A stretch of 64,000 nt of DNA from Bacteriovorax sp. GTDB taxonomy: Bacteria > Bdellovibrionota > Bacteriovoracia > Bacteriovoracales > Bacteriovoracaceae. The stretch spans positions 1-64,000 of the forward strand of contig JACMPM010000003.1 of assembly GCA_014377485.1 (NCBI GenBank), given 5' to 3'. How positions within the stretch are numbered: the stretch's first letter is position 1; each line of letters begins with the position of its first letter. A model generated the notes under the pieces. It did no database searches, was not told the origin of the DNA, and was given only the letters and a program-made list of their open reading frames with translations. Of this stretch, positions 1 to 64,000 are shown piece by piece. The translations under genes and the position numbers were made by a program.

Positions 1-173
1 CCAATTAAATTCTCTATACCCATTAGAAAGCATCTCCAAAAGTGGCTTCTGTATCGTAATTACTTTTTAAAAATTAATGGTAAATCTTATTTTTAAAAAG
101 AATATTTCAAGTACTTGTAACTCGATATAAGAGATTTTGTTTAGTAGAGGGAATTGTTTTGGTTTTAATGTCG

Positions 174-611
174 TTATTTTCGTTCTCCAAAAATGACTTT
201 ATCCAACGAAAATTTTCCAGGGCCCATTGCAATGAAGAGAATCATTATTACCAAATAACCCAAGGCCGGCTCATAAGACATTCCACCGGATAAATTCACG
301 AATGTATCATGTCTCATCATCACATGCATATAGACGGCGCTTAACATCGTACAGCCTATTCCAAACGACGCTAATGGAGTTATTATTCCGAGAATTAAAG
401 CTATCCCGCCACAATATTCGGACATGGCTGCTAAAAACTGTAAAAAAGCTGGTATTGGAACTTGAGGTGGCATCCAACTAAATGGAGTGTGTATTTTTCC
501 AGATCCATGTATAAAAAAAGCACATCCGACTACAAGGCGAAGTAGAAGTAGGGACAATGACTGAATTTTTGAATGATGATAAGTTTGAAAAAAAGACATT
601 AAAGTTTTCAT
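174..611 (-). CDS. DoxX family membrane protein
   Basis: A 145-residue integral membrane protein with about four hydrophobic segments and the DoxX pattern near residue 25 (LLLRLVVGCAFFIHGSGKI), followed by a second helix pair around GGIALILGIITPLASFG. DoxX proteins are small inner-membrane proteins, some linked to quinone or thiol redox chemistry; the exact role here is unknown. The ATG is preceded by AGGAAT at a workable distance and by a clear promoter on the same strand. Nothing lies close downstream, so it is probably monocistronic. Family assignment is firm, function is not. Confidence 0.85.
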   Translation of the reverse strand: MKTLMSFFQTYHHSKIQSLSLLLLRLVVGCAFFIHGSGKIHTPFSWMPPQVPIPAFLQFLAAMSEYCGGIALILGIITPLASFGIGCTMLSAVYMHVMMRHDTFVNLSGGMSYEPALGYLVIMILFIAMGPGKFSLDKVIFGERK

Positions 612-656
612 AATTTTAATTCCTCGTGATTGCGAAACAAAAATCTATTCTTTTTA

Positions 657-684
657 ATTCTATGCCTTAAGTTTTTATCGTCAA
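657..684 (-). promoter_or_regulatory. Sigma-70-type promoter for the DoxX gene
   Basis: On the minus strand a TTGACG box (679-684) is separated by 16 bases from TAGAAT (657-662), close to the housekeeping consensus. It lies 46 bases upstream of the DoxX start codon and points toward it. Seen directly in the sequence; activity is inferred. Confidence 0.6.
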
Positions 685-735
685 CAAAATGGTTCTATTT
701 TTGACATGTGATAAGTCATTAGCGATCATTCAATA

Positions 736-1899
736 ATGAGATATTTACTTTGCCTATTTATATTACTTGAAGGTTGTGCCAGAGCTCCTTTAAAGCGTGT
801 TGAAGATGCGATGCGCCCTGTGAAATCTGCTCCGACATTGATTGACAGTTTATCAAAAGAGGGTTTTTTCTCGGCCCTAAAAAAGCATATTGAAGTGATG
901 AAAATTTCCAGGCAAGTAATGGATCCAATGGTCTTTGGAGAGCGAAAAATTGAGAAATCAAAATACATTGCTGCACTCGAATTAATCCTTGAACACCAAA
1001 ACGATTGGACAGAATGGATTAGTAAAAATTTTGATTTTTATGAAGTCTATGGAAAAACTGGATGGGGAGAAATAATGTCTACGGGATATTATGAACCGCA
1101 AGTCCATGGATCACACCAAAAAAGTAAAGAGTTTTCGCAAGCGATCTACTCTACGCCGAAAGATTTATTAACTATTAACTTGAAATACTTTGCCAATAAA
1201 TTTCCTAAAGGTGAGGATCCTGAAATTTTGAAAGGGCGTATCGAAAAAAACAATGTTCTCCCTTATTTTACTCGTAAAGAAATCGACACAGATCACAAAC
1301 TACAAGACCTAAGTCTTGAGCTCGCGTGGCTAGATCCCCTCGATGCTTTTTTTATCCAGATTCAAGGATCGGGAGTTATTGAGTTTGAAAATGGCGAAAA
1401 GATTCGAGTAGGTTATGACAATCAAAATGGTCATACATATGCGGCCCTTGGAAAGTCCTTAAGGGGAGTCATTCCCAAAGAAAAAATGAGCATGCAGAAA
1501 ATTAAAGCTTACCTCCAAACATTATCCCGAGATGATCAACAAAAAATTCTAAATATTAATCCTAGTTATGTTTTCTTTAAAAAGTTAGAGAGTGATGCAA
1601 TAACTTATGCGGGGATGGAAGTTAGCGATGGGCGAACTATTGCGACTGATTTAAAATATTTTCCAAAAGGGGCCCTGGCCTTTTTGGATATTGAAGAACC
1701 TCAGTTTGAAACACCTACAGACATTGAAGCCAAGTCATGGGTTAGCATGCCTCGTCTGGTTTTAGATGAAGATATTGGTGGCGCCATTCGAGGTGGTGGA
1801 AGAGTCGATTTATATTTTGGAAAAGGAGATCCTGCCGCTCAAAAAGCAGGAGTTATGAAGCAAAAAGGGCGACTTTATTACCTGGTTCCTCGAAATTAA
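736..1899 (+). CDS. mltA: Membrane-bound lytic murein transglycosylase A (MltA)
   Basis: A 387-residue lipoprotein that cleaves the MurNAc-GlcNAc bond of peptidoglycan to give 1,6-anhydro ends. The N-terminus is a lipoprotein signal with lipobox LLEGC (Cys14). The MltA barrel domain spans roughly residues 110-270 (STGYYEP, then IQIQGSGVIEF), and the C-terminal 3D domain carries DGRTIATD, the catalytic-Asp stretch DEDIGGAIRGGGRVDLYFG, and GRLYYLVPR at the end. Length and motif order fit the family. It should sit on the inner face of the outer membrane and act in wall turnover; in a predator it might also act on prey wall (inference). No clear Shine-Dalgarno precedes this ATG. Confidence 0.93.
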   Translation: MRYLLCLFILLEGCARAPLKRVEDAMRPVKSAPTLIDSLSKEGFFSALKKHIEVMKISRQVMDPMVFGERKIEKSKYIAALELILEHQNDWTEWISKNFDFYEVYGKTGWGEIMSTGYYEPQVHGSHQKSKEFSQAIYSTPKDLLTINLKYFANKFPKGEDPEILKGRIEKNNVLPYFTRKEIDTDHKLQDLSLELAWLDPLDAFFIQIQGSGVIEFENGEKIRVGYDNQNGHTYAALGKSLRGVIPKEKMSMQKIKAYLQTLSRDDQQKILNINPSYVFFKKLESDAITYAGMEVSDGRTIATDLKYFPKGALAFLDIEEPQFETPTDIEAKSWVSMPRLVLDEDIGGAIRGGGRVDLYFGKGDPAAQKAGVMKQKGRLYYLVPRN

Positions 1900-1965
1900 G
1901 TGGCAAATCATATCTTATTTTTTAGAATGCTAAGATATCAATAATATACACCCGGATAAAATATT

Positions 1966-3066
1966 TTGAATCTTGAATTATTAAACCCAGCCAACTACGC
2001 CGCTCAACTAGAAGAAAAACGAAAAAAGTTAAAAGAATTATTCACAACTTTTGCGACTCCCGAACTAGAAGTGTTTGCTTCAGAGCCGTCTCATTATCGG
2101 ATGCGAGCTGAGTTTCGTGTTTGGCACGAAGGAGTTGATCTCTACTTTTACATGTTCGATAAAGAGAAAGATCAAAATATTCGGACTGAACAATTTCTAC
2201 CGGCCAGTGTATTGATAAACGAAATGATGTTGGCACTTATGTATGAGTTGAGACCTAATCAAGTTTTACGTCAGAAACTTTTTCAAGTGGATTTTTTGTC
2301 TACTTTGAATGGCGAAATTTTGGTGTCACTGCTCTATCACCGACAACTAGGCGCAGACTGGATTGATGAAGCTTATAAACTCAAAGAGAAATTGTCTTCA
2401 AAATTTAATGTCAATTTAATCGGGCGCGCTCGCAAGCAACAGATTGTTATAGATCAAGACTTTGTCTTAGAGCAATTGCCAATTAATGGAAAAATTCTGA
2501 CTTACAAACAAATTGAAAATAGTTTTACCCAGCCAAACGGCAAAGTTGCCATTAAAATGTTGGAGTGGGCAATTGATGTTACTAAAAATAGCAATGGCGA
2601 TTTACTGGAACTTTATTGTGGCAATGGAAATTTTTCAATAGCCCTTGCACCCAATTTTCGTAGTGTTTTGGCAACGGAGCTTGCCAAGCCTTCGGTGGAA
2701 GCTGCCCAATTTAATATCGCTGCCAATAATATAAAAAACCTGCAAATTATTCGGATGTCTGCTGAAGATTTTAGTGATGCAATGGCCGGAAAGCGAGAAT
2801 ACACAAGATTAAAAGGAATTGATTTAAAAAGTTATGAATGCAACACCATTTTTGTTGATCCTCCGAGGGCCGGGATTGATCCAAATACTCTTGCTTTAGT
2901 TAAGAGCTATGAGCGCATTTTATATATTTCATGTAACCCAATTACATTAATCGCTAATTTAGCAACTTTATGTATTACACATCAAATAAAACGTTTCGCA
3001 TTGTTTGATCAATTTCCATACACCGATCATATGGAATGTGGAGTGTTGCTTGAGAGAATCATTTAA
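1966..3066 (+). CDS. trmA: tRNA (uracil-5-)-methyltransferase TrmA
   Basis: A 366-residue SAM-dependent enzyme that makes m5U54 in the T-loop of tRNA. The SAM-binding motif [14 protein letters not shown] lies near residue 215, [10 protein letters not shown] near 298, and the catalytic cysteine in ILYISCNP near 325. The end ([18 protein letters not shown]) matches TrmA rather than the rRNA enzymes RlmC/RlmD, which carry an N-terminal iron-sulfur cluster that is absent here. The first codon is TTG, and no in-frame ATG lies near enough to replace it without losing conserved N-terminal residues. It is a single gene behind mltA with a 66-base gap. Confidence 0.93.
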
Positions 3067-3075
3067 AAAAAGAAT

Positions 3076-3360
3076 TTAATAATTCAATATTTTTTTATCA
3101 GGTCCTTCATTTTTAAATTCGAGAACTTCCAAGTTCCAAGGTTCACCAGGCAAGGTTCGTGAAGAAAAACAGTACTGACCTTCCTTTTTTATGAGCGCTT
3201 CTTTTTAGAGATCAATAGTTTGTTGGTCTGGAAATCTACTGGCCTATTGCCTTGGTGAAGATCCAAAAAATTGAATAGTTGTTGCACCTATCGCAATAGC
3301 TTTTTCTATACCGTTTTGTAAACCACCAGCTACATGATTGGGAAAAATAATAAAAAATAT
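3076..3360 (-). pseudogene. Remnant of endonuclease IV (AP endonuclease, Nfo-like), N-terminal part
   Basis: Read on the minus strand in one frame, this intergenic stretch gives HVAGGLQNGIEKAIAIGATT, then IQFFGSSPRQ, a TAG where the family has Trp, then ASRFPDQQTIDL, a TAA, and KEALIKKEGQ. This matches the start of endonuclease IV (GAHVSxxGGLxxAIE...IGATxxQxFxxSPRQW). A tail of about 30 residues before the final TAA (SSRTLPGEPWNLEVLEF) does not look like endonuclease IV and may be fused leftover of something else. Two in-frame stops, no start codon and loss of more than 200 residues mean it is dead. The remaining bases up to 3552 hold nothing I recognise apart from the upstream region of the next gene. 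Confidence 0.65.
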
Positions 3361-3552
3361 CTATCCGATTCATATTAATAAAGATTCTTCTAACAAACTC
3401 AACTACATAAAATAATGTTTCACTGTCTTATTTCTATACAGATACGTAAAAAATGCAATTTCCAACCTATAAATTTTGAGATTTGTAATAATAGTCTAAT
3501 CATTATTAACAACTGATGGCTTAGGCTATCATCTAAACAGATTAAGAGTATT

Positions 3553-4935
3553 ATGAAAAAAATCAGTTTTGCACTACTGACGGTAGCTTGTATTTCTCAA
3601 TCATGTGGCCCTAAAAACGTGACGAGTATTTCTATTTCTAAACATAAAATGGTTTTAAGTGCCTTTTCTGATTTAAATAATCCAAGCACGCTAGATATGG
3701 ATACATTAGCTGACCTCCCGAGAATCGTTGACTTAAAAAATGAAATGTCGTCAGTTAAGAATCAAGGGGACCGCGGTACTTGTTCCTTTTTTACAACCAT
3801 GGCCTTAGTTGAAGCTTCAATTAAAAAAGATCAGCATATTGAAACAAATCTCTCAGAAGAATACTTAAATTATCAAACGAAAAATGCAGGTTACTTTGCT
3901 GATGATGAGGGATCGAATGTGCACTTTAATTTATTAGCTCTTAAAGCATTTGGAGTGATGGAAGAAAGTGACTGGTCTTATCAACCTTCATGGTTCTCAA
4001 ACGGTTTACCTTGTTCACAATTTAAAAGTACGGATGCTAAAGCACCAAAAAATTGTTTTTCTCATAATCGCCCATCAGACGAAGTCATGAAAAAAGTTAT
4101 TTCTGCAGATAATTTTGAAACAATAAATGTTCCAAGCAATACCAATGAAGTTATTAAATTTTTAGCAACAGAAAAACGCCCATTAACTTTTGGTCTAATG
4201 GTCAATGATAATGGATGGCCTGATTCTGGAGAAGTTTTTTACAACGATGCACTTCGAGAAGAATGTTTGAAGAAACCTGATGCTTGCGGAGGCCATGCTG
4301 TAACTATAACAGGATACGATCTTGATAAAAAAGTGTTTTTCTTTAAGAATAGTTGGGGAGAGGAATGGGGAAATAAAGGTTACGGGACAGTGACTTTTGA
4401 AACTCTAGATCGCTTCAGTTCTGGACAATATATCTCAGTTAAATTAAATGGCCGACTGATATTACCAGCAGATATTGTCGTCGATCATTTGAACTTAAAA
4501 AGTTTTGATGTTAAGTCTAAACTAGAAAGTGATCAATCGCTTACGATTAATGCGACTGGGGAAGTCCAAGGTGCAGCTGGGCATTTTCTTTATGTAAGCA
4601 GCTTTTTAGTAAAACAAGCGGCTACTTCTGAAGCTCCAAATGATAAAAACGTTGAAGTCATTCCTCTTTCTGCGGATAATGCATTGAAGTTTAATAATAC
4701 AGTGATTAGATCAATGCTTTATTTCTCACCAGATTCACATAACGATAATATTCTTTGGAGCGCTGAAGCACCAATCAATTTAGATATCTCTGCTGATCTA
4801 ATGAGTGTACCAGAGGTGACTAAAATACTGAGTTCGGCGACAGAGAAATCTTTTTTAAGAACAACAATTTATTCTTTTTCTGATACTGGATTTAAAGTTT
4901 TAAAGAGAATTTATCATCCACTTGATCAAATTTAG
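3553..4935 (+). CDS. Papain-like (C1A) cysteine protease lipoprotein
   Basis: A 460-residue predicted lipoprotein (lipobox ISQSC, Cys18) with a papain-fold protease domain over residues about 55-310. The oxyanion Gln71 and nucleophile Cys77 sit in KNQGDRGTCSFF, the catalytic His in GGHAVTITGYD, and the Asn in FFKNSWGEEWGNKGYG. The last 150 residues are a non-catalytic extension of unknown role. There is no obvious inhibitory pro-region of normal size between lipid anchor and catalytic domain. Exported cysteine proteases of this type are common in bacteria that degrade other cells (family knowledge); use against prey is inference. It converges with the next gene, with two bases between stops. 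Confidence 0.9.
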   Translation: MKKISFALLTVACISQSCGPKNVTSISISKHKMVLSAFSDLNNPSTLDMDTLADLPRIVDLKNEMSSVKNQGDRGTCSFFTTMALVEASIKKDQHIETNLSEEYLNYQTKNAGYFADDEGSNVHFNLLALKAFGVMEESDWSYQPSWFSNGLPCSQFKSTDAKAPKNCFSHNRPSDEVMKKVISADNFETINVPSNTNEVIKFLATEKRPLTFGLMVNDNGWPDSGEVFYNDALREECLKKPDACGGHAVTITGYDLDKKVFFFKNSWGEEWGNKGYGTVTFETLDRFSSGQYISVKLNGRLILPADIVVDHLNLKSFDVKSKLESDQSLTINATGEVQGAAGHFLYVSSFLVKQAATSEAPNDKNVEVIPLSADNALKFNNTVIRSMLYFSPDSHNDNILWSAEAPINLDISADLMSVPEVTKILSSATEKSFLRTTIYSFSDTGFKVLKRIYHPLDQI

Positions 4936-4937
4936 GT

Positions 4938-6470
4938 TTATCTTGTCAGGTTCAGCCAATAACGACTTAGTCTTCCAAGGAAGGGAGTTAATTTAGTTCT
5001 GTTATAGGCATCGGCTGCTTTTTTAATACCTTCGGCCTGAGTAGGATAAGAATGAATCACTTTTTCTATATCCCGGAGTCCGAGTCCAGCTACCATTGCC
5101 AATGAAACTTCATTGATCATTTCTCCTGCATGCCTTGCTACAATAGTGGCGCCAAGAATTTTATCTGTACCTTCGCGAACGTGTATTTTTACAAAACCTT
5201 GTTCTTCACCATCGGCAAGTGCTCGGTCTACTTGATGCATTGGCACAGTATAAGATTTTATAGGAATTCCTACTGCCCTGGCATCGCGAACATAAATTCC
5301 TATATGTGCAATTTCTGGATCTGTATAAGTACACCATGGAATGATTAAATCAGAAAATTTTTTTCGACCTAAAAATAGAGCATTCTGAACAACGATTCTC
5401 GCCGATGCATCGGCTACATGAGTGTATCGATATTCTGAACAAACATCTCCGGCCGCATAGATGTTTGGATTACTTGTCTGAAGAAAATCGTTCACAATTA
5501 TTCCCTTTTCTTCATATTTTACGTCGGCGGCTTCAAGATTTAAGCCTTGAGTGTTTGGAACTCGCCCAATACCGGTTATGATTGCATCGACATGAATATT
5601 ATTAATTTCATTTTGATTATTAATCTGGATAATTTTTTCTTCACCGAAAGTTTTTAATCCAGTCACAACGCTATTAAGTCGAATTTGTATTTCATCTTTA
5701 GCGAATGAATCTGAAAGTAATTGAGCGGCATCTCGTTCTTCACGGGGAAGAAAGAGTGGCGTTTTTTGGACAATCGTAACTTTGGAACCAAATCTTTGGA
5801 AAGCTTGCGCAAGCTCACAACCAAGAGGTCCTCCTCCAATGACCATTAAACGCGCTGGAAGTTTGGTGAGATTGAAAACTGTTTCATTGGTTAAATAATG
5901 TTTTTCATCCATTCCTGGAATAGTTGGACGTCTTGGATGACTTCCTGTCGCAATAACTGCTTTTTTAAAACGAAGAACGCTGGTGCCGATTGTCACCGTT
6001 TCTTTATCTAGAAATGTAGCATTACCAAAAAAAATATCAATACCGAGCTCAGAAAATCTTTCGACAGAATCATGAGTTGCGATTTGAGATCGAATGTTTC
6101 TGACTCTTTCCATGACATATTCGAAATCAACTTCAAAGTTTTCGAGTTTCATATTACCCCGAACTCCATAGTTGGCAGCTGTGCGTATATCTGAACAAAC
6201 TCGAGCCGCCCTTGCTAATGTCTTTGAAGGAATGCATCCCACATTGAGACAATCACCTCCCATTAATTTTTTTTCAACAAGTGCTACTTTAGCACCTAAA
6301 CTGGCCGCGGCCGCAGCAGTTACAAGACCAGCAGTTCCTGCACCAATGACAACAATGTTATAACATTTTGCCGGTACAGGATTTATCCAGTTATCTGGAT
6401 GAACAAGTTTAAGTAGTTTGCGATTATAATAATCGTTGGGCATCATCAAAATTTTTGAATTCGAATTCAT
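4938..6470 (-). CDS. Mercuric-reductase-like FAD/NAD(P) disulfide oxidoreductase
   Basis: A 510-residue class-I pyridine nucleotide-disulfide oxidoreductase. The FAD-binding GAGTAGLVTA motif is near residue 45, the redox cysteines lie in GGDCLNVGCIPSKT, the NAD(P) motif GGGPLGCELAQAF is mid-protein, and the dimerisation domain ends with the His-Glu pair in HSYPTQAEG. No N-terminal heavy-metal domain and no C-terminal mercury-binding cysteine pair are present, so true mercury reduction is unlikely. The substrate is unknown. The ATG at 6470 follows GGAGG at a good distance and overlaps the stop of the upstream gene (ATGA), so the two genes are translationally coupled. Confidence 0.88.
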   Translation of the reverse strand: MNSNSKILMMPNDYYNRKLLKLVHPDNWINPVPAKCYNIVVIGAGTAGLVTAAAAASLGAKVALVEKKLMGGDCLNVGCIPSKTLARAARVCSDIRTAANYGVRGNMKLENFEVDFEYVMERVRNIRSQIATHDSVERFSELGIDIFFGNATFLDKETVTIGTSVLRFKKAVIATGSHPRRPTIPGMDEKHYLTNETVFNLTKLPARLMVIGGGPLGCELAQAFQRFGSKVTIVQKTPLFLPREERDAAQLLSDSFAKDEIQIRLNSVVTGLKTFGEEKIIQINNQNEINNIHVDAIITGIGRVPNTQGLNLEAADVKYEEKGIIVNDFLQTSNPNIYAAGDVCSEYRYTHVADASARIVVQNALFLGRKKFSDLIIPWCTYTDPEIAHIGIYVRDARAVGIPIKSYTVPMHQVDRALADGEEQGFVKIHVREGTDKILGATIVARHAGEMINEVSLAMVAGLGLRDIEKVIHSYPTQAEGIKKAADAYNRTKLTPFLGRLSRYWLNLTR

Positions 6471-7777
6471 AACCAACCTCCACTAAATCCTGCGCGACGA
6501 AGTCCATTGGAAACAACAGGACATTTTTTCATTATGTCCCAGATAAAATTATTTTGAGCATTTTCTAACATTATGATACTTATGCCTAAATCAAGAGCGT
6601 AAAATCTTTGCGGGAACCAGGAGGGAATAATTGACTCATTAAAGCTGCAATTGAATCCGTACTTGCCATAAATTTGAGGATATGTTGATCGAAGATGCTC
6701 GATGGTAGAAAGACAAATTTTTTCGTCAAAACAAATGGATGCGAGAGAAGCCCATGGAGCGATTGTCCCATCATCTGGACCATAGGGAACTCCTCGAGCT
6801 GCATATGCGTAAAAAGTGATTGGTTTTCCACTGATAATTTGTTTCTGATAATCAGGCCCTAGGTCTGCAGTAATTCCCCAACAATTTTTTCCATAGCCTT
6901 TAAAATTATTTGGGTTTCGATCACAATAAATTTGTTGTATTTTTAAAGCGCGACGTGAATTTTCAAAGTAATCAATTTTTTTTTCGCGCATAAATTTATC
7001 ACGAATACCTCTAAAATCAATCCATGCATGAGAGTACAGATGAATAAATAGTGGTCCGGCGTAAAGAAAATCTACATCATAGATATTTTCCCATTGATAG
7101 GTTGATGTCCATACTGCAAAACTTTTTTCAGCAAGCGGGAAAGTTGGAGAGCCAAGCCCCAATGTATAAAGTAATAATGCTTCACTATATCCTTCCCAGG
7201 CATAATGAATAAATCCTGAATTAGGTTTCCATCCTTGTGAGAGTGATAATTTTTCACTCATTGCCCATTGCCAATTAACACGTCTATAAAGAAAATCTGC
7301 TAATAAACGTATTTTAATCTCCTTGGGCGCAGTCCCTTGGAAATAAGTTGCCACACATAAAATTCCGGCCAATAAAAAACCTGTATCAACAAATGATAGC
7401 TCGCAGCCTCCGGACCGTCGTCCAGTTTTCATGTTAAGGAAATGGTAATAAAAACCTTTGTATCCAGTAGCGTTTTCACTTTCACTTTGTTCACTTTCGG
7501 CAAAAAAATTTAGTGCAACGGTAATTCTATCGATAGCTTCGTTTCGAGAGATGAATTTTTTTTCAACAGCAATTGGATAACAGCTTAAAGCAAATCCCAT
7601 GCCCGCAATGCTTGCAGTTGATTCGATATAATCTGTATCAGGAATTAATCCGTTAGAAGGATTTGCAAGGTCAACAAAATATTGGAACGAGTCCTTTTGA
7701 AGTTGAAGTAAAAATTCCCAATTGGCGGAGTTTATATTTTTTCCCAATTTACCTCCGAGATAACAGACGATATTCAA
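6467..7777 (-). CDS. Glucoamylase-like / GH144-type glycoside hydrolase
   Basis: A 436-residue protein with the glycoamylase-like (alpha/alpha)6 fold pattern: LQKDSFQYFVDLANPSNGLIP at the start, TASIAGMGFAL, RSGGCELSFVDTGFLLAG, and AYAARGVPYGPDDGTIAPWA. The family includes endo-beta-1,2-glucanases (GH144) and uncharacterised glucoamylase-like proteins. No signal peptide is visible, so it may be cytoplasmic or the start may lie elsewhere; the chosen start is TTG. It forms a two-gene operon with the flavoprotein downstream. Its place beside the pentose-phosphate operon suggests a role in glucan use, which is inference. Confidence 0.75.
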   Translation of the reverse strand: MNIVCYLGGKLGKNINSANWEFLLQLQKDSFQYFVDLANPSNGLIPDTDYIESTASIAGMGFALSCYPIAVEKKFISRNEAIDRITVALNFFAESEQSESENATGYKGFYYHFLNMKTGRRSGGCELSFVDTGFLLAGILCVATYFQGTAPKEIKIRLLADFLYRRVNWQWAMSEKLSLSQGWKPNSGFIHYAWEGYSEALLLYTLGLGSPTFPLAEKSFAVWTSTYQWENIYDVDFLYAGPLFIHLYSHAWIDFRGIRDKFMREKKIDYFENSRRALKIQQIYCDRNPNNFKGYGKNCWGITADLGPDYQKQIISGKPITFYAYAARGVPYGPDDGTIAPWASLASICFDEKICLSTIEHLRSTYPQIYGKYGFNCSFNESIIPSWFPQRFYALDLGISIIMLENAQNNFIWDIMKKCPVVSNGLRRAGFSGGWL

Positions 7778-7910
7778 TTAATAAAACTTAGGAAAATATT
7801 AAATGGCTATTGTCTTTATAGTGAATTTCTATGAATTAAATTTTATGAAACATAAGCTTTGGTAATAGATGAATTCGTAAAAAGTTATTTTTATTCTTAA
7901 ATAGTTGATC

Positions 7911-7920
7911 CTAAGCTTAG
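7911..7920. promoter_or_regulatory. Perfect 10-bp palindrome upstream of tkt
   Basis: CTAAGCTTAG lies 48 bases before the transketolase start, in the 190-base gap between divergent sugar-metabolism genes. It could be an operator for a regulator of the pentose-phosphate operon, but a palindrome this short can also occur by chance. Confidence 0.25.
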
Positions 7921-7967
7921 CTGTTAATTGTGCGCATTTTTTTTACTCGAAACGAAAAGGTATTTAA

Positions 7968-9998
7968 ATGAAGAACGATGATCAGTCAGAATTAGATTTA
8001 TTATGCATAAATGCACTTCGATTTTTAGCTGTCGATACAGTAGAAAAAGCAAAGTCAGGACATCCAGGTTTGCCTTTAGGAGCTTCTCCAATGGCCTATA
8101 CTCTGTGGGACCGCTTTCTTAAATACAATCCACAGGATCCCGAATGGACTGATCGTGATCGATTTGTTTTATCAGCAGGACACGGTTCTGCTCTTTTATA
8201 TTCTCTGCTTCATCTAACTGGGTTCAATCTTTCTCTCGACGAATTAAAACATTTTCGTCAATGGAATAGTTTAACTCCTGGGCATCCCGAATATAGAAAA
8301 ACTCCTGGGGTGGAAGCGACAACCGGCCCATTAGGACAAGGTTTTTCAAATGCAGTTGGGATGGCGATGGCCGAACAAGTCCTAGGCGCTAAATTTAATC
8401 GGCCTGGACATGAAATCGTCAATCACTATACTTATGTCATTGCAAGTGATGGGGACATGATGGAAGGAGTGACGTCTGAGGCTGCTTCATTTGCGGGCCA
8501 TCAGCGTTTGGGAAAGCTGATTGTTCTTTATGACCAAAACCGAATTACCATTGAAGGCAAAACAACCCTCGCGTTCACTGAAGATGTAGAGAAACGTTTT
8601 TCAGCTTATGAATGGCACACTCAACATATCGCAGATGGAAATCAAATTGCTTCAATTACAAAGGCTTTAGAAAATGCAAAAGAGATTAAAGACAGGCCTT
8701 CTTTAATCTTAATTAGTACTCATATAGGTTTTGGCAGTCCTCATAAACAAGATAGTGAAAAAGCGCATGGTGAACCACTCGGTAAAGAGGAAGTAATCCT
8801 TACTAAGCAGAATTTAGCCTGGCCAACAGATCCCTCCTTTTTTATTCCTGATGAAGTCTTAAAACATTTTCGTTTGGCCCTTTCTCGAGGAGAAAAGTAT
8901 CAAAATGATTGGCGGGAACGCTTTAATTCTTACTCTAAAACTTTCCCTACTTTGGCCCTAGAATTTGAACGAATAAATAAAAGTCAATTGCCACTTGGCT
9001 GGAGTACAGGGGAGATAAAGAAAAATGAAGTTGAGATGTCTTCCAGAGATGCTTCTGAATTTGCACTTAATAATTTAGCTGCTCATATTCCTGAACTGCT
9101 TGGCGGAGCTGCTGATCTTGCACCAAGTACGAAAACCTATATTAAAGATGGTGGTGGTTTTGATGTCGCTAATCGCATTGGTCGCAATCTCCATTTTGGA
9201 ATTCGAGAACATGGTATGGGAGGAATTCTAAACGGAATGGCGCTTCATAAAGGTCTCATTGTTTATGGAGCAACATTTTTAATTTTTAGTGATTATATGC
9301 GACCTCCGATGCGTCTTGCGGCCATGAGTGAATTGCCTGTCATTTATATATTCACTCACGATAGTATTGGTCTTGGTGAAGATGGACCGACTCATCAACC
9401 AGTCGAGCAATTATTAGGATTGAGATCAGTTCCAGGTTTAACAGTTTTTAGACCCGCTGACGCTAATGAAACTTTGGCGAGTTGGGAATTTATAATTGCT
9501 AATCGAAGGGCTCCTATTGCTTTAATCTTAACAAGACAAAAACTTCCAATTTTACATCTGGATAAATTTCCCCACTTGAAAAATGGTGCTTCACGAGGAG
9601 GGTATGTTTTAGCAGAGACAAAACTAAATTCAAAACTTGAATTAATATTAATGGCGACTGGTTCTGAAGTTCATCTGGCACTTGAAGTTCAGAAACGTTT
9701 AGAAGACAAAAATATCGCTGTTCGAGTAGTGAGTATTCCGAGTGTGAATATCTTTGTGGATAATCCTAAGGAATATCAAGAAAAAATTCTGCCTGAGAAA
9801 GTTCCAAAATTAGTTATTGAAGCTGGAAGATCCTTGGGGTGGAATCCCTATTTGGGTCCTAAAAATATAGAAGTTGTTTGCGTTGATCATTATGGAGCTT
9901 CTGCGCCTGGTGAAGTTGTAATGAATGAATATGGATTTAATAGTGAGAACATTTTGAAGAAGGCCTTAGAGTTTATTCGTAAAACGAGTGAGGTTTAA
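7968..9998 (+). CDS. tkt: Transketolase
   Basis: A 676-residue thiamine-diphosphate enzyme that moves two-carbon ketol units between pentose- and triose/tetrose-phosphates. The N-terminal PP domain has [13 protein letters not shown] and the ThDP/Mg motif [19 protein letters not shown]. The Pyr domain contains [13 protein letters not shown] with the catalytic glutamate and [17 protein letters not shown]-terminal transketolase domain follows. Length and motifs are complete. It is the first gene of a tight six-gene pentose-phosphate operon; only three bases separate its stop from rpiB. The gene is preceded by AAGG eight bases before ATG. Confidence 0.96.
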
Positions 9999-10001
9999 AA
10001 G

Positions 10002-10472
10002 ATGCGAGTGGGAATAGCTGCAGATCATAGAGGATTTGAATTAAAGAATAAACTTTTGACAGCATTAGAACACGTCGAAATTGAACTGATTGATTTCGGA
10101 GCGACCGTAAAAAACTCTGACGATGATTATCCAGATTATATAATTCCTCTTGCCCGTGCTGTATCCAACCGAAATATTGATCGCGGAATTGCGATCTGTG
10201 GAAGTGGAGTAGGAGCAAGCATAGCGGCCAATAAAATTAAAAATGTTCGAGCAGCGCTTGTTCATGATTTATTTTCTGCCCGTCAAGGAGTGGAAGATGA
10301 TGATATGAATATTATTTGTATGGGGGCTCAGGTGGTTACATTTTCATTGGCATTGGAATTAATCAATATGTTTTTGAGTGTTCAATTTAGCGGTGAAGTA
10401 AGACATATAAGAAGACTTGCGAAAATTGCACAAATTGAAAAAATGGAGATTCAAAATGAAAGCGGTGATTAA
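10002..10472 (+). CDS. rpiB: Ribose-5-phosphate isomerase B
   Basis: A 156-residue RpiB/LacAB-type isomerase interconverting ribulose-5-phosphate and ribose-5-phosphate. Family motifs are ADHRGFELK at the start, ICGSGVGASIAANK with the catalytic cysteine, and VHDLFSARQGVEDDDMNIICMGAQ. It is second in the operon, directly behind tkt, and its last 17 bases overlap the start of the next gene. No RpiA-type isomerase appears in the window. Confidence 0.95.
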   Translation: MRVGIAADHRGFELKNKLLTALEHVEIELIDFGATVKNSDDDYPDYIIPLARAVSNRNIDRGIAICGSGVGASIAANKIKNVRAALVHDLFSARQGVEDDDMNIICMGAQVVTFSLALELINMFLSVQFSGEVRHIRRLAKIAQIEKMEIQNESGD

Positions 10473-10896
10473 CACTTTATTTCTTGATATAGGCAGAGTT
10501 TTAGGAACCAATGGATGGGATTACAAGCAAAGGAATTTTGCGGCTGAAAAATTTGCGATAGATGCCGTTGAAATGAACGAACGCTATCATATTAAAGTCG
10601 CAGTTGTGAGTAATGAAAGAAGAGAACTTACGGAGCACAGAATAAAAAAATTTAGACTCGGATCTTTTATAGATTTTTTTATTGCCTCAGCGTTTGTTCA
10701 TTTTAGAAAACCAGACATAGATATATTTCAATTTAGTTTAGATATCGCTCAAGTCGCCCCAGAACAAGTTGCCTATATTGAGGATAGAGCTATGCTTGTT
10801 GAGGTGGCGGCAACATTAGGAATAAAAAGTATTCAACATAAAAATTTGCAAGAAACAGAAGCGGCTATCGCCGATCTAGGAGTAAGGCTTTTATGA
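10456..10896 (+). CDS. HAD-like hydrolase with the cap region deleted
   Basis: A 146-residue HAD-superfamily protein, about 60 residues shorter than its apparent relatives. Motif I is LDIGRVLGTNGWD and motif II VVSNERRELTEHRI. The motif III lysine is in FRKPDIDIF, and the acidic motif IV is YIEDRAMLVEVA. The first cap helix (AAEKFAIDAVEMNERYH) runs straight into the motif II strand (IKVAVVSNE), so most of the cap is missing in frame. The ATG at 10456 follows GGAG and lies inside rpiB; the stop overlaps gnd (ATGA). Close operon position suggests a link to sugar phosphates, but without the cap, activity is uncertain. Family assignment is good; that the deletion is real is inferred from remembered relatives. 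Confidence 0.75.
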   Translation: MKAVINTLFLDIGRVLGTNGWDYKQRNFAAEKFAIDAVEMNERYHIKVAVVSNERRELTEHRIKKFRLGSFIDFFIASAFVHFRKPDIDIFQFSLDIAQVAPEQVAYIEDRAMLVEVAATLGIKSIQHKNLQETEAAIADLGVRLL

Positions 10897-12305
10897 ACAA
10901 CGAATATGAAATAGGAATTGTTGGACTTGGAACAATGGGAAGTAATTTTTTGCTTAATATATCTGATCATGGATATAGAGTTATTGGCCTGGATAAAGAC
11001 CAATTAAAAGTTGAAGCACTTCAAAAACTGATTCCTGAAAATCCTAATATTAAGGCCACGAGCAACTTAGAAGAGTTTGTAAGAAATTTACGTCAACCTC
11101 GTGCCATTCTATTACTAGTTCCTTCCCCAGTCGTCGATGCAGTCATAATAGAAATGTCATCTGTTATGTCTCCTGGAGATCTTTTAATTGATGCTGGAAA
11201 TTCTCATTTTAAAAAAACAAACCAGCGCGAGAAATCTCTTAAGGAAAAAGGAATTCATTTTTTTGGAATGGGCGTATCCGGAGGCGAAGAAGGGGCGCGA
11301 AATGGGCCGAGTATTATGCCCGGAGGAGACCCGAAAGCTTATGAACGAATACGTCCCATTCTTGAAGCTATATCTGCAAAAGTGAACGGTGAAGAATGTG
11401 TGAGCTATTTAGGGCCAGGATCTGCCGGGCATTATGTGAAAATGGTACATAACGGAATCGAGTATGGAATCATGCAGTTAATAGCTGAAACTTATCACTT
11501 GATGAAAAATGTCTTGAAATTATCTAATGATGAATGCCATGAGGTTTATAAAAACTGGAATAAGGGAGAATTTAATTCTTATCTTTTAGAAATTACCGAA
11601 AAAATATTTTTAGTGAAAGACGATAAAACTAATAACCGCTTAATTGATTTTATTCTAGATGTTGCAAAACAGAAGGGAACTGGGATGTGGGTGTGCCAAG
11701 ATGCTATGGAGCTTCAAGTTCCAATTCCCACCATTGATGCTGCTGTTAGTATGCGAGATCTTTCCCATTATAAAGAAGAACGCAAAATGGCTGGACTCTA
11801 CCTTAATGGGCCAGTTGTAAACTTTAAAGGAGACCGTAAAGTATTTCTGCAACAACTAGGAAATGCCTATTATGCGAGTACTATTATCACTTTTGCTCAA
11901 GGAATGGCACTTCTTTCTAAAGCATCTTTTGTCTATGATTATGATTTGAAACTCAAAGATATTGCTCGCATCTGGAGAGGTGGGTGTATAATTCGGGCCG
12001 CTTTATTGGAATCAATTATGTCGGCATTTCAACATACAACACAACTCACGAATTTACTTTTGGATTCATACTTACATCTTGAAGTTACAAATAAACAAAC
12101 CGATATTCGAGTCGTCGTTGAAGCTGCTTGCAAGTTTGGAATTCCTCTTCCAGCGTTTATGGCCTCTCTTTCTTACTATGACGGTTATCGAAGTGAATGG
12201 TTGCCTGCAAATCTTATTGAAGCTCAACGAGATTATTTTGGGGCACATACTTTTGAAAGGATTGATAAGGCCGGAGTCTTTCATAAAAACTGGAGCCAAG
12301 AATGA
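10893..12305 (+). CDS. gnd: 6-phosphogluconate dehydrogenase, decarboxylating
   Basis: A 470-residue enzyme giving ribulose-5-phosphate, CO2 and NAD(P)H. The N-terminal Rossmann fold shows GIVGLGTMGSNFLLN, the substrate loop is GVSGGEEGARNGPSIMPGG, and the catalytic region is KMVHNGIEYG. The helical C-terminal domain contains RAALLESI and ends normally. The length matches the long dimeric form. It overlaps the HAD gene by four bases upstream and zwf by four bases downstream, typical translational coupling. Confidence 0.96.
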   Translation: MNNEYEIGIVGLGTMGSNFLLNISDHGYRVIGLDKDQLKVEALQKLIPENPNIKATSNLEEFVRNLRQPRAILLLVPSPVVDAVIIEMSSVMSPGDLLIDAGNSHFKKTNQREKSLKEKGIHFFGMGVSGGEEGARNGPSIMPGGDPKAYERIRPILEAISAKVNGEECVSYLGPGSAGHYVKMVHNGIEYGIMQLIAETYHLMKNVLKLSNDECHEVYKNWNKGEFNSYLLEITEKIFLVKDDKTNNRLIDFILDVAKQKGTGMWVCQDAMELQVPIPTIDAAVSMRDLSHYKEERKMAGLYLNGPVVNFKGDRKVFLQQLGNAYYASTIITFAQGMALLSKASFVYDYDLKLKDIARIWRGGCIIRAALLESIMSAFQHTTQLTNLLLDSYLHLEVTNKQTDIRVVVEAACKFGIPLPAFMASLSYYDGYRSEWLPANLIEAQRDYFGAHTFERIDKAGVFHKNWSQE

Positions 12306-13786
12306 ATGATCTAATGCCGACCATACTTGTAATATTTGGAGCTGGAGGAGATCTTACTAAACATAAAATTATACCTGCTCTTTATGATCTTTTTTTAGAC
12401 CAAAAACTTCCCCAGGATTTTTCTATTCTCGGTCTAGATCATCAAGGGTGGACACAAGAAGAGTTTAATAATCATTTCAAAGAAAATATTAATGATTTTT
12501 CACGACAAAGGAAAATGAATGAAAAAAAGACCGAGGAGAGTTGGCGAACTTTTTCAATATTTTTAAAATACCTTAATCTTGATTTCCTAAAACCAGAATC
12601 TTATGCCCTATTACATGAAGAGCTTAAGCGCTCACCTAAATATATTTTCTATCTGGCAACGGCTCCCTTCTTAGTCAAAAACATAATAAATTGTTTGGGA
12701 GAGGCAAAATTATTCTCAAATAAAGAGAGCAGGGTAGTTATTGAAAAGCCATTTGGAAAAGATTTGAAATCTTCAAACGAGCTCAACGAAACATTAACTC
12801 GTTTTTTGGATGAATCTCAAATCTACCGTATTGATCATTATCTTGGAAAAGAAACTGTCCAAAATATCCTGGCGCTGCGTTTTGGCAATAGCCTTTTTGA
12901 GCCGCTTTGGAATCGCAATTATATTGATAATGTCCAAATTACAGTTGCAGAAGAAATTGGGGTTGAAAGCAGAGGGAATTATTATGATAAGTCCGGAGCG
13001 TTAAGAGATATGGTTGAAAATCATTTATTCCAATTACTTTGTCTGATCGCAATGGAGCCTCCTGTCGATTTTATAAAAAATGAATTTCAAAATAAAATGA
13101 TAGACGTCCTCCATTCAATTCGTCCAATACCCAAAGATCAAGTTTCTAATTTTGCAGTTCGTGGGCAATACATAGGTTACCGGGAAGAAGTTAGAGTTGA
13201 TCCAAATTCTAAAACCGAAACTTTTGCGGCCTTAAAGCTATATGTCGATAACTGGAGATGGCAGGATATTCCTTTCTATTTACGTGTTGGAAAAAAAATG
13301 CCTAAACAAGTTGCAGAAATTTCTTTGCAATTTCGTTCAGTCCCTCACCAAACTTTTCCCGGTAAAACATGCGAAATGTCTATGCCGAATAATCTTATTA
13401 TTAGAATCCAACCAGAGGAAAGTATAATTCTGCGCTTTCAAGTAAAGCGCCCGGGGACTCATTTCGAGTTGCATCCGGTGGATATGCGATTTTGTTACAA
13501 TGAATATTTTCCTGAAAAATTTCCTTCGGCTTATGAAACTTTATTACTCGATATTATAAACGGTGATGGAACTTTGTTTGTTAGATCTGATCGAGAAACT
13601 GCAGCTTGGTCTATAATAACTCCTGTATTAGATGATTGGGAGAAAAATATTCCTTCTGACTTTTCAAATTATTCTGAAGGATCATGGGGCCCGATTGCCT
13701 CTGACGAATTAATCGAAAGAGATGGGAGGAAATGGCTTTTAACATCTTCTTCTATGGAGGATCATGGTGCTTGTCCATTACCCTGA
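12302..13786 (+). CDS. zwf: Glucose-6-phosphate 1-dehydrogenase
   Basis: A 494-residue enzyme that oxidises glucose-6-phosphate to 6-phosphoglucono-lactone and makes NADPH. The dinucleotide-binding loop is GAGGDLTKHKIIPALYDL and the catalytic motif is RIDHYLGKETVQN near residue 177. RVGKKMPK and the C-terminal beta+alpha domain follow. The GAGGDL loop replaces the common GASGDL. The gene overlaps gnd upstream (ATGA) and pgl downstream by 23 bases, so all three oxidative steps are encoded in one message. Confidence 0.96.
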   Translation: MNDLMPTILVIFGAGGDLTKHKIIPALYDLFLDQKLPQDFSILGLDHQGWTQEEFNNHFKENINDFSRQRKMNEKKTEESWRTFSIFLKYLNLDFLKPESYALLHEELKRSPKYIFYLATAPFLVKNIINCLGEAKLFSNKESRVVIEKPFGKDLKSSNELNETLTRFLDESQIYRIDHYLGKETVQNILALRFGNSLFEPLWNRNYIDNVQITVAEEIGVESRGNYYDKSGALRDMVENHLFQLLCLIAMEPPVDFIKNEFQNKMIDVLHSIRPIPKDQVSNFAVRGQYIGYREEVRVDPNSKTETFAALKLYVDNWRWQDIPFYLRVGKKMPKQVAEISLQFRSVPHQTFPGKTCEMSMPNNLIIRIQPEESIILRFQVKRPGTHFELHPVDMRFCYNEYFPEKFPSAYETLLLDIINGDGTLFVRSDRETAAWSIITPVLDDWEKNIPSDFSNYSEGSWGPIASDELIERDGRKWLLTSSSMEDHGACPLP

Positions 13787-14489
13787 TGAAGAAGCATTAG
13801 CTTTAGCTGCAGCAGAAATATTTGTTGAACAATTTAAATTAGCAATTAATCGCTCTGGGCGCTTCACTGTCTTGCTTTCAGGAGGTGGTACGCCCAAGCT
13901 CACATATGAGCACTTAGCTCGAGAACCTTTTAAGAATAAGATTGATTGGTCAATGGTTAATATTTTTTGGGGTGATGAACGCTGTGTGGAAAAAAACGAT
14001 CCACTCAGCAATTATTTGATGGCATCTGAGGCATTTCTTTCTCATCTTCCAATACCCGTTCAGCAAATTCATCCTATCATATGTAACAAAGATCCTCATG
14101 TGTCTGCCGGTCGTTATGAAGAATTATTAAAGGAATATTTTAAACCTTCACCACCAAGTTTTGACTTAGTTTTTCTTGGCTTGGGATTAGATGGTCATGT
14201 AGCATCGTTATTTCCTCAAACACAGACATTAGAGGAAAATAAAAGATGGGTTATAGTCGTGCAAAAGGAACGTGAGGACTTTGCGCGAATAACCTTAACA
14301 CTTCCAATTCTGAATCTGGCGAAAGTGATAGTTTTTTTGGTTTCTGGGGCAGAAAAAAACGAAATCTTACATAAAGTTTTATCTCAGGAAGAACCATCAG
14401 CTATTCTTCCTGCACGTCAGATCAAACCAGTGGCCGGTAAATTATATTGGTTAGTAGATGTACCCGTGATTACTGATTTTTCTTCATAG
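13764..14489 (+). CDS. pgl: 6-phosphogluconolactonase
   Basis: A 241-residue hydrolase of 6-phosphoglucono-1,5-lactone, of the DevB/SOL family related to glucosamine-6-phosphate isomerase. Motifs are LSGGGTPKLTYEHLA, IFWGDERCVEKNDPLSNY and GLGLDGHVASLFPQ. The start at 13764 has GGAGG five bases upstream, inside the end of zwf. It closes the oxidative pentose-phosphate set. No strong terminator is visible right behind it. Confidence 0.95.
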   Translation: MVLVHYPDEEALALAAAEIFVEQFKLAINRSGRFTVLLSGGGTPKLTYEHLAREPFKNKIDWSMVNIFWGDERCVEKNDPLSNYLMASEAFLSHLPIPVQQIHPIICNKDPHVSAGRYEELLKEYFKPSPPSFDLVFLGLGLDGHVASLFPQTQTLEENKRWVIVVQKEREDFARITLTLPILNLAKVIVFLVSGAEKNEILHKVLSQEEPSAILPARQIKPVAGKLYWLVDVPVITDFSS

Positions 14490-14586
14490 ACTACTCGACT
14501 TATAATCTTTTTTTATCTCCATGATATGAATTATGTATTGTTAATGACTTTATTTTTTGAATATCGTCAATCGAAGGAGAATACAA

Positions 14587-14793
14587 ATGGATAAATTAAA
14601 AGATCTGATAGAACAACGTCAAAAACTTGAAGAAAGAATTAAACAGCTTGAAAACGAATTAAAAAAACCTTTGACCAATGATTCTGAAGAAAATGCCGTC
14701 GAGGAAGATAATAGAGAAGTTCTATATAGCTTATATCAAGTTGAAAAAGAAAATCTCGCAAGGGTCGATGCGGATATCAATGAAACAAAGTAA
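14587..14793 (+). CDS. Small coiled-coil protein
   Basis: A 68-residue, highly charged protein that is almost entirely predicted coiled coil (LKDLIEQRQKLEERIKQLEN). The ATG at 14587 follows GAAGGAGA at a good distance. It overlaps the next lipoprotein gene, so the pair is probably co-transcribed. I do not recognise a family. Confidence 0.65.
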   Translation: MDKLKDLIEQRQKLEERIKQLENELKKPLTNDSEENAVEEDNREVLYSLYQVEKENLARVDADINETK

Positions 14794-15190
14794 GCCATTG
14801 GTGATAAAGTTTTTATTACCCGTTATTCTTTTTACAAATTTAATTTCCTGTTCAAGGAAAGATTTTGAAAAAGAGATCGTTTTAAAACCTGTACCACTAA
14901 CAGTCTCGTTAGCCGTTGACGAAGCCAACGAGTTAAGAGATTTCGCTGAGAAGTTAAATAAAATTGACATTGATAAAGTACTTAATCAGTTAAAACAAAA
15001 AACTGAAAAAGAAAAATTTAAATACAGAATTGTTGATTTGAAAATAGCTTATAATAAATGCGTAGATAAATTACAAGAAGTTGAAAATGCGCACCCTAAA
15101 GTTAAAATGAAAAAAATTAGAGGATTAAAAGAATGTATGGTTGAGCTCGATGCCGTATGGAAATATATTATTGTGAATTATAAGATTTAG
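14768..15190 (+). CDS. Small lipoprotein, unknown
   Basis: A roughly 140-residue predicted lipoprotein: hydrophobic stretch LVIKFLLPVILFTNL followed by lipobox LISC. The mature part is charged and helical with two cysteines (KCVDKL, KECMVEL). The start could be 14768 or 14780; both overlap the upstream coiled-coil gene. AAGGG lies just before the first. No family recognised. Overlap suggests it works with the upstream coiled-coil protein (inference). Confidence 0.65.
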   Translation: MRISMKQSKPLVIKFLLPVILFTNLISCSRKDFEKEIVLKPVPLTVSLAVDEANELRDFAEKLNKIDIDKVLNQLKQKTEKEKFKYRIVDLKIAYNKCVDKLQEVENAHPKVKMKKIRGLKECMVELDAVWKYIIVNYKI

Positions 15191-15199
15191 AAATTGGAG

Positions 15200-15577
15200 T
15201 TACATCCCACAAAAAGTTTTCAAAAGTTGATAATGACTTAGGATTTGTTCTTCATCAAAATGTGGGTACTTTTTTTTGATTAGTAGGTAGCTTACTTCAA
15301 TTTGTTTTAACTCTTCATTGTTTTGTGGCAAAGATTTGATTAGAGCTTTTCCTTGCAGTATTTTTAAATCGCCTTCGTGGATAATTCCTTTTTCTACAAG
15401 TCCCATCTTATCCATAAAAGCATCATTCATATCTGATTTAAAAAAGGGACCAAGCAAGGCTCCGCAGGTTGAATCAGATTCAATTGAACTCGGCTCTCTT
15501 GATTCTAAGCCTTTAGACTTTTGAATACCTGAACAAGACGATACGGCAATAAGATTAATTATCAAAAACCACTTCAT
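15200..15577 (-). CDS. Small lipoprotein, unknown
   Basis: A 125-residue predicted lipoprotein with lipobox VSSC at about residue 15. The mature region contains two further cysteines (STCGALLG and the C-terminal TFCGM) that could form a disulfide. It converges with the upstream plus-strand lipoprotein, with a gap of nine bases. No family recognised. Confidence 0.65.
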   Translation of the reverse strand: MKWFLIINLIAVSSCSGIQKSKGLESREPSSIESDSTCGALLGPFFKSDMNDAFMDKMGLVEKGIIHEGDLKILQGKALIKSLPQNNEELKQIEVSYLLIKKKYPHFDEEQILSHYQLLKTFCGM

Positions 15578-15625
15578 TCTTATCTATTCGTCTAATTTTG
15601 CCAAAAGTTTATCCGAAACGAAATT

Positions 15626-16999
15626 ATGGTAAAAATGTTTCGATTTTTTATAATACTCATTCTGACCAACTTATTTATACTTCAAACTTCTATGGCCTCA
15701 ACGGTAACTTCTCCGGCCATTGTCACCGTTGGCGATGAAAAACTAGTTGAATTAGAAAATGACCTGCATTTTCGAATGGATTTTATAAGTCTTATGCTAC
15801 AAGTGGGCGATGATTTTGAACGGGATGCAAAGATTGATAGTTCGATTTTTAACCGGCCAGAGCAATTGTCCAAACTCCTTCAAGAAAAAATGAAAATCTA
15901 TCAGTATTTTTTTTTAGAAGCCCTTAAAATTCCCAATGATAAAAAAGAAATATTTAAAAAAACATTCCTATCATTTGATTGGAGAAAAATAGTACCTATT
16001 TTAAAAAAATCTCATATTGGAGCTGAGATCTTTTTTAAGAAAAAAGGATTCGGCCTTGGCCTGGCAATTATGGCCGGAATATTAACTGAATACTTAGTAC
16101 CAGCAATTTTAATTCACCTGGGATTAGCGCACTTAATTCCTTTATCAATGCTGACTCCTTGGTCAACGATATATTCATTTATACCAGGCAATGTCCAGAA
16201 GCTAAAAATACGAAAAATGCTTAGTGATTCATTAGGTGGAAAAATTCAAGTTGAAGCTTATCAAAAACAGCAAGAAACCCTTCTAAAGAATCTTCATATG
16301 CATAGTCCTAATGATTTAATTTTTCCCGTTGGTGAATCAGAAGGAATGATCAAAAGTATCGTAGTTCCAAAAGTGAGTTGGGAGAATAGACTATTGCAGA
16401 GACTCGGAATAAAGAAAAGTTTATTTGGTTATGAAGCTGTACAAAGCTTTTTATCTGAGAATTCTATTTCAGATCCATATATTAACTGGATTGTTGAAAA
16501 TAATAAGCTAACTAAAGATATGAAAACTGCATTTATAACAGGTCATTTATTAAGTTTAAATGATGAAAATATTTCTAGTAAAATTTATCAAAGCTTTTCA
16601 GAAAATATAATAACAATTAAAAATAACAGTAGCTGGGAGGATATTTGGAATTGGACTCTCATGATGAAAAAGATCAAAAGTATTGATGAGCTATTTCACA
16701 AAGTTGGTGAAACACCTGCATCCATCCGTCCCAAAGAAGTTGCCATCATTTGGGAAAATGTTTTACTCCCGCAATATGCAATAAAGTTTGATTTAAGTTA
16801 TTCGGAAGCCAGAAGAATGTTTGATCAATTTGAAGTTTTAAAGGCAAAACTTAATACGTCAGAAAGTTTAGAATTAGACGAGAAAACAAAAAACGAAATC
16901 TACAATTATATTAAAAAAATTATTGGAGGCAAGTCTTTTGATGGATGTAAAAATTCGCCATTACAAATCAATCAGTTTTTACTCCGTAAAAGCTTGTAA
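15626..16999 (+). CDS. Secreted or membrane-attached protein of unknown function
   Basis: A 457-residue protein with an N-terminal signal peptide (FFIILILTNLFILQTSMAS). A glycine-rich hydrophobic segment lies around residues 138-180 (GFGLGLAIMAGILTEYLVPA), probably one or two membrane helices or a pore-like hairpin. The rest is helical and charged. No catalytic motif was recognised. Start may be 15626 or the Met three codons later; neither has a strong ribosome-binding site. It stands alone, about 170 bases from the next gene. Confidence 0.7.
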   Translation: MVKMFRFFIILILTNLFILQTSMASTVTSPAIVTVGDEKLVELENDLHFRMDFISLMLQVGDDFERDAKIDSSIFNRPEQLSKLLQEKMKIYQYFFLEALKIPNDKKEIFKKTFLSFDWRKIVPILKKSHIGAEIFFKKKGFGLGLAIMAGILTEYLVPAILIHLGLAHLIPLSMLTPWSTIYSFIPGNVQKLKIRKMLSDSLGGKIQVEAYQKQQETLLKNLHMHSPNDLIFPVGESEGMIKSIVVPKVSWENRLLQRLGIKKSLFGYEAVQSFLSENSISDPYINWIVENNKLTKDMKTAFITGHLLSLNDENISSKIYQSFSENIITIKNNSSWEDIWNWTLMMKKIKSIDELFHKVGETPASIRPKEVAIIWENVLLPQYAIKFDLSYSEARRMFDQFEVLKAKLNTSESLELDEKTKNEIYNYIKKIIGGKSFDGCKNSPLQINQFLLRKSL

Positions 17000-17168
17000 A
17001 TTCGTAGGTAAATATTTCATAGGTTAAAGCTATCTAAAGAATTGTTAATTATTTTTTCAATTCTACCTAAAGATCTCCTTAGACACCTTTTTTTAATTCA
17101 AAGAATATTGTAAAGATCTTTTTAAGTCACTTGCAATAGAATGCAAGAATTTTTAATGGGAGATCTTC

Positions 17169-17513
17169 ATGAAGGCATTATTATTATCATCTCTAGCTTT
17201 ATTATCTGCCATTACTTTAGCTAGCGATCGTTATGTCGGTGAATTTCCCAAGGCTCAATTTGGAAACGTCTTCATTCCTGTAGATCAAGTTTGTGTGGAT
17301 GGTGATCATCTCAAGACAATTTATAAAATTCCAATTTGTATTGAATGGAGTGGAGAGGTGAGTTCTAGTTGTTTAAAGGAAGTTAAGAAAAATTTGAAAA
17401 CGCCAATTAATAAGAGAGTACCGCTTACTTATAAAATTCAATATGGGTATTATTCTGAAGGGGGTATTACTCCCGTCTATTCAAAATCTTTTACCATAAA
17501 TGATTGCGAATAA
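17169..17513 (+). CDS. Small secreted protein, unknown
   Basis: A 114-residue protein with a signal peptide cleaved near LAS (about residue 19). The mature part is beta-rich with four cysteines (QVCVDGD, IPICIEW, SSSCLKEV and the C-terminal NDCE), suggesting two disulfides. GGGAG precedes the ATG. It converges with the next gene with no spare base between stops. No family recognised. Confidence 0.65.
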   Translation: MKALLLSSLALLSAITLASDRYVGEFPKAQFGNVFIPVDQVCVDGDHLKTIYKIPICIEWSGEVSSSCLKEVKKNLKTPINKRVPLTYKIQYGYYSEGGITPVYSKSFTINDCE

Positions 17514-17882
17514 TTACAAATCAACTGAATTATAGCAAAAAGTTTCAATATCTTTATTTTTAATATCAATAATTCTTAAATTCATCATAGTCTCTTTCGT
17601 CAAATGGCTTTTTTGGACAAGAGTCGAAGCAACGAATTTATTATTTCTATAGGCTTCTAAGCGCAGTATTCCGTGTCCTTCTTTTAATAAAAACTTTACT
17701 TTTTTTAAAACTTTTTTTTCAATGCTATGTAAGTCCGAATTTGAATCTGTAGAATCCCCTGCTACTTTTATAAAAGGCAAATTGTCTCCATTGGCCAGAA
17801 CTAATGTACAGTTTATAGATACTTCTGAAGACAATGCCAAAGAAGATATTAAATAAATTGAAAGAATAATTAAATATTTCAC
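17514..17882 (-). CDS. Small secreted protein, unknown
   Basis: A 122-residue protein with a signal peptide ending near LALSS, then a short beta-rich domain with two cysteines (INCTLVLANG and TFCYNSVDL) that may form a disulfide. No family recognised. It lies tail-to-tail with another small secreted protein of similar size. Confidence 0.6.
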   Translation of the reverse strand: MKYLIILSIYLISSLALSSEVSINCTLVLANGDNLPFIKVAGDSTDSNSDLHSIEKKVLKKVKFLLKEGHGILRLEAYRNNKFVASTLVQKSHLTKETMMNLRIIDIKNKDIETFCYNSVDL

Positions 17883-17899
17883 AAAAACTCCTTTTATGA

Positions 17900-18325
17900 T
17901 TAATGAGACTTCTTAGGTTGTTCTAGTTCTTGATTAAACATCCAGCTCACACCATAGCGATCAACTAATTGGCCAAAGCGGGCGCCCCAAAAAGTATTTT
18001 CAAGGGCCAAGGTGATCTTTCCTCCAACTGCTAATTTACTGAATATTTCATCTGGTGAACTATTTTTATCAAAGCTAACAAAAAGGTTGATGTTGTTTCC
18101 CTTGACTGGATCGTTTCCAGGGAAACTATCAGAGGCCATTAATTGGTCTCCACGGATAATAAAGGTCGTGTGCATGATTTTTTCTTTCCAGTTTTCTGGA
18201 ACATCCATTGGTCCGTCTTTGTATTTTGTGGAGTATTGCACGTCTCCTCCAAAGACATCACAATAGAATTTAATGGCCTCTTCGCAATTGCCGGAGAACA
18301 TAAGGTAAGGTTGGATGGAGGACAT
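17900..18325 (-). CDS. PhnB-like VOC family protein
   Basis: A 141-residue vicinal-oxygen-chelate protein of the PhnB / 3-demethylubiquinone-methyltransferase-like group: MSSIQPYLMFSGNCEEAIKF, then MHTTFIIRGDQLMASDS, and RFGQLVDRYGVSWMFN at the end. Such proteins are often annotated as glyoxalase/bleomycin resistance-like; substrates are mostly unknown. It is transcribed away from the lipoprotein/outer-membrane barrel pair that follows. Confidence 0.85.
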   Translation of the reverse strand: MSSIQPYLMFSGNCEEAIKFYCDVFGGDVQYSTKYKDGPMDVPENWKEKIMHTTFIIRGDQLMASDSFPGNDPVKGNNINLFVSFDKNSSPDEIFSKLAVGGKITLALENTFWGARFGQLVDRYGVSWMFNQELEQPKKSH

Positions 18326-18441
18326 AGAGGCTCCTTTGTTTGTTGCTGATTAAGGTTTTAATTCATAGGGCCTGGGAATCCAATGTGCGGTGAATTCACA
18401 ATACGTGTATTTCTTCTCAATGTTTCATATAGTAATTATGA

Positions 18442-18481
18442 ATATCTTTTGCTCTATCAAAGCAAAAGACCCGGAGATAAA
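18442..18481. repeat. 40-nt dyad motif, copy 1
   Basis: This stretch aligns without gaps to 24606-24645 at roughly 32 of 40 positions. It has an outer TATCT/AGATA dyad and an inner TTTTGC/GCAAAA hairpin around a CTATC loop. It sits 38 bases upstream of the lipoprotein gene at 18519. It may be a structured RNA leader, a regulator site or a repeated terminator; the sequence does not decide. Confidence 0.5.
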
Positions 18482-18518
18482 CTTCGTATCGGCTCACGCT
18501 TAAGTTCGAGGGAATATT

Positions 18519-19001
18519 ATGAATAAAACAATTACTTTGCTTAACTTTGTATTAGTCTCTGCATTTTTTTTATCTTCATGTACCACTCAAAAAATTGCAG
18601 AAAAAAAAGTTGAAAACGAAATTCGCATTGAAAGTGTCATAAAACAATCAGATGTCGCTGAAAATGCACGCGATTATATTTTGAAATCCGAATCTTTATC
18701 AGAATTACAAAAAAAGAGTCTCTTAAAGCTTCAAGACAAAACGATAGTAGAGTCAAAAGCACTTAGTGAAGAAATGAATAATGCTAAATTAGTTTTGATT
18801 AAAACAATATTAGAACCTAAGGTAAATGAAAGAGAGGTGTCGATACTAAGTAAAAAGATAAAAAAACTTGGAAAAAAAAGAATGGATTTGGATTACAAAT
18901 CATTTCTCGAAGCTCGAAAAATTATAGACCCGCTTAAAGAAGTACGAGACAGAGAATTTCTCTATAATTCATTTATGATGAGACATAATTATTATTGGTA
19001 A
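18519..19001 (+). CDS. Helical lipoprotein, unknown
   Basis: A 160-residue predicted lipoprotein (lipobox LSSC, Cys21) whose mature part is charged and almost wholly helical, resembling heat-shock-regulated periplasmic helix proteins in general character only. It is followed after 20 bases by an outer-membrane barrel gene and probably shares its message. No family recognised. Confidence 0.65.
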   Translation: MNKTITLLNFVLVSAFFLSSCTTQKIAEKKVENEIRIESVIKQSDVAENARDYILKSESLSELQKKSLLKLQDKTIVESKALSEEMNNAKLVLIKTILEPKVNEREVSILSKKIKKLGKKRMDLDYKSFLEARKIIDPLKEVRDREFLYNSFMMRHNYYW

Positions 19002-19021
19002 TACCAAATTCAGGAGTCACG

Positions 19022-19552
19022 ATGAAAAGAATTCTGATCATTTTCATTTTAGTTTTTTCGACAGCAGCATCAGCTTATGATCTGGCGCGAAAGTATGGAA
19101 TTGGAGCGAGTGGCTCTTATGCAATTCCACTTTTTGGAAATTATGTGAATGAAGTTGCAAATCCAGATTTTGGCTATGGGGCTCATATGCGATATCATAT
19201 AGATTCATTTTTTGGAGTAGAGCTTGGTGTTTCGAGAAGCAACTTTTCTGATACGAATATTTATTTAAATAATTTAAATCTTCTTGGATTTTATAGATTT
19301 GGTGGTTCAGCCGACATTACGCCTCTTTTTGGTGCAGGTCTGGGAGTAACAAAAATTAAATACTTTTATCCGGGCAGCTCAAAGCTAAGTTTGCTAGCAA
19401 GGGCCGGTCTTGAATATGCAATTAATCGCAGCCTTTCATTTGGTGCAATAGGTGATTATCAATATGTTTCAAAGTTTCTTGGAAGAATGCCATCGCCTGC
19501 TCATATTTTAATTCCGCAAATGACTTTGACTTGGTATTTTGGAGTTCAATAA
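19022..19552 (+). CDS. Outer-membrane beta-barrel protein (copy 1)
   Basis: A 176-residue protein with signal peptide (IIFILVFSTAASAYDLARKYG) and alternating amphipathic strands ending in an aromatic residue pattern (LTWYFGVQ), typical of a small 8-strand OmpW/OmpA-type barrel. AGGAG precedes the ATG at 19022. It is a clear paralogue of the protein at 24035-24574 (shared SYAIPLFGN / NYAIPVFGN, FSDTNIYLNN / FSDTDIYFNN, QYVSKFLGRM / QYVSNFLGKM). Function unknown. Confidence 0.8.
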   Translation: MKRILIIFILVFSTAASAYDLARKYGIGASGSYAIPLFGNYVNEVANPDFGYGAHMRYHIDSFFGVELGVSRSNFSDTNIYLNNLNLLGFYRFGGSADITPLFGAGLGVTKIKYFYPGSSKLSLLARAGLEYAINRSLSFGAIGDYQYVSKFLGRMPSPAHILIPQMTLTWYFGVQ

Positions 19553-19566
19553 GTTTTTAGGTCTTC

Positions 19567-20346
19567 TTAATCTTGTTTTCCAATCATGGCCTCTTCACTT
19601 TTTAGATATTCTTGGCTTTTTCGCGCTTCTGAAATTGCTCGCCAAATAGACTTGCTAAGTTCTTTATTTCTTGCATAAAAAGGTCGGGTAAGAAGAAGAT
19701 ATTGGTCTGCAACTTTAAAAGGTTGTTTCAATCGAATTATATTATTTTTTAGTTTTGGATGTTCGTTTAGCGTTTTAGTTGTTTCATGATTTTGTAGAAC
19801 GGCAACATTTAGAGCGTTGAAATCCAATTCTTTTAGGATATCAAAAGCCGCGGTAAAAGAGGCATGGATGGGGTAGCCAGCATCTTTTAAATCACTACCA
19901 ACACTATAACCCAATTGAACGCCAACTAAGTTTTTCCCTAAGTTTTCAAAATGCTTGTTGTCCCATTTTATCTGGCTATCTTTCCGGGTAAATACAAAAA
20001 ATGTATCAGTGTGAAGGCGATATTCTCTTTCGATTTCGATTTCATTTTCGTTTTTCGTTGGATAGACACCCCAAACTGCACGATCTTTATTATAACTGGC
20101 AGCAATTATGCCGTCGAGCACGCCAGATTGTGCTTCAAACTGGCAGCGCTTCCAGGGCAAGCGAATTAACTTAAATTTTAAATTGAGCATTTTTTCTACA
20201 AGGTGTAATTCAGTGATAACCAAACCTTTATTATCACCTATTATCCAGGGAAAGACTGAAACATCTTCGTAACAAAGTTTAATTTCTGGAGCAGCATAGG
20301 CTTGGCAAATGCTACTTAGCGATAAACAAAGCAATATCCATTTCAT
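19567..20346 (-). CDS. Periplasmic solute-binding protein, family 3 type
   Basis: A 259-residue protein with signal peptide (ICQAYAA) and the two-lobed amino-acid-type solute-binding pattern: PEIKLCYEDVSVFPW, RCQFEAQSGVLDGIIAASYN and VGVQLGYSVGSDLKD. No permease or ATPase gene is next to it, so it may be an orphan receptor or serve a distant transporter. A decayed relative lies at 45343-45741. Confidence 0.8.
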   Translation of the reverse strand: MKWILLCLSLSSICQAYAAPEIKLCYEDVSVFPWIIGDNKGLVITELHLVEKMLNLKFKLIRLPWKRCQFEAQSGVLDGIIAASYNKDRAVWGVYPTKNENEIEIEREYRLHTDTFFVFTRKDSQIKWDNKHFENLGKNLVGVQLGYSVGSDLKDAGYPIHASFTAAFDILKELDFNALNVAVLQNHETTKTLNEHPKLKNNIIRLKQPFKVADQYLLLTRPFYARNKELSKSIWRAISEARKSQEYLKSEEAMIGKQD

Positions 20347-20433
20347 AAAATAATCCTTTCTATAATTAAATATTAAATTGCTATGATTACAACAAAATTT
20401 TATATTAAAAATAAAGTGAATATCAATTTAGTA

Positions 20434-21207
20434 TCAAGTATGTTTGGGAGCCTTACCACCGTCATCTGATCCCAAGAGCATGGGTCTTTCTCGTAATGCG
20501 AAAAGCTCGATAAACTTAGCGAAGGTTTGTCGGCTTAAATCCAAAGAGTGAGAAATATATTGTTCTGTTTCAAGTCTAATTTGATCAATTGAGAATTTTC
20601 CATTTGAATTAGCAATCTCATGCTGGTTTTTCTTATTATCCAACCAGCGACGTATCATCGCTTGATCAACCTCAAGGTGAAATTGTAATCCGTAAACTTT
20701 TTCATCATACCTGAAAGCCTGCCCGGGAAAGATTTCAGAAGAAGCGAGATGAACGGCAGTCTTAGGAATGTCAAAAGTATCGCCGTGAAGCTGAAATATT
20801 TTTTCTGTTGGCTGAAAGTGGGATAGTACTGGATCCTTCAAGCCTTGTTCAGTCAGATTAATATCATACCAACCAATTTCTTTTTCAGTGCTTTGTCGGA
20901 CCTCTGCTCCTAAAACATTGGCCAGCATTTGTGCTCCCAAACAAATTCCTAAAATAGGAATATTTTTTTTAAGGGCCTCTTCAATGAGTTGCATTTCAAC
21001 TTTAATATGTTTGTATTTTTCAGCTTCATATACACCCATATGTCCACCGAGAACAATTAATCCATTATATTTTTCAATTGTTGGTGCTTCTTCAGGATTT
21101 CTCTCGAAATTCACATAACGAATTCTAAGACCGTGATCTTTCAACGTTGGATTTAAAGTCCCGAGAATTTTATGGGCCACATGTTGGAAGACTAATACTT
21201 TTCTCAT
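20434..21207 (-). CDS. Class-I glutamine amidotransferase (GMP synthase-like)
   Basis: A 257-residue stand-alone type-1 GATase. The nucleophile elbow is LGICLGAQM and the His/Glu of the triad lie in GLQFHLEVD. GGHMGVYEAE and FQLHGDTFDIP complete the pattern. The enzyme family removes ammonia or gamma-glutamyl groups from glutamine-like substrates; relatives include gamma-glutamyl hydrolases. No synthetase partner is adjacent, so the acceptor is unknown. Confidence 0.85.
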   Translation of the reverse strand: MRKVLVFQHVAHKILGTLNPTLKDHGLRIRYVNFERNPEEAPTIEKYNGLIVLGGHMGVYEAEKYKHIKVEMQLIEEALKKNIPILGICLGAQMLANVLGAEVRQSTEKEIGWYDINLTEQGLKDPVLSHFQPTEKIFQLHGDTFDIPKTAVHLASSEIFPGQAFRYDEKVYGLQFHLEVDQAMIRRWLDNKKNQHEIANSNGKFSIDQIRLETEQYISHSLDLSRQTFAKFIELFALRERPMLLGSDDGGKAPKHT

Positions 21208-21338
21208 AGTAAATATTCTAAAATATTAAAGAGTAAGAAGCCAGAAACATATTAAAAATAAATATGTTTCAAATAAAATATGCACACCGTCTTGCAAGGT
21301 AAAAGTTCTGCAATCAAGATTAAAAGTGAGGAGATTGT

Positions 21339-21830
21339 ATGATAAAAAATTTACTCTTAATAGGCTTCATCCTGACTTCAACTCCATTATTAGCCAATAG
21401 AAAGGTTGAGGCCGAATACCTGGAAAAAATGAGTCTTTTTCACAAAGATGGAATTGAAAATTCAAAAATAGCTTTAAGTAAAACGCAAAACAAAGAAATT
21501 GTAAAAATTGCAAAGAAAATTATTGTTGAACAAACTAAAGAAAAAAAGCAGCTAGAAAAATTAAGAGCGAAGTTGTATTCGGACATACGGTCTTCAGGGA
21601 ATATTAATAAATATCCAGAATCTGGAGAACTCAAAAAATCCATGGGTTTAGAATTTGATAAATTGTATCTGGACTCAATGGCAAAACAAAATAAATATGA
21701 AATAATGTTGACTAGTAAAATGCTGCCAGAAATTATCAGTGATGAAGTCCATCATATGGCCGTAAAGATCGTTAAAAATAAAGGCAATGAAATTGAAAAA
21801 TTAGAAAAAATCAAAAATACGTTAGAATAG
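21339..21830 (+). CDS. DUF305-like secreted four-helix protein
   Basis: A 163-residue protein with signal peptide (LLIGFILTSTPLLA) and two helical repeats resembling the DUF305 ferritin-like fold: FHKDGIENSKIALSKTQNKE and DEVHHMAVKIVKNKGNE. Histidines in equivalent helix positions could bind metal. DUF305 or DUF4142 are both possible labels. Monocistronic. Confidence 0.6.
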   Translation: MIKNLLLIGFILTSTPLLANRKVEAEYLEKMSLFHKDGIENSKIALSKTQNKEIVKIAKKIIVEQTKEKKQLEKLRAKLYSDIRSSGNINKYPESGELKKSMGLEFDKLYLDSMAKQNKYEIMLTSKMLPEIISDEVHHMAVKIVKNKGNEIEKLEKIKNTLE

Positions 21831-21957
21831 CTCTGGAAATCAATTCATAATTAATATATATTTTTTTAAGTTTAAAAATTAAGAACAAATAAAGTTGTAA
21901 TGGGTACATTATTTCATTTAAATTTCTGATGCTCGTTAAACACGCAGGGAGAAAATT

Positions 21958-22797
21958 ATGAAAAAGATTCTTATCGTAGCTTCAAGTACCGACACTCTCG
22001 AACTAAAAGATAACAAAAAAATGGCGACGGGATATTATTTAGATGAACTTGCTGTTCCAGCTCAGTATTTTATAGAAGCTGGATACGCAGTAGTTATAGC
22101 TACTCCCCATGGAAATAAACCAATCATGGATGAGAATTCTAATAAATTAGCTCTCTTTGATAACAATGAAGCAAAACATAAAGCAGCGGTGAAATTTGTA
22201 GTTACTAATCCTAGTATGCAAAAACCAAAGACTTTAAAAGAAGTTTCCAAGAATACTAAAGATTATGTCGCAGTTTATGTTCCAGGTGGGCATGCACCGA
22301 TGAACGATCTTATGCAAGATCCGGACTTGGGGAAAATTCTTCGCGATTTTCATAAAGAAAAAAAAGTAACTGCTTTTCTTTGTCACGGACCTGTCGCCGC
22401 TCTTGCTTCATTACCAAAGGCCCAGGAATTCAGAAGAGCACTTGTAGACGGTAATAGAACTGCAGCTCGTGAATTAGCTAAAAACTGGCAATATGCTGGT
22501 TATAACATGACTGTTTTTTCTGATGACGAAGAAAAAATTGCAGAAAAAGAAATGAAAGGGGAAGTTCAATTCTTTGTTGCCGATGCACTCACTCTTGCTG
22601 GAGGATATGTAGAAAATGCAGCAGTATTTAAACCATTAGTAGTTCAAGACCGAGAACTAATCACTGGACAAAATCCGGCATCTGATCTCGAGTTGGCGAA
22701 AGCTGTAGTTAAAGCGATTGTCGAGCGAAAAACAGAAAAATTTTCAGAACCACATATGACAAAATTTGGACCGGAAGAACATACTGCGGATTTGTAG
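21958..22797 (+). CDS. DJ-1/PfpI family (Hsp31-like) protein
   Basis: A 279-residue protein of the type-1 glutamine-amidotransferase-like DJ-1/PfpI superfamily. The nucleophile elbow cysteine is in FLCHGPVAALAS, preceded by YVPGGHAPMND. Hsp31-type relatives act as glyoxalase III or protein deglycases/chaperones (family knowledge). GGGAG precedes the ATG. It lies near GloA and flavodoxin genes, all plausible carbonyl or redox stress functions. Confidence 0.85.
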   Translation: MKKILIVASSTDTLELKDNKKMATGYYLDELAVPAQYFIEAGYAVVIATPHGNKPIMDENSNKLALFDNNEAKHKAAVKFVVTNPSMQKPKTLKEVSKNTKDYVAVYVPGGHAPMNDLMQDPDLGKILRDFHKEKKVTAFLCHGPVAALASLPKAQEFRRALVDGNRTAARELAKNWQYAGYNMTVFSDDEEKIAEKEMKGEVQFFVADALTLAGGYVENAAVFKPLVVQDRELITGQNPASDLELAKAVVKAIVERKTEKFSEPHMTKFGPEEHTADL

Positions 22798-22817
22798 TAG
22801 AAGCCTAATTTCGAAAT

Positions 22818-22846
22818 CTAGATAGGGTCTAACTTATTCTATCTAG
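22818..22846. terminator. Bidirectional terminator hairpin
   Basis: A perfect 8-bp stem CTAGATAG/CTATCTAG with a 13-base loop is followed by TTTT, between the convergent DJ-1-like and flavodoxin genes. Confidence 0.6.
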
Positions 22847-22854
22847 TTTTCAAA

Positions 22855-23418
22855 TTATACTGAACGAACCTGCAGCCTTCTTGAACTTTTAGGGGGGACC
22901 TTTCTAATAACTTTTTTACTAATAATTTTAGGATTTTTTTCCTGAAGTTCTGAAAGAAAAAAAGAAATTCTCTCCTTAAAGGCTCCATCATTTAACTCTT
23001 TTTCAGTAACTGCGAGATAGCCCGATGGATTTTTTCCACAGACCAGTTCCATTTGTTCAAAAACTTGTTCACTTCCATATTGTACACTTTGCGTTAAGAA
23101 GAAAGCGACATTTTTAAGATTGTCTCTATTTTTGGTAAGAAAAGATCGAATAGGTGAAGAAAGTTGCCCTGCCCAGATCGGTCCCCCAACTATGACTAAG
23201 TCGTAATCAGCAGGGTTATGTTTTAGTTTTTTAATTACAGGCTCGGTTTTTAAAAATGCATGAATTAGTGCTCTTGGATAACCAAATAATCCAGAATATG
23301 AAGTAGGCGTTTTAATTTCTTCAATGTCACAATTTACCTTTCGTGAAATTTCTCTGGCAAGTTTTTTGGTATGGCCAGAACTAGAATAATAAATAACTAA
23401 TTTTTTTTCCAAATTCAT
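22855..23418 (-). CDS. Flavodoxin family protein
   Basis: A 187-residue flavodoxin-fold protein. The FMN phosphate-binding loop is YYSSSGHTKKLA near the N-terminus and the second FMN loop GGPIWAGQLSSPIRSFL lies mid-protein. It could act as a one-electron carrier or a small NAD(P)H-dependent reductase. The C-terminal end is rich in basic residues. Confidence 0.85.
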   Translation of the reverse strand: MNLEKKLVIYYSSSGHTKKLAREISRKVNCDIEEIKTPTSYSGLFGYPRALIHAFLKTEPVIKKLKHNPADYDLVIVGGPIWAGQLSSPIRSFLTKNRDNLKNVAFFLTQSVQYGSEQVFEQMELVCGKNPSGYLAVTEKELNDGAFKERISFFLSELQEKNPKIISKKVIRKVPPKSSRRLQVRSV

Positions 23419-23507
23419 ATTTTCCTCCGCTTTCTGGAATTATTAGAAGACACTTACATGAGTAAAAAATAATTAATAATATAAAAAAATTATACCAGGA
23501 TATAAAA

Positions 23508-23927
23508 ATGAAATTTCTTCATACAATGCTGAGAGTAAAAGATCTTGAACGCTCGCTTGATTTTTTTGTGAATAAGCTTGGACTAATTGAAACGCTTAGA
23601 AATGATCACCATGCTGGCAAATTTACGCTCGTTTATTTAGCAACTGCACCCGGTGCTCCTGAAATTGAACTTACCTATAATTGGGACACTCAAGAAGAAT
23701 ATACTTATGGACGAAATTTTGGTCATCTTGCTTTTGAAGTTGACAATATTTATGATACCTGTGAGAGGCTAATGAAGGCAGGAGTGACCATTAATCGCCC
23801 TCCTCGTGACGGACATATGGCTTTTATAAAATCTCCTGATAATCAGTCTATTGAGTTATTACAAAAAGGTTCCTCCCTACAACCAGCGACCCCTTGGAAT
23901 GAAATGGAAAACATTGGATCCTGGTAA
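23508..23927 (+). CDS. gloA: Lactoylglutathione lyase (glyoxalase I)
   Basis: A 139-residue enzyme that isomerises the methylglyoxal-glutathione hemithioacetal to S-lactoylglutathione. The four metal ligands expected of GloA are in place: His5, Glu54 (IELTYNW), His73 ([10 protein letters not shown]) and Glu116 (SIELLQ). The length fits the short, nickel-activated bacterial type. No glyoxalase II gene was seen nearby. Confidence 0.92.
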
Positions 23928-24034
23928 TTCATTTCTTATATTTTTTTAAACTATGGATAGGAATTTTGCGTATTGATTAAGTTTGTTCCAAATGTGAAGC
24001 TAAATTTAACTTTTTGTTTCATCGAGGAGTAAAA

Positions 24035-24574
24035 ATGCTTAAGAACTTTGTCGCACTATTTTTAATCTTAGCTTTTTCAGGATCAGTCTTGGCTTATGAT
24101 CTCTCTCGTAAAATTGGAATTGGCGTTATAGGCAATTATGCAATACCTGTTTTTGGTAATGACCTGAATACTGTGGCAGGTCCGGATTTAGGGTATGGTG
24201 CACTTATTCGATATCACCGCGATCCCTTTTTTGGAATAGAACTTGATCTTACTAGATCAGAATTTTCTGATACCGATATTTATTTTAATAATATTAATCT
24301 ACTTGGTTTTTGGAGATTTCGGGGGGCGAGTGAGTTCACTCCAGTTGTAGGGTTTGGGCTTGGTTTAACAAAAATTAAATATTGGGTACCAAAAAGCGCT
24401 AAACTAAGTCTGTTAGGTCGTGCGGGGGTTGATTATGCTCTCAATAACTGCCTGTCTTTAGCAGCGTTGGCAGAATACCAATACGTCTCAAATTTTCTCG
24501 GGAAAATGTCTTCTCCTGCTCAAGTCATAACACCACAAATAGCACTTACTTATTACTTTGATGTTCAGAAGTAA
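24035..24574 (+). CDS. Outer-membrane beta-barrel protein (copy 2)
   Basis: A 179-residue protein with signal peptide (FLILAFSGSVLAYDLSRKIG) and a small beta-barrel pattern. It is paralogous along its whole length to the protein at 19022-19552. GAGGAG precedes the ATG at 24035. The downstream region holds copy 2 of the shared dyad motif. Function unknown. Confidence 0.8.
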   Translation: MLKNFVALFLILAFSGSVLAYDLSRKIGIGVIGNYAIPVFGNDLNTVAGPDLGYGALIRYHRDPFFGIELDLTRSEFSDTDIYFNNINLLGFWRFRGASEFTPVVGFGLGLTKIKYWVPKSAKLSLLGRAGVDYALNNCLSLAALAEYQYVSNFLGKMSSPAQVITPQIALTYYFDVQK

Positions 24575-24605
24575 TTGTTATCTCTGAATGAAATAGAAAT
24601 TTTGT

Positions 24606-24645
24606 ATATCTATTGCCCTATCTAAGCAAAAAGCTTCGAGATAAA
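24606..24645. repeat. 40-nt dyad motif, copy 2
   Basis: Matches 18442-18481 without gaps; the central six bases differ most while both flanks (CTATC, AAGCAAAA, GAGATAAA) are conserved. It has the same outer TATCT/AGATA dyad and an inner TTGC/GCAA stem. It lies 31 bases behind a barrel gene and 51 bases ahead of a small protein gene. Confidence 0.5.
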
Positions 24646-24696
24646 ATGTTTTTATTCAACAAGTGACTATACTTGTTTGTTAACAGGGAGAAATAT

Positions 24697-24804
24697 ATGA
24701 TGAAAAATAAAACTTCAAAACCATCTCAACGTAAGCAAGAACAGCAAAAAGATAATACCAATAAAGGCGCTATGAAAAAAAGAAGCCAAGGTGGGAAACA
24801 ATAA
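24697..24804 (+). CDS. Small basic protein, unknown
   Basis: A 35-residue, very hydrophilic and basic protein (KNKTSKPSQRKQEQQKD, then MKKRSQGGKQ). GGGAG sits six bases before the ATG and a terminator hairpin follows the stop, which together support a real gene. It may bind nucleic acid. No family recognised. Confidence 0.5.
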   Translation: MMKNKTSKPSQRKQEQQKDNTNKGAMKKRSQGGKQ

Positions 24805-24817
24805 TTCAATAAATTGT

Positions 24818-24840
24818 GCATGCTCTTTTTCGGAGCATGC
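24818..24840. terminator. Terminator hairpin
   Basis: A perfect 8-bp stem GCATGCTC/GAGCATGC with a 7-base loop, followed by a T-rich stretch, between the 35-residue gene and the convergent DUF6172 gene. Confidence 0.65.
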
Positions 24841-24855
24841 TTTAAACTTTTATTG

Positions 24856-25152
24856 TTATTTTTTAGTTTTCTTATTCGTTCTGTGACCAGGTTTTGCCAA
24901 TACTTCTAAATAAAATATTTCTTTTTTTTCTACGGCCAATGCGTCGATTTTTTTATTTATTTCTGAAACGTGTATAACTGCTGCATTTTCTGCATCATCA
25001 CCAATCTTACAATCGAAATCCCAAAAATCTACGTCCGCAGGAACAGACTTTCTTTGTTCTCTAGTGATGTATTTTTTGATTTCATGCTTAACAGAATCTG
25101 TTTGGCGTTCCGGTGTTTTATTGGGGGCTGTTAAATTGAAGCTTTTTTTCAT
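24856..25152 (-). CDS. DUF6172 family protein
   Basis: A 98-residue cytoplasmic protein matching the DUF6172 pattern: MKKSFNLTAPNKTPER at the start, VKHEIKKYITREQRK, VDFWDFDCKIG, and FYLEVLAKPGHR at the end. The family is widespread and uncharacterised. Single gene. Confidence 0.75.
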   Translation of the reverse strand: MKKSFNLTAPNKTPERQTDSVKHEIKKYITREQRKSVPADVDFWDFDCKIGDDAENAAVIHVSEINKKIDALAVEKKEIFYLEVLAKPGHRTNKKTKK

Positions 25153-25300
25153 ATATTCCTAAGTCGTTTTAATTTATTAGCTCTTCTTATGAAAAAAGGT
25201 CGAGTTCGGCAAGGACTATTGAAAGACTTACATGGATTGGTTTTTTTACCTATCGAACTATGTTACATAGTGAATAAACTAAATATATTACAAAAGACAA

Positions 25301-26563
25301 ATGACTATGCAAAATCTCGTAATGTTCAAGGAACTAGGCTTATCTGATGAAATTTTACTCTCAATTCAGAGGTCAGAGTTTACAACACCAACTCCCATTC
25401 AAGACAAAACCATTCCTCAAATATTTGAAGGCCTCGATTTGCTGATCGAAGCTCAAACTGGATCGGGTAAAACTGCCTGCTTTGCCTGGCCAATACTTCA
25501 ACAAATCAGTGCCAATAAACAAGAAGACCATAAAAAAATTCAGGCCCTTATTTTAACTCCGACTAGAGAACTAGCTCTCCAAGTCTCCGGAGCGTTGTAT
25601 CGATTTGGTGAATTTCTAACCAATCAAGTCTCTGTGTTAACGATTATTGGAGGAGAGAGTATAGCTCAGCAGACTCTTACTCTCACCAACGGTGTAGATA
25701 TTGTCGTTGCAACTCCAGGAAGATTATTAGACCTGATCGGACAAAATGTATTGAGCCTTAGTGATATTAAATTTTTAGTTTTAGATGAAGCGGATAAAAT
25801 TCTAGACCTAGGATTTGCGGCTGAACTTGACTTGGTTTTAAAAGAAATTTCTGGCGTCAGACAGAACCTGTTTTTTTCTGCAACCTATCCAGAAAAAGTT
25901 TTAGAGATTGTTAAAAGAATTTCAACTAAACCTTTGCATCTTAAAATAGATGACGTCACTCCGACGGTAGAAAATATTTCTCAAAGAGTAATTGAGGTTA
26001 ATAAAGATAATCGTGGAATGCTTCTTCGACACCTCATCAAAGAAGAAAAATGGAAAAATGCTTTAGTTTTTGTTGCAAGTAAAGTGGCTGCACATAATCT
26101 TTGCGAAAAACTAAAAAAAGCCGGAGTGAATGCAGGTACCATTCACGGAGACTTAAGCCAGCCTGAAAGAAATAAGGCCTTATCGGATTTTAAAGAAAGA
26201 AGAATTGATTTTCTTATTGCAACTGATGTAGCTGCTCGGGGAATTGATATTAATAAATTATCACTTGTCGTAAATTTTGATCTTCCGAGGTCTCCGGCAG
26301 ATTATATTCATCGTATTGGAAGAACCGGTCGGGCCGGAGAGATTGGTCATGCAGTTAGTTTTATAAGTCATGAAGATCAAGAGCATTTTTATTTAATAGA
26401 AAAGCGTGCTCAAATAAAATTAGACCGAGAAAAAGTCATTGGGTTTGAGTTAACAGGGGAAGCACCGGAAAAAGTCCGTGGACTTGAACCAATTAAAGGT
26501 AAAAGAAAAAGTAAAAAAGATAAAGTTCGTGAACTAAATTTAGACCAAACAAACAAAGCATAA
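25301..26563 (+). CDS. DEAD-box RNA helicase
   Basis: A 420-residue ATP-dependent RNA helicase. Motifs in order: Q motif TPTPIQDKTIP, motif I AQTGSGKT, Ia PTRELAL, II DEAD, III SAT, and VI HRIGRTGRAG. The tail is basic (KGKRKSKKDK), as in RhlE-type enzymes. Likely role in RNA remodelling during ribosome assembly or cold. Two ATG codons three triplets apart could be the start. It converges with the hibernation-factor gene with no gap. Confidence 0.93.
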   Translation: MTMQNLVMFKELGLSDEILLSIQRSEFTTPTPIQDKTIPQIFEGLDLLIEAQTGSGKTACFAWPILQQISANKQEDHKKIQALILTPTRELALQVSGALYRFGEFLTNQVSVLTIIGGESIAQQTLTLTNGVDIVVATPGRLLDLIGQNVLSLSDIKFLVLDEADKILDLGFAAELDLVLKEISGVRQNLFFSATYPEKVLEIVKRISTKPLHLKIDDVTPTVENISQRVIEVNKDNRGMLLRHLIKEEKWKNALVFVASKVAAHNLCEKLKKAGVNAGTIHGDLSQPERNKALSDFKERRIDFLIATDVAARGIDINKLSLVVNFDLPRSPADYIHRIGRTGRAGEIGHAVSFISHEDQEHFYLIEKRAQIKLDREKVIGFELTGEAPEKVRGLEPIKGKRKSKKDKVRELNLDQTNKA

Positions 26564-26887
26564 TCAGTGTTGTTTCATTTTCCCAAAAGTATGTTCTAAT
26601 GAGTGTTTCAATCTCTCAGTTGCGCCCTCAAGCGCCTCAAGAAGATTATTTGCATTATTGGTCGCTATTATTGGCTGAACACCGCTCACTCGTGCTTCAA
26701 TAAGACAGCGCTTATCCTCGTAACCAGTTTTGCCCGCATTTATATCCGAGAAGTGTACCTCAACTCTCGTGATGTGTTTTTCGAAATGTCCCAAAGCAAC
26801 TTTAACAATTTCTTCAAACTTTTCTGTTTCTGTTTGAAACTCATGAGTGCCCTTAATGTTGTGGTCTGTACTGATTTGAATTTGCAT
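26564..26887 (-). CDS. Ribosome hibernation factor (HPF/RaiA family)
   Basis: A 107-residue short HPF/YfiA-type protein with the usual beta-alpha-beta fold: MQIQISTDHNI, FEKHITRVEVHFSD, and CLIEARVSGVQPI. These proteins bind the decoding region of the 30S subunit in resting cells. The C-terminal dimerisation domain of long HPF is absent. The ATG follows GAGGAAG. Confidence 0.85.
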   Translation of the reverse strand: MQIQISTDHNIKGTHEFQTETEKFEEIVKVALGHFEKHITRVEVHFSDINAGKTGYEDKRCLIEARVSGVQPIIATNNANNLLEALEGATERLKHSLEHTFGKMKQH

Positions 26888-27130
26888 TTCTTCCTCATAT
26901 GTTTATTTGTCCGTGTGTTCTCTACAATATTGCCCCAAAATTATCTCATAATTTATAATTTTCTTAGAACTTCAATAGACTACGCAAGTAATGTGCCAGT
27001 CGCCTTCAAATATAGATTAATAATATATTTCAAACCATCATTATAGGTTTTCAGTGCATATGTACATTCTCAGTTTTGAGATTGAGTATTAAGACAATGG
27101 CATGTCGATAAAATAAATCCAGGAGCAAAT

Positions 27131-27397
27131 ATGAAATTAATAATCGCCACTGCACTTTGTCTTTTAAGTCTTAATCTTTTTGGAGCTGATAGTCTTTCTG
27201 ATATGAAGACTAAAGCAACCAGCAGCGCAGATCAACAAATGACGGCGCTAAAAGAAGCTAGGGCCTGCGTTATCACTGCGACTTCTCAAGCAATGCTTAA
27301 AGCTTGTCGTTATGTTACTCCAGAGGGAAGGATTGATGTGAAAGAAGCTACGATGGAGCCTACGAATGATACTTATATGAAAACAAAAAAGTATTAA
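27131..27397 (+). CDS. Small secreted protein, unknown
   Basis: An 88-residue protein with a signal peptide cleaved near LFGAD and a helical mature part with two cysteines (ARACVITA, LKACRYVTPEG), possibly a disulfide-linked helical hairpin. CAGGAG precedes the ATG. The 243-base stretch upstream (26888-27130) holds no gene that I can support. No family recognised. Confidence 0.6.
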   Translation: MKLIIATALCLLSLNLFGADSLSDMKTKATSSADQQMTALKEARACVITATSQAMLKACRYVTPEGRIDVKEATMEPTNDTYMKTKKY

Positions 27398-27407
27398 TGA
27401 TAAATAA

Positions 27408-27580
27408 ATGAATCGAGTACAAGAACTCATGAAAGAAAATCCTGAATTTTGTTTTCTCGAAACACGAGTGCAGAAATTAAATATCTTATGCAGAAATTTG
27501 ATTACAAGGAAATGCCAGTTCTTAATGCCGGGCATGTTCCAGTTAGTGTCATAAGTATCGATTCTATTTCTGATTTTTAA
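27408..27580 (+). pseudogene. CBS-domain protein remnant with frameshift
   Basis: The first frame reads NRVQELMKENPEFCFLETRV and, after one missing base in an A-run near 27480, a second frame continues KYLMQKFDYKEMPVLNAGHV up to a TAA at 27580. Joined, this aligns with the first CBS half of the intact protein at 31097 (SLVSEVMKQHSEFCNSETRV, then KYILKKYDYDELVI). The second CBS half is absent. Frameshift plus truncation indicates a decaying paralogue. Confidence 0.75.
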
Positions 27581-27687
27581 ATCCCAGTGGAAGAGATAGA
27601 AGAATGTTTTTCCGAGGTTGTGAGGAGGTCAGATATAATAATGAAGTTGATATTAAAAAAAGCAAAACATTTTCTAGAGATGATGGA

Positions 27688-28530
27688 ATGAAAACAAGCC
27701 TCGTTATTCTCACTGCTTTAACCATTTTACTAACGATTGGAGTTGTACACAATCAAAAGATTGTAAATAAGATGGAAAGTTCGATTGGGTATAAACTTGA
27801 TTCCCTTGAGACGACAATTAACGCCAGGGTGGACTTTAATAAATTGCGCTCATTACCGGCTCCTGTGCAGAAATATTTTATGCATGTCCTTAAAGACGGC
27901 CAGCCTATAATTAAATCCGCAAAATTTAAACAACACGGGAAATTACTTACTGAAAATAAAGGTAAAAAATGGTTAACATTTGAAGCCGATTATTATGCGA
28001 CTCCACTTTCACCAGGATTTTTTTGGAATGCCAAAATATTTATGATTCCATTTTTTCATATTCGAGTTTTGGATTCATACCATAGGGGAATAGGATCTGG
28101 ACTTGTTAGATTACTTTCTTTATGGACTATTGAAAAAGATAGCGATCATCAAGAGATCAATTCAGGCGCTCTCCATCGTTATCTTGCAGAGGCAGTATGG
28201 TTTCCAACTGCGCTTTTGCCTCAATCCGGTGTTCGCTGGGATACGTTGGACAAATCAAGCGCTATAGCAACATTGAGCGATCATGGAGTAACCATTTCTC
28301 TAGAATTTCGCTTTAATAAAATTGGTGAGGTCGTTGCTGTTTACTCACCTGGGCGCTGGGGAAAATTTGAAGGCGTTTATAAACAAGCTGCATGGGAGGG
28401 ACATTATAGTGATTACGTAATAGAGAAATGGGGTATGCTCGTACCTCGCAAAGGTGAAGTTGGATGGTACGAAGGCAATGAACTTCAGACTGTATGGAAA
28501 GGCGAAATTTTGGAAGTAATCTATAAATAA
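27688..28530 (+). CDS. DUF6544/DUF6920 family protein
   Basis: A protein of about 280 residues with one N-terminal membrane anchor (TSLVILTALTILLTIGVV) and then LPAPVQKYFMHVLKDGQP, FEADYYATPLSPGFFWNAKI and SGVRWDTLDKSSAIATL, the pattern of a family of conserved uncharacterised proteins (labelled DUF6544 or DUF6920). The likely start is the ATG at 27688; an upstream in-frame ATG at 27604 would add 28 hydrophilic residues in front of the anchor. Function unknown. Confidence 0.7.
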   Translation: MKTSLVILTALTILLTIGVVHNQKIVNKMESSIGYKLDSLETTINARVDFNKLRSLPAPVQKYFMHVLKDGQPIIKSAKFKQHGKLLTENKGKKWLTFEADYYATPLSPGFFWNAKIFMIPFFHIRVLDSYHRGIGSGLVRLLSLWTIEKDSDHQEINSGALHRYLAEAVWFPTALLPQSGVRWDTLDKSSAIATLSDHGVTISLEFRFNKIGEVVAVYSPGRWGKFEGVYKQAAWEGHYSDYVIEKWGMLVPRKGEVGWYEGNELQTVWKGEILEVIYK

Positions 28531-28533
28531 CAT

Positions 28534-28563
28534 AACATAATCCGAAACTGTTCGGATTATGTT
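28534..28563. terminator. Bidirectional terminator hairpin
   Basis: A perfect 13-bp inverted repeat (AACATAATCCGAA and its complement) with a 4-base loop lies between convergent genes. Confidence 0.75.
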
Positions 28564-28574
28564 AAGTATTTTCT

Positions 28575-28712
28575 TCAGTACATTTTCATATTTTCATGCA
28601 ACTTTTTATCTTCATTTACAGAAGAGTTAAGATTTATATCTTTTTTGTTTTTTAAATTTTTATCAAAGAAGGTTTTAATTTTTTCTTTAATTTTTATTAA
28701 TTGTGCATTCAT
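28575..28712 (-). CDS. Small hydrophilic protein, unknown
   Basis: A 45-residue lysine- and asparagine-rich protein (MNAQLIKIKEKIKTFFDKNL at the start). The ATG follows a perfect GGAGGT six bases upstream, and a strong terminator lies behind the stop. No family recognised. Confidence 0.55.
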   Translation of the reverse strand: MNAQLIKIKEKIKTFFDKNLKNKKDINLNSSVNEDKKLHENMKMY

Positions 28713-29012
28713 TTGTTACCTCCATATTTTAGGTACACCTTCTAAAGTGCATAAAAAATGCCATCATAAGTTATGAATAACATTAGTTAATATTATAATT
28801 AAAAGAGTAGCTGTGCCACATAACGAGTGTTTAAAAAAAGTAATTTAATATTATACTAAATATTTTTTTAAATTGATGATGCTTCTTTTGATGAATATGC
28901 TGCCTGCTAAAACTGTTTAATTTATCGAACGAGGTGATAATTTTTACAGAGTTGGTAAGTTTATAGCGTTTAAGTGATAGAACTTTTTTTATTTAATATT
29001 AGGGAGTCATTT
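28713..29012. other. AT-rich intergenic region
   Basis: Three hundred bases between a divergent small gene and a small secreted protein gene. Only short open frames with no ribosome-binding site were seen; presumably it holds the promoters of both flanking genes. Confidence 0.5.
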
Positions 29013-29363
29013 ATGAAAAAAATCGCTATAGCAGCTGCAATTACTATCGTCTTCACAACTGCTTTTGCTTCTGATTTTGCCGCAGAAGCTATTCAAGACA
29101 GTACAGTTCAAACTGTGGCCATTATTGTGGCTGATTTTACTGAGGTAACTTCGCTGGAGCTTTCAGATGAGACTTCAAATGTCCATAGAAAATTAGAAGC
29201 TCAAAGAATTCAAAATGACGTTCAAGCTTTCTCTCAAGCAGGAGTTCTTAGTGTTTATCTTGCTGAAAAAGTTAAGATGGTAAATGCTGTTGATGCGGAC
29301 TTATCTCAAGAAGAAGCTGTTGATATTTTAGTTCTTGCTTCAAACAAAATTCTAAAATTATAA
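29013..29363 (+). CDS. Small secreted protein, unknown
   Basis: A 116-residue protein with signal peptide (IAIAAAITIVFTTAFAS) and an acidic, helical mature region without cysteines. The ATG at 29013 follows AGGGAGT. A strong terminator follows. No family recognised; composition resembles small periplasmic stress proteins only loosely. Confidence 0.65.
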   Translation: MKKIAIAAAITIVFTTAFASDFAAEAIQDSTVQTVAIIVADFTEVTSLELSDETSNVHRKLEAQRIQNDVQAFSQAGVLSVYLAEKVKMVNAVDADLSQEEAVDILVLASNKILKL

Positions 29364-29373
29364 TATTGATCTA

Positions 29374-29411
29374 AGACTATCCTTTGCTATATTCTAGCAA
29401 AAGGATAGTCT
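29374..29411. terminator. Terminator hairpin
   Basis: A stem of about 15 bp (AGACTATCCTTTGCT against AGCAAAAGGATAGTCT, one bulged base) is followed by T-rich sequence, between convergent genes. Its TATC...TTTGC...GCAAAAG...GATA core resembles the dyad motif at 18442 and 24606. Confidence 0.75.
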
Positions 29412-29419
29412 TTCTTCAT

Positions 29420-30373
29420 CTACTCTTCTTTACTTTCAGATTGTTTTGAATTCATACCTACACGTTTAGCAGATTGTGCTTTCACATATTTAAGAACTTG
29501 CCCCACTTCTCTTTTAAAAGTAGATTCGTCAATTTGACTTCCGTTTAAAACAGTACTCCAAAAGCGAGTTAAAGAGGCTATGGCCAATGCTTCATGAATC
29601 TCTTGAGTGCTTGCACCATTAATTTTAGCGTTCTCTGTATTAAAATAAGTGCAGTAGCTGCAAGGAACTTGTGCAGATACACCAAGACCTATGAGTTCTT
29701 TATCTTTGGCAGATAGCACTGTGTTAGGGTTGAGTTGTACACTTTTCATCATTTTCCAAGCACCAACTATCCCATCTTGTGGGAAAAGACGGAAAAGATT
29801 TGGAACTGAGCCTAAAGTGTGTTCGATATCTTGATAAGCTGTAATTGGATCAGTTACAACTATAGGCTGAATTGTAGTCATTTCAGATTTTTTGTTTGGA
29901 TTTTCCATTCCATTTTTTAAAAATGCGAAAATCTTGTCTGCTTCTTTTTGAAAAACTTCTTCGTCGTATTGTATTCCACTCAGATAAGTACTCCAGTGGC
30001 GCACAGATGCTGACATCGCAATAGTTTCCTTAATCTCTTCATCTGTAGCACCATTCATTTTAGCGACTTCAGTATGAAAATATACACAATATTTACATGG
30101 GATTTGTGCCGCCACTCCAAGGCCTATGAGTTCTTTTTCTTTAACAGTTAGTTCGGTTTGAGAGCTTAGTTGCACACTTTTAAATTCTTCCCATGCAGCA
30201 CTAATTCCTGCCTCAGGATAAGCCTTCATAAAAGTAGGGACTATCCCTAATGTTTTTTGAATATCATGATAAGTTGATTTTGCTTCATCATTTGTTGTCG
30301 TCATAGTGACTGCATTGGCCGTCATACCTATCGAAAAAGTGATAAGAGTGAATATGGTTAAAATTAATTTCAT
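29420..30373 (-). CDS. Secreted tandem AhpD-like protein
   Basis: A 317-residue protein with signal peptide (ITFSIGMTANA) and two tandem carboxymuconolactone-decarboxylase/AhpD-like domains. Each half carries the redox CxxC with its usual context: CKYCVYFHTEVAKMNGAT and CSYCTYFNTENAKINGAS. The repeats also share GLGVAAQIP / GLGVSAQVP. AhpD proteins reduce peroxiredoxins; export of such a domain pair is unusual. It may be a peroxidase or thiol-disulfide protein of the periplasm. Confidence 0.85.
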   Translation of the reverse strand: MKLILTIFTLITFSIGMTANAVTMTTTNDEAKSTYHDIQKTLGIVPTFMKAYPEAGISAAWEEFKSVQLSSQTELTVKEKELIGLGVAAQIPCKYCVYFHTEVAKMNGATDEEIKETIAMSASVRHWSTYLSGIQYDEEVFQKEADKIFAFLKNGMENPNKKSEMTTIQPIVVTDPITAYQDIEHTLGSVPNLFRLFPQDGIVGAWKMMKSVQLNPNTVLSAKDKELIGLGVSAQVPCSYCTYFNTENAKINGASTQEIHEALAIASLTRFWSTVLNGSQIDESTFKREVGQVLKYVKAQSAKRVGMNSKQSESKEE

Positions 30374-30618
30374 TTCGATTCTCCTATTTTAGAGTATTGC
30401 CTAAAGAGCACTCAATAATTATCAAAGGAAAACCTTAGTTAGCGCAACACTATGAGTGTTAATCTTTAACGTTCCTGTCACCCATTATTCTCCTTCACTC
30501 ACTCCCCAAAACTTGTCCTTTCGTCTCATAGCTTGCTTGAAATTGCCTATGATATTGGCCTCAAGATTGCTTCTGTTTATAGTGAGTACGGTGATTGATT
30601 TAAACTTAGGAGAATACT

Positions 30619-31009
30619 ATGGTTGAACAATATTTAAAAAGATCTAAATCATTGTCGATTTTAGTTTTCGTTGTCATTTTATTTTGTGGATTAACATTTG
30701 CCTATGCCTTAAATCGCGGTGCTTATATTAATACATCCAGTATAGTTATAAGTTTTATCACGTTAATTTGGGCCTATATTGTTTCTTCAACCTTTAAAAT
30801 TATGAACCAATGGGAGAAAGTAATTGTTTTACGTCTCGGTAAATTTTATTCGCTTTGGAGAAGCTTCCAAAACCTATTTGGGTAATCCAATTGCATTTCA
30901 CTTGAGAGCAATAAATATGCTTTATGAAGGATTAAAAGAAAATTCTACGATGATAGTTATACCAAGTTCGGCGTTAGAGAGAATGCAGCTAGGGAGTATT
31001 GAAGGTTAA
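30619..31009 (+). pseudogene. Slipin (SPFH/band 7) gene with internal deletion
   Basis: The first frame encodes two membrane segments and then IMNQWEKVIVLRLGKFYSL, the start of the slipin/stomatin band 7 region, before running to a stop at 30885. A shifted frame then reads EASKTYLGNPIAFHLRAINM followed by KENSTMIVIPSSALERM, the typical slipin C-terminus. About 150 or more residues of the SPFH core are missing between 30855 and 30875. Deletion plus frameshift leave a non-functional remnant, though the N-terminal membrane peptide could still be made. Confidence 0.8.
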
Positions 31010-31096
31010 ACCACGCTGGGCGATAGGCCAGGTAAATGCAAAAAAAGACAATGAGATACATTAATAACAAAATATAATTTTGAAGGGAGATTATTT

Positions 31097-31477
31097 ATGA
31101 GTCTAGTAAGTGAAGTGATGAAGCAACATTCTGAGTTTTGCAATTCGGAAACTCGAGTTCCGGACTTAAAATATATACTAAAAAAATACGATTATGATGA
31201 ACTTGTAATTGAGGATTCTACTCGTCATCCTATCGGCATCGTAAACAAGGAGTCAGTATCTGACGACGCACTTAAAAATACGCCACATGCTTTTGATGTG
31301 AGAGCTGGAAAACTGATGACAAGCATATCAGTGACCGTCAGAAAAGACGCAACTACAGAGGAATGTCTTAAATTAATGGATGCTAACCACGTGACGGTTC
31401 TTCCGGTTGTAGATGAAGAAGGGCATTGTTTAGGGGTAGTGAAGAAAATAGATTTAATTAGCAAGTTAAGACACTGA
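31097..31477 (+). CDS. CBS-domain pair protein
   Basis: A 126-residue stand-alone protein with two CBS motifs: LVSEVMKQHSEFCNSETRV...PIGIVNKESV and KLMTSISVTVRKDATTEECL...PVVDEEGHCLGVVKKIDL. CBS pairs bind adenosyl nucleotides such as AMP or ATP. AGGGAG precedes the ATG. It is one of three intact and one broken CBS genes in the window. Confidence 0.85.
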   Translation: MSLVSEVMKQHSEFCNSETRVPDLKYILKKYDYDELVIEDSTRHPIGIVNKESVSDDALKNTPHAFDVRAGKLMTSISVTVRKDATTEECLKLMDANHVTVLPVVDEEGHCLGVVKKIDLISKLRH

Positions 31478-31529
31478 ACTTTTATCTATTTATTAGACAA
31501 AGTACAGAGAGTTATAATTTACTCTAATT

Positions 31530-33251
31530 ATGTATAAACTCCGCCCATACCAACAAGAATCCGTTGATGCTACCATTGCACATTTTCGGCAGGAGAAGTC
31601 ACCTGCTGTGATTGTTCTTCCTACAGGGGCCGGGAAAAGTTTAGTTATTGCAGAATTGGCCAGAGTCGCACATGGAAGAGTGCTAGTGCTTGCTCACGTT
31701 AAAGAACTGGTTGAACAAAATCACGGAAAATATATTAGCTTCGACTTAGTTGCGGGAATTTTTTCAGCAGGACTTAACCGTAAAGATATTAACGAAAAAG
31801 TTATTTTCGGAAGTATTCAATCAATAGCTCGCGCGCCTGAAGAATTTTTTAAAAGTTTCTCCCTCCTCATTATTGATGAATGTCATCGCATTTCGATGGA
31901 AGGAGAGACTCAATACTTTCAAGTGATCACTAAACTTCGTGATGCAAATAGCGATATTTGTATTTTAGGTCTCACCGCAACTCCTTATCGCCTGGGGCAA
32001 GGTTGGATTTATCAATACAACAGTCACAAAAACCTTTTGAGAACCAGCGAAGATCGATTTTTCATCAAGTGCATCTTTGAGCTTTCTCTAAGTTATATGA
32101 TCAGAAATAAGTTTTTAACTCCGCCGATAAAAATTGATTCTCCTGTTGCTTGTTATGATTTCTCAAGCTTGAAATTAAATGGCACAAATTTTGTTATGAG
32201 TGAGATCGAAGGAATATTAAAAGATCAAAAAAGAATCACTCCAGTTATCATAAAAAATATTATGGATATGGCTCAAGATCGATTAGGGGTCATGATATTT
32301 ACTAGTTCTGTTAGACATGCAGAAGAAATCCTTCGAAGCTTGCCTCCTTTTATTTCTGCAATGGTAGTAGGAGAGACAGAGGTAAGCGAGCGTGACGAAA
32401 TTATCGAAGCCTTTAAAGTTCAGAAACTAAAATTTCTGGTGAACGTTTCTGTTTTAACGACAGGTTTTGATGCTCCACATGTCGATGTTATTGCCATACT
32501 TCGCCCTACGGAATCAGTGAGTCTCTATCAGCAAATCGTGGGGCGTGGTTTACGATTGAGTCCCAATAAAACGAATTGTTTAATCCTGGATTATACTGGG
32601 CAAGGGCATAATATATTTTCTCCTGAAATAGGTGAAGACAAACCAACTTCTGACTCCGTAATGGTGGAAGTCACCTGTCCCTCTTGCGGTTTGATCAATG
32701 ATTTTTGGGGACTTCGAGACGATGATGGTGAGCTTGTTGAGCACTTTGGAAGAAAGTGCAAAGGAGCTTTTGAAGATCCTATAAGTTTTGAATTAAAAGA
32801 GTGTAGCTATCGCTTTCGTTTTAAAAGATGCGATCAATGTGCTCATGAAAATGATATCGCAGCAAGATCTTGCAAATCTTGTCAGCACCTCTTAGTTGAT
32901 AACGATAAAAAATTAAAAGAAGCGATGTCGTTAAAAGATGCTCATGTGATGAGAGTAGAGACGATGACTTTTGAAGTCGGAAGAGACAAGAAAGGAAATC
33001 CAAGGCTTGTCATATGTTATTACGATGTAGATGCTGAGAATTTGAAAGAATATTTTTATTTGAATTCACCTGAAAATCTTCAGGCCTTCTATTTTAATTT
33101 TACTCGTATGCATAACCGAATCCCAGAAAAAGAAATATGTATTGGTAGTATTGAAGATGTTATTAAAAACCAAGAACGTTTTAGAATGCCTATGTTCGTT
33201 ATAGCAAGGAAGCTGACCTATTTTTGGGAAGTAAGAGAAAAAGTTTTCTAG
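31530..33251 (+). CDS. radD: RadD-like DNA repair helicase
   Basis: A 573-residue superfamily-2 helicase matching E. coli RadD (YejH) along its length. Motifs are LRPYQQESVDA, LPTGAGKS, LAHVKELVEQNH, DECHRI, LTATPYRLGQGWIYQ, and VLTTGFDAPHVD through IVGRGLRLSP. A four-cysteine zinc region follows (CPSCGLINDFWG, RCDQCAHENDIAARSCKSC), and the end is WEVREKVF. RadD helps RecA-dependent repair by interacting with SSB (known for E. coli). The conservation is strikingly high, suggesting transfer or strong constraint. Confidence 0.92.
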   Translation: MYKLRPYQQESVDATIAHFRQEKSPAVIVLPTGAGKSLVIAELARVAHGRVLVLAHVKELVEQNHGKYISFDLVAGIFSAGLNRKDINEKVIFGSIQSIARAPEEFFKSFSLLIIDECHRISMEGETQYFQVITKLRDANSDICILGLTATPYRLGQGWIYQYNSHKNLLRTSEDRFFIKCIFELSLSYMIRNKFLTPPIKIDSPVACYDFSSLKLNGTNFVMSEIEGILKDQKRITPVIIKNIMDMAQDRLGVMIFTSSVRHAEEILRSLPPFISAMVVGETEVSERDEIIEAFKVQKLKFLVNVSVLTTGFDAPHVDVIAILRPTESVSLYQQIVGRGLRLSPNKTNCLILDYTGQGHNIFSPEIGEDKPTSDSVMVEVTCPSCGLINDFWGLRDDDGELVEHFGRKCKGAFEDPISFELKECSYRFRFKRCDQCAHENDIAARSCKSCQHLLVDNDKKLKEAMSLKDAHVMRVETMTFEVGRDKKGNPRLVICYYDVDAENLKEYFYLNSPENLQAFYFNFTRMHNRIPEKEICIGSIEDVIKNQERFRMPMFVIARKLTYFWEVREKVF

Positions 33252-33412
33252 TCAGCATCTACAAACTTAAAACTACTTCAGAACATGCTGATATTCAACA
33301 GATGAAATGTATTGATTAGGTTAGAATTAATTATTTTTAATTCCATATTAATCTCCCTTTTAAGCAAATCTGAGATTATCTTTAAGTGAGTTAACAAGCC
33401 TTGGAGGTTATA

Positions 33413-33790
33413 ATGAAAAATAAAATGATGATAGTTATGTCTTTTTTTCTGGCAATGGGTGTAGCAAGTGCTCAGTCAAATGGTGGTAATGTAATTAAAG
33501 AAGATAACAAAATAATTAAAGCAGATACTAATAAAGTAAAAGACGAGCAAAAAGAACTTCGCGAAGATCAAAAACAAGTCAATATTGATAAAAAAAGATT
33601 GGGAAATGACTTGAAGTCGGAAGCATCAAAAGATCAACTTTCACTGGATAAAAAAGCATTGAAAGAAGCTCGTACAGACAGGAATAAAGAAAAGTCTAAA
33701 TTGAAAAAAGACAAAAAAGAATTGCGAAATGATAGGATTGCTAGACATAGAGACTTAAAGAAAAATAAAAAACATCATACTAAAGCTTAA
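33413..33790 (+). CDS. Secreted Lys/Asp-rich coiled-coil protein
   Basis: A 125-residue protein with signal peptide (MMIVMSFFLAMGVASAQ) and a mature part made almost only of K, D, E, Q and R in coiled-coil periodicity (LREDQKQVNIDKKRLGNDL, then LKKDKKELRNDR), ending in a basic, His-containing tail. GGAGG precedes the ATG at 33413. A terminator follows. No family recognised. Confidence 0.65.
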   Translation: MKNKMMIVMSFFLAMGVASAQSNGGNVIKEDNKIIKADTNKVKDEQKELREDQKQVNIDKKRLGNDLKSEASKDQLSLDKKALKEARTDRNKEKSKLKKDKKELRNDRIARHRDLKKNKKHHTKA

Positions 33791-33796
33791 TTTACC

Positions 33797-33830
33797 AAGC
33801 CTAGGACTCTAGATTAAGTGTCCTGGGCTT
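33797..33830. terminator. Terminator hairpin
   Basis: An 11-bp stem (AAGCCTAGGAC against GTCCTGGGCTT, one G-T pair) with a 12-base loop, followed by TTAATTAA, seven bases behind the coiled-coil gene. Confidence 0.65.
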
Positions 33831-33952
33831 TAATTAACCATTATAACATTTCTTTATGTATTTAATTTTATCTAAAGATTAAATTCATTTTTTCATCCTT
33901 CAAAAATCATAATACTATTTCCTGTGCTCTTTTCCACTTTAAGGAGAATTCA

Positions 33953-34156
33953 ATGAAGATTTTAACTGCAATCGTTTTAGCCTTATTCACCGTTATAAGT
34001 TTTGCCAAAACTAAAGAGGAAAAAACCAAAGAAAAAGTCGATGAAGAATATGTTAAAGATATATGTTTGATGAAAGACAAATTTCTACGAGGAAAAAAAC
34101 TTCAGGAATGTATTAAGGATGAATTTGAGAAGCTGCAAAAGTCAAAATTAAAGTAA
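33953..34156 (+). CDS. Small secreted protein, unknown
   Basis: A 67-residue protein with signal peptide (LTAIVLALFTVISFAK) and a short charged helical mature part with two cysteines (DICLMKDK, QECIKDE). AAGGAG precedes the ATG. Its stop touches the stop of the convergent SDR gene. Confidence 0.6.
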   Translation: MKILTAIVLALFTVISFAKTKEEKTKEKVDEEYVKDICLMKDKFLRGKKLQECIKDEFEKLQKSKLK

Positions 34157-34849
34157 TTACCATTCGAGCTTCTTTCCATCTCTAAAAAATCCACCAGTCG
34201 GACCATCATCATGAATTGTTACTGCCCATACAACACTCTTTGCTCCTTCAGGAATTGGCCTTCCTCCACCGCCCATATCAGTATGAGTCCATCCTGGGCA
34301 GACAGAGTTTACTAAAATATCTTTAGGGCGAAGTAGATCAGCAAACATTCTTGTGAGACCGTTGAGTGCGACTTTAGATAAATTATAAGCAGGTGGTGCA
34401 GCTTTCATTGAGGCAAGAGAGCCGGCCTCGCTGGATACGTTCACAATTCTTCCTCTGGTGCTTTTTAAAAGAAGGGGGAGCATTGCTTGGGTGACTCTCA
34501 AAGGTCCATAGGTATTGGTATCCATGGCTTCTCGAACGGTTTTTAAATCAGCATTAGAAACGTCATGCCACGAATCGTACAAAATCCCAGCATTGTTCAC
34601 TAATACATCTAGTTGACCAAATTTGTTTTCAATTATGTTTTTTGCCTTATTAATACTTTCTTCATTTGTTACATCTAAAGCGATGCAGAAAATATTATCT
34701 TGAGGGATTAGTTTTTTTACTGCTTCTTCGCCTTTTTCTAAGTCTCTACTTCCTAGAAAAACAATATAACCAAGCTCGGCAAGTTGTTTAACAACTTCTT
34801 TTCCGATTCCTCTGTTAGCACCTGTTACTAAAGCTATTCTTTTTTCCAT
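34157..34849 (-). CDS. Short-chain dehydrogenase/reductase
   Basis: A 230-residue classical SDR. The cofactor loop is TGANRGIGKEVVKQL, then NNAGIL, and the catalytic triad Ser (VNVSSEAGSL), Tyr and Lys (YNLSKVAL), and CPGWTHTDMGG. It resembles plant/bacterial carbonyl reductase-like SDRs that reduce aldehydes or ketones with NADPH. Substrate unknown. Single gene. Confidence 0.88.
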   Translation of the reverse strand: MEKRIALVTGANRGIGKEVVKQLAELGYIVFLGSRDLEKGEEAVKKLIPQDNIFCIALDVTNEESINKAKNIIENKFGQLDVLVNNAGILYDSWHDVSNADLKTVREAMDTNTYGPLRVTQAMLPLLLKSTRGRIVNVSSEAGSLASMKAAPPAYNLSKVALNGLTRMFADLLRPKDILVNSVCPGWTHTDMGGGGRPIPEGAKSVVWAVTIHDDGPTGGFFRDGKKLEW

Positions 34850-34944
34850 ACAGATTTACCTCTTAAAAATTTTAATCTAAATGATAGTCATTTGGCACCT
34901 TCCTTTTTAAAATAAAGAAGAGATAAAACTTATTGAAGGAAGTT

Positions 34945-35448
34945 ATGAATAATAAAATTGATAGTAAGATTGCAGAAATTATTCAGCATAAATTGGAAGA
35001 AGTTCAAGCAAAATTAACACATCAAGATTATTTTAATCACTATATTCTTGAAACTCTTGAGAGTTTTGCCTTTCGTTATTTCGATAATCCACTTGTTTCA
35101 GAACAATTATCAAGCAATGTTATGAGGGTTATAGCAATTGAAAAGGGAATTAAAGAAGCTATAAAAATTAAAAATCCCGAACTTCGAGCAGGTATAGGGG
35201 AACTCGTTAAAAGAGTTAGCAAGGAACAAGGTCCAACTATTTTGAGAGAAATAAGAGTGAAACTTGATAGAAGTTCCACGCATGGGGGCTCTTGTCTGGT
35301 TATTGCCCGAGTAAGTTTTGGTCACCCTGATCATGATTTTGCGAAAGGAACCTTTGTTGAAAATTCGAATTTATTTAAATTTGAAGATGAAGTTCATTTT
35401 AGGAATACACTTGCAAAGCATCTCGAGGTTGTGTGCGAGCTCTTTTAA
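34945..35448 (+). CDS. Hypothetical protein
   Basis: A 167-residue soluble protein with a helical first half (IIQHKLEEVQAKLTHQDYF) and a beta-containing second half (REIRVKLDRSSTHGGSCLVIARVSFG). No signal peptide and no recognised family. The ATG at 34945 follows GAAGGA; an in-frame TTG at 34933 is less likely. The next 174 bases (35449-35622) show nothing. Confidence 0.55.
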   Translation: MNNKIDSKIAEIIQHKLEEVQAKLTHQDYFNHYILETLESFAFRYFDNPLVSEQLSSNVMRVIAIEKGIKEAIKIKNPELRAGIGELVKRVSKEQGPTILREIRVKLDRSSTHGGSCLVIARVSFGHPDHDFAKGTFVENSNLFKFEDEVHFRNTLAKHLEVVCELF

Positions 35449-35622
35449 AAAAACAGGCAATCTTTTGTAAATAAATTTACCAGAACTATCAAAGTAAAAA
35501 CAATTTAACTTTGTTCGATGAAGTATGAAACAACTTTAACAAAGTGCTGAACATGCAGATTAGTCCGAAGAAAAATCGATTAAGATAAAAAAAGACGATA
35601 AGATTTATTAAAGTGGATTTAA

Positions 35623-35988
35623 TTAAAAATTGATCGATTTTTTAATAAGAGAAATAATCGCATCCATATCAGGCGGTTTAATAAACATATCCAATGCACC
35701 TTTTTTGATGGCTTCGTCTCGCGTAATATCAGCTTGTCCAGTGACTAAAACAACGAAAGGTAAAACAGGATCAATTTTTCTTAGCTCGTCTATAAGAAAA
35801 ATACCATCTCCGTTTGGCATGCGAACATCGCTTATAACAAATTTAATTTCTTTATTTTGTTTTATAATTTCTAGAGCCTCTCGGCCATTTTTTGCCTCGA
35901 TTGGTTTCAGGCCTTCAATTTCTAGATATGTACCAATAGCCTCTCTAACTCCAGGCTCATCATCCACTACCAATACTAAGTTATTCAT
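35623..35988 (-). CDS. Single-domain response regulator
   Basis: A 121-residue receiver domain with no output domain. The acidic pocket is VVDDEPG, the phospho-acceptor Asp is in FVISDVRMPNGDG, and the Lys is in DMFIKPPDM. It follows the histidine kinase gene by three bases, so it is very likely that kinase's partner, acting as a phospho-relay or protein-binding switch. Confidence 0.9.
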   Translation of the reverse strand: MNNLVLVVDDEPGVREAIGTYLEIEGLKPIEAKNGREALEIIKQNKEIKFVISDVRMPNGDGIFLIDELRKIDPVLPFVVLVTGQADITRDEAIKKGALDMFIKPPDMDAIISLIKKSINF

Positions 35989-35991
35989 TAA

Positions 35992-37533
35992 TTATCCTTC
36001 AAGGGGAAGTTTTATTGTAAAACAAGTATTTTCAAATTGATCATCATAAAAAATTTCACCATTATGATTCTTAATAATACCATAAACCAGGCTGAGTCCG
36101 AGACCTGTTCCTTTACCTATTTCTTTTGTAGTAAAAAACGGTTGAAAGATTTTTTCGCGTAGATCTTTAGGAATACCATTGCCTGAATCTATAAAGTGTA
36201 TGACAAACCAATTTTCATTCTTGCTGGCTTCTATTCTAATCCATTTCGAATCTAATTGTCGAATGGCATCGAAAGAGTTGTTAAACAAATTCAGTAGTAC
36301 TTGGGAAAGTTGAACCTGGTAGCAACTTAGTTGTGTCTCTAAAAAAGGGTCATTTAAATTGCATTGGATTTCTATTTGATTTTCTTTAAGTCTTTCTTCG
36401 CAAAGAGAAATGACTTCTAGAAGGATGTTTTTAAAGGGAACCTTAGTCATTACTTCATTGGAAACGTCTCTAGAAATGTTTTTTAATCCATTAATGATAG
36501 TCCCGATTCGCTCAACTGTTTTGATAATATTTTTTGAAGATTTGAGGAATATTTCATTGTTTATTATTCCTTTATCAATCATTTTTTCCATTATTTTTGT
36601 ATTAGTGTGAATGATTGTTAATGGATTATTGATTTCATGAGCGATTCCTCCCGCCATTTCACCGAGGGCTGACATTTTTGCACTGGTTATAGCGGCTATC
36701 TGTTGCATTTCAATTTTTTTCTCTTGCTCTGAAATTTTTAATTCTTTTTCTTTATTTAATCTATTTATTTGTTGAATCATTTTGTTGATCTCATTTTGAA
36801 GAATATCAATTTCATCGTAAGTCGAACTTTTGCGTGTGATGTTTAATTGATTAGTTTCAATCGAGTTGGGATTAAATCTTTTTAAGAATTCAATAATTTG
36901 ATCAATGTTTTTATTAATATAAAAATTAATAATTAAAATTATTAAAAATGAAAGAAAAAGTGTTTTAATAACTTCGCCGGCAACAAGTACTGCCTGACGG
37001 TTATAAATTTCATTTCTAATATTTATGGTAGTAGCAATAATTTCAACTGTACCAATGAATTCATTGGCCGAATCATCGTGGTAGAGTGGAAACTTATAAG
37101 TTCGCAAATTACTTTTGTCACTATCAATAGCATCTAAATCTTGTACTTGATGATCATGATATTTTTCGACCATCACTTGGCCCTTGGGATCTTTAATGCT
37201 TACCTTCACTAAATCTTTAATTTTAGCGATACTTTCTGCTTGTACTTCGAGGTAAGGAATATCTAAATTCCAAACAACACGAGCAATAGACGAAATGGTA
37301 GATTCTTTGATCTGCTGGATTTTTTCATCCAAGGATCGTACATCTCTATGGTACTGTGTGTTAAAGCTTAAAATTATAATTATGAATGTTATAAATGAGC
37401 TTACGGCCACAACCGCAAAGATTAACTTGGCTTTAATGGGACGAAATTTTTTCTCTTTTAAGTTAATCTTATCAAACATATCTGAATAATAGCCTCTATT
37501 AATATTCGACCTATTCTCCTTAAACAGATGCAT
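35992..37533 (-). CDS. Membrane sensor histidine kinase
   Basis: A 513-residue kinase with a membrane helix near residues 37-60 (FAVVAVSSFITFIIIILSF), a periplasmic sensor of about 130 residues, a second helix (TLFLSFLIILIINFYIN), a linker with coiled coil, the H-box GGIAHEINNPLTII, and ATPase boxes NLFNNSFDAIR, DSGNGIP and GTGLGLSLV. The start is unsure: 37533 has no Shine-Dalgarno and the Met at 37479 (MFDKINLKEKK) is also reasonable. It is co-transcribed with the response regulator downstream. The signal is unknown. Confidence 0.88.
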   Translation of the reverse strand: MHLFKENRSNINRGYYSDMFDKINLKEKKFRPIKAKLIFAVVAVSSFITFIIIILSFNTQYHRDVRSLDEKIQQIKESTISSIARVVWNLDIPYLEVQAESIAKIKDLVKVSIKDPKGQVMVEKYHDHQVQDLDAIDSDKSNLRTYKFPLYHDDSANEFIGTVEIIATTINIRNEIYNRQAVLVAGEVIKTLFLSFLIILIINFYINKNIDQIIEFLKRFNPNSIETNQLNITRKSSTYDEIDILQNEINKMIQQINRLNKEKELKISEQEKKIEMQQIAAITSAKMSALGEMAGGIAHEINNPLTIIHTNTKIMEKMIDKGIINNEIFLKSSKNIIKTVERIGTIINGLKNISRDVSNEVMTKVPFKNILLEVISLCEERLKENQIEIQCNLNDPFLETQLSCYQVQLSQVLLNLFNNSFDAIRQLDSKWIRIEASKNENWFVIHFIDSGNGIPKDLREKIFQPFFTTKEIGKGTGLGLSLVYGIIKNHNGEIFYDDQFENTCFTIKLPLEG

Positions 37534-37605
37534 AAATGAAATAAATATTTTAACAAATATGATTTATAAATGAGATTTATTGGCCTGAAAGTTACATTCA
37601 ACGCA

Positions 37606-37935
37606 TTATGGGTGAGCATTTGGGGTCGAATGTGCCGGCCCTTTTTCCTCCTGCTCAATTTCACGATCAACACTATCTTCATCGCTATTTTCTTTTTCTG
37701 ACCCCTTTTCGGATTCAGACATCAAGTATTCCATGTCTTCGTCAGGAATAGCATTTTCGATCTCTTCCTCAGAATCAACATCGTATTCCATTCCAAGTAA
37801 TGTTTCATCAAGTGTATCTATATTTTCATCATCGTCTATAACCTCGCTGGGCAATGGATAATGATGTTTTATCTTAGGTTGATTCAATTTAGTAAAATCG
37901 CTTTCCGAAATAATATCATGTTTTTCTTTTTTCAT
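37606..37935 (-). CDS. Very acidic small protein
   Basis: A 109-residue protein with about a third Asp and Glu (VIDDDENIDTLDETLLG, then EDMEYLMSESEKGSEKENSD) and no hydrophobic segment. GGAGAGAG precedes the ATG. It probably lacks a stable fold and might bind cations or basic proteins. No family recognised. Confidence 0.6.
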   Translation of the reverse strand: MKKEKHDIISESDFTKLNQPKIKHHYPLPSEVIDDDENIDTLDETLLGMEYDVDSEEEIENAIPDEDMEYLMSESEKGSEKENSDEDSVDREIEQEEKGPAHSTPNAHP

Positions 37936-38075
37936 GACTCTCTCCTATAGGCATAAAGCCTCATTGAAGTTCTTATACAGTATATAGAGCAAAACATAAG
38001 CCACCTTTTCTGCGCAAGATGTTGTTGGTACATAGATTGCATTTTAACAAGGTGAGAGTGACCAAGGAGTACTAT

Positions 38076-38480
38076 ATGGATTTAGTTAGTGAAATTATGA
38101 GTGCCAATCCGGTGTGCTGCACTCCGGTTACACGTATTGAAGAAATCGAACGCCTTATGAAAGAGCAAAATACTGAAGAAATTCCAATTGTAGATACGCT
38201 TTACGAAAAAAATTTCTTAGGAATAATAACTGAAAAAGAAATTACAAAAAGAGCAGATGAAGATGGAGTCAAACATTCAGAATTAAATACAGAACAATGT
38301 ATGACCCTAAATCCAATTACTGTGTATGCTGAATCATCAATTGATGAATGCTTTAGGTTGATGGATTCTAATCATCTCACCCAAATTCCAGTTATTGATG
38401 GCGGAGGGCATATTTGTGGAATAGTGGAAAGAAGCGCGAAAGAAATTAAACCAGAAGCTAAAGCAAAAATTAAAAATTAG
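38076..38480 (+). CDS. CBS-domain pair protein
   Basis: A 134-residue protein with two CBS motifs (LVSEIMSANPVCCTPVTRI...FLGIITEKEITKRA and CMTLNPITVYAESSIDECF...GHICGIVERSA). The ATG at 38076 follows AAGGAG. It is 15 bases ahead of the GST gene, so they may form an operon. It shares the PVCC element with the CBS protein at 46248. Confidence 0.85.
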   Translation: MDLVSEIMSANPVCCTPVTRIEEIERLMKEQNTEEIPIVDTLYEKNFLGIITEKEITKRADEDGVKHSELNTEQCMTLNPITVYAESSIDECFRLMDSNHLTQIPVIDGGGHICGIVERSAKEIKPEAKAKIKN

Positions 38481-38495
38481 TTTTGAGGAGTTAAT

Positions 38496-39128
38496 ATGAT
38501 TGATCTTTATTATTGGACAACTCCAAACGGACACAAGATTACTATTTTTTTAGAAGAAGCAAATATTGAGTACAAAATTCATCCGATTGATATTACCAAA
38601 GATGATCAATTTCAACCTGATTTTTTAAAAATTTCTCCCAATAATAAAATTCCAGCGATTGTTGATAATGATCCTAATGATGGACTTGGACCGCTTGCTA
38701 TATTTGAATCTGGTGCAATTTTATTATACCTAGCAGAAAAAGCAAAAAAGTTTTACCCAACAGATATTAGGTATAAAGCAGAGGTGAACGAATGGCTTTT
38801 CTGGCAAGTTGGTGGACTCGGACCCATGGCCGGACAAAATCACCATTTTAATACTTATGCTCCTCAAAAAATTCCTTATGCACAAGAAAGATATATTAAA
38901 GAAACGGCACGACTTTATGGAGTTTTAAACACAGCTCTTAAAGAGCGAGACTTTATTGCAGGTGAATATTCAATTGCCGACATGGCGATATATCCTTGGA
39001 TCGTTCCCTATCAAATGCAAAGTCAGGACTTGAATGACTTTCCAGAAGTCAAAAGATGGTTTGATAATATTGCCCTAAGAGAAGGAGTCATTGCAGCCTA
39101 TGCAAGGGCGTCAGAATATAAAAAATAA
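38496..39128 (+). CDS. Glutathione S-transferase (YfcG/YghU-like)
   Basis: A 210-residue GST. The N-terminal thioredoxin-like domain has LYYWTTPNGHKITIFLEEA and NNKIPAIVD, with the Thr/Asn active-site pattern of the Nu class (YfcG, YghU). The helical C-terminal domain has QVGGLGPMAGQNHHF and FIAGEYSIADMAIYPW. Nu-class enzymes act mainly as disulfide-bond reductases with two bound glutathiones. GAGGAG precedes the ATG. Confidence 0.9.
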   Translation: MIDLYYWTTPNGHKITIFLEEANIEYKIHPIDITKDDQFQPDFLKISPNNKIPAIVDNDPNDGLGPLAIFESGAILLYLAEKAKKFYPTDIRYKAEVNEWLFWQVGGLGPMAGQNHHFNTYAPQKIPYAQERYIKETARLYGVLNTALKERDFIAGEYSIADMAIYPWIVPYQMQSQDLNDFPEVKRWFDNIALREGVIAAYARASEYKK

Positions 39129-39131
39129 GAA

Positions 39132-40286
39132 TTAAATCCATTTGGAAAACCAAGTCCACCGACTTAAGCTTTCCGGTTTGACAGGAGTTGAACTTAAAAC
39201 CGGATAGAAGTATATAAAAAACAATACAGATACCCCAGCAAAAATCCACCGCAGTTTGGTTTTCTCGAGTGCTTTTGTTAAGACCAGGCTCAACATCAAA
39301 GCAGCTGGATAGTAATAGTAAAAAAAGGCTAATTTCCTAGGGACTATTGCCCAACTAAATAAACAGACTAGATAGGCGAGCAGGACTTCGCGTGCGACTG
39401 AAGATCGTTTAGCAAATGCCAACCATCCACAATAAAAAAGAGCAATTATTCCCCCCCATATAATTAATGGATTACCAATTAAAATTACCGGCCGTATGAG
39501 ATCACTTCCATTAATTGCTTCATAAGAATACCAGATAGGTCTAATCTGCAACGGCCATGTCCACCAGGAACTAGCATATGGATGGGTACCAGTAACTCGT
39601 TGCTGGCTTTCCCAGATTACGAATTGAGCGTGAAGAAAATTATTTGGATAAAAAGTAATTGCATAAGTGATGAAGGCGATTAAGATAAATCCGATGACAG
39701 CAGATAGTCGTACTTTTTTATCTTTAAAAAATGCAACAAGAAGAAGTAAACCTACGACTCCCATAGGCATTACTGAAAACCATTTGGTCGCAGTTGCTAG
39801 ACCAAAAAAAAAGCTGCTTAAAAATAAAACATAATTTTTTTCTCTATGTCTCCACCAAAAAGAAAAAGTATAAGCTGCCCATACTAAAAAAGCCGCCATA
39901 AATGTATCCAGCATTGCAATACGAGATTGTACAAAAAGCATTTGATTGGCAGCGGTTATAATTGCAGCAAACAATGCCGATCGTTGAGAAGCAAATAAAT
40001 TTAAAGACCAAAGATAAATTCCTGCGAGAGTAAGTGCTCCAAATAGACTGCTCATCATACGCCACCCCATTGGATTATCACCTAATAACAAAATTCCTTG
40101 AGCAATAATTATTTTGGCAAGAGGAGGATGTTCTGTATTTAAGATGGGACCTTTATCTAAAAATGCTTTGGCCGCAGGAATATAATGAAATTCATCAAAA
40201 TTATAAGATTGAGGCTGGCCGATATTTGTCAAAGAAAGTCCCCAGAAAGTGAAGCTAATTAGAAAAGCTAAGATCCAATTATTCAT
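39132..40286 (-). CDS. PMT-type (GT39) glycosyltransferase
   Basis: A 384-residue polytopic membrane protein of the protein O-mannosyltransferase (GT39/GT-C) group. The first loop has the acidic FDEFHYIPAAKAFLDKG and NTEHPPLAK, the expected catalytic and metal-binding region, followed by about nine membrane helices. It would transfer a sugar from a lipid-phosphate donor onto exported proteins or lipids. Start at 40286 follows AAGGA; an upstream ATG at 40319 adds 11 residues. Shorter than fungal PMTs, which carry a MIR domain. Confidence 0.8.
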   Translation of the reverse strand: MNNWILAFLISFTFWGLSLTNIGQPQSYNFDEFHYIPAAKAFLDKGPILNTEHPPLAKIIIAQGILLLGDNPMGWRMMSSLFGALTLAGIYLWSLNLFASQRSALFAAIITAANQMLFVQSRIAMLDTFMAAFLVWAAYTFSFWWRHREKNYVLFLSSFFFGLATATKWFSVMPMGVVGLLLLVAFFKDKKVRLSAVIGFILIAFITYAITFYPNNFLHAQFVIWESQQRVTGTHPYASSWWTWPLQIRPIWYSYEAINGSDLIRPVILIGNPLIIWGGIIALFYCGWLAFAKRSSVAREVLLAYLVCLFSWAIVPRKLAFFYYYYPAALMLSLVLTKALEKTKLRWIFAGVSVLFFIYFYPVLSSTPVKPESLSRWTWFSKWI

Positions 40287-40485
40287 ACTTAAATATCCTT
40301 CAGGATGTAGGTCTTCCACGAGACTACTTTGTTTTATTTAAAAAAACCAATCATGGGTTCCCAAAGTCGAGGATAACTATGTGCTATGCAAATAATTTGT
40401 TAATTATAGCATTATAAGCTTAAGAGTTGACTATTGCGGTATCTGATTTGCACCTCACATATGTATCTAGGTCAAGGAGGACTAA

Positions 40486-41166
40486 ATGAAACAATTTCAT
40501 CGTTTAACTAGTGAGGTAAAGGATTTGAGGCTTAAGTCCCGCAATAAATTTATGAAGTCTTATAAAGCAGGTTTTTATGATGAAAATTATAAATCAAAGG
40601 AGCGTGACTTTAAATGGAGCGCACATGAAAAATGGCAGGAAGTTTTAAATAAAAAAGAATTTAGAAGTTTAATGACAAAAAAAAATTATCAAGAAATAGC
40701 ATTACGAGCATTAAAAGTTGAATCTAGTACTGTTCTTCTTTTTTCTTCTGAAGAAAAAGCATTGCATAATGGGGTAAAAACTCCAGAAGGTGCAGAGCAT
40801 TTTGCAAAGGGGCTTTATCAATTACTTTATGGAACCGCAAGTATGGAAATAAGATTTAACTTATGGGTAGAATGCGTTGGAAGTTTGCTTAAAAAACAAA
40901 TGCGAACATTAACCTGGCCGATGGTAACAGCATTTGGTTTTATTGCTCAGCCTGAAACTCATGCTTACTTAAAACCAATAGTTACTAAAAATGCAGCTTT
41001 AAATTATGGCTTTGATTATAAAGATCAACCAGAACCTAATTGGGAAGGATACAGAGACTATCTCGAATTTTGTGAACAGATTAAGCTAGATTTAAAAGAC
41101 TTAAAACCAAGAGATATGATCGATGTCCAATCTTTTTTATCGGTGCAAGGCTCTAGTGAGTACTAA
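40486..41166 (+). CDS. Conserved hypothetical protein
   Basis: A 226-residue soluble, mostly helical protein with no signal peptide. Notable stretches are TPEGAEHFAKGLYQLLYG, MVTAFGFIAQPETHAYLKP and the end KPRDMIDVQSFLSVQGSSEY, which look like conserved elements of a family I have seen but cannot name. CAAGGAGG precedes the ATG. Function unknown. Confidence 0.6.
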   Translation: MKQFHRLTSEVKDLRLKSRNKFMKSYKAGFYDENYKSKERDFKWSAHEKWQEVLNKKEFRSLMTKKNYQEIALRALKVESSTVLLFSSEEKALHNGVKTPEGAEHFAKGLYQLLYGTASMEIRFNLWVECVGSLLKKQMRTLTWPMVTAFGFIAQPETHAYLKPIVTKNAALNYGFDYKDQPEPNWEGYRDYLEFCEQIKLDLKDLKPRDMIDVQSFLSVQGSSEY

Positions 41167-41236
41167 AAATAACCATTAGCTCCTAGTGTTTGCTATTATT
41201 TTGTTATACAAAATAAAAAAACATTTGGAGTTAAAA

Positions 41237-41437
41237 ATGAGTTCGCATAAAGAAAATACTGCCCCAGTCGAAGTTAAGATGGAACAAGAGCAGGAGCATG
41301 TCCACGGACCAAATTGCAGCCATGGCCACGGTAACGCCCTTTTAAAACCCATAACAAGAGAAGCTCCGAAAGTAGGTCGAAATGATCCATGCCCATGTGG
41401 AAGTCAGAAAAAATTTAAAAAGTGTTGTGGGATCTAA
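41237..41437 (+). CDS. SEC-C motif protein
   Basis: A 66-residue protein with a His-rich stretch ([12 protein letters not shown]) and a C-terminal SEC-C zinc motif ([17 protein letters not shown]), the element found at the end of SecA. Small proteins of this kind may bind zinc and ribosomes or SecA partners (family knowledge, weak). TTGGAG precedes the ATG at 41237. Confidence 0.8.
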
Positions 41438-41438
41438 C

Positions 41439-42266
41439 TTGCTATCAAATCGGCAAATAAGAAAATTGCTGCCAAATAGAACTAAAACTTCCAATAAAAC
41501 AAGTGCAGGTAAGGTTCTTATTATCGGAGGAGGAAAAGGACTTTATGGTGCAGGTATTTTATCTGCTTTGGCCGCAACAAGAACAGGTGCAGGTTATACT
41601 CATCTGATGACTGATTTAACTAAATTTCCTTGGATTAAATTTCCAGATTTTATTCTTCATCCAATCAAAATAAGCGAATTAAAAAATAAAGAAGAGTTTG
41701 CCATTGGAATTGGGCCAGGATTAGGAATTGAAGATAAAAATAAAAAATTAATAAATTATTTGATAAAAAATAATTTTAAAAAAGTAGTGGTAGATGCCGA
41801 TGCACTCACTCTAATTGCAAATTCTAATTTTCCGTCTCTGCCACCGACATGGATACTGACTCCGCATGAAGGTGAATTAGCGCGGCTTTTAAAAACGACT
41901 TCGAGTCTTATCAAAAAAGATCGTCTTAAGGCCATCAAAGAGGCTCAAGCAAAATTTAATTGTACGGTACTGCTCAAAGGAGCAGCGACATTAATTGCAA
42001 CTCCAAATTCACCAAAAATACTTTCAATTCAAACAGGTACGCCTGCGCTTAGTAAGGCCGGAACTGGAGATGTCTTGTTAGGGATGATCGTGGCCCTTAG
42101 GGCCCAAGGATTAGATACGAGGGAAGCCTGTCTAGTTGCAACTTATATCCACGGAAAAGCTGCCCGGGAATGGGGAGAGGAAGGAAATGATCATTTAAGT
42201 TTGCGCCCAACTGATTTAATTGAACGCTTGCCCAAAACTATAAAACTGATTCGATTCAAAAAATAA
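41439..42266 (+). CDS. nnrD: ADP/ATP-dependent NAD(P)H-hydrate dehydratase
   Basis: A protein of about 275 residues of the YjeF C-terminal/ribokinase-like family that repairs hydrated NAD(P)H. Motifs are GKVLIIGGGKGLYGAG, GIGPGLGI, VVDADALTLI, LTPHEGELARLL and the catalytic KAGTGDVLLGMI. The epimerase (YjeF N-terminal) half is absent. There is no ATG at a sensible place: TTG at 41439 (LSNRQIRKLLP) is the best start, GTG at 41427 another, both next to the stop of the SEC-C gene. Confidence 0.85.
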   Translation: MLSNRQIRKLLPNRTKTSNKTSAGKVLIIGGGKGLYGAGILSALAATRTGAGYTHLMTDLTKFPWIKFPDFILHPIKISELKNKEEFAIGIGPGLGIEDKNKKLINYLIKNNFKKVVVDADALTLIANSNFPSLPPTWILTPHEGELARLLKTTSSLIKKDRLKAIKEAQAKFNCTVLLKGAATLIATPNSPKILSIQTGTPALSKAGTGDVLLGMIVALRAQGLDTREACLVATYIHGKAAREWGEEGNDHLSLRPTDLIERLPKTIKLIRFKK

Positions 42267-42268
42267 TT

Positions 42269-42613
42269 TTACTCATTTCCTCTGATGCAATTTAATCCCG
42301 AGAACTCTTTAATCCCAGCAGATGAAGAAACCTGAAGCCCAGCTTTAAAACTATCCCCAGGATTTCCAAAGCTAGAATCTTTAATTGTTAATTTAAGAGT
42401 TGCCGCAGGAGTAGTTGTATTCCCTGAAATAATAGTGTCGAAAGTTGAAGTTGCTCTTACGTTTTGTACCATCGAGTTAAATCCGTTTCCAACTATTTTC
42501 ATTTCGAGAGGATTTCCAGCAACATCGATGATAAATCCCGATCCACTGCAATTGTAAACTGATGCAAAAGATAAAGTGGGAAGAAGAGCAAAGGCCAATA
42601 AAGTTTTTTTCAT
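42269..42613 (-). CDS. Small secreted protein, unknown
   Basis: A 114-residue protein with signal peptide (TLLAFALLPTLSFASVY) and a beta-rich mature domain with two cysteines (YNCSGSG, LNCIRGN) likely forming one disulfide. It converges with nnrD and lies 10 bases behind a larger secreted protein, probably in the same operon. No family recognised. Confidence 0.65.
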   Translation of the reverse strand: MKKTLLAFALLPTLSFASVYNCSGSGFIIDVAGNPLEMKIVGNGFNSMVQNVRATSTFDTIISGNTTTPAATLKLTIKDSSFGNPGDSFKAGLQVSSSAGIKEFSGLNCIRGNE

Positions 42614-42623
42614 AAATAATTCC

Positions 42624-43958
42624 TTAGAGCTGAATGGTTATAAAGTTATTTAAAATAGCTATATCTTTAGAAATTAAATTCTTTTTTAGAAAATACATCA
42701 AGAGTTTTACTGAATTAAGTCCCAAAGGAAGTTTAGTGTCAGTAACTGTAATAATTAATTGTTTTTTAGCTTCATTTAGAGCCACATTGCCGTAAATTGC
42801 CACACGCGCTTTAATTCCGAGAAATTTAGCTTCAGCCTGCATTATAAGTGCACCGTTAGCTGAACTTACTGCAATGTTTTTTATCGAACTGTCTTTTTGA
42901 TCTGGCTTAGTACTTTTAACTTCATCAATAGAAACTCGTGCATAACTTATGCAGTCTCTCAGCACCTGGTTTAGATCTAGTAGATCCGTATCTATTTCTT
43001 TTCTACAATTGAGCAAAAGATTATTAATAAAAGTTGTAGAGGTCGCATCTGATAGTGCGCCTTTATTAAGAGTGAAATAAACGACTTTATTTTGCACTGT
43101 AACGTCTTTGATATCGAGATTGAAAGTTGACTTGGCAACCTTGTCGATTATGCTCGCTTTAAGTGGAGCGATCTTTAATCGATTTAAACAGGCTTTTTTA
43201 ATTTTATCAAAATCTAACGTTTTTAAATCTTCATCTTTTGCGCAATTTAAATTCAGTTCTGTTGCGTTGATAAAATATGAATCATTGCTCACTGTTTTGG
43301 CAGAAATTAAATTGGCATTAATTTGATTTTTTCTTAAATCAAAACTTTTTATTTGTGCCTGCAAAAATGTTTTTTCACCTTTATCCATTCCTTCATACTC
43401 AAGAAATGCTGATTCATTATTCGGAGCATAACTACCGTTTAATGTTAAAAAATTATAACAATTCGCAATCATATCGCTAGATGGCGCATCCATATTAGAA
43501 CCAGGACTTTTGCTGGTCATACTTTGACAATACAATCTGAAAGTTTTTAACTTCACACTTGAATCTGGATTGATGAAACTGAAATATTCACCTGAAAGAT
43601 TTATTTGGTTGTCATCTAAAACCAATTTTGAATTTTGTAATTCAGTTTGATTGAGTGAATTGATAATGCTGTCTGGTTCAATAGCAAAACCGTAATTTCC
43701 AAATTGAGTAGTAAAACCTAAGAAGGTCGGTCTGACAAAAATTTGCGAATCAAAATAATTATTAACGTTATTTATATTGAGGACAATTCCATTATTATTT
43801 ACATTCGCTGTTTTAAAAATTAAAGCACCTGCCTTACCAACACCCTTAGGTGGTTTTTGGAAAGTAAGTTTATCAATGGAGACGTCAACTGAAAGTTTTG
43901 TATCAGCAAACGATGTGGACGAGAAGATGGCACAAAGTAGTATTAATAATTTTTGCAT
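42624..43958 (-). CDS. Large secreted protein, unknown
   Basis: A 444-residue protein with signal peptide (LLILLCAIFSSTSFA) and a long repetitive beta-rich mature part. Similar phrases recur (KTFRLYCQSM, ATELNLNCAKDE, NNLLLNCRKEI), each followed by further cysteines (ANCYNFL, KACLNRL, RDCISYA), suggesting internal repeats with disulfides. AGGAC precedes the ATG. No family recognised; it may be a lineage-specific envelope protein. Confidence 0.65.
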   Translation of the reverse strand: MQKLLILLCAIFSSTSFADTKLSVDVSIDKLTFQKPPKGVGKAGALIFKTANVNNNGIVLNINNVNNYFDSQIFVRPTFLGFTTQFGNYGFAIEPDSIINSLNQTELQNSKLVLDDNQINLSGEYFSFINPDSSVKLKTFRLYCQSMTSKSPGSNMDAPSSDMIANCYNFLTLNGSYAPNNESAFLEYEGMDKGEKTFLQAQIKSFDLRKNQINANLISAKTVSNDSYFINATELNLNCAKDEDLKTLDFDKIKKACLNRLKIAPLKASIIDKVAKSTFNLDIKDVTVQNKVVYFTLNKGALSDATSTTFINNLLLNCRKEIDTDLLDLNQVLRDCISYARVSIDEVKSTKPDQKDSSIKNIAVSSANGALIMQAEAKFLGIKARVAIYGNVALNEAKKQLIITVTDTKLPLGLNSVKLLMYFLKKNLISKDIAILNNFITIQL

Positions 43959-44055
43959 AAAAAAAGTCCTCTAACCGCACTATTGAATGAGTCAGAATGT
44001 ATCAGAGAATTACAAGGAAGTGAAAGGAGTGTAATTTTTACTCAGAGAGCAGTAT

Positions 44056-45315
44056 TTATTTCACTAATCTTTTTGCGTACTGGGCTAGGCCGTTAACGAC
44101 CGATTGGTAGATATTGTATTCAAAAAGTTTATCTTTTCCAAAAATATCTGCCAAGCTCTCGCGAATTTTGGGGAGTTGAGATGTCCCACCTGTTAGACAA
44201 ACTTGGTCGACAGCAGAAATATCAAGTCCTGATTGTTTAAAAACTTCCATCATTGTGGCCATGATTTCTTCAATGACCGGTGTTATGCTCTTTTGGTAAG
44301 AAATTTTGGTGATCTCTTCACTTATGTCTATACCTGGATAATGGTAGTCAAATAGTGTTTTATTGTTTGTACCGAGTCGTACTTTGGTTTTTTCTATCTC
44401 GTCAAATAAAGGAAATCCTAATTGGCATTCAACTAATGTAAAAAGTTGGTGCATATGTTTTTCACCGTCTTTATTTAAAGCAAATTTTTGAATGTGTTGA
44501 AGAAATTCCCAGGTATCGCGGTCCCGAAGGTGAGTGATGTGAGCAGGAGAACATATTTTTTTTAAAAGTTGTCTTGGAAAAGTGAGAATATTAGTTCCAC
44601 CTGGAATTTTGTATTCAAAACGCGAACCAAAATGAGGAGCTATAAAATCTTTCATCATTACACCATCGAGTGCATCTCCGGCCAAGAATATTCCACTCAG
44701 TCCCAGAATATCATCTTGTGAGTAGGCTCTTTGATGAATCTTCATCAAAGTAAAATCTGAAGTACCTCCACCGAAGTCTGCAATCAGAACAATTTTCTCA
44801 GTTGTTGTATTAGTATTATAATCAAGTCCCGCAGCTATTGGTTCTGGACAAAAAATGACTTCTTTAAATCCTGCAAGCACACAAGCTTTTTGCATTCTAT
44901 CTTGGGCCATCTGATCATCTTCTTTATTTAAAGAATAAAGTGCCGGTCTTCCAAGAACAATTTTTTCTACATTTTCATTGGTTATTTTATTGGCCCTCTG
45001 TCTCATCGTAGTAAGGAAAACTGCAACAATTTCAGAAATATTCATAGTCTTATTAAAAACAGTTGTGCCTTTATAATTATTTTCGGGAAGAAATTTCTTG
45101 ATAGAGCGAAAGAATCGTCCTTCACCGTCGCGATTTACATATTCCTTAATGGCATCTTTTCCAAAAAACCAAACATTAGGTTCAGGAGTATATAGGAGAG
45201 AGCGCAAAACGATATTGGAATCAGACTCTAGTGGAATTGCAGTTATGACACCCTCGTTAGAAACGTGGTTCAGTAAGGAATTTGATGTTCCAAAATCAAC
45301 AGCGTAATAAGACAT
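44056..45315 (-). CDS. YegD-like Hsp70 family protein
   Basis: A 419-residue actin/Hsp70-fold ATPase without the substrate-binding domain, as in E. coli YegD. Phosphate-1 is AVDFGTSNSLL, phosphate-2 is IADFGGGTSDFTL, and the adenosine motif is CLTGGTSQLPKI. FCPEPIAAGLDY fits the linker before the second phosphate loop. Client and role are unknown. Monocistronic. Confidence 0.9.
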   Translation of the reverse strand: MSYYAVDFGTSNSLLNHVSNEGVITAIPLESDSNIVLRSLLYTPEPNVWFFGKDAIKEYVNRDGEGRFFRSIKKFLPENNYKGTTVFNKTMNISEIVAVFLTTMRQRANKITNENVEKIVLGRPALYSLNKEDDQMAQDRMQKACVLAGFKEVIFCPEPIAAGLDYNTNTTTEKIVLIADFGGGTSDFTLMKIHQRAYSQDDILGLSGIFLAGDALDGVMMKDFIAPHFGSRFEYKIPGGTNILTFPRQLLKKICSPAHITHLRDRDTWEFLQHIQKFALNKDGEKHMHQLFTLVECQLGFPLFDEIEKTKVRLGTNNKTLFDYHYPGIDISEEITKISYQKSITPVIEEIMATMMEVFKQSGLDISAVDQVCLTGGTSQLPKIRESLADIFGKDKLFEYNIYQSVVNGLAQYAKRLVK

Positions 45316-45342
45316 ACTAAGATCCTGGGATTTAATTTTTAG

Positions 45343-45741
45343 TTACTTAGTATACTTGTTTCTGAGTTGTTTGTAACGTTCAGATTTTTTGTAGGTGTTA
45401 AGGGCCTTTTCTCAACTCTTTTACCGATTGATCTGATGTTGTTGAACTCGCAGCTAGATAAATATCTGCTGATAACTTATCTAATTTAATTAATTTAGTA
45501 AGTTTGGTAAAATCGAAACCGTATTTTTTTCATCATTCCTGACCATTTCAATATTTTTACCTATGACAAATCCTAATTGCTGGAGATGAAGAGACTTAAC
45601 ATCTTCAAAAACTCCACCGACCATATAATGTTTGGCATCTTCAATATTATTAATTTCGATGTCAGAGCGAGAAGTTCGTTTCCATAAGTACTCAAGATAG
45701 ATATTTGTTATGGCATCATTTTTGTATGAAAGTTTATGACG
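45343..45741 (-). pseudogene. Remnant of a family-3 solute-binding protein
   Basis: On the minus strand one frame reads DAITNIYLEYLWKRTS, then EDAKHYMVGGVFEDVKSLHL and QQLGFVIGKNIEMVRNDEKN. After a frameshift it continues KYGFDFTKLTKLIKLDKLSA, SSTTSDQSVKELRK, and after a second shift KALNTYKKSERYKQLRNKYT before a TAA. This is the C-terminal half of an amino-acid-type solute-binding protein (GKN, ND..N, and the final RKALNTYK... helix are typical). No start, no N-terminal half and two frameshifts show decay. Confidence 0.75.
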
Positions 45742-45764
45742 TTAATAGCGTATAGGAGAAAATT

Positions 45765-46235
45765 ATGAATTCAAAAGCTAAACCAATACCAGATGGATAC
45801 CATTCGGTGACTCCCTATATATTAGTGAACGATGTTCCAAAGGCTTTAGAATTCTACAAGCGAGCATTTGGTGCAGAAGAGCTTTTAAGGCTAGAGATGA
45901 AGCCAGGGCAAATTGCTCATGCAGAATTTAAAATAGGGAATTCTGTCATTATGATTTCCGGAATAACTCCTCAAATGAAATTGGCGCCTAATACTGGAGA
46001 CAGTCGAGATGTTTGCTTTATGTTGTACGTCAACGATGTTGATGCTGCAGCGAAGACGGCCATTGCGGCCGGAATGAAAGTTGTTAAAGAAGTTCAAGAT
46101 CAATTTTATGGAGACCGCACAGGAACGTTTGAAGATCCATTTGGTAATGTTTGGTCTATTGGTACCCATATAGAAGATGTCTCGACTGAAGAGACTACGA
46201 ACTGCATGCAAAAGCTTTATGGTGATAAATCTTAA
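45765..46235 (+). CDS. PhnB-like VOC family protein
   Basis: A 156-residue vicinal-oxygen-chelate protein of the glyoxalase/bleomycin-resistance-like PhnB group: GYHSVTPYILVNDVPKALEF, then AHAEFKIGNSVIMIS, and DRTGTFEDPFGNVWSIGTHI. The histidine and glutamate of a possible metal site are present. Only 12 bases separate it from the CBS gene that follows. Confidence 0.88.
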   Translation: MNSKAKPIPDGYHSVTPYILVNDVPKALEFYKRAFGAEELLRLEMKPGQIAHAEFKIGNSVIMISGITPQMKLAPNTGDSRDVCFMLYVNDVDAAAKTAIAAGMKVVKEVQDQFYGDRTGTFEDPFGNVWSIGTHIEDVSTEETTNCMQKLYGDKS

Positions 46236-46247
46236 TAGGAGAATCTA

Positions 46248-46703
46248 ATGAATCAGGTAAAAGATTTTATGACAGTAGATCCTGTCTGCTGCCTACCCAC
46301 CACTAATTTAAAAGTTGTTGCAAAATTAATGCTTCAATACGATTGCGGCGAAATTCCGGTGGTGTATAGCATTGAACAACCAAAAATTGTCGGAGTGATT
46401 ACTGATAGGGATATTGTCTGCAGAACTATTGCACATGGGCTAAATCCCCTTGAGATGACGGCAGAGGAGGCGATGACAATTCCAGCAGTAGTGGTAAAGA
46501 CAGATATGTCGATTGATGATTGTTGTACTATTATGAAGGAAGAGCAGATTCGTCGGGTACCGGTTGTTGACGAGGAAGAAAATTGCTGCGGAATGGTGAC
46601 TTTGGCAGATATTGCAAGGAAGTCGGAAGTATTTGTAACAGCTGCAATGATTAAGGATATTTCACAACCGTCTTATCATAATTCTCCGATAGAAGTTTCT
46701 TGA
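46248..46703 (+). CDS. CBS-domain pair protein
   Basis: A 151-residue protein with two CBS motifs (VKDFMTVDPVCCLPTTNLKV...VGVITDRDIVCRTI and EAMTIPAVVVKTDMSIDDCC...RRVPVVDEEENCCGMVTLADI). It contains nine or more cysteines, unusual for a CBS protein and possibly redox- or metal-sensitive. Likely co-transcribed with the VOC gene and close to a histidine kinase. Confidence 0.88.
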   Translation: MNQVKDFMTVDPVCCLPTTNLKVVAKLMLQYDCGEIPVVYSIEQPKIVGVITDRDIVCRTIAHGLNPLEMTAEEAMTIPAVVVKTDMSIDDCCTIMKEEQIRRVPVVDEEENCCGMVTLADIARKSEVFVTAAMIKDISQPSYHNSPIEVS

Positions 46704-46749
46704 TTTTTATTTATGGTTAATAGGTGCCGATTCAATTTTTTCTCAGTTA

Positions 46750-48267
46750 ATGCATCGTGAAATTAGAAAAGTAACCGATGCGCTGAATATGAATTTCGGA
46801 AACAATAAAATTCTAATTTTTTCCAACTCACTCCTAGTGAGAGAAGTTGTTTTATTTGCCTTTATTGTAAGCGCCATGATCTCTGTGGTTTTTTCGGCAT
46901 TCAATTCTTATAATTATTATAAAGAAAGTCAGGTTGAAATTGTAAAAGAAGTCACAATTATTGAAAATGCCATGGAACATCAGTTGGAAATTTCAATGTG
47001 GGGAATGGATAAAGAAACGATTCAAGATCTTTTAAAAGTACTGGTTAAAAATCCCAATGTTGCTGAAGCTAGTATCACAAATGCGGATTTTAAATATAGC
47101 GATGAATATTCTGGTCTTCCTAAAGACTGGACTACTCTCGAATTTCCACTTTCATACACAAAGATGCCTAATAATATAAAGAATCTAGGGACATTGAAAA
47201 TATCGTTATCAAAAAGTAAATTTTTTAGCGAGCTGAGTTCTAAAATAGTTCTAGGTTTTATTCAAAACTTGGCTAGATTTCTTATTGTTACTGTTTGTAT
47301 TGTCTGGTTATTTAATAAAAAAATTATTTCACCAGTTCGCAAAATTCAATCTATGACAAATGAATTTAATGAAAAGCACTTAATTCCTATTCTAGGTGGA
47401 GAGTTAACCAAAGCTGAAAAATCTACCAAGTCTGAAATTGACACTTTATATAGAGACATTCAATTACTTCAAGAAAATTTTAAGACAGCGTTTGAGTTGC
47501 AGAAAAAATCGGAAGAAGAGAGAGTTGAGATAGAAATTCAGTTAGAAAAAGAAAGACAAAAAATTGTTTTATCACAAAGATTAGAAACCATTGGTCAGAT
47601 AACTTCACAGGTCGCACATGATTTTGGAAACCTGATCATGATTATTAATGGAAAGACAAAAATTTTAGATAAACGACTTTCTGATCCAGAAGACTTAAAA
47701 CAGACAGAAGCCATTAGAAAAGCTACATCAAGGGCCCATTCATTAATTAAGAAAATTCTATCAATGACAAGAACGCAAAAAATTGAAGCAGTATTAATGG
47801 ATCCATACAATAGTCTTGTCGACTTGCATGACCTTCTTAAAATTTCTATTGGTGGTGATATTTTATTAAACATTGAAACTGATGGCAGTGAAAATATGGT
47901 GCTTGTCGAAGCATCGACTTTTGAAAATGTGATTATTAATCTATGTGTAAATGCTCGGGATGCTATGCCTTGTGGCGGAGAAATAGGCATTGCTGTTAAA
48001 TCAGTAGTGAGAAATAATCAGGATTTTGTTTCAATTTCTATTAAAGATACTGGCGTAGGAATTCCCGAAGATATTCAATTGAAAATTTTTGATCCATTTT
48101 TTACCACCAAAAGTGTAGGAAAAGGAACTGGGTTGGGGCTTTCTCAAGTGCAGGATTTTATAAAGAGTGTTGGCGGTTCGTTGGAACTCAATTCGGGGTG
48201 TAATGGAACTTGCTTTACATTGTTTTTGCCAAATAAACTTCCATTTAAGACAATCATTGCTGCTTAG
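46750..48267 (+). CDS. Membrane sensor histidine kinase
   Basis: A 505-residue kinase with two membrane helices (VVLFAFIVSAMISVVFSAF and FIQNLARFLIVTVCIVWLF) around a periplasmic sensor of about 110 residues. A HAMP-like linker and coiled coil follow, then the H-box QVAHDFGNLIMII and ATPase boxes NLCVNARDAMP, DTGVGIP and GTGLGLSQV. The AHDFGN H-box marks the HisKA subclass common in hybrid-type kinases. No response regulator is adjacent. No Shine-Dalgarno was seen at 46750; the Met at 46789 is an alternative. Confidence 0.87.
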   Translation: MHREIRKVTDALNMNFGNNKILIFSNSLLVREVVLFAFIVSAMISVVFSAFNSYNYYKESQVEIVKEVTIIENAMEHQLEISMWGMDKETIQDLLKVLVKNPNVAEASITNADFKYSDEYSGLPKDWTTLEFPLSYTKMPNNIKNLGTLKISLSKSKFFSELSSKIVLGFIQNLARFLIVTVCIVWLFNKKIISPVRKIQSMTNEFNEKHLIPILGGELTKAEKSTKSEIDTLYRDIQLLQENFKTAFELQKKSEEERVEIEIQLEKERQKIVLSQRLETIGQITSQVAHDFGNLIMIINGKTKILDKRLSDPEDLKQTEAIRKATSRAHSLIKKILSMTRTQKIEAVLMDPYNSLVDLHDLLKISIGGDILLNIETDGSENMVLVEASTFENVIINLCVNARDAMPCGGEIGIAVKSVVRNNQDFVSISIKDTGVGIPEDIQLKIFDPFFTTKSVGKGTGLGLSQVQDFIKSVGGSLELNSGCNGTCFTLFLPNKLPFKTIIAA

Positions 48268-48371
48268 TATTCACTCCCTACCTTAGTTAGTTAATTGTAA
48301 TCATCAAATTTATTAAAATCTTAAGGTTTAGTAGCTCTTGCGCTTTAAGCAAAGTATCCCATATTCCTTTC

Positions 48372-49109
48372 ATGGAAAATAAAATAGCAAAAATGAAAGA
48401 AAATTATTTAACAAAAAAACCTCGAACAAATGCTTTGAACTCGACCTTAGTTTTAGTCCTTATGCTTTTTTATGGAAGTTATATCTACCTCAATGGACTG
48501 TTGCACGCAGATCAGTGGATGCCTGCTTCAGCACAATCTGTTTTTGGAAAGGGAGAGTATTGGAGAGCGTGGACGACTCTTTTTGCTCACGGTGATCTCG
48601 GGCACATCTCAAGTAATTTAATTCTATTTTTTCCCTTTGCTTATTTTTTAACCGGATATTTTGGATATTTCTTTTTTCCTGTTTTTGGTTTTTTTGTTGG
48701 AGGATTAATTAACTTGCTTGTTCTAAAAACCATGCCGGATCATGTTTGGTTAATTGGAGTATCTGGTGTTGTTTACTGGATGGGAGCAACTTGGATTACG
48801 CTTTCATTTTTAATTGATCGTCGAGAATCTATCGGTAAGAGCCTGGTTAAAGTAATTGGGATTTCAGCCATCCTTTTTGTCCCAGATACCTTTCAGGCAA
48901 ATATAAGTTATATGACCCATTTTGGAGGTTATTTTTTTGGAATGCTTAGCGGTGTTTTATTTTATTTAATATTTCGTAAAAAAATTAGAGGGGCTGACGT
49001 CTTTGAAGAAATCATTGATAATGAATTTGATAGCGAAATTGAATATGAAAATAGTTTTGAAGATAAGCAAGAACCAATAGTCGTCGAAAGTTTCAAAGAA
49101 ATTTTATAA
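48372..49109 (+). CDS. Rhomboid family intramembrane serine protease
   Basis: A 245-residue protein with about six membrane helices. The rhomboid features are WRAWTTLFAHGDLGHISSNL, the catalytic Ser131 in GVSGVVYWMGA and His183 in MTHFGGYFFGML. It should therefore be an active protease cutting membrane proteins within the bilayer. The acidic C-terminal tail is cytoplasmic by the usual topology. Substrate unknown. Confidence 0.88.
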   Translation: MENKIAKMKENYLTKKPRTNALNSTLVLVLMLFYGSYIYLNGLLHADQWMPASAQSVFGKGEYWRAWTTLFAHGDLGHISSNLILFFPFAYFLTGYFGYFFFPVFGFFVGGLINLLVLKTMPDHVWLIGVSGVVYWMGATWITLSFLIDRRESIGKSLVKVIGISAILFVPDTFQANISYMTHFGGYFFGMLSGVLFYLIFRKKIRGADVFEEIIDNEFDSEIEYENSFEDKQEPIVVESFKEIL

Positions 49110-49121
49110 CGATCGTTTTTT

Positions 49122-49880
49122 CTAAAAAGGAAGTTTTAAGCCGATTTGTAGATCAATTTGGCCGTCTAGTTTTAACTCTGTTACAGCAGGAAGACTGCCT
49201 ATTGTCAGAAACGGCTTAAGAGGAATAGATTTGCTCGCCTTAATTAAATTAAAAATATCGCCATCAACAATATCGAAGCTTAGACATTTTAGAAGACAAT
49301 TATTTTTTGCTTTTTTATAACTGATAAGCAAAGGATTTACACCACTCACACGCGATAAATCAAATGTATTAACAAAAGAGAAGCTGGCCTTGTTGCCAGT
49401 AGATGCATCGTAAGCTTTATTATATTCGACAAAAACTTTTGTGACTTTGAAAGATTTTACAATACTAAAATCAAGATTGAGATCTGGAATTGGCAAATCA
49501 ACGTTACCAATATTAACAGTTCGAGATCCAGTGAGCTTTAAAAATATTTTAGCAAATACTTTAAGAAATGAATTTCCAATTTGCTCAAAACTGTTGGGAA
49601 TGCTGGCAGTATCGTAGACGTCCATATTAACAATATTATATTTTAAATTGAGATAAAAGATTGTAGGGTCTGCAGTATTTGTTTCTAAAGACGCGTTAGC
49701 AGCAGCTGATAGTTCATTATTCCCAGCTGCAAGTAGTGCAGTGTTCATCATAGATTCTCTTTGAAGTTGAGCTAGTGTTCTCACTTCAGCGATGGGAGTA
49801 ATTGATTCGCTTTGCTTCAAACATGATGAAGCTAATGCAACAACTGCGGCCAGTAAAAGTATTTTAAATAAATTTCTCAT
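49122..49880 (-). CDS. Lipoprotein, unknown
   Basis: A 252-residue predicted lipoprotein with lipobox ASSC near residue 20, and a beta-rich mature part (FYLNLKYNIVNMDVYDT, DLNLDFSIVKSFKVTKVFV). It ends with a hydrophobic-amphipathic strand (IDLQIGLKLPF), as for some outer-membrane-associated proteins. No family recognised. AGGAGA... precedes the ATG. Confidence 0.65.
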   Translation of the reverse strand: MRNLFKILLLAAVVALASSCLKQSESITPIAEVRTLAQLQRESMMNTALLAAGNNELSAAANASLETNTADPTIFYLNLKYNIVNMDVYDTASIPNSFEQIGNSFLKVFAKIFLKLTGSRTVNIGNVDLPIPDLNLDFSIVKSFKVTKVFVEYNKAYDASTGNKASFSFVNTFDLSRVSGVNPLLISYKKAKNNCLLKCLSFDIVDGDIFNLIKASKSIPLKPFLTIGSLPAVTELKLDGQIDLQIGLKLPF

Positions 49881-50013
49881 AGGAGATTATTCTTAAACGT
49901 CCCAAGATTAAAAACAAGTAGGCACAAAAAATCAGCATTAAATTCAAAAAAATAAAATTAGAAATTAATTGCTAAGTGTATTGAAATTGGTGGAGGAAAT
50001 ACCTGAGTAAGTT

Positions 50014-50709
50014 CTAACTAATATCAGAGTGATTATGATCTTTATTGAATTTAGAAGGTTTTTTATAAGCTGAAGAATATTCTTTTAATATTTTTATAAC
50101 TTCTTCAGTTTCTACTTGAATAAAATTTTCATACCATTCTCCGATTGAATAAAGAGGAGTGGGAGTCATCACAACAATAAATTTATCCACCTCTTTTGAA
50201 AGCGTGGTCATGGTATCAGCGGATGATACGGGAACTGCAATTATAATTTTTCTTACTTTTCGCTTTTTTAAGACTTGAATAACAACTTCCATTGTTGCTC
50301 CGGTGGCAATTCCATCGTCAACTACAATTATATTTTTGTTGGTGAGTGATAAGGGCCTGTGACCTTGTCTTAAAGCTGTTCCGATTTCCTGCAACTTGAT
50401 CAAGGCCTGCTCTTTTATTGGATCAATATCAGAAAGCTTGTAACCTAATTCCGCCAGCAAATCCTTATTGTAGAATTCTTCATCATCTTCGCTTAATGAC
50501 CCAATTGCCAATTCTGGGTATGTTGGTGCACCAATTTTTTTTACCAAAATAATATCCAATGGAAGGTGAAGCGCTTTCGCGATTTCATGAGCGACAGGAA
50601 CCCCGCCCCGCGGAAGTGCTATAACAATTGTATTTTTTTTATCGAAAGAAAGTTCGGCAAATTTTTGTGCCAATAACATTCCAGCATGTTTACGATCACG
50701 AAATTGCAT
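50014..50709 (-). CDS. Phosphoribosyltransferase domain protein
   Basis: A 231-residue type-I phosphoribosyltransferase. The PRPP loop is VVDDGIATGATMEVV, and the N-terminal part has ALPRGGVPVAHEIA and LVKKIGAPTYPELAIGS. These proteins are often fused or adjacent to erythromycin-esterase-like or dienelactone-hydrolase domains, as here. Real substrate unknown. AAGGAG precedes the ATG and the esterase gene ends 16 bases upstream, so the two form an operon. Confidence 0.9.
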   Translation of the reverse strand: MQFRDRKHAGMLLAQKFAELSFDKKNTIVIALPRGGVPVAHEIAKALHLPLDIILVKKIGAPTYPELAIGSLSEDDEEFYNKDLLAELGYKLSDIDPIKEQALIKLQEIGTALRQGHRPLSLTNKNIIVVDDGIATGATMEVVIQVLKKRKVRKIIIAVPVSSADTMTTLSKEVDKFIVVMTPTPLYSIGEWYENFIQVETEEVIKILKEYSSAYKKPSKFNKDHNHSDIS

Positions 50710-50725
50710 AAAATCTCCTTAAAGA

Positions 50726-52087
50726 TTAAACGTGAGTTCCATACGGATAAGTTTCAGGAAATTTATCATAATCAACTTCAACTTTAAGCGGCGTTAAGGG
50801 ACGAGTTTCATCAAAGAAAACGAAAGCGTCGTAGCGGTCCGATAAAATGGTTGGAACATAATTTCCCCGATGCTCAGAAGGTGGATGATAAACTACTCCA
50901 ATGGCCCGCTGGCCGCGGGTTTCAACGAGTGGAGAGAATTCAGGTTCGTTATCAAAAAGTACATAGAAATCCTGAGAACCAACTTTTGGAATGGCATTAT
51001 GGAATTCTGATTCTACGCTTTTTTCAATGGCCTTAGGTATAGGCAATACTTGAACGGGACCATCCCACGAGTGCGAAGCAATGACCGATCCGGTGTAAGT
51101 GCTAAATCCTACTAAAGCGACTTTTTCCTTTCCATATTTTTGTCTAGCTAGTCCTCCAATATTGACTTGCCCATGAATGAGCATATCTGTAGCTCTATAG
51201 TCGCCAATATGAGTATTATGTGCCCAGACGATTCCTTTTGCATCTGGTCCATAGTGTTTCAGCAACATGTTCAGAGTATCCATCATGTGTGTGTCTCTTA
51301 CATTCCATGAATCTTCTTCAGCTAAGACCATGGCGCGATAATAATTTTCGGCATTACAAACTATACGTGCATTTTGAATGGCATCGAATAGTGCCTCATC
51401 CTGGTCTTTAATATTTTTCAATTTATATTCAAGTGTTTCATTTAAGGCCGATAGCACTTCCTTTTTACATCCTTCCGGGATAGCGAATAACGAACGCGCA
51501 TAAGCTTTTTCGTCGTGACGATAAGAATCGAAACAGGAGTAAAAAGATTTTGCCTTCATTGCTAGTTGCGGATCAATTTGATTTAAGAGCTTTGTTACCC
51601 GGTCAATTGATTCATACAATGAATAAACATCTAATCCATAAAATCCATATGGATTTTGGTTTCCCGAATTGAGGGCCCTAAGCCAGGTGATTAGTTCAGC
51701 AGCTTCACTATTGGCCCACATCCAGGTCGGCCAGCGGGAAAAATGGGATAAAACTTGATCGGCCGGGCTTTCGCCAATTTTACTTATGTCTTTTTTGTTT
51801 TCATTTTTACCATGAATGAATTTATTGACTTCTTGGCATGGCGGCCAATCGCCCTCAACAGAAATAAAATTAAAACCATGATTGAGAAGAAGCTCTTTTG
51901 AAATAGTACTTCTCCATTCATAGAACTCTTTTGTTCCATGTGAAGATTCTCCGAGCATAACTATTTTTTTGTTTTTAATTGAATCAATAAGTGGTCTTAA
52001 ATCACTATGATCGCTATATCCTGTTAGAGGATTTGCTTTTTTTATAATTTCGTCACAAAAGGCAGTATGTTTCATAAAATATTCCAT
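50726..52087 (-). CDS. Erythromycin esterase family protein
   Basis: A 453-residue protein of the EreA/EreB-like family. Key motifs are MLGESSHGTKEFYEWR with the active-site His, SVEGDWPPCQEVNKFIHG with the acidic residue, GFYGLDVYS and VWAHNTHIGD. Most chromosomal members do not act on macrolides and have unknown substrates. Start could be 52087 or the ATG four codons in (52075). First gene of the two-gene operon with the phosphoribosyltransferase. Confidence 0.9.
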   Translation of the reverse strand: MEYFMKHTAFCDEIIKKANPLTGYSDHSDLRPLIDSIKNKKIVMLGESSHGTKEFYEWRSTISKELLLNHGFNFISVEGDWPPCQEVNKFIHGKNENKKDISKIGESPADQVLSHFSRWPTWMWANSEAAELITWLRALNSGNQNPYGFYGLDVYSLYESIDRVTKLLNQIDPQLAMKAKSFYSCFDSYRHDEKAYARSLFAIPEGCKKEVLSALNETLEYKLKNIKDQDEALFDAIQNARIVCNAENYYRAMVLAEEDSWNVRDTHMMDTLNMLLKHYGPDAKGIVWAHNTHIGDYRATDMLIHGQVNIGGLARQKYGKEKVALVGFSTYTGSVIASHSWDGPVQVLPIPKAIEKSVESEFHNAIPKVGSQDFYVLFDNEPEFSPLVETRGQRAIGVVYHPPSEHRGNYVPTILSDRYDAFVFFDETRPLTPLKVEVDYDKFPETYPYGTHV

Positions 52088-52378
52088 TGTTAAAAATAGT
52101 AAACTTATTCAAACAAAAAAATTCTACTCCTTAAAAATGGAAAAGAAATTACGAACGATTTCTAAGGAATTGACAATGAAAGCGATCTTAAAAAAAGATG
52201 AATAATATTCTAATCCCTTGTTTTTCTATTTTTCTCACTCAACACAACCTCAAGAAATACAAGGCGTCCCTTTCTTTTTTACACGGATTACTTGGCGTCT
52301 TTCCTCTCTGTCTAAATCTTGTTAATAAACTCCACGTATTTAATATATTTTTTTATCAACCAAAAACTGGGGAATTTT
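52088..52378. other. Intergenic region between divergent genes
   Basis: About 290 bases with only weak open frames lacking ribosome-binding sites. It should hold the promoters of the esterase operon and of the chalcone-isomerase-like gene. No repeat or hairpin stands out. Confidence 0.5.
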
Positions 52379-53023
52379 ATGAAACTATCAGCTTTATTTT
52401 TATCTTTGTTACTTGTTACGCAAATTGCTAGCGCAGGCGTGCTTACAATTGAAAAAGGAAACCGTTCAATTGAAGGTGTTAATGTTGGTAAATCTGCTGA
52501 TCTAGTAACTATTAGTTCAACACAAAAATTAGACTATATTGGTGCAGGTCTTAGAACTAAAAAAGTTCTTGTAGCTAATGTAAAAGTATATGTAGCTCAA
52601 ATTTTTCTTGATAACATTGGTAAATTCGTTCGGACAGATGCTGGAGCTGTAAAATCTCTTGCTGACATGAAAGCTGGTGCAATTCACCTTACTTTTTTAA
52701 GAGGTGTTGACGCTGCAACTGTACAAGTTTCTTTCAGAGACGCTCTTGATGCTAACAATATTGACTTAAATAACAAAGGCATCGTGGCTTTCCTTTCTGC
52801 TGTAAAAGAAGGCGCTGACGCTAAAGACGGAAAATCAATGAACATCTCTCTCGCGAAAGATGATAAAGGTGTTGTAACTGTTGTTTATGAAAATACAGCT
52901 GGTGTTGAAAAAACAATTACAGGTGATGAAACTCTTTTCAAAGGAATTCTTTCTATTTGGTTAGGTGAACCTGCTGATTCTGGTCTTGAAACTTTGAGAG
53001 CTGTTATCCTTAAGGGAGAGTAA
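52379..53023 (+). CDS. Secreted chalcone-isomerase-fold protein
   Basis: A 214-residue protein with signal peptide (LFLSLLLVTQIASAG) and a chalcone-isomerase-like domain: DYIGAGLRTKKVLVANVKVY, IHLTFLRGVDAATVQVSF, and ILSIWLGEPADSGLETL near the end. Bacterial members are periplasmic, non-enzymatic or lipid-binding by proposal. GGGGAA precedes the ATG at 52379. The gene has a notable codon bias toward GCT/GTT/CTT, suggesting high expression. The lipoprotein gene follows after three bases. Confidence 0.8.
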   Translation: MKLSALFLSLLLVTQIASAGVLTIEKGNRSIEGVNVGKSADLVTISSTQKLDYIGAGLRTKKVLVANVKVYVAQIFLDNIGKFVRTDAGAVKSLADMKAGAIHLTFLRGVDAATVQVSFRDALDANNIDLNNKGIVAFLSAVKEGADAKDGKSMNISLAKDDKGVVTVVYENTAGVEKTITGDETLFKGILSIWLGEPADSGLETLRAVILKGE

Positions 53024-53026
53024 TTT

Positions 53027-53947
53027 ATGAAATCATCTTTAATTATAATCTCTCTTTTGTCGTTCGTTGTTGGTTGTGATGCAATCGATGCGATGAAGGC
53101 AACAAAAGATATGAAGTCTGCTACAAATTCTATGAATGAAAAAATGGATAAAACCAATATAGGCATTCAAGAAACGAATGATTCTGTTCGAAAGCAAAAA
53201 TTGATCTTGTCTATAAATGATATGCTCGATGATAAAAATACTAAAGACTTAGAGCCAGTTGCAATTGGAATGATCGCTGGTGCTGAAGAATTTGGTAAAG
53301 CGGCAACTACAGAAGAAACTATAAAATATACTTACAAGCTATTGTTAGAGATTAAAGATGTAAAACCTAATGAAGCTCTCAAGGATACCAACGGAAATTA
53401 TCCAGCCAGCGTAGTGGAAGCTTACGATCATAAAAAAATGATTAATTTGAGCCAGATCTATACAATCGCGGGATTTTATCCTCAGGATAAAGTAGATCAA
53501 ATCATCAACGAACAAATTTATGGTGGTGGTAGATACCAAAGAACGGCTTATATTTTTTTAATGGCAAGAGTTCAATTTCTTGGAACTTATTTGCAAGAAA
53601 CTCTTTTTGCAGAACCACTTGATACGGTTGAAGCAATGCGAGAGTTAATAGTGCGCTTAGGTGCAATGGACTCAATCTTAAAGTCACCGTTTAAAGATAA
53701 AGTAAAAATAAATATTGATACTTTTATTGCGAGAGATCCTATTGTTGCTTCTCTTTATGATGATGCTGGAAAAATGGAAGATTCTTGGAATGCCCCAAAA
53801 CTTTGGAAGAAAGTATTGAAGCGTTTTGACCAGGACTTAAAAGATGGAAATGTTGTCGAAGGAAGCAGTGTGAAAACTACTGATGTTCAAAATGAAATTA
53901 CACAATTAAAAGCAACTGTTCAAACTTATGTTGGTTCTTGGCAATAG
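53027..53947 (+). CDS. Lipoprotein, unknown
   Basis: A 306-residue predicted lipoprotein (lipobox FVVGC near residue 17). An N-terminal coiled coil (SATNSMNEKMDKTNIGIQE) is followed by a long helical domain (FLMARVQFLGTYLQETLFA, MRELIVRLGAMDSILKSPF). It sits directly behind the chalcone-isomerase-like gene and in front of a terminator, so the two form an operon. No family recognised. Confidence 0.7.
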   Translation: MKSSLIIISLLSFVVGCDAIDAMKATKDMKSATNSMNEKMDKTNIGIQETNDSVRKQKLILSINDMLDDKNTKDLEPVAIGMIAGAEEFGKAATTEETIKYTYKLLLEIKDVKPNEALKDTNGNYPASVVEAYDHKKMINLSQIYTIAGFYPQDKVDQIINEQIYGGGRYQRTAYIFLMARVQFLGTYLQETLFAEPLDTVEAMRELIVRLGAMDSILKSPFKDKVKINIDTFIARDPIVASLYDDAGKMEDSWNAPKLWKKVLKRFDQDLKDGNVVEGSSVKTTDVQNEITQLKATVQTYVGSWQ

Positions 53948-53977
53948 TTAAAAAATTAAATGATTTTTATTCCTAAT

Positions 53978-54004
53978 AGAAGGCCGGTTTAATATCGGCC
54001 TTCT
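53978..54004. terminator. Rho-independent terminator
   Basis: A perfect 9-bp GC-rich stem (AGAAGGCCG/CGGCCTTCT) with a 9-base loop and a T tract directly after, 30 bases behind the lipoprotein gene. Confidence 0.9.
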
Positions 54005-54123
54005 TTTTATGCACCAGTCTCTCTCTATCTCTTTCAAATATTTCATGTACAATTATCTACATTAAATCAGCTCATTCTTAGTATGTGCGCATTGCGTAAT
54101 AAAAGTTATTCTTAGAAGTAAAT

Positions 54124-54474
54124 ATGAAAATGTTTTTTAACCAAATCAAAGAATTTATCACTGAATCAGCGGGAGATCCGCGTATTCCTTTAAGAGATAA
54201 AAAAGTAGTGATGGGAATACTCATTATTTTGATTCTCAGGATTTTATTTATTCCAGATTGGATCCCATATTTTGGAATTTTAGATATTCTTTTTTTAATA
54301 GGCATTGTCTTGGATTATTTTTTTGGCGTGATTGATCAAAATCTTTTGCTTAGTCATTATCCGTGGGGAATGAAGAGTTTTGCCCGAATTAGACGTTTTT
54401 CTCTCTTTATCGCTTTTTTTGCGCCTAACTTTATCAAAGACAACCTGTGGGAATATACCAAAGATCCCTTTTAG
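54124..54474 (+). CDS. DUF1232 (YkvA-like) membrane protein
   Basis: A 116-residue protein with the DUF1232 pattern: GDPRIPLRDKKVVMG followed by FIPDWIPYFGILDILFLIG, the usual P(I/D)LIPDxIP...LDDxxxI motif. Two membrane segments. Family function is unknown. The gene follows the terminator of the preceding operon. Confidence 0.8.
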   Translation: MKMFFNQIKEFITESAGDPRIPLRDKKVVMGILIILILRILFIPDWIPYFGILDILFLIGIVLDYFFGVIDQNLLLSHYPWGMKSFARIRRFSLFIAFFAPNFIKDNLWEYTKDPF

Positions 54475-54536
54475 CAGGTTTTTTTATGAAATATTTCTGC
54501 TAGTATTTGAATACAAATTTTTTGGAAGAGGAAATC

Positions 54537-54923
54537 ATGGGAAGTATGAAAGACGCGTTAGCTAAAATTGGTATTAAAGAAGTTGCAAAGCCAATTGCTC
54601 CTAACGAAAGATCTAAAATCGCAAAAAAGAAAGTCACAGAAGATGTTGTTCATCAGGAACAACGAAATTTTTGTGAAGCCTGCGACCAGGTCCGCCCAGA
54701 CGTTGAATTATATAAACATAGAAACCCAACAACAGAAGCAGAGTGGATTTGCGTCCGTTGTGCCGATCAATTACAAATTCCAGATACATTTAGAAAAACT
54801 GCTCAAAGTGATACATCAATTAGAAAAATGTTCCGTAGAGAGTACGGTGCGACACTCAATCCCGCAGATATAAAAACTCAACAAAATGTTAAGCCTAGAG
54901 GTCCGGTGGACGGAAATCGATAA
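54537..54923 (+). CDS. Zinc-ribbon protein, unknown
   Basis: A 128-residue soluble protein with a basic N-terminal half and a four-cysteine zinc ribbon (NFCEACDQVRP and WICVRCADQL). A conserved-looking tail follows (TSIRKMFRREYGATLNPAD). GAGGAAATC precedes the ATG at 54537; a second ATG lies three codons in. No family recognised; a nucleic-acid or ribosome role is possible. Confidence 0.65.
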   Translation: MGSMKDALAKIGIKEVAKPIAPNERSKIAKKKVTEDVVHQEQRNFCEACDQVRPDVELYKHRNPTTEAEWICVRCADQLQIPDTFRKTAQSDTSIRKMFRREYGATLNPADIKTQQNVKPRGPVDGNR

Positions 54924-55052
54924 TTAACGAGCAGTCATTATTTTTGCAATTTGATCATCAGTGGGAATGTCCGCTGAGAAAACAATTATAGTAAATATAG
55001 AAAAAACCAATAATGTAGTCCAGGGTATGAATTTTTTCGATTTAATCGCCAA
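54924..55052 (-). CDS. Possible small membrane protein
   Basis: A 42-residue open frame with one hydrophobic segment (FIPWTTLLVFSIFTIIVFSA) and a short polar tail (DIPTDDQIAKIMTAR). AAGGAG lies just upstream, but the only start codons are TTG at 55052, very close to it, or ATT at 55046 at a better distance. It ends on the base next to the stop of the convergent zinc-ribbon gene. The coding call is tentative. Confidence 0.4.
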   Translation of the reverse strand: MAIKSKKFIPWTTLLVFSIFTIIVFSADIPTDDQIAKIMTAR

Positions 55053-55159
55053 ACTCCTTGTTCAACTTAACATCTTGAAAAAATTAATTGCAAGTAATTG
55101 TCCAAAAAAAAGCCGCAAAGGCCCTTGAAACTTGCACTAAAAATTGATCAAGTAGTGGA

Positions 55160-56014
55160 GTGAAAAATCTAAGACTGGTCTCTATTCTTTCACTCCTATT
55201 ACTTTTCTTTGCCTGCTCAAGAATTGATTTGGCAGCGAATTGGGCCGATACCTATATCTCACATCAGATAGATCATTATTTTGATATGAATAGTCTTCAG
55301 TCAAAATTATTAAAAAAATCATTAAAAGAGGATATTAAAGAAGTTCGAAAAATTATTTTCCCAAAACTTGCTTTAGATCTAGAGAGAATTGATGGAGATG
55401 TTGAAGGAGCTACTAATTTTAATGTACAGAAACTAGAGTCCTATAAGGTCAATTTAAGAAAAACTTTTGACGAAGGACTCATTATTTTCGAACCTAGTGC
55501 TCAGGAATTTGTTAATCAGCTTAATGCTTCACAATTAGAATCCTTTAAAAAGGAATTTGATAAAAAAACAAAAGATATAGAGTCTGAAGCTAGCGAGCCT
55601 GTCACTGCTAAGGATAAAAGATTTAACAAGATTAGAGAACAGTTAGAAGGCTGGCTGGGAATTTTATACCCAGAACAAAGAAAAGATATACAAATTTTTT
55701 GTAATGCAAATCCATTTCCATTTAGAGAGCAAGTTTTAAATCGCAATAAACTTTCTCGAGAGTTTCTTGAGGCTTTCCCAAATACAGAAAAAAGAAAGAA
55801 ATTTATTCATCAATTATTTTATAATTATGAATCTATGCGGGAACCCAGTTATGCAAAGGTAATAGATGAAGATCAACAAAAATATTTTGAACTCATATCG
55901 GTCATTTTAAATAAAATGAGCAACGAACAAAAGAAGCGTCTTTCAAAAACTCTGAAAGACAGAGTTGAACAGCTTAATAAATCTTCATTAACTAAAAAAT
56001 CTTCTGTTTTTTAA
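55160..56014 (+). CDS. DUF6279-like lipoprotein
   Basis: A 284-residue predicted lipoprotein (LLLLFFACSR) with the DUF6279 look: AANWADTYISHQIDHYFDM near the start, followed by an all-helical body (QSKLLKKSLKEDIKEVRK). The start is GTG with a poor ribosome-binding site, but an in-frame stop shortly upstream leaves little choice. Family function unknown; it should be anchored in the envelope. Confidence 0.7.
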   Translation: MKNLRLVSILSLLLLFFACSRIDLAANWADTYISHQIDHYFDMNSLQSKLLKKSLKEDIKEVRKIIFPKLALDLERIDGDVEGATNFNVQKLESYKVNLRKTFDEGLIIFEPSAQEFVNQLNASQLESFKKEFDKKTKDIESEASEPVTAKDKRFNKIREQLEGWLGILYPEQRKDIQIFCNANPFPFREQVLNRNKLSREFLEAFPNTEKRKKFIHQLFYNYESMREPSYAKVIDEDQQKYFELISVILNKMSNEQKKRLSKTLKDRVEQLNKSSLTKKSSVF

Positions 56015-56027
56015 TAATTAAAAAACA

Positions 56028-56062
56028 GAGGAAAATGCCCGCTTAATTGGACATTTTTCCTC
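56028..56062. terminator. Bidirectional terminator hairpin
   Basis: GAGGAAAATG and CATTTTTCCTC form a 10-bp stem with one bulged base, with A/T-rich flanks on both sides, between convergent genes. Confidence 0.7.
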
Positions 56063-56077
56063 ATCAAAGAATTTTAA

Positions 56078-56368
56078 CTAATGAAGCAGGGATTTGTTTT
56101 CTGATTTGTCAGAGCCATATGTTTTCACGATTTTATCGTATACTCCTAATAATAAAATAGTTGGTACCCATTGTCCGACAAAGGTTGCCCAGTCTTTTTT
56201 CTTTTTACTCATTGCAAAGCCTAACGATAAAGCGACTGCGCCCCCGGCCAATACTAAGAATATAGATGAAGGAATTTTTGCAGTTTGTTTTTCAATGGCT
56301 TTTGTTACTTTTCCTTCACTCATTGACTTGTTGCGTCCACTTTCTGTTAAAATTGAATTTGAATTCAT
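56078..56368 (-). CDS. Small membrane protein, unknown
   Basis: A 96-residue protein with two membrane segments (IFLVLAGGAVALSLGFAM and TFVGQWVPTILLLGVYD) joined by a basic loop (SKKKKDW). A perfect GGAGGTC precedes the ATG. It looks conserved but I cannot name the family. Confidence 0.65.
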   Translation of the reverse strand: MNSNSILTESGRNKSMSEGKVTKAIEKQTAKIPSSIFLVLAGGAVALSLGFAMSKKKKDWATFVGQWVPTILLLGVYDKIVKTYGSDKSENKSLLH

Positions 56369-56515
56369 ATGACCTCCGTATTTTTTTTGTTCATTCCTCC
56401 ATGCTTATCATGCAAGCGTTATACCATTCATATAATTAAACAATTAAATATTTTTTTAAGATAGGATTTGAAAATGCACCCAGATATTAGCAATTGTTAT
56501 CAGAATGCAAATTAT

Positions 56516-56986
56516 TTAATCTATGCATTGTAAAATTTTAACGCCAATAAACGCTGGTATGATCGCAAAGCCTCTGGCGATCATCCGCCACTGCCAGCTT
56601 GGAATTTATAAATTTAAATCCCTTCCAGTACAACTTGACCGGCGGCAAAAAGTGCAAGAGCAAAGTAAATTCCTGTGAGTCTTACTCCTAGAAGTGGAGC
56701 CAGTAATTTGTGAGATTTCTGAATTTCAATAATATTTCGAAACCCGTGATTGTAAAACACGGGCTCTGATAAAATTAAAATTGAGGAATTATAAAAATGG
56801 CGAGAAAATAGTGAAAAAGTATTATCGAATAAAATCTCATGATAAATCTTTTGGGCGATTTTTGAATTTTCCGTTGAACGAGTTGTGATTAGTGAAGAGT
56901 TTAAGTCGAGATTCATAGACTTTGCCTTCGTTATCTGAAGGAGAAAATGGTGTAGCGCAATTTTTTGGTAATTTATCCGATTTCAT
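56516..56986 (-). pseudogene. Decayed NRAMP metal transporter (mntH)
   Basis: Three pieces of MntH are readable on the minus strand. (1) An ATG at 56986 starts KSDKLPKNCATPFSPSDNEG, like the cytoplasmic head of MntH. (2) After a large deletion and frame change, 56614-56916 reads NLDLNSSLITTR, then NSSILILSEPVFYNHGF and IQKSHKLLAPLLGV followed by FALALFAAGQ and VVLEGI. The intact family has about 11 residues (NST...AGQ) between GQ and the EG(F). (3) After a frameshift 56516-56585 reads SWQWRMIARGFAIIPAFIGV, the next MntH helix. Two or more deletions plus frameshifts show it is dead. Confidence 0.8.
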
Positions 56987-57167
56987 CTAGAAAAATATAG
57001 GTGTGGGAAAGCAAATCTAGCAAAGTTTTTTACTCCTACCAGATATATCAATCAGTTGCATTTTTGGATGTATTTCTTTTTTTGTAAAGCTAGATTCTTA
57101 TGAAACAAGAATAAATATATTTTTTTATATGTTCATCTGTAAATTCAAGCCTTAAAATATAGTTAAA

Positions 57168-58976
57168 ATGAGACAACAAAAACTTCAACACATCCTAAAA
57201 GAAACTTTTGGCTATTCAAGCTTTCGTTTCGAGCAGCTAAACATTATCAATTCTATCTTAGATGGAAAAGACTCACTAGCGATTATGCCAACAGGTGGGG
57301 GAAAGTCCCTTTGTTATCAAATTCCCGCACTTTTTCTTGATGGTGTCACACTCGTCATCTCTCCGCTTATTTCTCTCATGCAAGACCAGGTTATGAACTT
57401 AAAAGAATATGGAGTTCATTCTGTTTTTTTAAATTCATCGCTTTCGTATAAAGAAAGTAACAAAGCAAAAGCCCAGATTCTTGAGGGCGGTGTTAAAATT
57501 GTTTACGTCTCTCCCGAAGGAATTTTAAGCCCAGCTCTTTCTGAATTCTTTAACCAGATAAAAATATCTTTGATCGCTATCGATGAAGCTCACTGCGTAT
57601 CGCAATGGGGACATGAATTTAGAAAAGATTACACCAGACTCGGAGAACTTAAATCAATGTTCCCGGACGTCACTGTTGTGGCCCTTACTGCAACGGCCGA
57701 CGCCAAAACGAGAAATGATATCTCAATGCAATTGAGATTAAACAATCCAAATATTTTTGTTTCATCGTTCGATCGCCCCAATATTAATTATATGATTTTA
57801 GAGCGCACTGATGAAATGAAACAGATTGATGAGTTTATCAAGGCCAACCATAAAAATGATACGGGAATTGTTTATTGCCTCTCTCGCGATAAAGTCGATC
57901 GAGTGGCGTTGGCGCTTAAAAAATTAAAATACAATGCCATCCCTTATCATGCGGGTCTTACAAAAGAGCAAAGAAGCACCAACCAGGGTCTTTTTAATAC
58001 TGAAGAAAAAGTTATCGTAGTTGCCACCATTGCTTTTGGAATGGGGATTGATAGACCGGATGTTCGTTTCGTGGCCCATCTCGATTTACCAAAAAGTATC
58101 GAGAGTTATTATCAGGAAACTGGTAGAGCGGGACGAGACGGTAAAGCATCTAATGCCTGGATGATTTATGGCCTCCAGGATGTCGTAAAGCTCTCTCAAA
58201 TGTTAGAGACGACTGAAGCTGATGAGAGTTATAAAAAAGTAGCGCGCTTTAAATTAGATTGTATGCTGGCCTTATGTGAGGCCGGAAGTTGTCGAAGAAG
58301 ATATCTGCTTTCATATTTTGGTGAAGAATCAAGCGGCCAGTGTGGCAATTGTGATACCTGTATAGTTCCTCCGCAATTATGGGATGCAACGATCGATGCT
58401 CAAAAAATTCTCTCAACTATTTTTCGGACCAATCAAACTTTTGGGGCCGGGCATATTATAGAAGTTTTAAGAGGCAGTAAAAACGCCAAAGTCACGGATC
58501 GAAATCATCATGCATTGTCGGTTTATGGGATTGGGGCCAATCAGCCCCGCGATCATTGGAATAGTATTTTGCGCCAGCTTTTAAATTTAAATTATATAAC
58601 AATCAAAAATTGGGAATACAGAAGTCTGGGTTTAACTTCAAAGTCCCAAGAAATTTTATCGGGTGTCATTAAGCTTGAACTTAGAAAACAGACGTTTGCT
58701 ATTGGCAAAGAAGACAAAAAAGAAAAGAAAGTGGCCAAGACTACTGATAGTGTTCATGGGCGTAATGATTTATTTGATTCACTAAAAGATCTTCGAAACA
58801 AAATTGCGAAAGAAAAAGGCATGCCTTCTTATATCGTTTTTAATGATAAATCACTTCATGATATGTGCATGATTATGCCGAGAAATGATTCTGAGTTTTT
58901 ACTGGTCTACGGAGTTGGGCAAAGTAAGCTTGAGAATTACGGGAAAGCTTTTTTAGAAGTTGTTAGACAATACTAA
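57168..58976 (+). CDS. recQ: ATP-dependent DNA helicase RecQ
   Basis: A 602-residue 3'-5' helicase. Motifs are [13 protein letters not shown] (motif 0), [48 protein letters not shown] and [10 protein letters not shown]. The zinc region has [17 protein letters not shown] and CGNCDTC, followed by a winged helix (RQLLNLNYI). An HRDC domain ends the protein ([19 protein letters not shown]). It is complete and of normal length. It acts in recombination and fork repair. Confidence 0.95.
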
Positions 58977-59019
58977 TTATCAAAATGAAAATTTAACCAT
59001 TTCCTGACTGGTGAGCTCA

Positions 59020-59070
59020 CCGGTGATCTATTATATTGTGGTCAATATTCAACAATATGGTTTTCACCGG
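59020..59070 (+). promoter_or_regulatory. Leader hairpin that can hide a ribosome-binding site
   Basis: CCGGTGA (59020-59026) is complementary to TCACCGG (59064-59070), whose last bases form part of the Shine-Dalgarno (GGAG, 59069-59072) of the next gene. Inside, ATATTGT (59033-59039) pairs with ACAATAT (59052-59058). Upstream, the 12-bp palindrome GGTGAGCTCACC (59010-59021) shares its 3' end with the first arm and could form an alternative hairpin. The layout is that of a switch or thermosensor; this is inference. Confidence 0.5.
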
Positions 59071-59078
59071 AGAACATT

Positions 59079-59276
59079 ATGCTTGCGGCAGTATCACTAA
59101 ACGAAAATAAATACGAAGCTAACCATAATTCTGGAACAGTTATTACTTTTGAATCTCTCAATGAGTTTTTAGAAGAAATAAAAAATACTGAAATACAAAA
59201 AGTGGAGCCGAGAGGCTATCAGTTTAAAGCGGATGGAAAAACATTGGATATTCCGAATCTGGCCTATATTCAGTAA
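59079..59276 (+). CDS. Small protein, unknown
   Basis: A 65-residue acidic protein (TVITFESLNEFLEEIKNTE, then VEPRGYQFKADGKTLDIPNL) with no signal peptide. GGAG stands six bases before the ATG within a possible hairpin. No family recognised. Confidence 0.6.
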   Translation: MLAAVSLNENKYEANHNSGTVITFESLNEFLEEIKNTEIQKVEPRGYQFKADGKTLDIPNLAYIQ

Positions 59277-59359
59277 ACAAAGTTTTAATGAAATTTATTG
59301 TAATGTGTGATAAAAATATAATTATTATTATGCTAATAATTGCAATAAGGATTTGAGAC

Positions 59360-59788
59360 ATGAATCAGAATTTAATTTTCTTTCCCTGTCTGGGACTCAT
59401 GATTTTAACGGCCCTTGTTCTGGTTAGAATGTTTTTGATGAGAGTCAGTGCAGTGAAAAACGGTTCAGTAGATATTCGTTTTTTTAAGACCTACGACCTA
59501 CAGACAAATGCACCGATACTAATGACTCAAGCCTCGAGAAATTTCACCAATCTTTTTGAAGTGCCGACGCTTTTTTATATGGTTTGTGCTTTTGCATTGA
59601 TTACTAAAAATGTTGATGGTGTAATGTATGGAGCTGCCTGGCTTTATGTTGGACTTCGTTGTGTTCATTCGTTTGTTCATTTAACGAGTAATAAAATTAT
59701 AGTGCGAATGAGTTTCTATGCTACGAGCTGGGGTGTGCTTTTGTTAATGGGATTGCTACTAGGGTATAGAATTTTTCAGACTGTTTAA
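59360..59788 (+). CDS. MAPEG family membrane protein
   Basis: A 142-residue protein with four membrane helices and the MAPEG pattern: LVLVRMFLMRVSAVKNG, ASRNFTNLFEVPTLFYM and AAWLYVGLRCVHSFVHL. Eukaryotic relatives act on glutathione and eicosanoids; bacterial roles are mostly unknown. It may link to the GST and GloA genes through glutathione (weak inference). Confidence 0.85.
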   Translation: MNQNLIFFPCLGLMILTALVLVRMFLMRVSAVKNGSVDIRFFKTYDLQTNAPILMTQASRNFTNLFEVPTLFYMVCAFALITKNVDGVMYGAAWLYVGLRCVHSFVHLTSNKIIVRMSFYATSWGVLLLMGLLLGYRIFQTV

Positions 59789-59793
59789 TATTT

Positions 59794-60126
59794 TCAATCA
59801 AGTATTAATGCAGCTATCTTTGAAATGACTTCGGAAATAACTTCCGAATTTGTCTTCTCTATGAACTGAATCTCTCGTGCCTTCCAATCTACTTTTTTTA
59901 AATAATCAGAAAGAATTGCACCTTTAATCTTTTTCCCATTGAGGATAACTTCAAAAGGATAACCTTTGATATTAGATGTAATAGGGCAACAGACTGCAAG
60001 TCCTGTCTTTTTATTATACTCGGTCGGAGATAATATAAGTGCGGGCCTTTTACCCTTTTGCTGGTGTCCGGCCTGAGGGGTAAAGTTAAGCCAAACGATA
60101 TCGCCCTTTTTGGGTATGTATGCCAT
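59794..60126 (-). CDS. mazF: MazF-type toxin (endoribonuclease)
   Basis: A 110-residue PemK/MazF-family protein. The typical start is IPKKGDIVWLNFTPQAGHQQ, followed by KGKRPALILSPTEYNKKTG and CCPITSNIKGYPFEV. The Arg of KGKRPALI and the Thr of PITSN are the usual catalytic pair. It should cut single-stranded mRNA at specific short sites. Its ATG shares a base with the mazE stop (TAATG), so the two are translationally coupled. Confidence 0.92.
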   Translation of the reverse strand: MAYIPKKGDIVWLNFTPQAGHQQKGKRPALILSPTEYNKKTGLAVCCPITSNIKGYPFEVILNGKKIKGAILSDYLKKVDWKAREIQFIEKTNSEVISEVISKIAALILD

Positions 60127-60362
60127 TACCAGACCTCATTTCCTTCAACTTCAAATTCTTCTTCTTTGTGAAGATTTTTTTTTGTGATTTGTCCGAGTAA
60201 GGTTGAGAGTGATTGCTTTTTTTTACTTGGGAATATTATGATCGTACCATCTTTAGTTTCAATTTCGACTTCAGAGTTTTCATCTAAATTTGCTTTTTCG
60301 ATAATTGCCTTAGGTATTCTAATGCCTAAAGAATTTCCCCATTTTTGAATTTTTGCGCTCAT
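60126..60362 (-). CDS. mazE: MazE-type antitoxin
   Basis: A 78-residue AbrB/SpoVT-fold protein (AKIQKWGNSLGIRIPKAIIE) with a flexible acidic C-terminal tail (HKEEEFEVEGNEVW) that would thread into MazF. It should neutralise MazF and repress its own promoter, where a TATAC/GTATA inverted repeat lies. GGGAG precedes the ATG. Confidence 0.92.
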   Translation of the reverse strand: MSAKIQKWGNSLGIRIPKAIIEKANLDENSEVEIETKDGTIIIFPSKKKQSLSTLLGQITKKNLHKEEEFEVEGNEVW

Positions 60363-60384
60363 TTAGAGTCTCCCTGTCAAGAAG

Positions 60385-60413
60385 AGTATATACATTGTAT
60401 AAACATTTATCAA
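60385..60413 (-). promoter_or_regulatory. mazEF promoter with operator
   Basis: On the minus strand TTGATA (60408-60413) and TATACT (60385-60390) are 17 bases apart, near consensus. An inverted repeat TATAC-ATT-GTATA (60389-60401) overlaps the -10 region and spacer, a good place for autorepression by MazE, and resembles the TATAC/GTAT elements at the E. coli mazEF promoter. The rest of this 294-base gap up to 60656 shows no gene. Confidence 0.65.
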
Positions 60414-60656
60414 TGGCGCTTAACCTGATGCCTCACTTGAAAGGTTGAAATAATTACAGGAATGACACGGCCATTTTTTTTAGGTTTGTTGGCCAAAGCT
60501 AAGAAATCCTATATATGGGCCTACTTTCAACCATTACTCATAGGCACATGAAACACATATAATTTCTCAAAGAAATAATTAAGCTTGATATCTATCTTGT
60601 CATGGCCGAACTCCCTATATGTCAAAGTAGTTGTCGCCTGTAATTAGGAGACAATA

Positions 60657-60770
60657 ATGGGGATTAGTAAAACAGAAAAGGGATTTGAGTTTTTTGAATT
60701 AAGAAAAGACTCTTTTAAAATTAACACGACTAGAAGATTTGTAAATCGCAAAATATCTGGGGCCGCTTAG
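60657..60770 (+). CDS. Small basic protein, unknown
   Basis: A 37-residue open frame (GFEFFELRKDSFKINTTRRF, ending VNRKISGAA) with AGGAG seven bases before the ATG. It is not part of the MazEF module. No family recognised; short length keeps confidence low. Confidence 0.4.
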   Translation: MGISKTEKGFEFFELRKDSFKINTTRRFVNRKISGAA

Positions 60771-60797
60771 TAATAGAATAAGTGTTATCTATAAAAA

Positions 60798-62369
60798 TTA
60801 ATGAAGAAAACTTGAAACCTCCTGTTCATCAGTCGAATTGATAGGCAAATCAACTGTAAAAGTTGTGCCTTCTTCAGGAAAACTTTCAACTTTGACAATT
60901 CCATTATGGGCCTCAACAATGCCTTTCACAACAGTAAGACCAATCCCCCAACCAATATTTTTTCTATCCTGATCTTTTTTACATTGATGAAACTTGTCAA
61001 ACAAAAGAAGTTGTTCGGGAAGTTCTATCACCTGACCGTAATTGTGAACTTTTAGAATAGCTCGATCAAGAACTTGTTCAAAACTAATAGTTATAGGTTT
61101 AGATTGATCACCGTATTTAATGGCATTGTTAAGAAGATTTTCAATTACCCTTCTCATTCCTTCAGAATCCCAAAAACCCGTCACCTGTTTAGGGCACACA
61201 ATGAGAATATTATTTCCGCTTTCGGACATTTCATCTACTATTCCCTCGACAATTTGCATTAGGTTGCAATTAGATTTTTCAAGTTTCATTTTTTCACTGG
61301 CCTTAATTTTATTAGCATCTAAAAAATCTTTAATCATCATATCCGTTCGATTAATACCAACTAAAATCTTCGTTGCTAATTTTTTTTTATTTTCTTCGTC
61401 TAGCGAATTTCGTAAAATGCGCTGAATATTTATTTTGGCAGCACTAAGCGGGTTTCTTAAATCATGTGAAAGATTGGCGATAAATGTTTCTCTAAGTTCA
61501 TTTTCAATTTGCCAATTAATGGCCTCTGTTCTTGAATTGTCACGCTCTCGAACAAGATTGTTGCTCTCTGTCAGATCTGAAACTATCTTGGCAAACCCCA
61601 AAATTTTCTCATCTCTTTTAAGTGGGATAATATATATGTCAGACATGAACAATTCGCCGTTTTTTCTGACACCGACTCCTTCGCCGCGAAATGATCCTTT
61701 CTCTTTTGCGATTCTTAAATGCTCCATAGGGGCGTTTCTTTTTTTAGCATCTGACGGGTACATCAACGAGAAATTGTTATTGAGAACTTCCTTTTCCGTG
61801 TACCCAGTCATCCTGCTAGCTCCTGCATTCCAGAATGTAATAAGTCCATCAATATCCAAAATACAAACTGCATAATCAAGCATGCCATCAATGATTTTTT
61901 TAAATATGTTTTCGCTCTCTCTAAGGTTTTTGACATTTAGTATTTCTTTCTCTTTTTCGCGCTTTTGGCGATTAATTGCAAAACTAACGGCCATATTTTT
62001 TAAAGCTTCGGTGATTGTAGAATAAATGATCTTACCTTCCGCTAAAGTCATTTTGCCTTCTGGATCAATAGTTTCAAACAATACATTAGTTAGGATTTTG
62101 TATTCAGAAATAGCCTCTTCCAATGTGTAGTCAGGAATTTTTTCGCGCTCTTCGCCGTGCTCAACTCCCTTCGCTATTATTGCATTTTCATCAGTTGCAA
62201 CAAGTGGATCGAGTGCTTTCGAAAGTTCACCTAAAAAACTAGGTATTGAATCTTTTAATGCAGGCCCAGACAAGCTTTTGGTATCCGTTAGATGTAATCT
62301 TACTTGTTTTTCCCAAATCTCGAGAATAGAACTTTTATTTTTTTTAATCAATTCGGAAAAACGACTCAT
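60798..62369 (-). CDS. Cytosolic PAS histidine kinase
   Basis: A 523-residue soluble kinase. Residues 1-130 are a helical bundle like the RsbR N-terminal / RsbRD domain (SILEIWEKQVRLHL, YTLEEAISEYKIL). A PAS domain follows (AVCILDIDGLITFWNAGASRMTGY shows its core, in 20-residue parts). Then come the H-box NLSHDLRNPLSAAK and ATPase boxes NLLNNAIKYG and GWGIGLTVVKGIVEAH. No membrane helix and no adjacent regulator. It would sense an internal redox or small-molecule signal by the PAS domain (inference). Confidence 0.87.
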   Translation of the reverse strand: MSRFSELIKKNKSSILEIWEKQVRLHLTDTKSLSGPALKDSIPSFLGELSKALDPLVATDENAIIAKGVEHGEEREKIPDYTLEEAISEYKILTNVLFETIDPEGKMTLAEGKIIYSTITEALKNMAVSFAINRQKREKEKEILNVKNLRESENIFKKIIDGMLDYAVCILDIDGLITFWNAGASRMTGYTEKEVLNNNFSLMYPSDAKKRNAPMEHLRIAKEKGSFRGEGVGVRKNGELFMSDIYIIPLKRDEKILGFAKIVSDLTESNNLVRERDNSRTEAINWQIENELRETFIANLSHDLRNPLSAAKINIQRILRNSLDEENKKKLATKILVGINRTDMMIKDFLDANKIKASEKMKLEKSNCNLMQIVEGIVDEMSESGNNILIVCPKQVTGFWDSEGMRRVIENLLNNAIKYGDQSKPITISFEQVLDRAILKVHNYGQVIELPEQLLLFDKFHQCKKDQDRKNIGWGIGLTVVKGIVEAHNGIVKVESFPEEGTTFTVDLPINSTDEQEVSSFLH

Positions 62370-62699
62370 TTAGCCTCCCAAATAATCTCACAAAAAACTT
62401 TCGCTTGAAATAAACTTGAAAGCAATTCGCAATGAAACATAGAGAAATAAACGTCATTCATTACTGAAAAATATTGCAACAAAACGTAAAAAGTAATCAA
62501 GAATGTAGCAAAAAAATAAGAAATTAATATTTAAAAAAATGTATGGATGAAATATGGTTTATTAAGAAATGTATCGATGTAGAAAAATCTATATCAAGAA
62601 TTATTGATAAACAAAGGTAGTAAATCCTTGATAGTTTAAAACTGTAAAATTAAAAAGTAACTTAGATGAGGGAACAATTTTTTTTATTCAGATGCCAAT

Positions 62700-62845
62700 G
62701 AATGCACGTCCATTTCAAAAAATGTGATACAGACTCCTAAGTCTGATGACAACGAATCAGTCTTAAACCACTAGTCATCGATAAATATTTTGTCACTATG
62801 ACCAAAGAATTAAATAACAGGCCCTCAAAAGGGGCTTGTTTTTTG
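62700..62845 (+). ncRNA. Candidate small RNA
   Basis: A rho-independent terminator here has no coding gene ahead of it on the plus strand. The 140 bases before it contain a perfect hairpin (CAGACT, loop CCTA, AGTCTG) and a second dyad (GTCA...TGAC). The 5' end is a guess. I do not recognise a known RNA family. Confidence 0.3.
62816..62840 (+). terminator. Rho-independent terminator
   Basis: AACAGGCCC pairs with GGGCTTGTT (one G-T pair) around a short A-rich loop and runs into a T tract. It ends no recognised gene. Confidence 0.8.
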
Positions 62846-63028
62846 TCTTGGATCGAAAGACATGCATTTGCTAAAAAAGGTTTAACTTTCTTCTATTCAT
62901 TTCGTTTTTAAATTAATATCGCCCAAGTTTATATCTGCTAATGCTAAAAGCCGTGAGAAAAGATGTTGGAAGTATGATGATGGAGAAGCGATCGAATTGA
63001 AAAAGTCATTTTTTTAAAAATGTAATTG

Positions 63029-63877
63029 TTATTCTTCATCCTCTGCCGGCAACCGAATCGTATACTGCCCAGTCTTCTCATCTCTATTCATCACCAAGAG
63101 TCCAAGATTTTGTGCATCTTCCACCAACTCTCTAAACGAGCGGTAACCATAGTAAGTTTCATTAAATCCTGGGCGTCGTCTTTTCATGGTTTGTTTAACC
63201 ATTGAGCCCCACATCTTTGCATCGTCACCACGTTCTTCTGCCAGGCCTTCAACCGTCTCTACGATGAAATCTAGAGCTTCCTGCCGTTTATCGAGTGCCT
63301 TGGTTTCTTTAGCATCTTTTGTTTCTTTGGGTTCTTTTAAATCTTTGGTGTCTTTAGCGGGCGGTAATTTTTTTGTTACAGGTTTTCTGGCCGGTTTTTG
63401 TTCGCGAACTAAATCATCGTAAAAAATAAATTCATCGCAATTGGCACTCAGTAAATTAGAAGTCGAATCTTTTACACCGATACCGATAACCGTTTTATTA
63501 TTTTCGCGGAGTTTTGATACAAGCGGGGAGAAGTCGGAGTCACCGCTTATGATGACAAAAGTGTCGACATGAGATTTTGTGTAACAAAGGTCAAGTGCAT
63601 CTACTACCATGCGAATGTCGGCAGAGTTTTTTCCTGACTGGCGCACATGAGGAATTTCAATTAATTCAAAGTTAGCTTCATGCATAGGTCGCTTAAAATC
63701 TTTATAGCGATCCCAATCACAATAGGCTTTTTTCACAACGATAGAACCTTTGATTAAAAGGCGTTCAAGAACTTTGTTAATATCAAATGTTGCATATTTG
63801 GCGTCTCTCACACCGAGGGCAATATTTTCGAAGTCGCAAAATAATGCAATGTTTGTATCGTCTGTACTAATGGCCAT
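63029..63877 (-). CDS. NYN-domain (LabA-like) nuclease with LOTUS/OST-HTH domain
   Basis: A 282-residue protein. The NYN/PIN-like domain (residues 1-150) carries the acidic pocket: ALFCDFENIALG, KNSADIRMVVDAL and FVIISGDSDFSPLV. A Lys/Glu/Asp-rich low-complexity linker (KDTKDLKEPKETKDAKETK) follows. The C-terminal OST-HTH/LOTUS domain reads MVKQTMKRRRPGFNETYYG, then SFRELVEDAQNLGLLVM. The combination suggests an RNA-binding ribonuclease. Single gene. Confidence 0.87.
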   Translation of the reverse strand: MAISTDDTNIALFCDFENIALGVRDAKYATFDINKVLERLLIKGSIVVKKAYCDWDRYKDFKRPMHEANFELIEIPHVRQSGKNSADIRMVVDALDLCYTKSHVDTFVIISGDSDFSPLVSKLRENNKTVIGIGVKDSTSNLLSANCDEFIFYDDLVREQKPARKPVTKKLPPAKDTKDLKEPKETKDAKETKALDKRQEALDFIVETVEGLAEERGDDAKMWGSMVKQTMKRRRPGFNETYYGYRSFRELVEDAQNLGLLVMNRDEKTGQYTIRLPAEDEE

Positions 63878-63897
63878 GGGGCAGATCCTTTTTTTAG

Positions 63898-64000
63898 TTA
63901 TTTTTTATAAGTAACTTTCCAAAGAATATTACTTGCATCATCTGCAACAAGCAGTGAGCCATCAGATAATACGGCAACACCTACAGGACGGCCATAGACT
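63898..64000 (-). CDS. C-terminal end of a PQQ-dependent sugar dehydrogenase-like protein (partial)
   Basis: The minus strand is open from the window edge to TAA at 63898-63900 and reads VYGRPVGVAVLSDGSLLVAD, then ASNILWKVTYKK. This is the last blade of a six-bladed beta-propeller of the sorbosone/aldose sugar dehydrogenase (YliI/GDH-B) type. The rest lies outside the window. Confidence 0.7.
   Translation of the reverse strand, partial: VYGRPVGVAVLSDGSLLVADDASNILWKVTYKK

Follow-up and report, generated by a model that had tools for sequence, protein, structure and literature searches.

The segment 56456-56986 of the minus strand of the window (that is, of the whole stretch of 64,000 nucleotides analysed here) is, to judge from its sequence, a collapsed mntH gene of the NRAMP/SLC11 family, now a pseudogene. 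We hold it to be very probable that this pseudogene sits at the ancestral locus of the gene, a second copy having taken over the uptake of Mn(2+)/Fe(2+) while the original was shrunk by deletions.

Anatomy of the remnant

A sequence-only reading had pointed to an open reading frame of 100 residues with an NRAMP/MntH pattern at 56614-56916, and this frame is indeed present on the minus strand. It matches the Pfam Nramp profile (PF01566) with 50.9 bits (E=1.6e-13, cut-off 29.8 bits) over positions 175-268 of 357, and the NCBIfam MntH model (NF001923) with 48.9 bits (E=3.8e-13), the latter only over positions 229-321 of 439 and far under the whole-protein cut-off of 430 bits. These scores mean that the frame encodes a fragment of an NRAMP protein and that the likeness is not a matter of chance. 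The same reading had described a dead gene in pieces, separated by large and small deletions and by frameshifts, and this description stands: a tblastn search that used the intact MntH encoded on contig C18 of this genome recovered five blocks on the minus strand, in order from start to stop codon, with the frame changing along the way.

Block A (56915-56986) starts at the original ATG (56986-56984) and holds the N-terminal residues 1-24 (MKSDKLPKNCATPFSPSDNEGKVY), after which codons ~25-230 are deleted. Block B (56635-56913), which makes up the bulk of the 100-residue frame and carries the Pfam match, corresponds to residues ~231-323. It is followed, after a deletion of 11 codons (the SSTITGTIAGQ region), by block C, VVLEG (56620-56634), and by block D (56540-56617), where the frame has shifted and residues ~342-367 are interrupted by an in-frame TAA (LNL*IPSWQWRMIARGFAIIPAFIGV). 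After a further deletion of ~46 codons, block E (56459-56539) brings the C-terminal residues ~414-440, again with an in-frame stop, and the gene ends on the TAA at 56458-56456, which blastn aligns with the stop of the intact C18 gene. Beyond the 100-residue frame tblastn thus yields the N-terminus with its start codon at 56986 and the block IARGFAIIPAFIGV, the N-terminal scrap and the second-frame piece already seen by the earlier reading, and in addition the C-terminal KILQCID*IICILITIANIWVHFQILS-stop. The extent of 56516-56986 proposed at that time was right at 56986; its 3' end was not, since the C-terminal block had been missed and the true footprint is 60 bases longer, down to 56456. Upstream, a leader of ~58 bp (56987-57044, minus strand) resembles that of the intact C18 gene (blastn piece of 132 bp, 70%, covering leader and first codons).

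In all, the large deletion of ~206 codons and the two smaller ones have removed ~263 of 440 codons, or ~60%, and 531 bp are left where the intact C18 sister has 1323 bp. The remnant, whose blocks lie in differing frames and contain two stops, no longer has a frame of ~440 aa open across the full NRAMP profile; compared with the intact homologue, it carries the disabling mutations expected of a pseudogene. The metal-site signature of canonical NRAMPs consists of DxxN in helix 1 and A/CxxM in helix 6 (PMC8806188). The corresponding motifs of the intact gene, DPGN and ATVM, both fall inside the deleted codons ~25-230 and are missing from the remnant; because both are lost, the remnant should not be able to yield a working transporter. 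Rfam returned nothing but a snoRNA match below threshold within the pseudogene, which we read as chance, and a search of plasmid DNA matched recQ only.

In a draft genome of 147 contigs, one might suspect that an intact gene was misassembled or misread. Yet base-calling errors would not be expected to produce three distinct deletions (of 206, 11 and 46 codons) together with two stops and a protein ~39% different from the nearest relative, and this explanation seems to us scarcely conceivable.

Substitution pattern of the remnant

Substitutions unique to the remnant are distributed over codon positions 1/2/3 as 24/19/21, against 10/1/25 for those unique to the intact sister (Fisher p=7e-4); this count is limited to the well-aligned central block, because a nucleotide alignment had put the N- and C-terminal blocks in the wrong place. 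On the protein tree the branch of the remnant measures 0.63 and that of its C18 sister 0.05. The even spread and the long branch together suggest a decay without selection: the remnant bears no sign of purifying selection, as a pseudogene should.

One may ask whether the 100-residue frame is instead a new small membrane protein, domesticated from a piece of NRAMP. It is true that the frame stays open across 100 codons, but its substitutions show no preference among codon positions, it has other pieces of the decayed gene on its flanks, and the stretch is missing from the closest relative, G004. Nor is the length of 100 residues conserved in other species: among the relatives searched we found no counterpart of ~100 aa, all other matches to the frame lying within frames of ~440 aa. 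We consider such a domestication extremely improbable. The homology scores, the order of the blocks and the neutral codon spread bear out the earlier warning against annotating the frame 56614-56916 as a gene; it is to be annotated as a pseudogene.

The locus in related genomes

In the window, the order is recQ (57168-58976, plus strand), the mntH remnant, a gene of 96 aa with no assigned function (56078-56368, minus strand) and a DUF6279 lipoprotein gene (55160-56014, plus strand; Pfam PF19795, 57.5 bits), recQ and the lipoprotein gene being syntenic markers on the two sides. The sequence-only reading had proposed that an intact mntH be sought at this locus in relatives, and there is one in G011, where it is followed by an ABC-2 operon (an ATPase and two permeases), the 96-aa gene and the DUF6279 lipoprotein gene. 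G001 and G005 have recQ, the ABC-2 operon, the 96-aa gene and the lipoprotein gene without mntH, and G013 has the ABC, 96-aa and lipoprotein genes in this same order as far as the end of its contig; the 96-aa gene adjoins the operon in all four genomes. The window has lost the ABC operon, and a search for ABC-transporter remnants between its 96-aa gene and recQ found none. In G004, the closest relative (RecQ 93%), the 96-aa gene region joins the region upstream of recQ directly: the blastn alignment of window positions 56000-57200 with G004:C79 skips from 56428 to 57039, leaving out 610 bp (56429-57038).

The synteny with G011 and the patterns in the sister species place the remnant at its ancestral site. 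Hence we take the locus to be, as gene order indicates, the ancestral mntH locus of the lineage, with an intact orthologue in the same neighbourhood of G011, and we read the sister species as displaying different stages of its loss. They would form a small decay series in one genus: mntH with the ABC operon (G011), the ABC operon only (G001, G005, G013), the remnant only (window) and nothing (G004).

A second, distant type of mntH (53-54% to C18) occurs in G002, G006 and G012 (L016, L017, L018). It also adjoins an ABC-2 operon of the same type, in the opposite orientation and with a Cdd1-family gene between the two, and in the full-length tree it is placed separately from the G011/C18 type. 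Of the two permeases of the lost ABC-2 operon, the second has only one relative found in the window's genome (L193, G000:C19:4332-5132); it is 32% identical, and the match contains an in-frame TAA. Between recQ and the conserved gene downstream, at 59794-60362 on the minus strand, adjoining genes of 78 and 110 aa resemble by eye a toxin-antitoxin pair of the MazE/MazF type.

The intact NRAMP genes of the genome

Three intact NRAMP-family genes of the window's genome score above the Pfam cut-off. One of them, on C18, encodes a canonical MntH (574 bits, NCBIfam cut-off 430) that has both DPGN and ATVM. The proteins of C145 and C124 have DxxG in helix 1 and, in helix 6, TxxT (C145) or TxxS (C124). 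NRAMP-related Mg(2+) transporters (NRMT) bear the signature DxxG-TxxA/T (PMC8806188); as the C145 and C124 motifs match or come near it, import of Mn by these two proteins is improbable. Neither of them matches the remnant significantly, and they are not its source.

The remnant is 61% identical to the C18 MntH, 55% to that of G011 and at most 43% to the other proteins compared. It groups with C18 (UFBoot 100; AU test p 0.979, both alternative groupings being rejected at ~0.02), and 18 informative residues against 7 favour this grouping, the whole test bearing on ~160-170 residues from a fast-decaying sequence. The C18 MntH thus appears to be the closest relative of the remnant among the proteins compared.

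As regards its position, the right part of C18 aligns to G004:C218 at 80%. At its left end C18 shares an overlap of 141 identical bases with contig C8, which in turn aligns next to this part on G004:C218. This flanking synteny argues against contamination and points to C18 being chromosomal. Some 3 kb between the flanks are missing at the same site of G004; they hold an OsmY/BON-like lipoprotein gene, mntH and dps (L012:339-2232, L188:1-721).

The sequence-only reading had taken the dead locus to mean that import of manganese or iron through NRAMP was lost, the pseudogene being the record of this loss. The locus itself is dead, and several relatives are without a canonical MntH (G001, G003, G004, G005 and G013, where only other NRAMP types are present). 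Against this, three NRAMP-family genes are intact, one of them a full canonical MntH on a contig tied to the chromosome by synteny; that claim did not hold, and such a loss appears to us very improbable. Provided that C18 is native to the strain, its intact gene rules the loss out. The C18 copy is the one that would be expected to serve NRAMP import of Mn.

A further NRAMP remnant, interrupted by two in-frame TGA codons, was noticed in the relative G012 (G012:C152, L072:4464-4844). It is nearest to the NRMT-like protein of the C124 type (39%), which suggests that in G012 the decay affects a different type of NRAMP.

Origin of the second copy

The C18 copy might be a xenologue, gained together with dps from a related species and displacing the native gene, instead of a duplicate made within the genome; this would be compatible with the pseudogene reading. 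In favour of this, G004 lacks the island in which the C18 mntH lies with dps and the OsmY/BON-like lipoprotein gene, and the C18 dps is not firmly grouped with the genome's other dps (low support in the tree). But the native remnant has the C18 mntH as its sister, neither 129 family genomes nor a GTDB scan (best 56%) revealed a nearer donor, and base composition is unremarkable. We regard such a gain as plausible, though somewhat short of probable. No tRNA that might serve as an integration site was found on C18 or C8, and an Rfam search at the island gave nothing. In G012 a dps-like gene (L180, L186; G012:C38:3082-3548) has its sequence divided between two frames and looks like a second broken dps.

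Whichever way the second copy arose, the history that we favour, a decayed original at the ancestral locus with a second copy in its place, would run as follows. In the lineage a second mntH would have arisen, as a relocated duplicate or as a gene transferred from a near relative, and would have taken over Mn(2+)/Fe(2+) uptake; the original, released from selection, would have shrunk by successive deletions, complete removal, as seen in G004, being the next stage. The C18 copy could come from an unsampled relative. It is also possible, though we rather doubt it, that mntH left the ABC-2 neighbourhood for a new stress-response island (dps and the OsmY-like lipoprotein gene), coupling Mn uptake to protection against iron and oxidative stress, while the old copy decayed stepwise across the sister species.

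Discussion

Two annotation errors are avoided here: a hypothetical gene of 100 aa, and a loss of NRAMP metal import deduced from one dead locus. Our literature search found no paper joining mntH, pseudogene and Bdellovibrio. The event itself is of a known kind, a relocation or replacement followed by ordinary gene decay.

Finally, the remnant can be set beside known systems. When it is compared with MntH, the proton-coupled Mn(2+) transporter of the NRAMP family (NF001923, PF01566), its blocks align in order along the whole gene, but ~60% of the codons, including DPGN and ATVM, are gone and the frames are broken. NRMT-type or near-NRMT motifs are carried in this genome by the C145 and C124 proteins (PMC8806188). 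With the bacterial pseudogenes that follow duplication, relocation or xenologous displacement, the remnant shares an intact sister elsewhere, a stepwise deletion at the old locus and a neutral codon pattern, and it shows no notable difference from them.
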